Assembly (NCBI GenBank): GCA_017431625.1
Contig: JAFRKQ010000004.1
Coordinates: forward strand, 1-40,244
Length of the DNA: 40,244 nt
DNA from: a bacterium
GTDB taxonomy: Bacteria; Patescibacteriota; Microgenomatia; UBA1400; PJMF01
Reading direction: 5' to 3'
This document shows positions 1-40,244 of the stretch, one piece after another. The stretch's first letter is position 1. The number at the start of each line of letters is the position of its first letter. The position numbers were made by a program, and so were the translations under genes. Below the pieces are notes generated by a model. It made no database searches. It worked only from the letters and a program-made list of their open reading frames with translations, and had not been told where the DNA came from.

Positions 1-177
1 GACTAGCGAGACGATCTTGAAGTTGACGTTGTTCCACTGCCGCAATTTGTTGTTGAGCTAAAACTTCTTGGTCACGATCAAATTGGGCTAAATCATTGCT
101 AACTTCTTGTTTGAGATTGGCAGTGCGAGTTGGTGTCTGGTTTGCACTTGTAGCAGTGTCGGTATTTAAAGTAGGCT
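1..177. repeat. Copy A of intragenic ~1.0-kb-period repeat
   Basis: This is near-identical to 1003-1179 at an offset of exactly 1002 bp (334 codons). Both encode the helical motif NLKQEV.NDLAQFDR followed by IAAVE.RQLQDRLAS. The copy is truncated by the window edge. Confidence 0.85.
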
Positions 178-2725
178 TGGTGGAAGTGGAAGCCGCTTTG
201 CCAATTTCCCCAGTCGTAGACTGTTGTGTTTGGGTGGTGGTTTCACGAGGAGAGACAGGGATATTTAAAGCTTCACGCGTAGGGGTGGCCGGAGTTGGTG
301 CCACAGTGGGTGCGAAAGCAGGATCATCGACTACTATCGGCGCGGCTTGAGGAGTTTGATTGACAGTCTCAACACGAGTGGGATTTTCTATGTTTGGAGA
401 CGGCGGTTTTAAAGTCTCTACGGGCATCGGAGCGTTAGCTTCTGGCTGGCGAGGAACAACTGCATCAGTGCTAGCAGCCTTGACTGGCCGCTCGATTGTT
501 TGAGGAGTCACAGTCTCCACTGGACGCACAGACGCGAAATCTTCTTGATTGCGTGCAAACGCACTCGCGTTCGGGATAGTTTCTGTTTGGTGGGAAACCG
601 GTGTCGTCTCACGCTCTAAAATTGGAGTCTGATCGGCAGTCTCGACTGCGACATCCGCAGCACTAACCCTCACCGGTGCAGGCTTTTCCACCTGAGCTGA
701 CGGTGTTGTAAGAGTGGAGCTGGGCACTGCTTCGCGATTATTGGTGAGTGTAGCGGCCGCTTTCTCCTCGGCTTGAGGTCTTGTTGGTGCCTGCGATGCT
801 GTTAATGTCTCTGAAGCGGGTGGAGTGACGTTAAGATCTTGAGTCACACTGTCGGTAGTGTCAGCAATCGTTATTGGGGTGACTGGCGTTTCTGGTGCAG
901 GTGGTGTTAAGTCAATTTTTTCCGCAGGACCGGGAGTACTACCGGTGTTGACTGGTGGTGGAGTTTCTCTGACAGCTGTTAGTTGGGCTTCACCTCGAGC
1001 TTGACTAGCGAGACGGTCTTGAAGTTGACGTTCCTCAACAGCTGCAATTTGCTCTTGGGCTAAAGCTTCTTGTTCACGATCAAATTGGGCTAAATCATTA
1101 GTGACTTCTTGTTTGAGATTGGCAGTGCGAGTTGGTATCTGGTCTGCACTTGTAGAAGTGTCGGTATTGGGAGTGGGTTGAGTTGTTTGACCTGCGCTTG
1201 TGGCGATATTGGCCGCTTCAACGGTTTGTTGGCGCGATGACGCAGACACGATTCTCTCCTCAGACGGAGGTGTGGTCGATGTCGCTGGCGCCACTGACCG
1301 ACTGGCATTTGAAATTGAGGATGATCCTTCTGACGTCGATGATACCCTGGCATTGGTAATTTCTGGCTCACTCACTCTCACTCTTAATTCTCGTGCTGGC
1401 ACTTGTGTATCAGTCACTGATTCCTGAGCACGAGCGAGAATACTGTCGCCGCGTTCGGCGGGTGTCACCAGTGTTGTTGTCTGTTCTGACAAACTCACTT
1501 TTGATGTGTCCGCTGCCTCACGAGCTCTTGTGGTGACCACTGGCTCACGCTCAAGAAGTGGTGTGTTACCCGCCGTGTCGATTTTTGCCGCTTGTGTACT
1601 AGATGTCGTCTCCCTTGACACGTCACGCTCTGCAACTAGTGTCTGCGATCGTGGTTCGCGTCCAAATGCATTGTTACTGCCAGATTCGGCTTCTCTTGTT
1701 GATGTCGTTATGTGTTCTTGAGGCCCAGTATTGGCTCGAGTCGGCTCACGTGCTGGACGGACAAATTCAGTGGACTCTTGATTGGGAGCATTGGTCGTGA
1801 TTGACTCGCGTGCAGTCGTTGTCGACGTCGATATTGTCCTTGGTTCTTGATACTCAGTATTTGTTTGCACTGATGCTCGTTCGGCGCGGACAGACTCAGA
1901 TATTTCTTGTCTGGGAATGTCGACTGCAGCTGACTCACGCGCAGGTCGTGTGGATCTCGTTTCCGAGTCTTGAGTCGCGATTGTAGTTGTCGCTGGTTCA
2001 CGCTCGGTTGACGTCCTTGAAACAGAGACTGGAGTTTCAGTCGTTGACTCAAGCTGGCGGCGCGTAGATGGTATCTCTTGAACTGGTACCTCTTCAGTGT
2101 TTCTCACTGCCGGACTATCGGCGCTAGCCGCCGTTGTCTGCGCCCTTACGGCAAAATCACGCCCACTCTCTGGCAACTGTCCCAGACGCTCACGACGACG
2201 AGTAAAAACAGTTTCTAATTCTGGTCTAAGCGTCGTTTCGCTCCCTGGCGCTGGCAAAGAGGAGCTATTAACTCCAGTTTGTTCGTTCACTGTTGTTTCT
2301 CTTTGTGCCTGTCGAAAACGCTGAGCAAAATCCTCACGATAACTAGGAACATCTACCTCATCACGCCAGCTAACACGCCGATTGTTACTATCATTAATAA
2401 TAGTACTTTCCTGAGTAGGCGTTGACACATTGTCATCTTGATTGATGCTGGCTCCAGCTGGAGATACTCCCACTGGTGGCGATACTGATACTGGGGAATG
2501 ATTAATTGCCTGACCGGTAGTACTACCGGTGTTATTAGTATTATTGGTCGTAACAAAAACTGGTGGTTGAGGTCGAGGCAGATCACTTACAGACATGTCA
2601 CCAAAAAAATCACCACTAACTGCTTCCCCATCAGGAGTCATCTGTCCTTCTGGCGAGACCAAAGTCGATGACGAATTAGTTTCACTAATTACCTCATCTT
2701 GAGGATCATTGCTATCTGCCGGCAT
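1..2725 (-). CDS. Large disordered Ser/Thr/Glu/Arg-rich protein, 3' end missing
   Basis: The reverse strand is open without a stop from ATG at 2725 to the window edge (908 codons), beginning MPADSNDPQDEVISE. The frame is confirmed by the long stop-free run and by a -10 box TATAAT (2733-2738) 7 nt before the ATG. There is no signal peptide or membrane segment in the visible part. The composition is very biased to T, S, P, A, E, R and Q, with recurring short motifs such as PARE, VERE, LERE and AERD, so most of it is probably intrinsically disordered. A ~60-residue helical, Gln/Glu-rich segment (NLKQEVTNDLAQFDRE...) recurs with a 334-residue period at residues ~516-574 and again at the cut end. 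The function is unknown; a scaffold or cytoskeletal role is only a guess. It is easily missed because it has no stop codon inside the window. Confidence 0.85.
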   Translation of the reverse strand, partial: MPADSNDPQDEVISETNSSSTLVSPEGQMTPDGEAVSGDFFGDMSVSDLPRPQPPVFVTTNNTNNTGSTTGQAINHSPVSVSPPVGVSPAGASINQDDNVSTPTQESTIINDSNNRRVSWRDEVDVPSYREDFAQRFRQAQRETTVNEQTGVNSSSLPAPGSETTLRPELETVFTRRRERLGQLPESGRDFAVRAQTTAASADSPAVRNTEEVPVQEIPSTRRQLESTTETPVSVSRTSTEREPATTTIATQDSETRSTRPARESAAVDIPRQEISESVRAERASVQTNTEYQEPRTISTSTTTARESITTNAPNQESTEFVRPAREPTRANTGPQEHITTSTREAESGSNNAFGREPRSQTLVAERDVSRETTSSTQAAKIDTAGNTPLLEREPVVTTRAREAADTSKVSLSEQTTTLVTPAERGDSILARAQESVTDTQVPARELRVRVSEPEITNARVSSTSEGSSSISNASRSVAPATSTTPPSEERIVSASSRQQTVEAANIATSAGQTTQPTPNTDTSTSADQIPTRTANLKQEVTNDLAQFDREQEALAQEQIAAVEERQLQDRLASQARGEAQLTAVRETPPPVNTGSTPGPAEKIDLTPPAPETPVTPITIADTTDSVTQDLNVTPPASETLTASQAPTRPQAEEKAAATLTNNREAVPSSTLTTPSAQVEKPAPVRVSAADVAVETADQTPILERETTPVSHQTETIPNASAFARNQEDFASVRPVETVTPQTIERPVKAASTDAVVPRQPEANAPMPVETLKPPSPNIENPTRVETVNQTPQAAPIVVDDPAFAPTVAPTPATPTREALNIPVSPRETTTQTQQSTTGEIGKAASTSTKPTLNTDTATSANQTPTRTANLKQEVSNDLAQFDRDQEVLAQQQIAAVEQRQLQDRLAS
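1003..1179. repeat. Copy B of intragenic ~1.0-kb-period repeat
   Basis: This is the second copy of the segment at 1-177, in the same reading frame of the disordered protein. Weaker similarity continues upstream in the protein (LERE motifs at about 615 and 1550), so the repeat unit is probably a whole ~330-residue module. Confidence 0.8.
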
Positions 2726-2732
2726 AAGTTAT

Positions 2733-2738
2733 ATTATA
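2733..2738 (-). promoter_or_regulatory. -10 box, leaderless start of the disordered protein
   Basis: TATAAT lies 7 nt upstream of ATG 2725. No good -35 box or Shine-Dalgarno site is visible, so the mRNA probably starts at or next to the ATG. Confidence 0.55.
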
Positions 2739-2772
2739 CCCTAAAAATCACTAATTTTAATGACAAAAACGT

Positions 2773-3555
2773 CTAAGTGCGAGCACTTTCTTGCTCTTGC
2801 TTGTCCATATAGCATTGGATCACCTCATCAGGATCGCCGACTTTTTCCAAGTGACCATAGTTAATAAAAGCCGCGCGATCACACAAGCTACTCACATGTT
2901 CCAAGCCATGACCAACATAAATAATCGTCTTACCTTGATTTTTAAAATCAGTGATTTGCTGATTGCACTTTTTGCGAAAACGGGCATCACCAACACTTAA
3001 AATTTCATCAACCAAAAGAATGTCAAAAGGCACATGGATCGCCACGCTAAAAGCCAAACGGGTATACATGCCAGAGCTATAGTGTTTGACTGGATCATCA
3101 ATAAAATCCCCAATCTCACTAAAGTCAATAATGCTCTCCACCAAAGGCAAGGTCTGTTTTTTGGTCAGTCCCAAAATTGATGCGTTTAAAAAGATATTTT
3201 CGCGCCCAGTCATATCCGGATGAAAACCAGCCCCCAGCTCAATTAAAGGTGTAATCCGACCATGGACTTGTACGTCGCCGCTAGTGGGTAGTGATACTCT
3301 CGCAATTAACTTCAAAAGGGTACTTTTGCCCGAACCATTAGGGCCAACCACCCCAAAAGTTTCCCCTTTTTTGATGTGTAAATCAATGTCTTGTAGCGCC
3401 CAAAAAGAATCTACCACACCCTTTTTGCCACCGCGAAAAAAGGCCGGCAACATCTCTTTCATCGTCCGTTGTCTTTGGCGATGAAACATCTTGGAAACAT
3501 GATTGATATCGACCGCAAACTCTGGTGTTTCTGACATACTAGACACTATCGGCAA
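2773..3555 (-). CDS. Polysaccharide/teichoic acid ABC exporter, ATP-binding subunit (Wzt/TagH-like)
   Basis: This ATPase would energise export of a lipid-linked surface polysaccharide with the permease encoded just upstream. The 260 residues show Walker A GPNGSGKS (residues 71-78), the ABC signature YSSGMYTRLA (~158-167) and Walker B ILLVDEILSVGD (~178-189). It lacks the C-terminal carbohydrate-binding domain of the longer Wzt proteins, so it resembles the short TagH/RfbB type. The start is uncertain. A TTG at 3555 overlaps the permease by 17 nt and has GGAGG before it, but that GGAGG lies in permease coding sequence. The ATG at 3537, one nt after the permease stop (MSETPEF), is equally plausible. 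It is co-transcribed with the permease. The family assignment is secure; the exported polymer is unknown. Confidence 0.93.
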   Translation of the reverse strand: MPIVSSMSETPEFAVDINHVSKMFHRQRQRTMKEMLPAFFRGGKKGVVDSFWALQDIDLHIKKGETFGVVGPNGSGKSTLLKLIARVSLPTSGDVQVHGRITPLIELGAGFHPDMTGRENIFLNASILGLTKKQTLPLVESIIDFSEIGDFIDDPVKHYSSGMYTRLAFSVAIHVPFDILLVDEILSVGDARFRKKCNQQITDFKNQGKTIIYVGHGLEHVSSLCDRAAFINYGHLEKVGDPDEVIQCYMDKQEQESART

Positions 3556-4324
3556 ATTGCCCCTCCAACTTTTTGAAAAAACGATAACCCCACGCGCACA
3601 CTACCAGTGACAATACCAAACCGATAGCCAGCGAGCGGAAATTGGGCGGATCCACACCCAAAATCACTTGACGATAAGCATTAACAAAAACCGCCATCGG
3701 ATTAATTTGGAAAATCCAGCGATATTTACTGGGAAAAATATCCGCATCATACATCACTGGTGTCAAATACATCCAGGTCATTACCACTAAATTGAGTAAA
3801 TGACGGACATCGCGATAAAATAAATTGGCGGCGGCTAAAAACAAACTCAAACCATAAGTAAATAAAAATTGGATCACAAAAATCGGCACTACCCACAAAA
3901 CATGCACTGTCACCCCGTGTCGATAAAAAATCATCATCCCAATCAAAATAATTGAAGCAAACAAAAAGTCAACTACCCGTGCCAGCATTCGCGACAAAAC
4001 CAAAATCTCTCGCGGAAAATATATTTTTGACAATAAACTCGCACTCCCCACCAAAGCCTCAGCACAAGAAGTGAGTGATTGCGAAAATAAATTCCACGGT
4101 AACAAGCCAGTAAACAAAAATAGTGGGTAAGCAACACCTAAATTTTTGTTACCAAAAATATTGACAAAAACAAATGACATCACCAACATCTGAATAAAGG
4201 GATTGAGAATCACCCAAAAATAACCGATGACTGATTGTTTATAGCGTTGAGCCAACTCGCGCGCTGTCAATTGCCCCAAAAGTTCGCGATATTGTTCATT
4301 GGCAAACACTTCAAAAAAACGCAT
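3539..4324 (-). CDS. Polysaccharide ABC exporter, permease subunit (Wzm/TagG-like)
   Basis: This is an ABC-2 type permease of about 261 residues with about six membrane segments. It begins MRFFEVFANEQYRELL and contains the typical sequence YKQSVIGYFWVILNPFIQM. It pairs with the ATPase that follows directly. I chose ATG 4324 over an upstream in-frame ATG at 4381, because TATAAT (4331-4336) sits 6 nt before 4324 and the 19 extra residues would be read from promoter and operator DNA. The operon diverges from the glycosyltransferase at 4492. The shared intergenic region carries three regularly spaced dyad boxes that probably regulate one or both units. Confidence 0.92.
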   Translation of the reverse strand: MRFFEVFANEQYRELLGQLTARELAQRYKQSVIGYFWVILNPFIQMLVMSFVFVNIFGNKNLGVAYPLFLFTGLLPWNLFSQSLTSCAEALVGSASLLSKIYFPREILVLSRMLARVVDFLFASIILIGMMIFYRHGVTVHVLWVVPIFVIQFLFTYGLSLFLAAANLFYRDVRHLLNLVVMTWMYLTPVMYDADIFPSKYRWIFQINPMAVFVNAYRQVILGVDPPNFRSLAIGLVLSLVVCAWGYRFFKKLEGQFADSV

Positions 4325-4330
4325 GTGGTT

Positions 4331-4336
4331 ATTATA
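4331..4336 (-). promoter_or_regulatory. -10 box of the ABC exporter operon
   Basis: Extended -10 (TGG then TATAAT), 6 nt before ATG 4324. The -35 position (4354-4359) is poor, which fits a promoter that needs an activator bound to the boxes further upstream. Confidence 0.6.
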
Positions 4337-4375
4337 CCACAAGAAAATAGGTTTTGCGCAGTAGTTTGTTATAGT

Positions 4376-4428
4376 AGACACTGTCTAAAATATTTTAGAC
4401 AGTGTCCATTTTTTATTAGACAGTGTCT
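4376..4428. promoter_or_regulatory. Operator array: three AGACAnTGTCT dyads at 21-bp pitch
   Basis: The boxes are 4376-4386 (AGACACTGTCT), 4397-4407 (AGACAGTGTCC) and 4418-4428 (AGACAGTGTCT), centred on 4381, 4402 and 4423. Their centres are exactly 21 bp apart, two helical turns. Boxes 1 and 2 together form a perfect 30-bp palindrome (4377-4406). The array lies between two divergent transcription starts. No regulator gene is recognisable nearby. Confidence 0.75.
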
Positions 4429-4479
4429 ATTATTTACTTCAATTGACCAATAACTCTCGTCTCTATTGACAGGATACGG

Positions 4480-4485
4480 TATAAT
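4480..4485 (+). promoter_or_regulatory. -10 box of the glycosyltransferase gene
   Basis: TATAAT ends 6 nt before ATG 4492, predicting a leaderless mRNA. No convincing -35 box is present. Confidence 0.55.
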
Positions 4486-4491
4486 ACAGAC

Positions 4492-5655
4492 ATGAAACCA
4501 AAATTGTTGCTTATTAGTGCCATCGCCCCTTTCCCTGCCACCAGTGGTGGAGCAACGCGTATGTACTACACCCTCAAATATTTAAGTCAAAAATACGAGC
4601 TGTATTTTTTGAGTTTTGGTGATGATATCACCGATGATGACGCTACCAACTTTCTTAATCAACATTGTGCTTTCTGGAAAATATATCCACTCAAAAAGCG
4701 CAGCTTATTATCTGGACTACCTTACTTTTTTTCCTGTTGGCAATCAGACCGACTAGAAAGAATGATCGGCAAAATCCTAGACGAACACCACATCGAAAAA
4801 ATCAGACTCGAGTTTACCCAAATTGCCTATTTGCGCCGCTTTTTACCCAGAGGCATACCCGTTACTTTTGTCGCCCATGATATTTCTACTATTAGCTTTC
4901 GCCGTCGCCAGCAGGAGAAAATTGCCTTAAACTCACCCTTAACTTGGCTGCGCGCAGGTATGGCTCATGCCAATACTATTGAAATTACCGCTTTTGAAAA
5001 AATGTGGTTGCCGCTTTTTGATGAAGTCGTGGCTGTCTCCGCCCATGATGCTGACAAGTTGCGTCAGCTTTTTGCCCTCAAAAATGTCCGCTTGGAGCCC
5101 AATGGCATTGACCACATTGATTTTTTGCCGGCCAGCACTCGCTCGCAATTAACTTGTGGCTATATTGGCTCACCGATGCACCCGCCAAATCGTGAAGCCA
5201 TTAATTTTACCCAGCAGCAAATACTGCCACAATTGACCCAACAAAATGTTGACTATCATTATTATTTGGCTGGTTGTGATCATGAGCCTAGCGTCAATCC
5301 CCAGATCACTATTTTGGGTCAGTTGGCACAAACGCACCAGTTTTACTCCCAAATTGACTTTTTGCTGGCCCCAATTTTTGCCGGCAGCGGCACGCGTGTC
5401 AAAATACTCGAGAGCTTAAGTCAGGCTATTCCCGTCATTACTACCCCTATCGGCGCCGAAGGCCTCAATCTTCACTCGCCGTTTTTGCAGATCATTGACG
5501 CTCGCGATCGCAGTCAGCTCGCTCAAGAAATGAGTCGGCAACTCGTGAGTCTCAAAAATAATTATCAGCGTCTTTTTGCTGACCATGAGAACCGTCAGCG
5601 TCTCAAAAAACAACTCAAGCCCTACCTATGGCAACGCAGCTTTGCTTATAGTTGA
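4492..5655 (+). CDS. Glycosyltransferase, family 4-like (group 1)
   Basis: This 387-residue protein is a GT-B fold glycosyltransferase that probably adds a sugar to a cell-surface glycan. The N-terminus (LLLISAIAPFPATSGGATR) is the usual first strand and glycine loop of the acceptor domain. The C-terminal part has FAGSGTRVKILESLSQAIPV followed by TPIGAEGL (roughly residues 300-330), the nucleotide-sugar-binding signature of group 1 enzymes. There is no membrane segment. It diverges from the ABC exporter operon and probably acts in the same pathway. The TGA stop lies 18 bp from the convergent membrane-protein gene. The sugar specificity cannot be told. Confidence 0.9.
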   Translation: MKPKLLLISAIAPFPATSGGATRMYYTLKYLSQKYELYFLSFGDDITDDDATNFLNQHCAFWKIYPLKKRSLLSGLPYFFSCWQSDRLERMIGKILDEHHIEKIRLEFTQIAYLRRFLPRGIPVTFVAHDISTISFRRRQQEKIALNSPLTWLRAGMAHANTIEITAFEKMWLPLFDEVVAVSAHDADKLRQLFALKNVRLEPNGIDHIDFLPASTRSQLTCGYIGSPMHPPNREAINFTQQQILPQLTQQNVDYHYYLAGCDHEPSVNPQITILGQLAQTHQFYSQIDFLLAPIFAGSGTRVKILESLSQAIPVITTPIGAEGLNLHSPFLQIIDARDRSQLAQEMSRQLVSLKNNYQRLFADHENRQRLKKQLKPYLWQRSFAYS

Positions 5656-5673
5656 CCCAAGCTTGCTACCGTT

Positions 5674-6216
5674 TTATAAAACTGCTTTGCCCGTGAGAGA
5701 AATTAGCACCATAATAATGCCAGCAATAATATCGCCCACCAAGACAGCAGCAAAAGCTTTGGGGAAAGGCATTTTGATAATCGAAGCAATCGCGGCTCCA
5801 GTGTAAACGCCAGTGCCAGGCAAAGGAATGCCCACAAAAATGACAATGGCCCAAAACTTCAGTAATTCCTTTTGCCAATCTTTTTTGTCAGAGCAGTCGA
5901 TGTCATTAACTTGGCAGGACACTTGTTCGGCTTTGGTGACAAATTTGCGATCCAGCCAAGTCGTCAGCCAGGGCAACCAACCTTTGTGTTTGAGCCAGTC
6001 TAGCGCCCAGGCAAAAAGAGGAATAATGAATAACGCTGGTATCATGGAGCCGATCACCGACCACAACAAAGCCTCAAACCAATTCATACCCATAGCAATG
6101 GCCACCGGGATCGCCCCGCGCAATTCAATTAACGGTACTAATGATATTATTATAGTATAAACTATAGGATTAACTGCTTGTAGCGGCGCAAAAAGGCCCA
6201 AAAGTGTTTCTTTCAT
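5674..6216 (-). CDS. Small multidrug-export-family membrane protein (COG2426/Sm_multidrug_ex)
   Basis: This 180-residue integral membrane protein contains the family-typical LVPLIELRGAIPVAIAMG near the N-terminus and GIPLPGTGVYTGAAIA near the C-terminus. It has about four hydrophobic segments and a hydrophilic insert with two cysteines (QVNDIDCSDKKDWQ). The family name is historical and a transport role is not established. I chose ATG 6216 (MKETLLGLF) rather than the longer frame from 6258 because extended -10 TGATATAAT ends 7 nt before it, the pattern shared by many genes here. It is convergent with the glycosyltransferase. Confidence 0.85.
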   Translation of the reverse strand: MKETLLGLFAPLQAVNPIVYTIIISLVPLIELRGAIPVAIAMGMNWFEALLWSVIGSMIPALFIIPLFAWALDWLKHKGWLPWLTTWLDRKFVTKAEQVSCQVNDIDCSDKKDWQKELLKFWAIVIFVGIPLPGTGVYTGAAIASIIKMPFPKAFAAVLVGDIIAGIIMVLISLTGKAVL

Positions 6217-6223
6217 GCCGGTT

Positions 6224-6229
6224 ATTATA
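6224..6229 (-). promoter_or_regulatory. -10 box of the Sm_multidrug_ex gene
   Basis: Extended -10 TGATATAAT, 7 nt before ATG 6216; leaderless type. Confidence 0.55.
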
Positions 6230-6339
6230 TCACAGTTTTTCTGGACATCTACCAGCAAAGTGTCTATTTAAAGTGGTTCAGATCAAGAGTTTTATCGCAA
6301 TTTTATCTTGATAACAAGTAATTTACTCACCAAAGTGAA

Positions 6340-6354
6340 ATCATTTGAAATGAT
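6340..6354. promoter_or_regulatory. Dyad operator candidate over the comM -35 region
   Basis: Perfect inverted repeat ATCATTT-G-AAATGAT directly upstream of the comM -10 box, covering where the -35 element (6339-6344) should be. The position suits a repressor site; no regulator is identified. Confidence 0.45.
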
Positions 6355-6361
6355 CATCTGC

Positions 6362-6367
6362 TATAAT
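6362..6367 (+). promoter_or_regulatory. -10 box of comM/yifB
   Basis: Extended -10 TGCTATAAT, 8 nt before ATG 6376. Confidence 0.6.
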
Positions 6368-6375
6368 CGGCCCCT

Positions 6376-7899
6376 ATGCTAATCAAAAATCAAAGCGCCA
6401 CGCTCCAAGGTCTGCAAGCCACACCGATCGAAGTTGAAGTTGACGGTGTGCGCGGCAAGCCGGGGTTAATATTTATTGGCTTGGCAGAAAAAGCCGTTGA
6501 AGAGGCAAAAGAACGCATTATTAATTCACTCGCACTCGCGGGTGTGCGTCTACCTGCCAAAAAGTTACTAGTCAATTTGGCACCCGCTGATCTGAAAAAA
6601 ACTGGTTCCACTTTGGAATTGGCGATGGCTTTATCCTTGTGGGAGCTCACGCTGGGCGAGAAAAAAATTGCGGCAACTGATATCTTTTTTGGTGAATTAT
6701 CCCTCGATGGCCGTTTGCGCAGCGTCCGCGGTGCGCTGCCGCTGGTACATTTTGCCCGTGATCATGGCTATCGGCGAGCCTTTGTACCAGCGGCCAATGC
6801 TCGTGAGGTCAAAATTGTCGCTGGCATTGAAATTTATGCTCTCGAAACTCTTGGTGAGTTGATTGACTTTTTTACCGGCAAAAAGTCGCTCTCACCGCTA
6901 GCAGTCGCCCGCTATTTACCCAGCCTCAAACATACCAAGACAGATTTTGCGGATATTATTGGCCAAAAAGTGGCCAAAAGATGTCTGGAAATTGCAGCGG
7001 CTGGCGGGCACAATTTACTTTTGAGCGGTGTGCCTGGCGCTGGCAAATCCCTTTTGGCCAGTTCTTTACCCTCCATTCTCCCACCGCTGACTCGCGAAGA
7101 GGCGCTCGAGATTAGTACTATTTATTCGGTCTGTGGGATGTTAGGACCAGAAGGGCTAATCCGCGTACGCCCTTGTCGCGCTCCTCACCACACGATCTCG
7201 GCAATTGGCCTGGCTGGCGGTGGTCACAATTTGTTACCTGGCGAGATTTCGTTGGCTCATCGGGGTATTTTGTTTTTGGATGAGCTGGGTGAATTCCGGC
7301 GCGATGCCCTAGAGATTTTGCGCCAGCCCTTAGAAACTGGGGTGATTACTATCAGTCGTGCCAGTGGTCACGTGGTCTATCCCGCCCAAGTTACCTTAAT
7401 TGCGGCCACCAATCCGTGTCCTTGCGGTTATCTGGGGAGTAAAAAACATCCGTGTACTTGTAGTGAAGGTGAAATTGCCCGCTATCAGCGCAAACTCTCT
7501 GGCCCGATTCTCGATCGACTCGACATGCAGATTTTTGTACCTGAGGTGGAAGTGGAAGAGCTGGCAGGAATGACACCACCAGCCGAAAGCTCAGCCCAAG
7601 TGCGCGAGCGGGTCATTCGGGCTCGCCAACGTCAGGAGCAACGCTGGCAATCACTGGGGATTCTCACCAATCATCAATTAACCAGCCAGCAAATCCGCAG
7701 CCAACTTCAATTAAGCTCGGGCGCCCAAAAATTACTCTCTCAAGCACTCAAACGCTGGCAACTCTCGGCTCGCAGTTATTTCAAACTCATCAAAGTCGCT
7801 AGAACGATTGCTGATCTGGAGACACGAGAGGTAGTCACCATTGAAGAAAATCATATCGCCGAGGCTTTAACTTACAGACAGACGGCTACATCAAGATAA
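6376..7899 (+). CDS. comM: ComM/YifB family Mg-chelatase-like AAA+ ATPase
   Basis: In naturally transformable bacteria ComM is a hexameric helicase that promotes branch migration during integration of incoming DNA. The 507 residues match the usual length and layout: an N-terminal ChlI-type domain (1-~170, with GELSLDGRLRSVRGALPL), an AAA+ core with Walker A GVPGAGKS (218-225) and Walker B GILFLDELGE (~297-306), a four-cysteine zinc-like motif CPCGY...CTC (C348, C350, C360, C362), and the C-terminal Mg_chelatase_C domain. The gene stands alone with its own leaderless promoter and a dyad over the -35 region. Together with comF and the pilus genes it hints at DNA uptake, although no comEC appears in this window. 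Confidence 0.95.
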   Translation: MLIKNQSATLQGLQATPIEVEVDGVRGKPGLIFIGLAEKAVEEAKERIINSLALAGVRLPAKKLLVNLAPADLKKTGSTLELAMALSLWELTLGEKKIAATDIFFGELSLDGRLRSVRGALPLVHFARDHGYRRAFVPAANAREVKIVAGIEIYALETLGELIDFFTGKKSLSPLAVARYLPSLKHTKTDFADIIGQKVAKRCLEIAAAGGHNLLLSGVPGAGKSLLASSLPSILPPLTREEALEISTIYSVCGMLGPEGLIRVRPCRAPHHTISAIGLAGGGHNLLPGEISLAHRGILFLDELGEFRRDALEILRQPLETGVITISRASGHVVYPAQVTLIAATNPCPCGYLGSKKHPCTCSEGEIARYQRKLSGPILDRLDMQIFVPEVEVEELAGMTPPAESSAQVRERVIRARQRQEQRWQSLGILTNHQLTSQQIRSQLQLSSGAQKLLSQALKRWQLSARSYFKLIKVARTIADLETREVVTIEENHIAEALTYRQTATSR

Positions 7900-7907
7900 A
7901 TTGCCTC

Positions 7908-7936
7908 TTGACAAATGACCAATAATATGATATAAT
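7908..7936 (+). promoter_or_regulatory. Consensus promoter of the small-membrane-protein unit
   Basis: TTGACA (7908-7913), 17-bp spacer, TATAAT (7931-7936). Unlike most promoters here it is followed by a leader of roughly 190 nt before any Shine-Dalgarno-led gene. The leader contains a hairpin (AACAAAAGGC / GCCTTTGTT, about 7964-7993) and no other recognised element. Confidence 0.8.
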
Positions 7937-8136
7937 AAATAATATTGAGATAGGGATTGGTGAACAAAAGGCGAGCAATATCAGCCTTTGTTGATCATTA
8001 GTCTTGATTCTCACCCGACAAGGAAGCTATTTAACACGAAAGGAGTTGATAAAGCAGATAATACCCGCGCTCGCAGGCAGGACTATCAAATTGGTCCCAA
8101 AAAACACAATCATAATCCAAAAAGGAGAAGATAATT

Positions 8137-8316
8137 TTGTCAAGTATGGAAACAACCAACATTCAGACCCCCGAAGTCTTTATGGCCTCATATGCCGCAC
8201 ATCAACAGTGGCGCCAGAAAAACGCCTACCAGCACGACGACACTCACCCCTGGCAGATTCTTTTCGGCTGCTTGAGCCTGATCGGTGTCATTGCAGCCGT
8301 TGTAGAGTTACTCTAG
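8137..8316 (+). CDS. Small single-TM protein (59 aa)
   Basis: This short gene is absent from a length-filtered ORF view. AAAGGAG (8121-8127) lies 9 nt before a TTG start at 8137 (MSSMETTNIQ); the in-frame ATG at 8146 is the alternative. The protein has a polar N-terminus and a hydrophobic C-terminal segment (WQILFGCLSLIGVIAAVVEL), so it is probably a tail-anchored inner membrane protein. Its TAG stop overlaps the Shine-Dalgarno site of the next gene (CTAGGAGG), implying translational coupling. A longer overlapping frame (8004-8357) is less likely because it lacks a proper start and runs out of frame with this signal. I do not recognise the family. Confidence 0.65.
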   Translation: MSSMETTNIQTPEVFMASYAAHQQWRQKNAYQHDDTHPWQILFGCLSLIGVIAAVVELL

Positions 8317-8326
8317 GAGGGTGCAG

Positions 8327-8650
8327 ATGGAAGCGTTGTATTTTTTCCTGGGAGTAGCTGCCAGCTGGGCCGTGTTTTCCCTCATGCACCACGATCCGGA
8401 AACGCCCGAGAAGCTACGCCGCAAGTACAAACGGACAAAGCTCGAGAATGGCTGGCTCAAGGTCAAGTTGGCAGGTATGAAGGTCAATGTGCCCGAATAC
8501 CTGGCAGCCTCCTACAAACGGCACAAATGGTTTGCGTCATGCAATCCAGATGTGTCCGAGCCACCTACGTTTTTCAAACGTCTCGCGTTGGCCACCACTA
8601 CTGTTATCCTTATCAGTAGCCCTGTTATCGCGATGGCGCTGATGAAGTGA
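8327..8650 (+). CDS. Small two-TM protein (107 aa), unknown
   Basis: ATG 8327 follows AGGAGG (8315-8320) by 6 nt. The protein has an N-terminal hydrophobic segment (MEALYFFLGVAASWAVFSLM), a basic Lys/Arg-rich middle (RRKYKRTKLENGWLKVKLAG) and a C-terminal hydrophobic segment (LALATTTVILISSPVIAMAL). It is the second gene of a two-gene transcription unit with its own promoter and terminator. The codons look C/G-ended and the signals are textbook, unlike the leaderless neighbours. No family is recognised. Start is firm; function unknown. Confidence 0.75.
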   Translation: MEALYFFLGVAASWAVFSLMHHDPETPEKLRRKYKRTKLENGWLKVKLAGMKVNVPEYLAASYKRHKWFASCNPDVSEPPTFFKRLALATTTVILISSPVIAMALMK

Positions 8651-8694
8651 TAAATGCGCCCAATCAACTCACGAACCCTTTTCCTTGTTTTTTC

Positions 8695-8722
8695 GCCGTT
8701 GGCCTTAGCCAGCGGCTTTTTT
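8695..8722 (+). terminator. Intrinsic terminator of the small-protein unit
   Basis: Stem GCCGTTGGC (8695-8703) and GCCAGCGGC (8708-8716) with one G-U pair, loop CTTA, then six T. Confidence 0.9.
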
Positions 8723-8744
8723 CGTGATGCTAAGATCTTAAGGG

Positions 8745-10967
8745 TCAACTTAGATTGTTAGGATCAGCCAAGAAAGCATTGAGAGCTTCCCGATTAACAT
8801 CGCGCGGCTTGGAGCCATTGGCCGGGCCGACAATGCCCGCCTCACACAATTGATCCAAAATTCGCGCCGCCCGCGCATAGCCTACCGACAACCGCCGTTG
8901 AATCATAGATGAAGAGGCTTGATCGTATTGAGCAAACATTTTGACTGCATCCAGGAATAAAGCGTCGCGCTCACCACCACCATCACCGCCACTGCTTCCT
9001 TTACCACCGCTGACACGGAACTTAGTGGTGACATCATCCACATACTGTGGCTGCCAGTGTTGAGACTTGAGGAAATTGGTCAGATTGCGGGCGTCGGTAT
9101 CGCTCACCAGTGTACCTTGCACCCGGATAGGTTTGGCTTGATCAGGCGGCAAATAGAGCATGTCACCGTGCCCCAAAAGCTTTTCGGCGCCCACCGAGTC
9201 AAGCACCACTCGCGAGTCCATCACTGAGGCGACATTAAAGGCAATCCGTGTGGGGATATTGGCCTTAATCAAACCAGTAATGACATTGACTGAGGGACGT
9301 TGCGTGGCCAGCACCAAATGAATTCCGACCGCCCGCGCCATCTGGGCAAGTCTGGTCACTGATTCTTCCACATCATTGGGCGCAAACATCATGATATCAG
9401 CAAACTCATCAATAACAATCACGATTTTAGGCAGGGGTGGCACGTCATATAACTGATTGAAAGAATCAATGTTACGCACGCCATGTTCTGAAAGCAATTG
9501 ATAACGACGATCCATTTCGCCACACGCCCACTTGAGCGCGGAGACGACTTTTTGTGCCTCAACAATCACTGGCGTTAGTAGATGAGGAATATCCTGATAC
9601 ATTGTCAACTCCACTCGTTTGGGATCAACGAGAATCAGCTGCAACTCTTCTGGTGAACAGCGAAAAAGTAGCGAACACAAAAAGGAATTGATACCCACTG
9701 ATTTACCAGAACCAGTGGCACCGGCAATCAGAACATGCGGCATACGGGCAATATCACCTACTACTTGCTGACCATTGACGTCAATCCCCATCGCCACGGC
9801 TAGTTTGGAGGGGTGGTCTTTGAGTGAAGGCTGAGAAAGCATTTTGCGCAAAGTCACAAAGGCCGCTCGACGATTGGGGACCTCGATGCCGACTAAAGAT
9901 TTGCCAGCGATTGGCGCTTCAATTCTGATCTGACCTGTGGGCGCCGCCAAGGCCAGCGCCAAATCAGTCGCCAAAGCCGTAATCCGTGACAGCTTGGTGC
10001 CCATAGCAATTTCCAAGGCGTATTGAGTCACCGATGGCCCACGATTGATCTCTACCACCCGAGCACGCACGCCAAAAGAGTCAAGAGTATTTTCGATAAT
10101 TTGGGCATTGGCATTGATGTCACCACGGTCAGCCTCACCACCATCAATGGCCTCAAACAAATCCAAAGTGGGATAAACCCAAGGCTTTTTTTCTGCCGGT
10201 TGATCAGGGTCAGGATGTTCCGGCTCAAAGGTGGGTTTTTTGATCTCCCCCAAAAGATCAATTTTGTCAAAAGTGTTAATGTGCTCTTGTTTTTCGTCAA
10301 CCGTCTCAGCATAGGTCTCGGCTGGCGCGGTCATGATCTCTTGATTTTTGGCAAATTTTTCGTCATCAAGACCGCTCATTTTGATGGCCGCTGTTTCTGG
10401 CTCAGGATTATCTGTCGTAGCGTCGTTTTGTCTGACGTATTCAACTTCTTGTTGGTCTTGTTCGGCCTCAGCCAAAACAGGAACCATCGCTTTTTGTACT
10501 TGACGCTCAGTGACCCACGCGTGCCACCAGTCAGAAATATCTTTGGCTGAGATTTGCCACAAAACTAATTGACCGCCAATAATCAAGCACAAAAATATCA
10601 GATAAGCACCAGGACGAGTGATGAGCCCTCCCAAGGCATTAATGGCACCACCACCTACGGTACTTTGAGCAGAAAATCCCGTAACACCAAGAAAAAATAG
10701 GACAGTACCCAGCAGAAGGGTGGGTCGTGACCAGATCCAGCGAGTCCGAAAGCATACCAGCCCTAAGTGCAAAAATAAAAATGGCAACACCAAAGCACCA
10801 GCGCCAAAATTGACCACCAACATTAAATTGAGGGAACGGAAAAATTGGGTGGTACGCAAAAAAGAGACCATCACTAGCATTGCTAGGCCGCAAAAAAGTA
10901 CCCCCAAAACCGAAGTCCAAACATCATTATTGACGGCTTGTTTTTTGGTTTTTTTCCTTCTTGCCAT
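8745..10967 (-). CDS. ftsK: DNA translocase FtsK/SpoIIIE
   Basis: This hexameric membrane-anchored dsDNA pump clears and aligns chromosomes at the division septum. The 740 residues comprise four N-terminal membrane segments (about 18-39, 49-72, 81-97, 119-138), an acidic linker (~160-260), the alpha domain (~262-390), the RecA-like motor with Walker A GATGSGKS (416-423) and Walker B IVIVIDEFAD (~515-524), and a winged-helix gamma domain (~665-735, QRRLSVGYARAARILDQL) that would read orienting sequences. TAAAAT (10974-10979) lies 6 nt before ATG 10967, so it is leaderless. It is convergent with the small-protein unit. The assignment is secure. Confidence 0.97.
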   Translation of the reverse strand: MARRKKTKKQAVNNDVWTSVLGVLFCGLAMLVMVSFLRTTQFFRSLNLMLVVNFGAGALVLPFLFLHLGLVCFRTRWIWSRPTLLLGTVLFFLGVTGFSAQSTVGGGAINALGGLITRPGAYLIFLCLIIGGQLVLWQISAKDISDWWHAWVTERQVQKAMVPVLAEAEQDQQEVEYVRQNDATTDNPEPETAAIKMSGLDDEKFAKNQEIMTAPAETYAETVDEKQEHINTFDKIDLLGEIKKPTFEPEHPDPDQPAEKKPWVYPTLDLFEAIDGGEADRGDINANAQIIENTLDSFGVRARVVEINRGPSVTQYALEIAMGTKLSRITALATDLALALAAPTGQIRIEAPIAGKSLVGIEVPNRRAAFVTLRKMLSQPSLKDHPSKLAVAMGIDVNGQQVVGDIARMPHVLIAGATGSGKSVGINSFLCSLLFRCSPEELQLILVDPKRVELTMYQDIPHLLTPVIVEAQKVVSALKWACGEMDRRYQLLSEHGVRNIDSFNQLYDVPPLPKIVIVIDEFADIMMFAPNDVEESVTRLAQMARAVGIHLVLATQRPSVNVITGLIKANIPTRIAFNVASVMDSRVVLDSVGAEKLLGHGDMLYLPPDQAKPIRVQGTLVSDTDARNLTNFLKSQHWQPQYVDDVTTKFRVSGGKGSSGGDGGGERDALFLDAVKMFAQYDQASSSMIQRRLSVGYARAARILDQLCEAGIVGPANGSKPRDVNREALNAFLADPNNLS

Positions 10968-10973
10968 ACCCTT

Positions 10974-10979
10974 ATTTTA
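10974..10979 (-). promoter_or_regulatory. -10 box of ftsK
   Basis: Extended -10 TGATAAAAT, 6 nt before ATG 10967. The 257 bp between ftsK and the next gene (10968-11224) otherwise show nothing I can name. Confidence 0.55.
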
Positions 10980-11224
10980 TCACACTTTCTTCTATTTCGG
11001 CAGGAGATTTTCTAACTAGTCCAAAAACTATAAGTCATTGACAAAGACAGACATTTATCAAGTTCCAACCTCTTTATACATCCAAACATAAGGGTCAATC
11101 AAACAGTAGTTGGTAGTCAAAACTATAGAGTTCGCGGCTCTTTAACACTACTTCTTTGCTCAAAGACTCACGACTAGCCTTTATTCTCTGATATACAGTG
11201 AACAACAAGCCTGAAGTCTAACTT

Positions 11225-11854
11225 TCAGTGAGAGCGACGGTTTTCATCACGCCAGCCTTTTTGCTCCCAGGGCAAAATCCAAACAGTCGCTGTACCATTG
11301 ATAAACTCACCGGCAGGTACATCATCACCATTCCAAGAGTCCACTTGATAGACGAGTTCGCCATCAATATCGGCCGGTACTTTCCAAGGAGCCGCGAGTA
11401 CCACAAAAGCTGCATTCTCACTTAAGGGTTGGAGGGTCGTTTCTGGCAGCTGGAGAAGCAACAAATCATCAAGTGTTTTGGGTACAAAATTTTCAAAACG
11501 CCAGCGATCCACCTGATAGTATTCCTGACCGGGATCCAGACTCGTGACTGGTCGACCGTCGGTCGTAAAAATTAGTGATTGGCTGATCAAGACATCTGCA
11601 CTACTACTGGCAGTAATCTTTTGCCAATGAGGTGGATTGAAACTGCTACTTTCTAGGTCAGCAACATTCATCGGCATCAGTGACGAAGCGACAAAAGGTG
11701 ATGAATGCTGAGTCAGCGATTGGCGATGAGATAAACCAGCGGCAATGATGACCAAAAGCAAACACACCACGATGCCAAAACAACTATACCAAAAACTACT
11801 CAAAAAAAAGTCAAGTAAACGAGATTTGAGACCGATGGCTTGTGTTTTTAGCAT
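11225..11854 (-). CDS. Single-TM extracytoplasmic protein, unknown (209 aa)
   Basis: A basic N-terminus (MLKTQAIGLKSRLLD) is followed by one strong membrane segment (about 17-42, FFLSSFWYSCFGIVVCLLLV...). The remaining ~165 residues are polar and should lie outside the cytoplasm. They contain a region with beta-strand character (QEYYQVDRWRFENFVPKTL; VYQVDSWNGDDVPAGEF). I recognise no domain. The gene has a TTGACA promoter with a short AT-rich leader, and is the last in the minus-strand series after the coiled-coil pair, but with its own promoter. Confidence 0.75.
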   Translation of the reverse strand: MLKTQAIGLKSRLLDFFLSSFWYSCFGIVVCLLLVIIAAGLSHRQSLTQHSSPFVASSLMPMNVADLESSSFNPPHWQKITASSSADVLISQSLIFTTDGRPVTSLDPGQEYYQVDRWRFENFVPKTLDDLLLLQLPETTLQPLSENAAFVVLAAPWKVPADIDGELVYQVDSWNGDDVPAGEFINGTATVWILPWEQKGWRDENRRSH

Positions 11855-11890
11855 TAATTAATCTTATTAATTATTAATTAAATCAATGAT

Positions 11891-11919
11891 AATATATCAC
11901 AAAGTGTCAATTTTGTCAA
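11891..11919 (-). promoter_or_regulatory. Promoter of the 209-aa membrane protein
   Basis: TTGACA (complement of 11914-11919), 17-bp spacer, TATATT (complement of 11891-11896). The spacer is strikingly similar to that of an orphan promoter at 25516-25544. The ~30-nt leader is an AT-rich inverted repeat built from TTAATTAAT units. Confidence 0.75.
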
Positions 11920-12000
11920 GATAAAACCACAAAAAGACAGCCAACGACCAAAAGTCACCAACACACAAATACTTTTTGTCAAAAGACACTCAAGCGACAA

Positions 12001-14775
12001 CTAACCCATAAAAGGCAAAACAACAGTCTCCTCTTCGCGAGCTTGACGTGGCTGCGGGCTCGAAAAAGTGTCACCTACAGGCAAGTGAGGATTGAGTACC
12101 ATCACTCCCGGTTCTGGTGCTGGCGGCACGGGAATAGCGGTCTGGTCAGCACTGGAGTTGACGGCTACCGGCTGTGAGGCCGGAATGGCTGACACTGGAT
12201 TGAGATCTGGCAGACGAACTGGCATTGGTGGGGCGGAACCAATAGCTGGTTGCTCATCACCAGTTGGCGGCGTCACCAAAGTAGTCGGTCCGCTAATAGG
12301 TGTCGATTGCACTAGCGGTGCCGTGTCAGTAGGCGGCATGGAGGATGTTTGAGCCACCGAAGGTTGCGCGTGCAGCTGAGCCGAGAAAGAGTTGAGTCCT
12401 ACCAGAGCCGTTTGCAACTGCTGGCCAATTTGGAGAAAATCCAGCTGTTGACCTGTTAGTAGACGAGATCCAGGAGTCAAGCGACTATGAGTAATACCCA
12501 AAAGCGACAAACTCGAAGGACGCGGGGCTGGTGCCGACTCTTCCGCTAAGGCAGCTGGCGCTGTCTCGGCTGTAGTGACTGTCAGTTCACTCACTACGGG
12601 GACTGGATCCGTAACCACAGGCTCGGTCATGGCCGGTGCTGGCGCCGGGACAATCACCTCCGGGGTGGGGATCGAAGTAGTCGCCGTCTCAGGAGTGGCA
12701 TTTATCGAAGCACCAACAGCGCTATCAGCATTAGTCACGGGAGTGCTTGCATTGGCTGGCACCGCAATGAGATTGGGGTCAATATTCGCCTGATCAAGCA
12801 AACGCTTGGCTTGCCAATTCTCTTGCTTGAGACCAGCATTATGAATCCGCAGTTCTTCATTCTCAGTTTCCAAACGAGAAGCATAGGCCTGCAAATCTGC
12901 CACCTGACTACCAATCTTATCAAGACGTAAGTGGCTGGTTTCGAGTTCTGATTTGAGTCTGTCAGCCTGATTCTTAAGTTGTTCATCAACTCTGACCTTG
13001 AAGGCATCAAACTCGTGGACAAGAGTCTCGACTTTTTCCAACCGTTCATCTATAGTCACCAATTGAGTTTTGACCACTTGAGCTTGAGAGGTGAGCTGAG
13101 CCAAGGCAGTTGTCTGGACTTGATCAATACGAGTCTGATCAGTCTTGATATCGGTGAGTTGGCGTGAGAGTTGATGAAATCGCTCTTCAAAGTCACGCCT
13201 AGCTTTACTCAAATTGGTGTCAGCCGTCTCTACTTGTTTACTCGCCGATTTGGCAATGGCCTCAAATTGGTCACGCAAGGTAGTCAATTTTTTGTTTTGG
13301 TCCTGATCCTTGCTTGTTTGTAGTTTTTTGAAGGTGGACACTGCCTCGTCCAAAGCGGTAATTTTCAGCTTAAAGTCCTGCGAATTTTTACCCAACTGAT
13401 CGCGAACTTCTTGATGAAGTTTGGTTAATTGATCACGCAGTCCTTGTGCCCGAGTACTACTGGTCTGCTTTTCTTTTTCCAGTTTACTTTCGAGTTGATC
13501 AGCAATCTTGGTAAAACTAGAAATCGACGTTTCCCCCAGCTGGCGAATACCACTAGCAGTGGTCTGTTCCAATTTCACCAAACGTTGGGTCGTGAGACTC
13601 AGGTCGTGAGTGAGCGTGTCAATCGTCTGAGCTGCAATCGTCAAATCGCGCGACATTGAGTCTAGCCGTGTTTGTTGGGGGTCAGTCAGGCGGTGCAAAG
13701 ATCGCTGGAGCTCGTCCAAACGGGTGTCAATTGAGTCACAACGGCTATCAACATATTCGTGATTGGCCGCAATCATCATTGGCACTGACTGGAGTGACGA
13801 GGCCACCGGTTCCACCTCATCAAGTGTCTCGTGCTTATCTGTCTGTTGAGTGGGCGGGCGCTCAGTATCAGTTGTGACCTGTTTGTCAGACAAGTCAGTT
13901 ACAATGGGGACAAGTGAGGTTAAAAACAATTTTTGTTGCTGTTCACTCAGACGCAAACCGCCTTTTTGCAAGTCATCAAGCACCGCCTTGAGGCTATCCT
14001 CAGCGTCAATGCCCGCGGCAATATCAGCCTTAACCTCACGGCGTTGATCGGCTCCCAAAAGCTCCAGCGCCAAATCCGCCAGTTGCTTTTGCCAATCGGC
14101 AAAACCTATCACCTGCTGATAATCATGCCGTCCCAAAACTTCCCACGCGGCCAGCATTCGATACCAATTATTACCAGTGGCAAAACTCTCTAGCAAATCG
14201 GCCACATGATGACCAAGCTCAAGTCGCAAACGCTGGACATCAGCCACGATACCGCGCCATTCGGACTCGAGTTTTTTGATTTGCGCGTCATTGATACCAG
14301 CAAAAATTTCATCCAGACTCGCGGCCACTGATTGGTAGGAATGATCATCACTTATCAAGCCGTCTAGAATTGCTAGCAGGTTGGGAACAAAATTGTCCTT
14401 GTCTAGTGGTAGATCAGCCAAAACTTGCAGACGCTGCTTTTCGTCTTGCAGTGTTTGTTTGATGCGATCTATATCCAAGTCCGCCGTATCATTATTGACT
14501 GTCTCCTGGACCGCAAGACCAGTGAGAGGGTCAAAAAACTCTTCATCTTGTCTCTTGGTAGCTTTCTTGGTCTTGCTAGCAGCGGTTTTTTTGTCTGACT
14601 TTTCAACCGATGTGTCTTTTTTGGCGGCGACAGTATCAAGAGAAACTGCACCCAAGTCACTGATGGCCGGCTTAGTAGTTGGCAGGCTCGTTTTGGCCAC
14701 CGCTAAGGCTGATTCCCCCTCGCGTGCAGGCAGTGGGCTGCTGAGATCTTCGATCGTGACTTGAGTCGTCTTCAT
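12001..14775 (-). CDS. Large coiled-coil protein with Pro/Ala/Thr-rich tail (924 aa), unknown
   Basis: Three regions are visible. Residues 1-~85 are polar and Lys-rich. About 95-300 form a helical, possibly globular domain (DIDRIKQTLQDEKQRL...; YQQVIGFADWQKQLADLAL). About 330-690 are a long heptad-like coiled coil full of Leu, Gln, Lys and Asp (for example LDELQRSLHRL; LDKIGSQVADLQAYASRLE). The last ~230 residues are a Pro/Ala/Thr/Val-rich disordered tail ending in EEETVVLPFMG. There is no signal peptide or membrane segment, so it should be cytoplasmic. It starts 5 nt after the stop of the 199-residue protein gene and is surely co-transcribed with it. A scaffold or filament role is possible but unproven. 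Confidence 0.85.
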   Translation of the reverse strand: MKTTQVTIEDLSSPLPAREGESALAVAKTSLPTTKPAISDLGAVSLDTVAAKKDTSVEKSDKKTAASKTKKATKRQDEEFFDPLTGLAVQETVNNDTADLDIDRIKQTLQDEKQRLQVLADLPLDKDNFVPNLLAILDGLISDDHSYQSVAASLDEIFAGINDAQIKKLESEWRGIVADVQRLRLELGHHVADLLESFATGNNWYRMLAAWEVLGRHDYQQVIGFADWQKQLADLALELLGADQRREVKADIAAGIDAEDSLKAVLDDLQKGGLRLSEQQQKLFLTSLVPIVTDLSDKQVTTDTERPPTQQTDKHETLDEVEPVASSLQSVPMMIAANHEYVDSRCDSIDTRLDELQRSLHRLTDPQQTRLDSMSRDLTIAAQTIDTLTHDLSLTTQRLVKLEQTTASGIRQLGETSISSFTKIADQLESKLEKEKQTSSTRAQGLRDQLTKLHQEVRDQLGKNSQDFKLKITALDEAVSTFKKLQTSKDQDQNKKLTTLRDQFEAIAKSASKQVETADTNLSKARRDFEERFHQLSRQLTDIKTDQTRIDQVQTTALAQLTSQAQVVKTQLVTIDERLEKVETLVHEFDAFKVRVDEQLKNQADRLKSELETSHLRLDKIGSQVADLQAYASRLETENEELRIHNAGLKQENWQAKRLLDQANIDPNLIAVPANASTPVTNADSAVGASINATPETATTSIPTPEVIVPAPAPAMTEPVVTDPVPVVSELTVTTAETAPAALAEESAPAPRPSSLSLLGITHSRLTPGSRLLTGQQLDFLQIGQQLQTALVGLNSFSAQLHAQPSVAQTSSMPPTDTAPLVQSTPISGPTTLVTPPTGDEQPAIGSAPPMPVRLPDLNPVSAIPASQPVAVNSSADQTAIPVPPAPEPGVMVLNPHLPVGDTFSSPQPRQAREEETVVLPFMG

Positions 14776-14780
14776 AGAGG

Positions 14781-15380
14781 TTACTGGTTGCTATTCCACC
14801 CTTTCTTCAAAACACTACTCAGTAAACTGTTAGCTTTTGGTAAACCTGCTGACGCTGGAGCGGGCGCAGGGGTGGGTGGGGTTACTGGCATCACTGGCGC
14901 CACCTCAGGTGCAGGTGCCACTTCGGGCGTAGGCATCACGACCGCTGGCGCAGGCTCAGGAGTGCTGGTAGGAGGTGCGATCGGCAAGCTCTCATCCAGA
15001 CCATTATTGGCCGCCATGCTAGGCTCACTCACAGGAGGCAAACCTGACAAATCAGTTACACTACTAGAACTAGCGCTCAAATCCGGTAAGATAGGGGCCA
15101 CGGGTTCACCAGCAGGCATCGGCGGCATCACCATCTCAGGCATAGATGACATCGCTGGCTGTCCTACGGGTGTCGCTGGCATCGCAGGTGCCGCTGCCGT
15201 GGTATTCATCGGATTGGACTCCGGTAAAGTGACATTCATTGGGACTACTGTTTGTGGTGGCATCATCTGCGGACCAGCCACAGGCGCTGTTGTTTGAGCT
15301 TGACTCAAGGTGTCAACAATAGCTTGTCGCAAATCAGCCAAGGCTTTTTCAATCTGAGGGCTGAGACTTTGATCGTTCAT
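14781..15380 (-). CDS. Pro/Ala/Met-rich small protein (199 aa), partner of the coiled-coil protein
   Basis: A short N-terminal helix (SPQIEKALADLRQAIVDTLS, about residues 7-26) is followed by ~140 residues dominated by P, A, V, M and T (many PxxP and MPP motifs). A short C-terminal segment (LLSSVLKKGWNSNQ) may form a second helix. There is no signal peptide or membrane segment. It is the first gene of a two-gene operon with the 924-residue coiled-coil protein, 5 nt apart. The shared composition of its middle with the tail of that protein suggests the two act together. The family is not recognised. Confidence 0.8.
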   Translation of the reverse strand: MNDQSLSPQIEKALADLRQAIVDTLSQAQTTAPVAGPQMMPPQTVVPMNVTLPESNPMNTTAAAPAMPATPVGQPAMSSMPEMVMPPMPAGEPVAPILPDLSASSSSVTDLSGLPPVSEPSMAANNGLDESLPIAPPTSTPEPAPAVVMPTPEVAPAPEVAPVMPVTPPTPAPAPASAGLPKANSLLSSVLKKGWNSNQ

Positions 15381-15411
15381 AATATTCTTCCCACTGCTAC
15401 TTAATTTTTAC

Positions 15412-15440
15412 ATTATAACTAAATTTACAAGATTTTGCAA
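15412..15440 (-). promoter_or_regulatory. Promoter of the 199-aa/924-aa operon
   Basis: TTGCAA (complement of 15435-15440), 17-bp spacer, TATAAT (complement of 15412-15417), then a leader of about 25 nt before ATG 15380 with only a weak GGGA Shine-Dalgarno. Confidence 0.75.
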
Positions 15441-15479
15441 GTAGCAGTTTTTGTTAGTATTTTTGTGTGAGTAGGCACG

Positions 15480-15509
15480 AAAAACATCCCTCATGATGAT
15501 GAGGGATGT
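15480..15509 (-). terminator. Intrinsic terminator of the 53-aa peptide gene
   Basis: Perfect 11-bp stem ACATCCCTCAT / ATGAGGGATGT with a four-base loop, followed on the minus strand by five T. Confidence 0.9.
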
Positions 15510-15521
15510 ATTAGGATAGAA

Positions 15522-15683
15522 TTATTGGAGGATGCCAGCCAGCCACATGCATGTCTGGCCCGCTGCATAGGTGCTCAGCAGTGCGGCCGCCAACGTGATG
15601 AAGCGCATAAATTTCTGCTTGGTTTTGTGACGCACTCTGATGAGGTGTCCAAAAGGGTGCAAATAAATCCGTTCGCATCGCAT
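15522..15683 (-). CDS. Small basic single-TM peptide (53 aa), unknown
   Basis: ATG 15683 is preceded by AAAGGAGG 8 nt away, a full TTGACA-17-TATAAT promoter upstream and a perfect terminator downstream, so a real short gene is well supported. The protein is basic at the N-terminus (MRCERIYLHPFGHLIRVRHK) and then has one hydrophobic segment (RFITLAAALLSTYAAG...MWLAGIL). It has two cysteines, at residues 3 and ~45. An overlapping frame from the ATG 5 nt downstream (ending 15511) gives a non-hydrophobic 55-residue protein and is less plausible because its Shine-Dalgarno spacing is poor. No family is recognised. Confidence 0.65.
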   Translation of the reverse strand: MRCERIYLHPFGHLIRVRHKTKQKFMRFITLAAALLSTYAAGQTCMWLAGILQ

Positions 15684-15756
15684 TGTCATTACCTCCTTTT
15701 TTTAAGATCAAGTCGATGTGGTAGCGCGATTGCTTTTTACCGACTCAGTAACAATG

Positions 15757-15785
15757 ATTATAACATATAAATTACTATTTGTCAA
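15757..15785 (-). promoter_or_regulatory. Consensus promoter of the 53-aa peptide gene
   Basis: TTGACA (complement of 15780-15785), 17-bp spacer, TATAAT (complement of 15757-15762). The leader is about 65 nt and ends in a strong Shine-Dalgarno site. Confidence 0.85.
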
Positions 15786-15815
15786 GCGTTTATAATAATT
15801 AGTTATGAATATTTC

Positions 15816-15839
15816 TGCGGAGCTCCGCACCGAGCTCGG
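15816..15839. repeat. REP-like GC-rich palindromic element
   Basis: Two adjacent palindromes, TGCGGAGCTCCGCA (15816-15829) and CCGAGCTCGG (15830-15839), stand in AT-rich DNA downstream of dnaG. The same words recur at 18961-19012 and, degraded, near 37422-37444. Confidence 0.6.
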
Positions 15840-15954
15840 CATTTTTTAAAAGTAGACAAAATGTGAACAATTTAAGATTTATGTTAAACGCGTGTTAAAC
15901 GCCTACATCTGGTTTTTGGTGACAAAAATGGCGTTTTTGTTATTTGAGTACATC

Positions 15955-17754
15955 TCAATTTCCTATTTTTTTGAGCGTTACTATCTTTTGCAAAAGATCA
16001 TTTTTGTGTTTTTCTTGCTCCAGGGTGGGGTCATCAATTTTTTCCAAAGCGGCCAGCTCGCGAGTCAACCCTTCAATTTCTTGAGTGGCAATTAATTGAT
16101 CCAAGACCATTGTTTGCTTTTGCCATTCTTGCCACAAATCAGTTTTTTGCAAAAATTTTAAAAAAGTTTGATTGAGACTCAAAAGCGCCACTTTTTGCTG
16201 GAAGTCTTCTGGCAAACTTTGATGAAAGTCTTTGAGTGTCCCTTGTGGGTGCTGACGATAAAAAGTCTCCCAATACCGACTCAGTTTTTGCAAGGCCGGT
16301 GTTTCCCAGTGAGTTTTGAGCAGATAGTCGCTCCCAGCAGCCACATTTTTTTGGACCCCCAAAAGTTGTAAAAACAAAAACCAAACGTAGTTTTCCAGCC
16401 GTCGCCTTTTGGTGGGTTTGGCTTTGGGCGGCGTCGGCGTCACGGGTGTGCGAGCCGCTGCCAGCAAATTTTTCTCGGCCGACATTTGCCCCCATTGTTG
16501 GATATCCGCCCGGACCACGTCCAAGTCTTGTCCCAAAATGTCAGCCACTTTTTTGAGATAAAACTCGTATTCGAGACGATTGTCGATCAAAGGAAAAACT
16601 TGACCCAATTGTTGGAGGGCTTGCTTTTGGCCATCTATTGTCCGGATATTATTACTCGTGGTAATCACTTGAATAAAAAACTCATACACGCTGACGGCTT
16701 TTTTGACTTGTTCACGCCACGCGGCGGCATCAGCCCGTGCCAGTTCGTCCGGGTCCTTGCCACCAGCCACCATCACCACGCGCAAATCCACCCCGTGTGG
16801 GCGTAGCACTTTGATCGCTTTTTTGGTGGCATTAATACCCGCACCGTCACTATCAAGCGCCAGCAGGACTTTATCGGTGTAGCGAGCAATGAGATTGGCG
16901 TGATCTTCAGTGAGAGCTGAGCCCTTGATCGCACAAACATAGTCCACTCCTGCCTGAGAGCTAGACAGCATGTCAAATTCACCCTCGACGATCAACATCA
17001 TTTTATTTTTGCGAATTTGTCCCGCATGTTCATGCAGGCCATAAAGCATTTTGCCTTTGTGATAAACAATTGTTTCGGGGGTATTGATATATTTACCCTC
17101 ATCCGGATTGGCCACTAGCTGTCGGCCCGAAAAACCCACTATTTGCCCGCGATGATTGCGCAAAGGAAACATCAGCCGCCCGCGAAAAGTGTCATAAATT
17201 CGTCCAGTATCTTTTTGCCGCGCCATCCCACTGGCCACAATTTCTTTGTCGCTAAATTTTTGCGCGTGCAGATGATTGCACAGTGCCTGCCAATCATTGG
17301 GTGCTGCCCCTAGGCCAAAAAGCTTAATTAAAAATTGACTGGTGCCACGAGTTTGCAGGTAATCACGAGCCGGCTTACCCACGGGCTGATCTAAATTTTT
17401 TTGGTAAAACTCCCCCGCCGACTCGAGAACCGCCAGCACTCGCGCTCGCAATTTATCTTCGGGTGTTTGCTGGCGATTGGTGAGTGTCACTCCCGTAAGT
17501 CCCGCTAAATATTCAAGGGCTTCGCGAAAAGTCATCCCTTCATATTTTTCCAAAAAACTAAAAGCATCGCCGCCCTCACCACAACCAAAACATTTATAAA
17601 AGCCCAACTGATCATTGACATGAAAACTCGGCGATTTTTCATGATGAAAAGGGCACAAACCTTTCATGTAAGCACCCGCTGGCGTCAGCTTTACCCTTTG
17701 GCCGATAATCTCACTCAAAACCAGTCGTTCTTTAATGTCTTGTATTTCTGACAT
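15955..17754 (-). CDS. dnaG: DNA primase DnaG
   Basis: DnaG makes the RNA primers for replication. The 599 residues show the N-terminal CHC2 zinc finger (C34, H37 or H38, C55, C58), the catalytic core motif RLMFPLRNHRGQIVGFSGR (~193-211), and a TOPRIM domain with EGEFD (257-261) and DSDGAG (301-306) that binds the metal ions. The ~200-residue C-terminal part is Gln/Lys/Leu-rich and should be the helicase-interaction domain. The true start is ATG 17754 (MSEIQDIKERL), one nt after the comF stop. The frame is open upstream to 18012, but that extension overlaps comF in another frame and is not family-like. It forms an operon with comF. Confidence 0.96.
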   Translation of the reverse strand: MSEIQDIKERLVLSEIIGQRVKLTPAGAYMKGLCPFHHEKSPSFHVNDQLGFYKCFGCGEGGDAFSFLEKYEGMTFREALEYLAGLTGVTLTNRQQTPEDKLRARVLAVLESAGEFYQKNLDQPVGKPARDYLQTRGTSQFLIKLFGLGAAPNDWQALCNHLHAQKFSDKEIVASGMARQKDTGRIYDTFRGRLMFPLRNHRGQIVGFSGRQLVANPDEGKYINTPETIVYHKGKMLYGLHEHAGQIRKNKMMLIVEGEFDMLSSSQAGVDYVCAIKGSALTEDHANLIARYTDKVLLALDSDGAGINATKKAIKVLRPHGVDLRVVMVAGGKDPDELARADAAAWREQVKKAVSVYEFFIQVITTSNNIRTIDGQKQALQQLGQVFPLIDNRLEYEFYLKKVADILGQDLDVVRADIQQWGQMSAEKNLLAAARTPVTPTPPKAKPTKRRRLENYVWFLFLQLLGVQKNVAAGSDYLLKTHWETPALQKLSRYWETFYRQHPQGTLKDFHQSLPEDFQQKVALLSLNQTFLKFLQKTDLWQEWQKQTMVLDQLIATQEIEGLTRELAALEKIDDPTLEQEKHKNDLLQKIVTLKKIGN

Positions 17755-17755
17755 T

Positions 17756-18418
17756 TTAGTCTCCGTGTGCGAGTGCCAAGGCACTGATGTGATTAAAACC
17801 TTGAGCGTGCAACACTCGTGCTGCCTCATTGAGAGTCGCTCCCGAAGTGACCACGTCATCCACCAGCAAAATCCGACATTCACGATCGAGTGGCGAAGCC
17901 ACGGGGGTAAAAATATTTTTGGTTTTTTGCAAACGCTCCGCTTTGTCTTTGCTAAGGGCCTGTTTTTGGCGGTGGACGCTGCGGCGCAAAAGCTGCTGGC
18001 AGGGAATTCCACTCAAACGCGATAGCTCCTTGGCGATCAGCAGTGACTGATTATAGCCACGCTCACGAAATCTTTTTTGGTGTATGGGGATAAAAGTAAT
18101 CACATCGGCCTCAAAATGTCCAAATTGATACAGCCAATAAGCCAGCATAGATGATAAGTCACGCACACCCAAATATTTGTAGTGATGCAAAATTTTTTTG
18201 ACCAAGGGATCGTAAACCAAAAGTGCCCGGATGTCTTGTACATAGACTGGCTCGCCAGCGGCAAAAAGCAACGGCACCAAATTATCAGCCAAAGTAAAAT
18301 CAAGATGCGAATAGCACCGCTCACACACATACTCGCCCATACGACCACAACGCAAACAAAAAGGCGGATAGATTACATCAAGCAACCAGTTGAATATTTT
18401 TTTTATAGCTTTCCACAT
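17756..18418 (-). CDS. comF: ComF family phosphoribosyltransferase-like protein
   Basis: ComF proteins are needed for natural transformation in several bacteria, acting with the DNA-uptake helicase. The 220 residues have an N-terminal four-cysteine zinc finger (CLRC at 21-24, CERC at 32-35) after a short amphipathic/hydrophobic stretch, and the phosphoribosyltransferase signature ILLVDDVVTSGAT (~183-195). TATAAT (18428-18433) is 9 nt before the ATG, so the comF-dnaG mRNA is leaderless or nearly so. The stop TAA and the dnaG ATG are separated by one nt. Confidence 0.94.
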   Translation of the reverse strand: MWKAIKKIFNWLLDVIYPPFCLRCGRMGEYVCERCYSHLDFTLADNLVPLLFAAGEPVYVQDIRALLVYDPLVKKILHHYKYLGVRDLSSMLAYWLYQFGHFEADVITFIPIHQKRFRERGYNQSLLIAKELSRLSGIPCQQLLRRSVHRQKQALSKDKAERLQKTKNIFTPVASPLDRECRILLVDDVVTSGATLNEAARVLHAQGFNHISALALAHGD

Positions 18419-18427
18419 CTACATCTT

Positions 18428-18433
18428 ATTATA
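18428..18433 (-). promoter_or_regulatory. -10 box of comF-dnaG
   Basis: Extended -10 TGATATAAT, 9 nt before ATG 18418, divergent from the pilin promoter at 18470. Confidence 0.55.
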
Positions 18434-18469
18434 TCACAGCTGTTGCTAGTTTGGCGCTACAATTGCCCC

Positions 18470-18498
18470 TTGACAATCACTGCAAAATGTTATATAAT
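18470..18498 (+). promoter_or_regulatory. Promoter of VirB2-like pilin gene 1
   Basis: TTGACA (18470-18475), 17-bp spacer, TATAAT (18493-18498), 8 nt before ATG 18507. Confidence 0.8.
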
Positions 18499-18506
18499 GA
18501 CCTACA

Positions 18507-18926
18507 ATGATAAAAAAATGGCGTTTTGATAAGTTAAAAAGTTTTTTTGTGACCAAAGACAATTCTTTTTGTCCGGCGACAGTTTTGTCAAGCACTGTTT
18601 TTAAGTTGCAAGACATTAATCCCGACGGCAGCGGTGGCTTGCACATTAATTCCAATCCCGGTCTGCTTTTGCGCAATGTTTTGACACTCACCATCACTGT
18701 GGCTGCTTTGTTGACACTTTATCATTTGATCATGGGGGCGATCCACTGGATTCTTTCTGGTGGTGACAAGGGCAAAGTCGAGGACGCGCGCAACCAAATT
18801 TTTGCGGCAGTCATTGGGATTTTGATTTTAGCGTGCACTTGGGCTATTTTCCAACTAGTCCTCACGATTGCTTTTGGCACTGATGCTAGTGGGATTGCTT
18901 TACCCACGCTTGTTGATGGTATTTAA
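18507..18926 (+). CDS. VirB2/TrbC-like pilin family protein 1 (139 aa)
   Basis: The C-terminal half is the conserved two-helix core of the CPR-type T4SS-pilin family. It has a membrane segment (~55-77), then the loop ILSGGDKGKVEDARNQIFAA and a second membrane segment (~95-118). The loop is nearly identical to that of the third copy (ISSGGDKGKVEDARNKI). Oddly, the N-terminus (MIKKWRFDKLKSFFVTKDNS) lacks the clear signal peptide of copies 2 and 3, so processing may differ or it may stay in the membrane. It is a single gene, leaderless, facing dusB. In VirB2-type systems such proteins form pili; whether these polymerise is unknown. Confidence 0.82.
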   Translation: MIKKWRFDKLKSFFVTKDNSFCPATVLSSTVFKLQDINPDGSGGLHINSNPGLLLRNVLTLTITVAALLTLYHLIMGAIHWILSGGDKGKVEDARNQIFAAVIGILILACTWAIFQLVLTIAFGTDASGIALPTLVDGI

Positions 18927-18960
18927 AATTATTCGTATTTGTTTTCGCCAAGGTGAGACT

Positions 18961-19012
18961 GCCGAGCTCCGCACATAGCTCGGCACTAGAGTGCACAGCT
19001 CCGCGCGGAGCT
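18961..19012. repeat. REP-like GC-rich palindromic element
   Basis: Hairpin GCCGAGCT (18961-18968) / AGCTCGGC (18977-18984), then the perfect palindrome AGCTCCGCGCGGAGCT (18997-19012). It sits between the convergent pilin 1 and dusB genes, so it could act as a bidirectional terminator or a 3'-end stabiliser. Confidence 0.6.
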
Positions 19013-19035
19013 CGGCAACAAAATAGTATTGATTT

Positions 19036-19986
19036 TTATTTAATTAATGGTTGCAAGATCGTCTCCACCTGTGCGGGACTTTCAGCTTGCATCAGCTGTG
19101 AGCGCCAACTTTTGGCTTCCGGGAAATTAGCAATGTAAGCCGCTAGATGTTTGCGCATCGGCACAAAAGAATACTTATGGCGCGTGTGATATAAATCGGC
19201 AAAAAGTTGGCTGTGCTCAATGGCGACTTGCGCGCGCTCACTTAATGAGGGCACATGATCGGTAAAAACCCACGGATTGCCCAAAGCCGCCCGACCAATT
19301 AAAGCGCCGTCTAGTCCATAGTCGTGAATCGCTTGTAGGGCCTGTGCGCGTGAGTGAAGATCGCCATTGCCAAAAAGCAATGTGGACGGCGACAGCTGAT
19401 CGCGATACTGGACCATACGGCCGATAGTCTCCCAATCAGCGGTGCCGGTATAGCCTTGTTTGAGCGTGCGACCGTGAATCGTTAGGCGCGCTGGATGGAG
19501 TGTGAGTAAAAATGGGATCCAGTCATCGGCGCTGTTGTGTTCATAACCAATTCTGGTTTTGATACTGACTGGCAACTCAGGCTTAAGCTCACGCACAGTC
19601 TTTTGGACACAGCCAACAATCTCACGCGCCAGCTCGGGAGTCTTGATCATTGACGCCCCCGCTCCAGAATGAACTACTGTTTTGGCCGGACAACCAAAAT
19701 TAATCTCCACGCCACTAAAACCCAAAGCGATAATGTCACGGGTGCACTCGGCGAAATAAGCCGGTGTGACGCCGTAAATCTGTGCAATCAATGGCTGTTC
19801 GCGCGCATCAAACTGCAAATCCGCCAGCAACCGTTCACGGGCGTGATGCCAGCCCTCAACATTGACAAACTCAGTCGTCAACAAATCAGGCTGACCATAC
19901 TTTTTGGTGATCAAACGCATAGCTTGATCAGTGACCCCATCCATCGGGCTCAAACCAAGTTGTGGTGGCACTGCTGACACTTGCAT
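19036..19986 (-). CDS. dusB: tRNA-dihydrouridine synthase
   Basis: This flavoenzyme reduces uridines in the tRNA D-loop. The 316 residues start with the FMN-barrel motif LGLSPMDGVTDQAMR and include the catalytic cysteine in NFGCPAKTVVHSGAGA (C99) and the barrel segment FGNGDLHSRAQA. The length is usual. Which Dus subfamily it belongs to (DusA, B or C) cannot be decided firmly; DusB is the usual bacterial ancestor. ATG 19986 follows an AT-rich region with TATATA just 2 nt before the ATG (TTGACG 17 bp further up). It lies antisense between pilin genes 1 and 2. Confidence 0.92.
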   Translation of the reverse strand: MQVSAVPPQLGLSPMDGVTDQAMRLITKKYGQPDLLTTEFVNVEGWHHARERLLADLQFDAREQPLIAQIYGVTPAYFAECTRDIIALGFSGVEINFGCPAKTVVHSGAGASMIKTPELAREIVGCVQKTVRELKPELPVSIKTRIGYEHNSADDWIPFLLTLHPARLTIHGRTLKQGYTGTADWETIGRMVQYRDQLSPSTLLFGNGDLHSRAQALQAIHDYGLDGALIGRAALGNPWVFTDHVPSLSERAQVAIEHSQLFADLYHTRHKYSFVPMRKHLAAYIANFPEAKSWRSQLMQAESPAQVETILQPLIK

Positions 19987-20083
19987 ACTATATATAATAG
20001 TATATCATACGCGTCAAGTAAAAGCATCATGCCTGCCAAGGCAAGTCAACTTATCATTGACGCGGCTGTTTGTCAGTTGCCTC

Positions 20084-20112
20084 TTGTCAGCGGGCTCCTG
20101 CTGGTGTATAAT
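20084..20112 (+). promoter_or_regulatory. Promoter of VirB2-like pilin gene 2
   Basis: TTGTCA (20084-20089), 17-bp spacer, TATAAT (20107-20112), 7 nt before ATG 20120; leaderless type. Confidence 0.7.
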
Positions 20113-20119
20113 AGGGTCA

Positions 20120-20515
20120 ATGTGGAAAAAGTTTACTCAGCGGTTTTTGGTGATAGTCAGTAGTTGCTGGCTACTGGGTGCGGGTTGCTTATCGGCAGTT
20201 CATGCTTACGGTCTTGGTGAGTTTGCCCCCTACTCCTCAGCGCCCGCTGATGCCAATCATGCTGGCCAGAGTATCGTGCAGATCGTCATTGTGGTGGCCG
20301 CTTTACTCACCTTGGGTTATTTGATCTGGGGCGCGATCGACTTGATCAAAGCTGGCAGCGACAAAAGCAAGCTGGAAGCAGCTCGCAATAAGATGCTTTA
20401 TGCGGTTATTGGCATTCTGATACTCGCCTCAACTTGGGCGGTCTACGAACTAGTCATTAAAGTCACCCTTGGTTCTAATCTTAGTGACGTCAAGCTGGAA
20501 AAGCTCAACAATTAG
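20120..20515 (+). CDS. VirB2/TrbC-like pilin family protein 2 (131 aa)
   Basis: The start is ATG 20120 (MWKKFTQRFLVIV), chosen from the promoter; the frame is open further upstream but that stretch is promoter and dusB upstream DNA. The protein has a signal peptide ending near AVHA, a short mature N-terminus, and the two-TM pilin core with the loop IKAGSDKSKLEAARNKM between the membrane segments. Its core is more diverged from copies 1 and 3, with Ser-Asp-Lys-Ser replacing Gly-Asp-Lys-Gly. Two cysteines lie in the signal region. It probably forms a functional set with the neighbouring copies. Confidence 0.82.
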   Translation: MWKKFTQRFLVIVSSCWLLGAGCLSAVHAYGLGEFAPYSSAPADANHAGQSIVQIVIVVAALLTLGYLIWGAIDLIKAGSDKSKLEAARNKMLYAVIGILILASTWAVYELVIKVTLGSNLSDVKLEKLNN

Positions 20516-20643
20516 TGTTGTTTATTGTGTCCCTTTGATTTTTTGCTCATTTTTGTGTATATATGAGACATTATGAGGATTTTTTTTGCACAAATTTGCT
20601 GACAAATCCGTAAAATTGCTCTCATTTTTTCTCAAAATGGGTG

Positions 20644-20649
20644 TATAAT
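20644..20649 (+). promoter_or_regulatory. -10 box of VirB2-like pilin gene 3
   Basis: TATAAT about 74 nt upstream of ATG 20723, with no good -35 box at the standard distance. Of the three pilin genes, only this one has a real 5' leader. Confidence 0.5.
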
Positions 20650-20660
20650 ATATCAAAGCA

Positions 20661-20702
20661 TCATTTAGACTCTAAAATTGTTAAATTTTCGATGCTAAAT
20701 GA
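20661..20702 (+). other. Hairpin in the leader of pilin gene 3
   Basis: Outer stem TCATTTAG (20661-20668) / CTAAATGA (20695-20702) encloses an inner AAAATT / AATTTT stem (20674-20679 / 2084-89 within the same block). It lies just after the predicted transcription start and before the Shine-Dalgarno AAAGG (20717-20721). It may stabilise the mRNA. Confidence 0.45.
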
Positions 20703-20722
20703 ATAAAAACTAAAAGAAAGGC

Positions 20723-21145
20723 ATGATGAAAAGCTTTTTGAAAAAATGCGCTGCCAGTGTCGGAATGGCGGTGATTGCGACCGCAGGGATGCTCTCACCG
20801 GTCATGGCAGAAGATGCCAGGGATTTACTCAAAAACATGGATCCTACCCAAAACAACAGTGGCATCAAAATCTCTGCCAATGCTGGCCAATTGGCGCGCA
20901 ATATTATTACTATTGTCTTTATCGTGGCTGCTGTGATGACTCTTTTTTATCTCATCATGGGGGCGATCAATTGGATTAGCTCTGGTGGCGATAAGGGTAA
21001 AGTGGAAGACGCCCGTAACAAGATTACCTCTGCCGTCATTGGTCTTTTGATCTTAGCGGCCGCTTGGGCGATCTACCAGTTGGTGATCACCATTGCTTTT
21101 GGCACCAACAGCGGCGGGATTACTATCCCCTATTTAGCAAGCTGA
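20723..21145 (+). CDS. VirB2/TrbC-like pilin family protein 3 (140 aa)
   Basis: This copy has the most typical form. A signal peptide (MMKSFLKKCAASVGMAVIAT...) probably cleaves after SPVMA. About 35 mature polar residues follow, then membrane segment 1, the loop ISSGGDKGKVEDARNKI and membrane segment 2. The end (GTNSGGITIPYL) closely matches copy 1 (GTDASGIALPTL). There are two adjacent ATGs; the second, at 20726, is better spaced from AAAGG. Its long leader, Shine-Dalgarno site and perfect UUCG-loop terminator suggest this is the abundantly expressed, major subunit, while copies 1 and 2 are leaderless; that is inference. Confidence 0.88.
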   Translation: MMKSFLKKCAASVGMAVIATAGMLSPVMAEDARDLLKNMDPTQNNSGIKISANAGQLARNIITIVFIVAAVMTLFYLIMGAINWISSGGDKGKVEDARNKITSAVIGLLILAAAWAIYQLVITIAFGTNSGGITIPYLAS

Positions 21146-21170
21146 TTTCTTCTCATTCTCATTCCATAAA

Positions 21171-21199
21171 AATCTCGAACTTCGGTTCGAGATTTTTTT
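21171..21199 (+). terminator. Intrinsic terminator of pilin gene 3
   Basis: Perfect 10-bp stem AATCTCGAAC / GTTCGAGATT closed by a TTCG tetraloop and followed by T residues. Confidence 0.95.
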
Positions 21200-21215
21200 A
21201 TTGATAATATTTGCA

Positions 21216-21400
21216 AGGGTATTGTGGTCTATTGACTACAATTTGACAATCAAGGGGTTAATTTTACGGGCCCGTCTTAAAGCCCTCTCACCTACGGCCG
21301 GCGATGGTATTTATCCACTCTCACCCATGCCCATGCCGTGGCTACATTATTGCCTAGTCACACCATGCTACCTCAAAGTAAATAGTCGTGAGCATACACT
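21216..21400. other. Gene-free, hairpin-rich stretch; possible small RNA
   Basis: The 260 bp between two terminators hold no convincing gene. Inverted repeats are present: ATTGTGGTC / GACTACAAT near 21219-21242, and an imperfect long hairpin formed by CATG..GTGGCTA / TAGTCAC..CATG near 21332-21366. The latter pairs through a G-U wobble in plus-strand RNA but an A-C mismatch on the other strand. I find no clear promoter and no match to an RNA family I know. Confidence 0.25.
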
Positions 21401-21402
21401 CA

Positions 21403-21438
21403 CAACAAAAACCGCCGGTATCATTCCCGAGCGGTTTT
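21403..21438 (-). terminator. Terminator of the DsbA-like gene
   Basis: Stem AAAACCGC / GCGGTTTT (21408-21415 / 21431-21438) extended by CGG / CCG. On the minus strand it is followed by TTTTTGTT. It could also stop plus-strand transcripts. Confidence 0.75.
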
Positions 21439-21459
21439 GATAATCTTATGTCAGCGCGA

Positions 21460-22587
21460 TTATTCTTCTGCCGCTGGCTCCTGACAAAAATCAGGCTCCT
21501 CACTGCTAGCACAGCAGATGATCTTTTTGTACGCATCCGCTACCCGTTGACCACCACCAAACTCCACATCAGAGACAGGATCAGTGTCATTGAGGAAGAA
21601 ACTTGGAGTGCCACTCACTTGCAACTCATTAGCTCTGGCGATATCAGCTTTGATAATTCCCAAGCCACGCTCCTCACTAGCCATACAGGCATTAACACTG
21701 GTGGCATCCACACCCGCTTGAGTCATACAAGCTTGAGTCTCACCACCATCGGAAATACAGGCGATATAAGGCCAGAAAACGTCATGCTGCTCACTTTGGA
21801 TACAGACTTGGCGAGTATTTTCCTCCCCTGCTTCTGGACTGCCCAAAAAGCCGATGATGTTATCGCCATCAACAGTACCCGCATAATGGAGACGGATTTG
21901 TTCACCCAAAGCCGGGTTTTCTTCCACCGCTTGAGCAATTTGGACCTCTGCTTGTTTACAATAGCCGCACTCAGATGACACGTAAACATCCAAAACTGGA
22001 TGCTCTGATTTGGTCAACTGTTCGCACGACTGTGCCATAGTAGCACTACTATCAGTACTGCCGCTCTCGCCCAAGAGTTCATCGACATCATAACCATCCA
22101 CAAAGAATGTCTTAGCATCGCGGGTAATATAAGAAGTGAACTCTTCCTCATATTCCTCAAATTTGATGGTAAAGCGATAAACACCAGACTGATTGACCGG
22201 TTTACCGATCTCCTCCAGCGTCATGCCGCCACCCAAGGGCTCGACAATTTCCGGCAATTTGGCCTGAAGTTTGCTAATTTGGTACATCTCAACCGCTTTC
22301 CAGCCGATCAAAACGACCGCTAAAGTCAAAACGACTGCTCCACAAAAGACCCCCCAAGGGAAAGCTGACTCTTGGGATTTGTTTTTGGCCTCGGCCTCGA
22401 GCCGAGCCAACTCCAAACGAGCTTGTTCGACCACGTCGAGTTTGGCTGAGTCCTCTGCTTGTTTGCCGGGACGACCAACTTTCGCTTTGGTCGCCTTATC
22501 CTTTTTTACTTCTTTGACCTCGCTATTTTTAGCGGCAGTCTCATTGCTTTTTTTTGGCATATTCATTAAAATATCACTGTCTATCAA
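21460..22587 (-). CDS. Membrane-anchored DsbA-like thiol oxidoreductase
   Basis: This should catalyse or shuffle disulfides in exported proteins. The 375 residues comprise a highly charged Lys/Glu/Ala cytoplasmic N-terminus (~1-74), one membrane segment (~76-97), an extracytoplasmic linker (~100-195) and a thioredoxin/DsbA domain with active site CGYC (207-210) and the cis-proline loop SGTPSFFLN (~325-333). At least eight further cysteines (for example 188, 262, 277, 287, 301, 358, 359, 368) are unusual and may be structural. Starts at 22587, 22566 and 22560 are all possible; ATG 22560 has a weak TATTTT 7 nt upstream. Likely clients are the Cys-rich secreted protein at 33015 and perhaps pilins; this is inference. 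Confidence 0.88.
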   Translation of the reverse strand: MIDSDILMNMPKKSNETAAKNSEVKEVKKDKATKAKVGRPGKQAEDSAKLDVVEQARLELARLEAEAKNKSQESAFPWGVFCGAVVLTLAVVLIGWKAVEMYQISKLQAKLPEIVEPLGGGMTLEEIGKPVNQSGVYRFTIKFEEYEEEFTSYITRDAKTFFVDGYDVDELLGESGSTDSSATMAQSCEQLTKSEHPVLDVYVSSECGYCKQAEVQIAQAVEENPALGEQIRLHYAGTVDGDNIIGFLGSPEAGEENTRQVCIQSEQHDVFWPYIACISDGGETQACMTQAGVDATSVNACMASEERGLGIIKADIARANELQVSGTPSFFLNDTDPVSDVEFGGGQRVADAYKKIICCASSEEPDFCQEPAAEE

Positions 22588-22765
22588 TCATTTCTGTTTG
22601 ACCAACACGATATTTTCATCCTTTCTACTGCTTTTTACTAACTTTTAGCAAGTAGTTGTAATTTATAATATTTTTCGCAAAAGTCAAGAGGCAATTTTGG
22701 TCACTTGACAGTGTCGTCACCATTTTACCAGCTGATTGTGAAAATAATGTTAAAAAGACGTTTGC

Positions 22766-22794
22766 TTGACACACACGAGATTTGTTGTTAAAAT
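22766..22794 (+). promoter_or_regulatory. Promoter of the PilN/PilO-like operon
   Basis: TTGACA (22766-22771), 17-bp spacer, TAAAAT (22789-22794), 6 nt before ATG 22801; leaderless first gene. Confidence 0.85.
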
Positions 22795-22800
22795 GTTTGT

Positions 22801-23460
22801 ATGTTTGACTTAGATTTGGGAAGTTTAGGAAGTATTTTTGGTCGGCGTTCTCGTAGCATTAATTTTATCACGGTCAAAAAAGATCACATGGCTGCTGGCC
22901 TACAGATCGCTATTAATTGGGGCTTGGTGATCACGATCCTGGTGGCTATCACTTTGTGGATCGCCACTGGAGTGGAGTATTATCTGCGCCGTACACTCAA
23001 TGATCTCAATACCAATGTAGCTAGTATCGGTAACGAGGTTTTGAGCAAAAAAGATCGGCTTAAAGGCAATAATATTCGCTTTGAAAGTAAATATTTGGCC
23101 ATCAGCCAAAAACTCAATCGCTATTATCTTTTGGCTAATGACGAAAAAATGGTGGACTTGTTTGGGATTTTATCATCAATATTGCCAGACGGCATGCGTG
23201 CTACCACCCTCACTATCCAGCCTCACACCGTTCGGATGGTGTTTTTCATTTCTGGCGATGAAGAATATCAAGCCTTGGTGGATTTTGCTGCCAATCTGCA
23301 GTGGCTAGCTACCAATTCTTCCTTTCAGGACGGCAAAAAGCTCATTATGGAGGAGCCGGCTATTAGTGAGATTGCCATGGCTTCTGATCGTGCCAGTGGT
23401 GGCACCGGCTTGGAAATGTCTTTTAGCTTTGATTATTCGATTGAACAGGCGCAGGAGTGA
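22801..23460 (+). CDS. PilN-like type IV pilus assembly protein
   Basis: This 219-residue bitopic protein has a cytoplasmic N-terminus (about 38 residues), one membrane segment (~38-60, GLVITILVAITLWIATGVEY), a coiled-coil stretch and a small alpha/beta domain. That is the layout of PilN, which links the cytoplasmic PilM ring to PilO on the outer face. Sequence similarity to PilN is only by pattern, so the call rests on topology plus its partner gene. It is followed 7 nt later by the PilO-like gene. No PilM gene is in the window. Confidence 0.6.
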   Translation: MFDLDLGSLGSIFGRRSRSINFITVKKDHMAAGLQIAINWGLVITILVAITLWIATGVEYYLRRTLNDLNTNVASIGNEVLSKKDRLKGNNIRFESKYLAISQKLNRYYLLANDEKMVDLFGILSSILPDGMRATTLTIQPHTVRMVFFISGDEEYQALVDFAANLQWLATNSSFQDGKKLIMEEPAISEIAMASDRASGGTGLEMSFSFDYSIEQAQE

Positions 23461-23467
23461 GGACATC

Positions 23468-24220
23468 ATGGCGATAGACAAAACTTATCTGCAAAACTAC
23501 TTTGAGCAAATTGTCAGCGAGATCAAAATGGGCGGGCAAGTCAACTGGCGCTGGCGTGAACTGCGCCGACATCTTTTTGGTGAGGTCACTGATCCCGACT
23601 TGGCTGATGAAATCGCCACACGCAAAATTGCCCAGTTCAAACAAGCCGGTATTGTTTTTGTTTGTGGGCTGGTAGTAGCTGGCATGATCGCGCTGGTCAT
23701 GCAAAGCATTTTTCAGAGTCTTAATTATTGGGACGAAATCAGAGATAAACGCCAGCTACTCGTCCAACTGGAAGAAAAATTAAGTCAGCTAGAAACTGCA
23801 GAAAAAACATATAATACTCTCGAAAGCCAGAAAGACATTGCTGTCATTGATGAGGCCTTCCCTGACTATAGTGACGTTGGCACGGCTTTGCGACTGATCG
23901 GCAAAGTCGCCAGTGAAGTCATCGATGCCAATCAAGATATGGTGATTACCTCCATTAGTGTTGATAATCTACCACTTGATAAGCCCAATACCGCGACTAT
24001 CAATGCCGGCGCGGGCACCAATCAGCTTTTGCAAGAGCATGAAGTCGGTATCTCTTTGAGTGTCACTGGCAGTTTCCAGTCTATTCGTGAGTTTGTCTCT
24101 CGTCTCAAGAATCTGCGTCACAATTTCCGCATCGAACAGTTGGCCTTTTCCAGCGATGAGACCAGCGGCAGCAATCTCTTAAATACTAGCATTCGTTTGA
24201 CGTATTATTATTACAATTAA
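23468..24220 (+). CDS. PilO-like type IV pilus assembly protein
   Basis: This 250-residue bitopic protein starts at ATG 23468 with GAGG five nt before it. It has a ~58-residue cytoplasmic part, a membrane segment (~59-80, AGIVFVCGLVVAGMIALVM), a coiled coil (RQLLVQLEEKLSQLETAEKT) and a C-terminal ferredoxin-like domain containing VTGSFQSIREFVSRLKNL. That pattern is typical of PilO (the 'xxGxYxxixxFlxxLexL' region). The second of three genes transcribed together. It would pair with the PilN-like protein as the membrane platform of a type IV pilus or a DNA-uptake pseudopilus. Confidence 0.7.
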   Translation: MAIDKTYLQNYFEQIVSEIKMGGQVNWRWRELRRHLFGEVTDPDLADEIATRKIAQFKQAGIVFVCGLVVAGMIALVMQSIFQSLNYWDEIRDKRQLLVQLEEKLSQLETAEKTYNTLESQKDIAVIDEAFPDYSDVGTALRLIGKVASEVIDANQDMVITSISVDNLPLDKPNTATINAGAGTNQLLQEHEVGISLSVTGSFQSIREFVSRLKNLRHNFRIEQLAFSSDETSGSNLLNTSIRLTYYYYN

Positions 24221-24228
24221 GGAGTAGT

Positions 24229-24585
24229 ATGAACACTGATGAATTTTCCCTCTCTCCTGTCACCAAATTGATCATTTATATTGTCACTGTCGCCTTGGGC
24301 GGTTGTGGTTGGCTGGTTTTTAACTATATTTTATACACACCAGTACAACCAATTGATGACTATTCCGATACGGTCGCGATTCAAATCGGGACTACTCCCC
24401 TGCGCACTGAGGTCATCGACGATATGCGTCAAGGGGTGGTCTACAGCGAGGAAGAATTGGCTCCATCGGCTTTTAATATCTACATTACCCAAGAAGAAGG
24501 AGCCGAGCAGGGCAAACTCAATTTGGTTCGCTACGAGCCGTCACTGCCTTATGATAGAGGATATGTAGCCCCCGACAAAGTTTGA
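24229..24585 (+). CDS. Small single-TM protein of the pilus operon (118 aa)
   Basis: AAGGAG four nt before ATG 24229 shows it is translated from the pilN/pilO-like mRNA. It has one membrane segment (~12-34) and an acidic extracytoplasmic part (VIDDMRQGVVYSEEELAPSAF). Its position after pilO resembles pilP, but it has no lipobox cysteine at the start of a signal peptide and no homology pattern I recognise. CPR cells have no outer-membrane secretin for PilP to bind, so an alternative role is likely. Confidence 0.65.
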   Translation: MNTDEFSLSPVTKLIIYIVTVALGGCGWLVFNYILYTPVQPIDDYSDTVAIQIGTTPLRTEVIDDMRQGVVYSEEELAPSAFNIYITQEEGAEQGKLNLVRYEPSLPYDRGYVAPDKV

Positions 24586-24609
24586 CTTATAAACTATGAA
24601 CATTAATAC

Positions 24610-24638
24610 TTGCACAAAACGAAAAAATGTGGTATAAT
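24610..24638 (+). promoter_or_regulatory. Promoter of LPxTG-like protein gene 1
   Basis: TTGCAC (24610-24615), 17-bp spacer, TATAAT (24633-24638), 7 nt before ATG 24646. Confidence 0.75.
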
Positions 24639-24645
24639 CGGAACT

Positions 24646-25032
24646 ATGACAAAAGCTAAACAACTTATATTAGGCTTGTTATTAGTTAATTATTTTGGAC
24701 TCACACTCGCGGGTAGTGCGTTGGCACAAAATTATTCCTCAACTACACCGGTTACTGCGGTGGCTCAACCAATTACTACTCCTACACCTGTACCAGTAGT
24801 GGTGGCCACCCCGATGCCAACCCCCGTTCCCACTCCTACACCCACTCCCGTGCCTACACCAGTGCCTACACCAACTCCGCTACCAACTCCTAGCCCCATA
24901 GCCAGTCCGGTGGCGACCAGTTTGCCCGTCACTGGTAGTGGTAACGCCACCTTAATGCTTATGTTTACTCTGGGAATTGCCACTTGCATTTTCTCAATTT
25001 ATCAGTTAAAATTAAGTAACACAAGAAAGTAA
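24646..25032 (+). CDS. Small surface protein with Thr-Pro repeats and LPVTG anchor motif (128 aa)
   Basis: The protein has a signal peptide (1-~28, ending GSALA), a rod-like stretch of PTP and VPTPTP repeats (~45-85), LPVTG (93-97), a hydrophobic segment (~101-120) and a short basic tail (KLSNTRK). This is the classic layout of a sortase substrate in Gram-positive cells. It would be cleaved between T and G and attached to the cell wall. No sortase gene is in the window. The pattern of low-complexity repeats makes relatives hard to trace. It is followed by a second protein of similar design. Confidence 0.8.
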   Translation: MTKAKQLILGLLLVNYFGLTLAGSALAQNYSSTTPVTAVAQPITTPTPVPVVVATPMPTPVPTPTPTPVPTPVPTPTPLPTPSPIASPVATSLPVTGSGNATLMLMFTLGIATCIFSIYQLKLSNTRK

Positions 25033-25070
25033 GCAACTGCGACAGACAGTATGAAGAAAGGTTAGTAATT

Positions 25071-25412
25071 ATGAAAAAAACAATCGCCTTGGCAATCACC
25101 ATTTTGGCCCTCGCTGGAGCGACATCAATGGCCAGTGCTCAGACTGCAAGCACTGTTGCTGTACCAACGCAACGTAACCGACCAGCAACACAAACGACCG
25201 TTGATCCTACAGCCACCGTCCAACAATCCACCGTGCAAGTCACTGATATCAATCAAGTCCAGGATACCACCCAGGTGGTTATTTCCACTCCTGTGCCTGC
25301 CACTCCCACCCCCATGCCTGTGTCTGGTAGCATGAGTAATACTCTGGCCATGATGATGGCGGGTTTGCTCCTGGTCGCCTCTGGTGCTTATTTCTCTTTG
25401 CGCCAAAGCTAA
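25071..25412 (+). CDS. Small surface protein with variant anchor motif MPVSG (113 aa)
   Basis: The protein has a signal peptide (1-~23, ending ASA), a Thr/Val/Gln-rich mature region (VQQSTVQVTDINQVQDTTQV), a short PTP stretch, MPVSG (82-86), a hydrophobic segment (~89-108) and a two-residue basic/polar tail (RQS). The block PVSGSMSN aligns with PVTGSGN of the preceding protein, so the two are probably related and MPVSG may be a sortase-motif variant. AAAGG precedes ATG 25071 by 9 nt; no separate promoter is obvious, so it is likely co-transcribed with its neighbour. Confidence 0.75.
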   Translation: MKKTIALAITILALAGATSMASAQTASTVAVPTQRNRPATQTTVDPTATVQQSTVQVTDINQVQDTTQVVISTPVPATPTPMPVSGSMSNTLAMMMAGLLLVASGAYFSLRQS

Positions 25413-25437
25413 ACCATTTGCTTTTGATCACCAGCAG

Positions 25438-25463
25438 CCTCTACCTCTTGGTAGAGGTTTTTT
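25438..25463 (+). terminator. Intrinsic terminator after the LPxTG-like pair
   Basis: Stem CCTCTACC / GGTAGAGG with loop TCTT, then six T. Confidence 0.92.
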
Positions 25464-25515
25464 GTGACTTGATGTGAGCCCGATTTCACCGGCTGGCGGG
25501 CATATTTAGTCTTAT

Positions 25516-25544
25516 ATTATACCACAAAGTATCATTTTTGTCAA
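25516..25544 (-). promoter_or_regulatory. Orphan minus-strand consensus promoter
   Basis: TTGACA (complement of 25539-25544), 17-bp spacer, extended -10 TGG-TATAAT (complement of 25516-25521). No gene follows it on the minus strand; transcription would run antisense into the LPxTG-like genes. It matches the promoter at 11891-11919 at 25 of 29 positions, spacer included. Confidence 0.65.
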
Positions 25545-25596
25545 GTCCGTATCCTTACTGGGCACATTTCCTCACGCCAGCAGCCCAATCATATGG

Positions 25597-25602
25597 TATA
25601 AT
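25597..25602 (+). promoter_or_regulatory. -10 box of the galE operon
   Basis: Extended -10 TGGTATAAT, 6 nt before ATG 25609. Confidence 0.6.
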
Positions 25603-25608
25603 AGCCGC

Positions 25609-26628
25609 ATGCAACAGACAGTGTTAATTACAGGCGGTGCTGGTTATATTGGCTCGCACGCCGTCAAACTTTTCCTCGAACGTGGTCTCAAAGTGGTGTG
25701 TTTTGATAATTTTTCTCGTGGTTGGCACGGCGCCGTTGAGACTTTGGCCCAGTCGACACCAAAAGGACAATTGAGTGTGGTGGAGGGCGATTTGCGCCGG
25801 CGCGAGGACATTGACAAGGTGTTTGCGACCTATCCGATTGATACCGTTTTACATTTTGCGGCTTTGTGTTCGGTCGATGAGTCTACACGTGAGCCTGAGC
25901 TTTATTTGAGTAACAATGTTGGTGGCTCTATCAATCTTTTCCAGAGCATGCTCACCCACAGGGTCAAAAAGTTGATTTTTTCTTCTACTTGTGCTGTCTA
26001 TAATGGCACCACTGCCCCGATGCCACTGACGGAAGACATTACCCCTGACCCGCTGATGATGTATGGTGATAGCAAGTGGATGATCGAGCGGGCGATCAAA
26101 TGGATGGCCCAAGCACATGACTGGCAATACGTGATTTTTCGTTATTTTAATGTCTGTGGCGCCTCGAGTGATGGTAGCATTGGTGATGCCAAAAAGCCTT
26201 CCGTTCACTTGATGCAAAATGCCGTCCGTGGAGCCATGGATTTGGAACCTTTTTATTTTACCTTTCAGCCAGTAGACACACCCGATGGTTCACCAATTCG
26301 TGACTATGTGGACGTGGAAGACTTGGTAATGGCTCACTTTCAGGCCTGGGAATATCTGGGTCAAGGTGGGCAGAGTGAAATTTTTAATCTTGGCAACGGC
26401 ACGGGTTACTCAGTCAAACAAATTGCCGAGGCCGTCGAAAAAGAATTTGGCATGAGCTTTGAAAAAAAGACTGATGGTGCCAAGCGTGCCGGTGAAAGTG
26501 CTCGTGCTTACGCTGACCCGAGCAAAGCCCAAAAAATTCTTGGTTGGCAGCCGCAAAAATCACTCACTGACTCCATCCAAAGTCTGCGCCGCTGGTACGA
26601 GGGACATCCACATGGTTGGGAGTGGTAG
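25609..26628 (+). CDS. galE: UDP-glucose 4-epimerase
   Basis: This NAD-dependent short-chain dehydrogenase interconverts UDP-glucose and UDP-galactose (or their GlcNAc/GalNAc forms) for glycan synthesis. The 339 residues show the nucleotide-binding GGAGYIGSH (9-17), catalytic Ser/Thr in FSSTCAVY (~124-131), Y152 and K156 of the YxxxK motif (YGDSK), and the substrate-binding SPIRDYVDVEDL-type segment (~224-236). It is the first gene of a plus-strand operon with two membrane proteins of polysaccharide assembly, so a surface glycan role is likely. Confidence 0.94.
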   Translation: MQQTVLITGGAGYIGSHAVKLFLERGLKVVCFDNFSRGWHGAVETLAQSTPKGQLSVVEGDLRRREDIDKVFATYPIDTVLHFAALCSVDESTREPELYLSNNVGGSINLFQSMLTHRVKKLIFSSTCAVYNGTTAPMPLTEDITPDPLMMYGDSKWMIERAIKWMAQAHDWQYVIFRYFNVCGASSDGSIGDAKKPSVHLMQNAVRGAMDLEPFYFTFQPVDTPDGSPIRDYVDVEDLVMAHFQAWEYLGQGGQSEIFNLGNGTGYSVKQIAEAVEKEFGMSFEKKTDGAKRAGESARAYADPSKAQKILGWQPQKSLTDSIQSLRRWYEGHPHGWEW

Positions 26629-26637
26629 AAATTCTTT

Positions 26638-28533
26638 ATGACAAGGACAGGACGCTGGCAACACTGGGCCACCAAAAATTGGTTGACGCTGGTAATTTGG
26701 GTGGGGACATTGTTGGTAGCCAACTGGGTATTATTGACCAAACCGATTTTTTATACTCATGACTATTTGCATGGTGCCAGAATTGCCGAAATGGCTCGCG
26801 GCTTGTTAGAAGGCCAGTGGCCCGTGATTTGGAGTCAAAACTTTGGTTTTGGCTTTGGGATGCCGATTTTTGAGTTTTACGCACCCGCACCATACCTGGT
26901 GGGAGCAATTTTTTATCTGCTCGGTTGCAATCTAGTCTGGTCAACCAAATTGCTTTTCCTGACAGTCAATATTGGGACGATGATCGGGATGTATTTGTGG
27001 GCGCGAGAGTTTTTTGCCAGTCAGACGGCAAGTCTAGCAGCCAGTTTTTTGACCCTTGCCAGCTATCGGGCTATGGATCTTTTTGCTCGTGGGGCAATGA
27101 GCGAACTGTGGGGCATTATGGCTGTCACTTTTTTGCTCTCTGGAGTTACCAGACTGATCAAGCAAGAAAAATATTCTTGGTGGCTCACAATTTTTGGCGG
27201 GAGTCTTTTGTGTTTGTCACATAATATCATTATGATGCTCGCCGCCCCACTGGTCGCCATTTATGCCCTTGGCCTGCTTATCTGGCAAGCGGGTCGTTCG
27301 GGTTTGGAGTCACGCTGGCGCAATTTTTTGCGTCCAGGCTGGGGCAAAAGTCAGTTTTGGCGTTTGCTGGCCCAACTGGCACTAGCCGCCGGTGTGATTT
27401 TACTCCTGACAGCTTTCTATTGGTATCCCGCCATTAGTGAAAAGGATCTCACCCAAGTGGACACTTATATTTTGGATGACTATTATGATTATCATCTGCA
27501 CTTTCTCTACTTGCGCCAGCTTGTGACGGACAATTTTGGTTATGGCGGTAGCAGCTGGGGGCCAGATGATGGTTTGTCGTTCTTTTTGGGCTGGGCACAG
27601 TGGTGCGGGCTATTGTTGAGTATCGGCATGTGGTTTTATTGGCTAGTGCGCTGGTGTTGGCGAGGCCACTCTTGGTCAGCCAAAAAGAGACAAAAATTCT
27701 ACAATCTGTTGTTTTTTTCCTTTATATCAATTATTTTTGGATTTACTATTTTTATGACTTTACTCAAAAGTCGGCTATTGTGGGATCTTGGCGCGTCATT
27801 ACTAGCCTTTACGCAATTTCCGTGGCGCTTTTTGGGTGTGAGTGTTATCTGGCTCGCTTGGCTAGCTGCCTGGGGACTAGAGTGGTGGCCGCGCCAGACT
27901 AAGTCTGTCGCCATTATTAGTCTCTGGTTGCTATTGATAGCGACTAGTAGTCATTATTTCCAGGGCGATCACTATCTGGAACCAACGGTCTGTCGCGCTC
28001 AAGTCGAGGAACAAGTGGCCGAAAATCAGGCCGCCTGTGCGAGTCAAGAGCACACGGGGGAAACTCCATTTTATATTGATGATCCGGAATATATTCGTCA
28101 GGCGATGAGTCCGGTCTTGGTGGACTACTTGCCTCGTGACTTTGCCAATTACACCCGCGCCGATGACGGTAGCCTTGACTGGCGGCGAGTAAATCTCGAG
28201 ACCAAAGTCCTCAATCTCGAGACTCAACCAGCAGTCTTAGTGGAGCGCATGCACGAAAAGTTGTATGATTTTAATCTGGAAGCCAGTAGTGAGGTGGAGC
28301 TGGCCATTGTCTACTATCCAGGCTGGACACTTGAGCGTGATGGTCAACCTCTGGACTTTAGCGTCAGTGAGCGTGGTAACATCACGATTAATTTGCCCGT
28401 GGGCCACTCACGTGTGGGGCTTTATCTGGACAGCACGCCCAGGCGTCGGCTCGCCAATTGGCTTAGCGGTTTCACCTTGATCGGTTTAATTGCCGAAGGA
28501 ATTTATCAACCATGGCAGAAAAAACAAGCTTAA
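26638..28533 (+). CDS. YfhO-like / 6-pyruvoyl-tetrahydropterin-synthase-related polytopic membrane protein
   Basis: This 631-residue protein has about ten membrane segments and a C-terminal extracytoplasmic beta domain (~480-600). The N-terminal pattern YTHDYLHGARIAEMARGLLEG after the first TM, followed by FGFGMPIFEFYAPAPYL, is typical of the membrane family labelled 'PTPS-related' in databases. The family has a GT-C-like fold and resembles YfhO, which transfers sugars from lipid carriers. It has no relation to the pterin enzyme itself. It starts 9 nt after galE and overlaps the flippase gene by 22 nt. The sugar and acceptor are unknown. Confidence 0.8.
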   Translation: MTRTGRWQHWATKNWLTLVIWVGTLLVANWVLLTKPIFYTHDYLHGARIAEMARGLLEGQWPVIWSQNFGFGFGMPIFEFYAPAPYLVGAIFYLLGCNLVWSTKLLFLTVNIGTMIGMYLWAREFFASQTASLAASFLTLASYRAMDLFARGAMSELWGIMAVTFLLSGVTRLIKQEKYSWWLTIFGGSLLCLSHNIIMMLAAPLVAIYALGLLIWQAGRSGLESRWRNFLRPGWGKSQFWRLLAQLALAAGVILLLTAFYWYPAISEKDLTQVDTYILDDYYDYHLHFLYLRQLVTDNFGYGGSSWGPDDGLSFFLGWAQWCGLLLSIGMWFYWLVRWCWRGHSWSAKKRQKFYNLLFFSFISIIFGFTIFMTLLKSRLLWDLGASLLAFTQFPWRFLGVSVIWLAWLAAWGLEWWPRQTKSVAIISLWLLLIATSSHYFQGDHYLEPTVCRAQVEEQVAENQAACASQEHTGETPFYIDDPEYIRQAMSPVLVDYLPRDFANYTRADDGSLDWRRVNLETKVLNLETQPAVLVERMHEKLYDFNLEASSEVELAIVYYPGWTLERDGQPLDFSVSERGNITINLPVGHSRVGLYLDSTPRRRLANWLSGFTLIGLIAEGIYQPWQKKQA

Positions 28534-30002
28534 ACTCAACCAGCAAGCCTCTTGACGCTAGCGCGATCAAAAAAAAATCAGTGGGAGGGGCGGTGAGTTT
28601 TTTTGTCCGTACACTCATTCTCAATGGTTTAGGTTTTGTCTCCACCCTCATTCTTGGTGGTCTGCTGGAAAAAACCGAATTTGCCGTTTATGGCGTGGTC
28701 ACGCAAATTATTGGTATTCTCACATTTTTTTCTGATATTGGTCTCGCCTCAGCTTTGATCCAAAAAAAGTCTGAGCCCGATGAGCGTGACTATCAGACTA
28801 TTTTTTGGACACAAATGGCTTTGTCTTTTGTCATTGTACTGATTTGTTTTGGCTTAGTGCAAAGTGGTGTTTTTGCCTCACAACTCGGCAGCGAGGGTCC
28901 AGGCATTTTGTACGCTTTGGCTTTTGGTTTTGTGCTGGCCACGCTCAAAGTGGTGCCTTCAATCAAGCTGACGCGTGCACTTGATTTTTCGCGACTGATT
29001 TGGCCACAAATTCTTGAGCAAGTGACTTATCAAGGATTGCTAATTATCCTCGTCTTGCGTGGAGTTGGGGTGGCGGCTTATACTTATGCCATCTGGGCGC
29101 GCGGGATTATTGGTGCGATTGCAATGTTGATACTCGTTCCCTTTTGGCCACGGCTGATTTTTAGTGGCAAAAGTTTTCTATCCTCAGTCAAATACGGTTG
29201 CAAATTTCAGCTCAATGACCTTTTGGCTCGAGTCAAAGACCAACTTTTTTATCTTTTTGTCGCTTCCAATTACGCTCAAGTCCATTTTGGTGTCACCCCA
29301 GAGCAGTTTGGTATTATTAGCTTTGCCAAACAATGGTCCATGTATCCTTACAATCTTACCGTTCAAAACGTCATGTCAATTACTTTTCCCACCTTTTCGC
29401 GGCTACAAGGTGACAAACGACTGATCAGACGAGCCATTGAAAAATCTATTTATTTTATCACTCTGGCAATTTTCCCGATTTTGACCGGTATGTGCGTCTT
29501 TTTTTGGCCACTCACTCAGGTCATTCCCGCCTATCACAAGTGGGAAGACGCACTGGTGTCTTTTGTTTTTTTCACACTAGCCATCGCCCCGGCCGCTATT
29601 TCCAGTCCACTAACCAATGTCCTGAATGCCATCGGCAAGATTAATGACACGCTCAAACTCATGGTTTTGTGGACGGTACTCACCTGGATCGTGGCTGTAC
29701 CATTGCTGAAAGTGTGGGGCTTTGATGCCGTTGCGATTGCCTCCTTTTTGATTTCGCTGACTAGCTTCTTGCCGGTATTTATGGTCAAAAAATATGTGGA
29801 TTTTAACCTCTGGGATCAGATCTGGCGCCAACTAACCGCTAGCCTACTGATGGCCGCTTTTGGTTTGGGGTTAATGCACGTCTGGACACAATCTTTAATT
29901 TGGACACTGATTGGCGGCGCTGGTAGCAGTCTTGTCTATGCCCTTTCAGTGATTGTCTTGGGCCGGACAAAATTATGGACGGAAGTCAGGAGTTTGCGAT
30001 GA
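28512..30002 (+). CDS. Polysaccharide flippase (Wzx/MOP superfamily)
   Basis: The 496 residues form about 12-14 membrane segments. The N-terminus (KKKSVGGAVSFFVRTLILNG) and the segment FFSDIGLASALIQKK are typical of O-antigen/teichuronic-acid flippases, which move lipid-linked sugar units across the membrane. It begins inside the end of the YfhO-like gene, and its stop overlaps the ruvA start (ATGA), so the genes are tightly coupled. Together with the separate Wzm/Wzt-type exporter at 2773-4324 the cell seems to have two glycan export routes. Confidence 0.9.
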   Translation: MAEKTSLNSTSKPLDASAIKKKSVGGAVSFFVRTLILNGLGFVSTLILGGLLEKTEFAVYGVVTQIIGILTFFSDIGLASALIQKKSEPDERDYQTIFWTQMALSFVIVLICFGLVQSGVFASQLGSEGPGILYALAFGFVLATLKVVPSIKLTRALDFSRLIWPQILEQVTYQGLLIILVLRGVGVAAYTYAIWARGIIGAIAMLILVPFWPRLIFSGKSFLSSVKYGCKFQLNDLLARVKDQLFYLFVASNYAQVHFGVTPEQFGIISFAKQWSMYPYNLTVQNVMSITFPTFSRLQGDKRLIRRAIEKSIYFITLAIFPILTGMCVFFWPLTQVIPAYHKWEDALVSFVFFTLAIAPAAISSPLTNVLNAIGKINDTLKLMVLWTVLTWIVAVPLLKVWGFDAVAIASFLISLTSFLPVFMVKKYVDFNLWDQIWRQLTASLLMAAFGLGLMHVWTQSLIWTLIGGAGSSLVYALSVIVLGRTKLWTEVRSLR

Positions 30003-30571
30003 TTGCTTATTTGCAAGGGCGACCATTAGTTAATGCCGATAGTGTCACTATTATCACCACTGGTGGTGTGGGTTATAAGGTTTTTGTGGGAGGCAAAATC
30101 CTCGGACGCGCCCACACTGACAATTTGGAACTTTTCACCTACACCTTTGTACGTGAAGATCGGCTGGAGCTTTATGGCTTTACTAGTCAAGCAGATTTAA
30201 GTCTTTTTGAGCTTTTGTTATCAGTTTCTGGCTGTGGCCCCAAAATGGCTCTCGCTTTGGCTGACGCTGGCTCGGCGCAAATTATTGAAGCGATCCAACA
30301 GGCTGATGTCACTTATTTCACGAGCTTTCCGCGAGTAGGCAAAAAACTGGCTCAAAAGCTGATTATCGAACTCAAAAACAAACTCGGTGGCCTTAAAGAC
30401 CTTGATCTAACACCCAAATCTGAAACTTACGAAGAAACAATGGCTGGCCTACAGGTATTGGGTTTTGGCGAGCCGGAAATCCGTGAAGTCCTCAAAGACC
30501 TTGATTTGAGTCAACTTGAGACCGCGGCCGCGATCAAACTCGCACTGCAAAGGCTCAAACGCCAACAATAA
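29999..30571 (+). CDS. ruvA: Holliday junction branch-migration protein RuvA
   Basis: RuvA binds four-way DNA junctions and loads RuvB. The 191 residues show the N-terminal OB-fold (MIAYLQGRPLV...GGVGYKVFV), two helix-hairpin-helix motifs (SVSGCGPKMALAL near 75-87 and FPRVGKKLAQKLIIELK near 110-126) and the C-terminal RuvB-binding domain (~145-191). The start is ATG 29999 with AGGAG six nt upstream and a 4-nt ATGA overlap with the flippase stop. Linkage to a polysaccharide operon rather than ruvB/ruvC is unusual. Confidence 0.95.
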   Translation: MIAYLQGRPLVNADSVTIITTGGVGYKVFVGGKILGRAHTDNLELFTYTFVREDRLELYGFTSQADLSLFELLLSVSGCGPKMALALADAGSAQIIEAIQQADVTYFTSFPRVGKKLAQKLIIELKNKLGGLKDLDLTPKSETYEETMAGLQVLGFGEPEIREVLKDLDLSQLETAAAIKLALQRLKRQQ

Positions 30572-30648
30572 CCAGCTATTTTACCAGGCGGATGGTCTAG
30601 CGTCCACCCCTTGTTTGTCGTCATGCAGGCAAAGTTCGTGATCTGTCA

Positions 30649-30668
30649 GTGTGTATTATAATACACAC
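30649..30668. promoter_or_regulatory. Perfect 20-bp palindrome
   Basis: Arms GTGTGTATTA and their exact complement, centred at 30658/30659, with no loop. It lies in the 306-bp gene-free stretch 30572-30877, about 50 bp upstream of the next -35 box. It looks like a protein-binding site. The rest of the stretch holds the promoter and leader of the 162-residue protein. Confidence 0.5.
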
Positions 30669-30715
30669 CCGCGCTGTCGAATCGTCACGCCACTATAATT
30701 TATTACTATAGTCAA

Positions 30716-30744
30716 TTGACAAAAAAGTCACTGCGTGATATAAT
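30716..30744 (+). promoter_or_regulatory. Consensus promoter of the 162-aa membrane protein
   Basis: TTGACA (30716-30721), 17-bp spacer, TATAAT (30739-30744). The leader of about 125 nt contains the perfect palindrome GGTCTTGAGACC near 30791 and a GATCT/AGATC pair. Confidence 0.85.
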
Positions 30745-30877
30745 GAGCTATCTTGTGATACGTTGGCACTGGCGCTGACGTCTCGCTTGGGTCTTGAGAC
30801 CAGATCTTTGAAAGTTATCAACTTATCTCTAGATCAGGTCGAGAGCCACAATTCTATTTTCAGGAGGTATTATTATC

Positions 30878-31366
30878 ATGAAACGTTGCGTTCGTTTTGT
30901 GGGTCGTTTGTTCCTGGCGACAGCCTTTTTGGGCGTCGCCCTCGTCGCTCTCGCCAGCCAGTGGCAGCTTGAAGGTTGGACGTTTGTTGGTTGGAGTTTA
31001 CCGCTTAGTCTTGTCCGCATCCTTGGTATCGTCAGTGGCGTGTTGTTTGTTATCGGCCTGATTTGCCACGTCTACACCAATGTCTACCTCGGTTTTAGCG
31101 GCATCATCAGGAAATTCTTTATCCTGGTGGGTTGTGGGTGCTTCATCTATCTGATGGCGATTTCCGACCTGAGTGTAGAAGCTGGAGTCTGCAGCATCGC
31201 CCTGCATGTCGACTGGCTCTACCCGCTTGGACTCACTGGTGTCTGCTGGCTGCTAGCTTGGATCGTGGCACCGCTACCTCTCGTCATCGAAGATGTCACC
31301 GAGCCTCCCACTCCTGACACCCCGCCCGTACCCGTCTCGGCTGGCGATACCTGGAGCACCAATTAA
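30878..31366 (+). CDS. Four-TM small membrane protein (162 aa), unknown
   Basis: AGGAGG lies 10 nt before ATG 30878. The protein has four hydrophobic segments (about 8-28, 40-66, 70-92, 108-132) and a Pro/Thr-rich C-terminal tail (TEPPTPDTPPVPVSAGDTW) that is probably exposed. Cysteines lie in or near the membrane segments (for example LVGCGCFIYL). It is a single gene between its own promoter and terminator, with C/G-ended codons. Like the small genes at 8137-8650 and 15522-15683 it departs from the leaderless style of the neighbourhood. No family is recognised. Confidence 0.8.
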   Translation: MKRCVRFVGRLFLATAFLGVALVALASQWQLEGWTFVGWSLPLSLVRILGIVSGVLFVIGLICHVYTNVYLGFSGIIRKFFILVGCGCFIYLMAISDLSVEAGVCSIALHVDWLYPLGLTGVCWLLAWIVAPLPLVIEDVTEPPTPDTPPVPVSAGDTWSTN

Positions 31367-31391
31367 CCGGTCAAGTTGATCCTTTCATGCC

Positions 31392-31417
31392 AAACCCCTG
31401 CTCACTCAGGGGTTTTT
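31392..31417 (+). terminator. Intrinsic terminator of the 162-aa protein gene
   Basis: Stem AAACCCCTG / CAGGGGTTT with loop CTCACT, then T residues. Confidence 0.92.
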
Positions 31418-31457
31418 AAATAACTTCCAGGGTGATCGCCAACATGTGACCACTGCT

Positions 31458-31521
31458 GACTTTATCGACTCTGAGTCGATAAACTACTCGCTATGGGTGA
31501 GTTTATCGAGTGGGGGTCGAT
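31458..31521. repeat. 64-bp direct repeat, left copy
   Basis: This contains the inverted repeat TTTATCGACT / AGTCGATAAA and a second pair TTTATCGA / TCGATAAA. It is repeated at 32833-32896 in the same orientation. The first 28 and last 25 or so bases are identical, and the ~10 bases between vary. It ends 8 bp before the -35 box of the ATPase gene. Confidence 0.85.
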
Positions 31522-31528
31522 AAAAGTC

Positions 31529-31557
31529 TTGACAAAAACGCCCTCAACTGCTATAAT
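31529..31557 (+). promoter_or_regulatory. Promoter of the DUF4143 ATPase gene
   Basis: TTGACA (31529-31534), 17-bp spacer, extended -10 TGC-TATAAT (31552-31557), 7 nt before ATG 31565. Confidence 0.88.
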
Positions 31558-31564
31558 CGCCCCT

Positions 31565-32770
31565 ATGTTGCAGCGCGAAATCTATCTAAAAAGACTCCGA
31601 CCAGCTTATCACGATGAACTCATCAAGGTCATCACTGGCATGCGCCGCTCGGGCAAGTCGATTCTTTTGCGCCAAATCCAAAACGAATTACTCGCTCAAG
31701 GCATTGCTCCTAGCCGCCTACTTACCTTCAACTTTGAAGACATCAGTCTGGACAAATACATTGCCGATCCACTACTGCTGCACACCCACATCAAAACGCG
31801 CCTGACAGGCACGGACAAGTATTACTTGTTTTTTGACGAAATTCAACTTTTGCCCGGATTCGAGCGGATCATCAATTCCCTACGAGCCACCAGCAATGTG
31901 AGTATTTTTATCACCGGGAGTAATAGCCAGCTGCTGGCTGGCGAATTGGCCACTCTTTTGTCTGGCCGCTACTTGAGTTTGCAACTTTTTCCCTTTTGTT
32001 TTCGCGAGTTTTTGCAATTTCATCAGGTGGCGGCGGCCGACTATCGCTCCGCTTTTGACGATTATCTCCAGTGGGGTGGTCTACCATTTGTCGCCAGTAC
32101 GACCAGCCGTGAGGAAAAAGCCAGCTATATCCAAGATTTATTCAATAGTATTGTTTTGCGCGACGTGGTGGAGCGTCACAAAATCAAAAACACCCTGCTG
32201 CTGAATCGGATCATTCAGTATTTATTGATCAATCTTGGTCATGAATTCTCAGCCAACTCTATCAGTCGCTTTCTTAAAAACGAACATGCGGACGAAACCA
32301 GCGTGGACACCATTATTAGTTATTTGGCGTATTTGGACGAGGCAATGTTTACCCAAAAAATCAGTCGCTTTGATGTCCACGGCAAAGCCGTCATGAAAAC
32401 ACTCGAAAAGCACTATCTGGCGGACTTGGCCTTTATGCGCTTGAGCAAAGACAAACGCGAGGCCTACCGACCAGGACGCTTGGAAAATGTCGTTTGCCTG
32501 GAGTTGCTGGCCCGTGGTCAAAAAGTCTATACCGGCAAAACCAAAACTGGCGAGATAGATTTTGTTAGTTTTGATCAAGACAATCATGCTACTTATTATC
32601 AAGTGGCCAGTCGTTTGCTGGATCCAGCCACCAGCGAGCGCGAGTTTGGAGCCTTTGATGATGTCAAGGATCATTACCCCAAAGTCGTGCTCTCAGAAGA
32701 CACTTTTGACTATTCGCGCCAAGGCATTAGACATTATAATCTCATTGACTGGCTCACTCGCGAGCCATAA
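31565..32770 (+). CDS. AAA_14/DUF4143 family ATPase
   Basis: The 401 residues show Walker A GMRRSGKS (25-32), Walker B YYLFFDEIQ (~88-96), the sensor ITGSNSQLL (~116-124), the LSGRYLSLQLFPFCFREFL motif typical of the family, and a C-terminal DUF4143 domain (~195-380) that resembles restriction-like nuclease folds and winged helices. Family members are widespread, often multi-copy and of unproven function. The true start is ATG 31565 by its leaderless promoter; the frame is open upstream but that part is repeat and promoter DNA. The gene is bracketed by 64-bp direct repeats, suggesting a mobile or duplicated cassette. Confidence 0.92.
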   Translation: MLQREIYLKRLRPAYHDELIKVITGMRRSGKSILLRQIQNELLAQGIAPSRLLTFNFEDISLDKYIADPLLLHTHIKTRLTGTDKYYLFFDEIQLLPGFERIINSLRATSNVSIFITGSNSQLLAGELATLLSGRYLSLQLFPFCFREFLQFHQVAAADYRSAFDDYLQWGGLPFVASTTSREEKASYIQDLFNSIVLRDVVERHKIKNTLLLNRIIQYLLINLGHEFSANSISRFLKNEHADETSVDTIISYLAYLDEAMFTQKISRFDVHGKAVMKTLEKHYLADLAFMRLSKDKREAYRPGRLENVVCLELLARGQKVYTGKTKTGEIDFVSFDQDNHATYYQVASRLLDPATSEREFGAFDDVKDHYPKVVLSEDTFDYSRQGIRHYNLIDWLTREP

Positions 32771-32832
32771 ACCTCTGGACTGCGAGCAAGGACGTGCGCC
32801 CCCCCTCACCCAACACCCCCACTGCTTTTGCC

Positions 32833-32896
32833 GACTTTATCGACTCTGAGTCGATAAACTCCCCGCTTTTGGTGAGTTTATCGAGTGGGGGTCGAT
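32833..32896. repeat. 64-bp direct repeat, right copy
   Basis: Second copy of 31458-31521, 62 bp past the ATPase stop; offset 1375 bp. Confidence 0.85.
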
Positions 32897-32944
32897 TTTG
32901 TCAGCAATTTCACGCTCCTTGACTCGCATCCACTGCCCCCATCA

Positions 32945-32980
32945 CAAAAAAGACCCACCCTCACTCGGGTGAGTGAGGGT
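32945..32980 (-). terminator. Intrinsic terminator of the Gly/Cys-rich giant gene
   Basis: Stem ACCCTCACTC / GAGTGAGGGT with a four-base loop; six T follow on the minus strand. Confidence 0.9.
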
Positions 32981-33014
32981 AGGTAGAAACGAAATAAGAA
33001 AAGTAGGTAGACTG

Positions 33015-36000
33015 CTAATTAATTTTGGTGATGCGGGCAAAACCATCACCGGTGTGGCCAGTTTCGCTGCCGCCAGTGGGATTTGGAAATTCCTGATCGC
33101 CGGCCAGTGTGGTGGCATTATCTAGATAATATGAATCTGGAACCGTCCAAGTTATGTTAGAAGCACCACTACCATTAGTTTTCCAATTCTCATAAGTGGT
33201 AGCAGTATAAATCCAACCAGAACCGCCACCGCCACCGCCTTGACCATTGTTGGCAGAAATACCGCCATACCAGCCAGCTCCACCGGCTCCTCGATCATAA
33301 GCATTAGCGCCGGAAGTTAAGTCTGGTGGACCACCAACACCTTGAGCGTAACCGCTAATTTGTGTGCCTGCAGTGTTAGCTTTTTGCTTGCCATCGACAT
33401 AAGCATTTTCACCTTCACTACCACCACCAAAACCGCCGGAACCATCATCACCGCCAAGATAAGTGCCACCAGCGTTATCAGCACCGCCACCGGCACCGGC
33501 CACAATCAGTGTACCGTTGGGATTCCAGGTAGTAGTAGCTAGATTACTTTGCAATGAAATATGGGTCATACCACCGCCACCATAAGAACTGGTGTTGCTC
33601 GAGACACCATTGGCGCCACCATTAAAACCTCCATTATACGAAATACCTCGACTGCCAACAAAAACGTATAATGTAGTGCTGCTACCCAAGGTCACTTCTC
33701 CATACGAATAGCCGCCACGACCAGCGTGACTGGGAGAAGTAGCCACATTGGTGCCACCACCTCCCTGCGCTCCCCACACCTCAAGTCTATAAGTTCCACT
33801 ACTAGCTGCCGTAAAAGTATACGCACCTGGTGTGTCAAAGTCAGCACTACTAGCCGTGACTGAGTCTTGACGAAGGGCACACTTACCATTGATGGCAGTA
33901 TAGCTAGTCGTCAATTCCTCGCTAGTAGGATCGTAATAATACCACCCCTCATCACAAACACATGTACCCAGATCATCCTGGTCATTACTGGAATTAGCAC
34001 CGCACTTGAGATAGGAGCAGGATTCATCTGCTGTCTGGGTTGTGGTGGCGTAGGCCGCGCCATAGGCATAGCCAGAGGCGCAGGTACAATTACCATTATT
34101 GCCATAGGCAGCGACGCGTTCGCCTGTACACTTCTGGTAGGTACAGGCAGTGGTGGCCGTGGCGTAAGCCGCACCAGAGCTATTGCCATAATAGCCCGTG
34201 GGGCATGCAACGTAATTGCAAGACTGGTTGAGGACATTGGTGAGGGTGGCACCAGCGTTATTGTAATAGTAGCCACTAGCGCAAGTACACTTGGTGGCAT
34301 TGTTGGTGTAAGTCTCTACGTGAGAGCCGGTACACTTTTGGTAAGCGCAGTCGCCAGTACCGGGGCTGGTACTGCCAGAAGTGTCGGCATAAAAGCCCGA
34401 GACACAAGTACAGGCAGTATTGGATGAATTGTAGGCATTGGCACCACAAGTCAGCACGCAAGCACTCGCACTATCGGACCAGTGATAGCCGCTGTCGCAA
34501 GTGTGCGTGTCACTAGAGGTGATCAGGGTGATTTTGGCCACCCCATTGCCAGTATGCCCCGTGCCACGAGTGTAGTAGCCGCCGCTGGGGTTGGGCATGG
34601 GTTCTTGGTAACCGCGGACATTGGTCCAAGTGAAGCCGGCGCCATCGATCATGACGGTATCAGTGAAGACCTTACCAGAATAGTGCGTAGAGCAGGCGTT
34701 ATTGGTCGTGCCAGTGGTACAGCCAGATTTGGCCGTGGAGCTGGAGGCTGAGGTGACGGCCACGCAGCCAGTGTGACCGGAGATATAGGAGGAGCCACCA
34801 GCGGCAGGGCCGCCTTGATCTCCTGTGCCGCCATGATTACCTCCATAATAACCGCCACCGCCACCGGCATATCCTTCGCCGCTAACAGTTTTACCAGGAT
34901 AACCCGTACCAAAACTATAACCCGTTGTTTGAGTAACATTGGCAGTATACATGCCACCATATCTTTTTATGTAATAGACGTTTTGAATGCCACCTCCAGC
35001 GACACCTGGACCACAATACTTCGATGTATCACTACCTGGCAAGGCTCCGCCACCACCGCCTCCAGCGGCGACCATAATCCGTGAGCGTAATGAAGTAACG
35101 TTATTCCAAGTGCTTTTAGTCATACGAACATCCGTCGCTCCTCCTCCGCTGCCACCGGGTGCGTTATAATTACCACTATCGTAGCCGCCAGCGCCGCCAC
35201 CATTAAAACCGCCTGTAACCGTCACTTTAGAACCGCTGGTATTATCCACACCACGACCGCCAAGATAAAAGTACAAATTCGTTCCTGCTGTTAATGTAAT
35301 TGTGCCAGCAGTATAAGCACCATAACCGCCATTAGTGCTCGTGGTAGGATATCCACCTAGTCCTCCTTGCGCGCCCCAGAGTTCAATCCGATACGTGCCA
35401 CCGGTCTGAGCTGTAAACGTATAGACACCGGGAGCGCTAAAGGTGGTGGTGTCTGTTGTGATGCTTTGTTGAATTACGGGGCAGCTACCATTTACAGCCG
35501 TATAGCTGGTAGTCATACTAGTGGTGTAATATCCGCTATTACAGTTACATTGAGCGGGATTGTTGACGTCATTGGTAGAATTGGCACCACATTTGAGGTA
35601 TGCACATGATTCTGCAAGTGTATTGGTCGTAGACGCATAGCTGCTGCCGTAACCCCAACCGGTCGCACACGTACATTTTGTCGTCCCACTTGTGGAGTAC
35701 GCCGACACGTGACTACCAGTACATTTCTGATAATTACAGGTACTCCCTACAGCAATATAGGTATTGCCGGAGGTATTGGAGTAGTAGCCCTCGGGGCAGG
35801 TGGTGTAGTTACAGCTGTAGGCATTGGTGGGATTGGCTGTATCGAGGCGATTGGGAGTGGTGGTCGCACCAGAAGTATTGTAGTAGTAGCCGCTGGCACA
35901 ATCACAAGTCTCACTCACGCCCACATAAGTAGCCGCCACGTGGTCCCCAGTACACTTCTTGTAATTACAGCCATTAGTGCCTGTAGGTGTGGTGCTGCCA

Positions 36001-37355
36001 TTGGTGTCAGCGTAGTAGTTGTCCAGACACTGGCACGTATTGGCACCCGTGTGATAGGCATTGTCGCCACAGTCTGGTGCACACTGACCCAGACTCGAGA
36101 TCCAGCTGTAGCCGGCTGGACAGGCAGACATATTGGGAGTAGCGACGAAAGTAATCCGAGCGTAGCCATTACCAGTGTGACCCACGCCACTGGCATAGTA
36201 ACCACCAGCGGGATTGGGCATCGCCTCCAGATCATTGCGGCTATTGGTCCACAGATAGCCGGCGCCATCGATCATTTTGGTATTGACAAAGACCTTGCCA
36301 GAATAGTGGACTGAGCAGGTATTATCACTACTGCCTGTCTCGCAGCCAGTTTTGGGGAGAGTAGAGGTCGTCGAGCGTATTGCCACACAACCAGTGTGGC
36401 CGGAGATATAGGAAGAACCGCCAGAGCCACCCTGACCATAGCCATTGCCACCACCATAATAGCCACCACCACCGCCACCACCCCAGCCGGAAGTATTGGC
36501 CTGGATCGCATAACCAAAGCTACCGTTTCTAGCGGTAGAGTTGGCCACGCCGTCCTGACCACCACTGGTTTGAGTCGCCCCCAAAGGTGGGGCTGAGTTA
36601 AAGTCGCCCTGAAAGGCACTACTGATCAAACCACCAGCGTGACCGCCAAAGACAGTATTGGTCGCATTGGTACTACCAGCCCCACCGCCAGCCACCATGA
36701 TGCGTGAGCGGAGCGAGGTGCTATTATTCCAGCTACCACTGGTGAGACGGACATCAGTGGCACCACCGCCACCAGAAGAGTGATCTGATGAACTATTTCC
36801 ACCAGAAAAACCGCCGCCGTTCCAGCCACCACGAGTATTGGTACTAGCGGCATTGTATGGTCCTTCTTGACCGACATAAAGATATAAATTATTGCCACGA
36901 TTGAGCCGGATCTCGCCGCGAGTATAGCCACCTAAGCCCGTAGTATTGGTAGCATGATTGACATTACCCCCACTCGCACCCCACAATTCCACCACGTAAT
37001 AGCCGTCACTGGGAGCAGTAAATGTCTGATAATTGCCGGTGTACTCATAGGTGGTCGTCTCACCAGCGCACGCTTGATAAAAGCTCGACCAAGTAGTGCC
37101 CTCCGGGCACATACCTTTAGCCATAAAGGTATTGTCAGAGACTTTGACAAATTGCAGACCGTCCACTTGTACGAGTTTGCCCGTGGATAGTGAGTCCAGT
37201 TTCATGGTCTGATCTTTGGTGCCAGCATGAGTCTGTGGCCACCAGCTGATCGCCCGATCTGCCGCCGCTCGGCCATCAATCGTGATTGCTGCCAGTAGCC
37301 CCCAGCTGAGAGTCATCATTGCCGCCAAAAACTTCCGCCCATAAACACTGGACAT
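33015..37355 (-). CDS. Giant secreted protein: three Gly-rich domains and two Cys-rich blocks (1446 aa)
   Basis: The start is ATG 37355 (MSSVYGRKFLAAMMTLSWGL) with AAAGGA five nt upstream; the open frame to 37451 is leader. A signal peptide covers ~1-32. Glycine-rich domains lie at ~102-403, ~631-945 and ~1163-1446. They share ELWGA.GG, GGGATDVR, SLRSRIMVAGGG, GGSSYISGHTGC and a closing HTGNG.A.IT, the pattern of the ALK/LTK-type glycine-rich domain (PF12810-like). Between them lie two Cys-rich blocks (~411-630 and ~951-1162) built from repeats such as CTCASGYYYN and YQKCTG.HV. There is no C-terminal anchor. It is likely an adhesin or surface coat needing many disulfides. The third Gly-rich domain is the most diverged. 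Confidence 0.88.
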   Translation of the reverse strand: MSSVYGRKFLAAMMTLSWGLLAAITIDGRAAADRAISWWPQTHAGTKDQTMKLDSLSTGKLVQVDGLQFVKVSDNTFMAKGMCPEGTTWSSFYQACAGETTTYEYTGNYQTFTAPSDGYYVVELWGASGGNVNHATNTTGLGGYTRGEIRLNRGNNLYLYVGQEGPYNAASTNTRGGWNGGGFSGGNSSSDHSSGGGGATDVRLTSGSWNNSTSLRSRIMVAGGGAGSTNATNTVFGGHAGGLISSAFQGDFNSAPPLGATQTSGGQDGVANSTARNGSFGYAIQANTSGWGGGGGGGYYGGGNGYGQGGSGGSSYISGHTGCVAIRSTTSTLPKTGCETGSSDNTCSVHYSGKVFVNTKMIDGAGYLWTNSRNDLEAMPNPAGGYYASGVGHTGNGYARITFVATPNMSACPAGYSWISSLGQCAPDCGDNAYHTGANTCQCLDNYYADTNGSTTPTGTNGCNYKKCTGDHVAATYVGVSETCDCASGYYYNTSGATTTPNRLDTANPTNAYSCNYTTCPEGYYSNTSGNTYIAVGSTCNYQKCTGSHVSAYSTSGTTKCTCATGWGYGSSYASTTNTLAESCAYLKCGANSTNDVNNPAQCNCNSGYYTTSMTTSYTAVNGSCPVIQQSITTDTTTFSAPGVYTFTAQTGGTYRIELWGAQGGLGGYPTTSTNGGYGAYTAGTITLTAGTNLYFYLGGRGVDNTSGSKVTVTGGFNGGGAGGYDSGNYNAPGGSGGGATDVRMTKSTWNNVTSLRSRIMVAAGGGGGGALPGSDTSKYCGPGVAGGGIQNVYYIKRYGGMYTANVTQTTGYSFGTGYPGKTVSGEGYAGGGGGYYGGNHGGTGDQGGPAAGGSSYISGHTGCVAVTSASSSTAKSGCTTGTTNNACSTHYSGKVFTDTVMIDGAGFTWTNVRGYQEPMPNPSGGYYTRGTGHTGNGVAKITLITSSDTHTCDSGYHWSDSASACVLTCGANAYNSSNTACTCVSGFYADTSGSTSPGTGDCAYQKCTGSHVETYTNNATKCTCASGYYYNNAGATLTNVLNQSCNYVACPTGYYGNSSGAAYATATTACTYQKCTGERVAAYGNNGNCTCASGYAYGAAYATTTQTADESCSYLKCGANSSNDQDDLGTCVCDEGWYYYDPTSEELTTSYTAINGKCALRQDSVTASSADFDTPGAYTFTAASSGTYRLEVWGAQGGGGTNVATSPSHAGRGGYSYGEVTLGSSTTLYVFVGSRGISYNGGFNGGANGVSSNTSSYGGGGMTHISLQSNLATTTWNPNGTLIVAGAGGGADNAGGTYLGGDDGSGGFGGGSEGENAYVDGKQKANTAGTQISGYAQGVGGPPDLTSGANAYDRGAGGAGWYGGISANNGQGGGGGGSGWIYTATTYENWKTNGSGASNITWTVPDSYYLDNATTLAGDQEFPNPTGGSETGHTGDGFARITKIN

Positions 37356-37625
37356 TGTTTCCTTTCGTTTCGCGTTTAATGTCTTTGCCGAGTGTCTCCA
37401 GCTACTAAGAGCGAGCGACACGGCTCCACGCCTAGCTCGGCCGGCTAACATAGCAAGGTACTAAGAAGGTCCAAAGACTTTCATGTTCTCAAGCGCGTTT
37501 TGACCGAGCAATGTCCCTCGCTCTATCGCTCGCTCGAGTCCTACTCGCATTGGTGGTGGTAAAAACATTCATGCTCGTTTTTATTGGTATCCCTTCTCGA
37601 CTACTTACTATGTTAGCTTGTTTTT
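37356..37625 (-). promoter_or_regulatory. Long leader and probable promoter of the Gly/Cys-rich gene
   Basis: TAGACA followed after 16 bp by extended -10 TGATAAAAT near 37630-37650 would start transcription about 265 nt before ATG 37355. The 347-bp gene-free stretch 37356-37702 holds this leader, which contains GC-rich self-complementary words (GAGCGAGCGAT, a degraded GAGCT/CTCGG element at 37422-37444). No known riboswitch is recognised. Confidence 0.4.
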
Positions 37626-37702
37626 ATTTTATCACGGATTTTACATTTGTCTAGTAGCAAAATTTTTATAGGATATAAGTCATGATTACCAGCCTCATCT
37701 CA

Positions 37703-38794
37703 TCAGGCGGACGCGATCTCCCCCGCCCCCATCACCAGCCAGTCATCACGGCTGTCAGGGTCAGGCGCGTAAAAAGTGGCAAATTGCCCTGGACTCACCA
37801 CAGTAGCCACTGGCAACTCCACTTTCAACGTGGTCGTTGATGTCAACTCAAGATTTTCTAGCGCCAAAAGTTCACCACGATGGCGAATGCGCACCCGCCA
37901 CGCGGACCAATCGGTATGATTAGTTAATTGTTCTTGCAGTCGGGTGGTGATATTTTGCAAGCAAATTTGCTTTTGGCCCAAATGCTCGCGAGTAGCAACA
38001 ATAAGCCTATTGTTGGCGACATCTTTGGCCTTGACATAATAAACTGGAGTCTGAGTGGAGGTGGGATTGATTTGCAAACCTTGTCTTTGACCAATAGTAT
38101 AAAACTCTAAACCTCGATGGCTGCCGATAGTCTGTAGACCCCCTGAGGTCTGGGTAACAATGTCACCTGACTGGCTTTTGATTTCTTGGGCTAAAAAATC
38201 CCGCACTTTTTGATTTTGCAAAAAACACACTTCCATTGATTCGGGCTTGGTAGCCACTGGCAGTCCCCAATTGGCAGCCATATTTCTGATGTCACTTTTG
38301 TGATAATCACCCACTGGAAAAATTGCCTGCGACCACACGTTTTCTTCCACGAGACTCAAAAAATAACTTTGATCTTTTTTCTTGTCGGCCGCAGTGCGCA
38401 CATAAATTTTCTTGTCTGGCATTTTTTTGAGACGTACGTAGTGACCGGTGGCCACCAAGTCAAAACCCTGCCCCAGCGCCCACTGATAAAAAAAACCAAA
38501 CTTCACTTGTCTATTACAAATCACGCAGACATTAGGTGTACGCCCCGCGCGATAAGTGTCCACAAAGTAGTCGTAAAGCTCTCGTGGCCGGCGCCCCAAA
38601 TCTAGCACTTCCCAACTAATCCCTAGCTGTCGTGCCACCATGGCGATATCACCGATCGCCGTCTCCTGTCCCACACCCGGATAAAGTCCGCTCAAGTAAA
38701 CACCATGTACTTGATATCCTTGTTCAAGTAAAAGTTTGGCACTCACACTACTATCGACACCACCAGACATTCCCAAAGCAACTTTTTTTGACAT
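37703..38794 (-). CDS. mnmA: tRNA-specific 2-thiouridylase MnmA
   Basis: MnmA thiolates the wobble uridine of Lys, Glu and Gln tRNAs. The 363 residues show the PP-loop SGGVDSS (10-16), the catalytic cysteine in TPNVCVICNRQVKFG (C90) and its partner C190 in SMEVCFLQNQ, plus the C-terminal beta-barrel. Note VC in place of the more usual PC in the TPNPC motif. It ends in TGA, which shows the standard stop usage. The promoter is TTGACA-17-TATAAT with only 6 nt to ATG 38794. Confidence 0.96.
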   Translation of the reverse strand: MSKKVALGMSGGVDSSVSAKLLLEQGYQVHGVYLSGLYPGVGQETAIGDIAMVARQLGISWEVLDLGRRPRELYDYFVDTYRAGRTPNVCVICNRQVKFGFFYQWALGQGFDLVATGHYVRLKKMPDKKIYVRTAADKKKDQSYFLSLVEENVWSQAIFPVGDYHKSDIRNMAANWGLPVATKPESMEVCFLQNQKVRDFLAQEIKSQSGDIVTQTSGGLQTIGSHRGLEFYTIGQRQGLQINPTSTQTPVYYVKAKDVANNRLIVATREHLGQKQICLQNITTRLQEQLTNHTDWSAWRVRIRHRGELLALENLELTSTTTLKVELPVATVVSPGQFATFYAPDPDSRDDWLVMGAGEIASA

Positions 38795-38800
38795 GAAATT

Positions 38801-38829
38801 ATTATATCAGATTAGATCGAAAGTGTCAA
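38801..38829 (-). promoter_or_regulatory. Promoter of mnmA
   Basis: TTGACA (complement of 38824-38829), 17-bp spacer, extended -10 TGA-TATAAT (complement of 38801-38806), 6 nt before the ATG. Confidence 0.88.
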
Positions 38830-38904
38830 GAATAAATAAGGCACTTATATACTTGACGCCATTTAGCCTGTTTGTTCATTCTTATCTATTTCTTATAAGC
38901 CTTT

Positions 38905-38933
38905 TTGACAAAATGCATCAAACATGATAGAAT
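38905..38933 (+). promoter_or_regulatory. Promoter of the acyltransferase gene
   Basis: TTGACA (38905-38910), 17-bp spacer, TAGAAT (38928-38933), 7 nt before ATG 38941. Confidence 0.8.
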
Positions 38934-38940
38934 CCAGTCT

Positions 38941-40008
38941 ATGCTGACAATTAGTTCCGAGCTTTCCAAGCGAATCACAGTTATGCGTGTTGTCTTGCTT
39001 GTGCTGGTAATTTTTGTTCATAATTCTGTCAGTGTTATTAACTTTTCTTCCGGTACGGTCAGCTATGCCGTTCCCTTATTTATTGATAAAATCAGGATTT
39101 TATTTACCAGTATTTTTGGGAATATCGCAGTTCCCATGTTTTTCTTTTTGTCCGGATTGTTGCATTTCACCAAGAAACGATCATATTGGCTAACGCTCAA
39201 AAAGAAGGTCAAAACTTTACTGATACCATATTTACTTTGGAACTTTCTCCTGATTGTTTTCTACCTCATAGGTCAGCATCTCCCTTTTTCTCAAGGGCTT
39301 TTTGGTAATGCGATGAATGATTTTTCACGTTTTACTTGGATTGACTGGCTGGACTGTTTTGTGGGTAAATTTACAGTCAGAGCGCCATATCCAATTTTGG
39401 TTCCGATGTGGTTTATTCGAGATTTAATGATTGTTAATTTACTTTACCCGATAATTGAAAAGCTGATTGATAAACTGCCTTTGTCGAGTTTACTCGTTAT
39501 GTTATTTTTGTGGTTGATGGGAATAGATTTAACCATTGTTTCGCCGGTGGCATTATTGTTCTTTTCACTTGGCTACTATGTAGTCAAACATCCGAATTGG
39601 TTAAAGGTGATTGATAGAGTTAACTGTGTAGATATTTTACCAATTTATGTTTTAGGATGTATCTTACAACTCGCTGGATATTACCAGTGGCCACTTTCAT
39701 CATCTTGCAATTTATTTCTTGGTTGTCTTATTGTTTTTAAGTTAAGTTTACCTTTAGTCAAAAGCGCTAAAACTGTAGCTAATTTTACCTTTCTTAATCA
39801 ATATAACTTTTGGATCTTTGCTCTTCATAGTACCGTATTGGCGATTTTGCAAAAGCTATATGTCAAATTTCTTCCAGTCAATGGATATTATATGTTACTA
39901 GAATACTTTCTTTTGGTAGCGGTCACTATCATTATCTGTTTGATAAGCGGCATTGTTTGCAAAAAGATGTTGCCCAGAATCTTTAAGATTCTTACTGGCG
40001 GTAGGTGA
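38941..40008 (+). CDS. Acyltransferase family 3 membrane protein
   Basis: This family adds acetyl or other acyl groups to sugars of surface polysaccharides. The 355 residues carry about ten membrane segments. Visible family marks are the His in VLVIFVHNSV (~23-32), NIAVPMFFFLSGLLHF (~61-76) and VPMWFIRDLMIVNLLYP (~155-171). ATG 38941 is preferred over upstream starts because of the leaderless promoter. The coding sequence is visibly more AT-rich than its neighbours, with TTA/ATT-type codons, which may reflect recent transfer. Confidence 0.9.
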   Translation: MLTISSELSKRITVMRVVLLVLVIFVHNSVSVINFSSGTVSYAVPLFIDKIRILFTSIFGNIAVPMFFFLSGLLHFTKKRSYWLTLKKKVKTLLIPYLLWNFLLIVFYLIGQHLPFSQGLFGNAMNDFSRFTWIDWLDCFVGKFTVRAPYPILVPMWFIRDLMIVNLLYPIIEKLIDKLPLSSLLVMLFLWLMGIDLTIVSPVALLFFSLGYYVVKHPNWLKVIDRVNCVDILPIYVLGCILQLAGYYQWPLSSSCNLFLGCLIVFKLSLPLVKSAKTVANFTFLNQYNFWIFALHSTVLAILQKLYVKFLPVNGYYMLLEYFLLVAVTIIICLISGIVCKKMLPRIFKILTGGR

Positions 40009-40031
40009 AATTAATACCCACATCATTTTGA

Positions 40032-40037
40032 TAAAAT
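40032..40037 (+). promoter_or_regulatory. -10 box of the terminal Gly-rich gene
   Basis: Extended -10 TGATAAAAT, 6 nt before ATG 40044; no good -35 box. Confidence 0.5.
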
Positions 40038-40043
40038 GATAGT

Positions 40044-40244
40044 ATGTCAACTGGCGGTACTATTACCTATGTTACTAATCAAGACGGAAGCATTGATGAA
40101 GTCCATACTTTTACATCAAGTGGTTCTCTTGTTTTGGATCAAATCGTCAATAACGTCCAGATTCTTGTAATCGGTGGCGGCGGAGGTGGCGGTTTTGACG
40201 CTCGTGGTGGTGGAGGTGCTGGTGGAGCTGTTTCTGCTAATATA
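40044..40244 (+). CDS. Glycine-rich domain protein, 5' part only
   Basis: The 67 codons before the window ends begin MSTGGTITYVTNQDGSIDEV and run into VQILVIGGGGGGGFDARGGG. This is the start of a bacterial glycine-rich domain like those in phage-tail or surface proteins (Gly_rich_2 type: a short beta strand pair with HTFTSSG, then Gly runs). There is no signal peptide. It is distinct from, but similar in kind to, the giant protein at 33015-37355. The gene continues beyond the window. Confidence 0.75.
   Translation, partial: MSTGGTITYVTNQDGSIDEVHTFTSSGSLVLDQIVNNVQILVIGGGGGGGFDARGGGGAGGAVSANI

Follow-up and report, generated by a model that had tools for sequence, protein, structure and literature searches.

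A three-box dyad array between divergent polysaccharide exporter and glycosyltransferase genes: predicted sites of a lineage-specific transcription factor

In phage lambda OR, three operators lie between divergent promoters, overlapping those promoters and standing beside the repressor gene. Promoters and regulators of the bacterial group considered here have, to our knowledge, been little studied, and a literature search of incomplete coverage gave no match for the motif described below or for any regulon motif in this phylum. For CRP, class I activation takes place at -61.5 as well as at other class I positions (PMC6301791). The window analyzed in this study, a stretch of 40,244 nucleotides that constitutes contig 5 of a 1.14-Mb genome in 32 contigs, carries three dyad boxes between a polysaccharide exporter operon and a glycosyltransferase gene. 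Like the operators of lambda OR, these boxes are three dyads with a spacing of about two turns between divergent promoters, but they overlap no promoter and adjoin no repressor gene.

The box array and its flanking genes

The sequence itself and a pattern search placed box 1 (AGACACTGTCT, extended TAGACACTGTCTAAAATATTT) at 4376..4386, box 2 (AGACAGTGTCC, on the reverse strand TGGACACTGTCTAAAATATTT) at 4397..4407 and box 3 (AGACAGTGTCT) at 4418..4428, all as unstranded features, so that positions 4376-4428 read AGACACTGTCT-AAAATATTTT-AGACAGTGTCC-ATTTTTTATT-AGACAGTGTCT. The box centers at 4381, 4402, and 4423 give a pitch of exactly 21 bp. Three occurrences of AGACAnTGTCT with this exact spacing had been claimed in the initial annotation; the positions and the pitch stand, whereas box 2 is imperfect, ending in TGTCC with one mismatch to the pattern. 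Boxes 1 and 2 do form the perfect 30-bp palindrome that had been described, since 4377..4406 is identical to its own reverse complement. Dinucleotide shuffling of the intergenic region 4325-4491 gave one GACANTGTC box in 63 of 20,000 trials and two boxes in none, in agreement with the earlier judgment that such regularity is very unlikely by chance. The dyad array is real and non-chance. It is best read as a predicted protein-binding site, and cooperative binding on one face of the DNA is plausible. The 21-bp pitch could also stem from tandem duplication at this place, because the 21-bp units 2 and 3 are identical at 18 of 21 positions; units 1 and 2 agree at 14 of 21.

To the left of the array, on the minus strand, lie the genes for a Wzm-like ABC-2 polysaccharide exporter permease (3539..4324; Pfam PF01061, E 3.4e-19) and a TagH/Wzt-like ABC exporter ATPase (2773..3555; PF00005), which resemble teichoic-acid and O-antigen exporters. 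The permease matched the NCBIfam galactan Wzm/RfbD model with E 3.3e-20 and the ATPase the NCBIfam TagH model with E 9.3e-58, each below the cut-off of the model. The gene to the right, on the plus strand, encodes a family-4/1 glycosyltransferase (4492..5655; PF13692 and PF13439) that is TIGR03087-like (E 1.6e-27, below the cut-off). The earlier placement of the array between a polysaccharide exporter and a glycosyltransferase is supported. A long open reading frame, 3539-4381, starts at an upstream GTG (4381) and overlaps box 1; the true start of the permease is likely ATG 4324. Both divergent promoters have a perfect TATAAT directly before the ATG, that of the exporter operon within an extended -10 (TGGTATAAT, 4331..4336, minus strand) and that of the glycosyltransferase gene at 4480..4485 on the plus strand.

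No DNA-binding regulator family was recognized by Pfam among the searched window proteins, a few small or unclear reading frames and the left-edge gene excepted, which accords with the earlier remark that no regulator is encoded nearby. Elsewhere in the window, a 1478-residue protein with an ALK/LTK glycine-rich domain (33015-37451, minus strand; PF12810, E 3.7e-118) is large for so small a genome, and three small proteins at 18507-21145 match PF18895, a model for type IV secretion pilins, with one of them just below the cut-off.

Occurrence of the box in the genome and in other organisms

Motif counts were obtained by pattern scans of the genome. GACASTGTC occurs 27 times, compared with 5 for the reversed control, and GACASTGTCTA gave 15 strand matches versus 1. 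Pairs of GACASTGTC at a pitch of 20-24 bp were found in the window array and nowhere else in the genome. With a strong site defined as the extended pattern KRGACASTGTCTAAWWWTT with at most one mismatch on the better strand, 12 strong copies were recovered from eight loci: the three window boxes, C12:5021, C12:5242, C12:5376, C12:97882, C17:25658, C20:26976, C23:24420, C25:35112, and C1:36305. The genome search proposed in the initial annotation therefore supports an enriched box whose paired array is confined to this locus, but the box as such is not private to it. All eight loci are intergenic, in a genome whose sampled DNA is about 84% coding and 16% non-coding. The 12 strong copies align to a 19-bp asymmetric consensus, TRGACASTGTCTAAWWWTT, that is T(G/A)GACA(G/C)TGTCTAA(A/T)(A/T)T(A/T)T, in which one T, several positions beyond the dyad, is invariant. 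A diverged box copy lies at C1:39710. Contig C1 also contains a duplicated cluster (L278 2158-6627) of membrane-protein genes of no assigned family, with a diverged box copy in each unit.

The initial annotation had proposed looking for a conserved array upstream of orthologous genes, and had named a 21-bp spacing not conserved in relatives as refuting; by that test the idea fails, in that relatives showed neither the array nor an enrichment of the box. Enrichment was absent from 37 relatives, among them a member of the same genus whose genome is incomplete (about 76%). In a sample of 239 further genomes of the phylum, no tandem pair at a pitch of 20-24 bp occurred, and no box was found upstream of the glycosyltransferase in five relatives. 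In two family members, the exporter and a related glycosyltransferase gene are adjacent and converge on each other, and both genomes thus lack an orthologous divergent region. The missing enrichment in relatives and the lack of a pair in the 239 genomes indicate that the element is lineage-specific. Lineage specificity does not show that the array is non-functional, but with no conservation in relatives there is no cross-species evidence of selection beyond the duplicate on contig C1.

Many actinobacteria carry the same dyad in pairs, mostly at a pitch of 23-24 bp, over the start codon of a TetR gene, and in some proteobacteria the dyad lies near TetR genes; a TetR-type protein can therefore evidently use it. 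Its presence both in actinobacterial TetR operators and in the genome studied here is probably convergence, and the actinobacterial matches, being TetR operators over start codons, were rejected as the same system and kept as a parallel only. Several of the actinobacterial TetR genes whose start codon is covered by a TAGACASTGTCTA pair (L060-L139) stand beside a gene for a small protein that is pyridoxamine-phosphate-oxidase-type-like, and the two are a candidate for a conserved autoregulated pair, the family having been named by eye. Box pairs, mostly at a 21-bp pitch, were also present on at least 120 viral contigs. These were discarded as irrelevant, since the main family is coding sequence in which GAC ACT GTC ... 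GAC AGT GTC specifies DTV...DSV, seven codons apart. The phage protein family itself (viral contigs L287-L366) encodes SLVDTVGKVIDSVHTSEEEK, and its DNA mimics a box pair at a 21-bp pitch.

The search for the regulator with the TetR_N model gave one weak candidate in the genome, on contig C12 (L209:1372-2031), separated by about 9 kb from the closest cluster of boxes and distantly like DhaS and FabR. Its own promoter, read by eye, has a different inverted repeat, TTGGACATT-N9-AATGTTCAA, over the -10, and for this reason the protein was rejected as the regulator of the boxes; the half-site TTGGACA that the inverted repeat has in common with the box makes it a weak lead only. Four matches to HTH_3 proteins were also obtained, with no link to a box.

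Distance from the box to the promoter

Each distance was counted between the final base of the 11-bp box and the first T of a perfect TATAAT. Box 3 is 51 bp from the TATAAT of the glycosyltransferase gene, and the same 51 bp separate C1:36305 from that of a membrane-protein gene and the diverged duplicate C1:39710 from its own, whereas the C20 box is 52 bp from the TATAAT of tspO and the C25 box 53 bp from the one upstream of a CYTH-like gene. A spacing of 51-53 bp is thus found at five promoters in four loci. When random intergenic points of the same genome were used instead, four of eight loci fell into one 3-bp bin in 0.013% of trials (P = 1.3e-4), the bin having been chosen post hoc. A genome scan for GACANTGT-N40-69-TATAAT returned eight matches, five of them within 3 of the 30 gap lengths; these were the same five sites and none was new. 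The C20 and C25 boxes keep their promoter distance although the sequences between box and -10 are unrelated. Two units of the C1 cluster retain the 51 bp, and in the duplicate the box has kept its place while identity across the spacer has fallen to 34/51. The asymmetric flank faces the gene at some promoters and points away from it at others, and because the spacing holds in either orientation, it is the symmetric dyad that is positioned.

Boxes 2 and 1 lie 72 and 93 bp from the glycosyltransferase -10 (after the 51 bp of box 3). Not all loci follow the 51-53 bp rule. The exporter -10 stands 39 bp from box 1, 60 bp from box 2, and 81 bp from box 3, which misses the rule by about one turn, and the C23 box, which precedes a tRNA-23S rRNA region, has 75 bp between itself and a -10. 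No TATAAT accompanies five of the 12 strong copies (four on C12, one on C17), which lie in repeated sequence between convergent genes.

With TATAAT taken as -12 to -7 and the start positions deduced from the -10, the box centers would be at approximately -69 to -71 at the five promoters and at -57, -78, and -99 on the exporter side. All five centers would thus lie upstream of -60 at a fixed spacing, as expected of class I positions. At the window promoters and elsewhere no box overlaps a -10 or a start, the nearest being 39 bp from a -10. Because the box is centered at about -69 to -71, a class I-like activator fits better than a blocking operator. The term operator in the initial annotation is accordingly less likely to apply, in its repressor sense, than that of an upstream activator site. 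A missing -35 was considered as a sign of activation and rejected, as -35 quality is not distinctive: 29 of 44 TATAAT promoters in the genome score at most 3/6.

The predicted activator and its alternatives

On balance, we consider it probable that the three boxes are predicted sites of one lineage-private, dimeric, sequence-specific transcription factor that would act in a class I-like manner and co-regulate the genes on both sides. The presumed dimer would recognize the dyad TRGACA-S-TGTCTA together with its A/T-rich flank. From a single box some 69-71 bp upstream of the predicted start, the bound protein could touch RNA polymerase and leave the -10 uncovered. Within the window, the three boxes at a pitch of two helical turns would stack dimers on one face, serving both divergent promoters: box 3 (about -69) would act on the glycosyltransferase gene and boxes 1-3 (about -57, -78, and -99) on the exporter operon. 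An array stacked in this way would co-regulate the exporter and the glycosyltransferase. The cis-element is most likely a small regulon motif, a known kind of element. A more far-reaching version, which we put forward as tentative, is a lineage-specific activator regulon recognizing TRGACASTGTCTAAWWWTT that may have spread partly with a private repeat, been recruited by surface-glycan, tspO, and membrane-protein genes with an unvarying spacing to their -10, and culminated in a three-site, enhancer-like array common to the exporter and the glycosyltransferase.

The main rival is a repeat-borne sequence with no regulatory role; the repressor array and the RNA hairpin discussed below are less likely. 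The box would then belong, as one module, to an intergenic repeat that is dispersed and possibly mobile, its presence at promoters would be incidental, and the triple would have arisen by local 21-bp tandem duplication. We regard this as rather unlikely, although several observations speak for it. A repeat with the pattern GTTAAAC-GTTAAAC-TCTGG (GTTAAACGCGTGTTAAACG...TCTGGTTTTT), present in about 45 copies in the genome and absent from 41 other family genomes, has its TCTGG at 48, 48, 47, and 48 bp, respectively, from the boxes C12:5376, C12:97882, C20, and C25; the C12 and C17 boxes have further flank in common, and within the triple, unit 3 is a near-copy of unit 2, as noted above. Since some boxes stand between convergent genes or keep a fixed spacing to the repeat, part of the spread of the box is repeat-borne. 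However, no such repeat adjoins the window triple or the C1 and C23 boxes, the distance to TATAAT is kept across unrelated intervening sequences in both orientations, and the copies of the C12 cluster all run in the same direction rather than being inverted like terminal repeats; no IS-like pair of inverted ends, as at the termini of a MITE or IS, was present among the listed sites. The resemblance to REP/BIME and MITE repeats is that some of the box copies adjoin an intergenic repeat of many copies, frequently where genes converge, whereas the window array lies outside such a repeat, terminal inverted pairs are lacking, and promoter spacing is kept.

The dispersed intergenic repeat, GTAGACAAAATNTGTACAATTT...GTTAAACGCGTGTTAAACGYRYACATCTGGTTTTTGGTGACAAAAATGG...TTTTTGT, with its about 45 copies in the genome (e.g., L272), is present in the window at 15852-15940 (plus strand). 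It was absent from 41 family genomes and from the viral contigs, often stands 3' of genes or between convergent genes, and has a single orientation on contigs C11, C19, and C15. Further G+C-rich, hairpin-like intergenic repeats, some adjoining boxes, are CAAATATTTAGCCGGGCGCTC...AAATATTTG and AGCTCCGCGCGGAGCTCGGC (L041 2080-2200, L049 1890-2000, L229).

A repressor in the manner of TetR or phage CI, whose dimers would fill the three sites and shut both promoters by looping or by blocking upstream contacts, we consider improbable. The likeness to phage lambda OR, with three dyads at a 21-bp pitch between divergent promoters, favors it, as do the actinobacterial pairs of the same dyad that overlap a TetR start codon, but the boxes leave every -10 and start free. 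The autoregulated TetR operators of Streptomyces and relatives (TAGACASTGTCTA pairs) have the same 13-bp dyad, often paired, yet they sit on the TetR start codon, mostly at a 23-24 bp pitch, unlike the window boxes, which have no adjoining TetR. An autoregulatory operator would lie at its own TetR gene, but no TetR was present among the searched window proteins. A terminator or structured RNA, in which the 30-bp palindrome would form a hairpin in RNA or DNA, is very improbable despite a terminator-like match with hairpin and T-run on the plus strand (4377-4406 followed by CATTTTTTAT) and an RNA fold z of -7.4, as any palindromic protein site folds, no gene reads in from the left on the plus strand, the palindrome lies between divergent promoters, single boxes elsewhere (9-bp dyad, 1-nt center) cannot fold in this way, and Rfam at the comparable loci searched gave only tRNA and 23S rRNA.

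The favored reading, a class I-like activator with a small regulon, offers a motif with fixed promoter geometry, derived from sequence alone, as a direct handle on surface control in small-genome bacteria, and the same motif allows the spread of regulatory sites with intergenic repeats to be put to the test. Its closest parallel is with class I activator sites such as those of CRP at lac-type promoters, where a dimer dyad likewise keeps a set distance to the -10 and is centered far upstream of the -35 (PMC6301791). The window boxes differ from the CRP sites in that their sequence is not that of CRP, and in that three of them are stacked and two promoters would be served.
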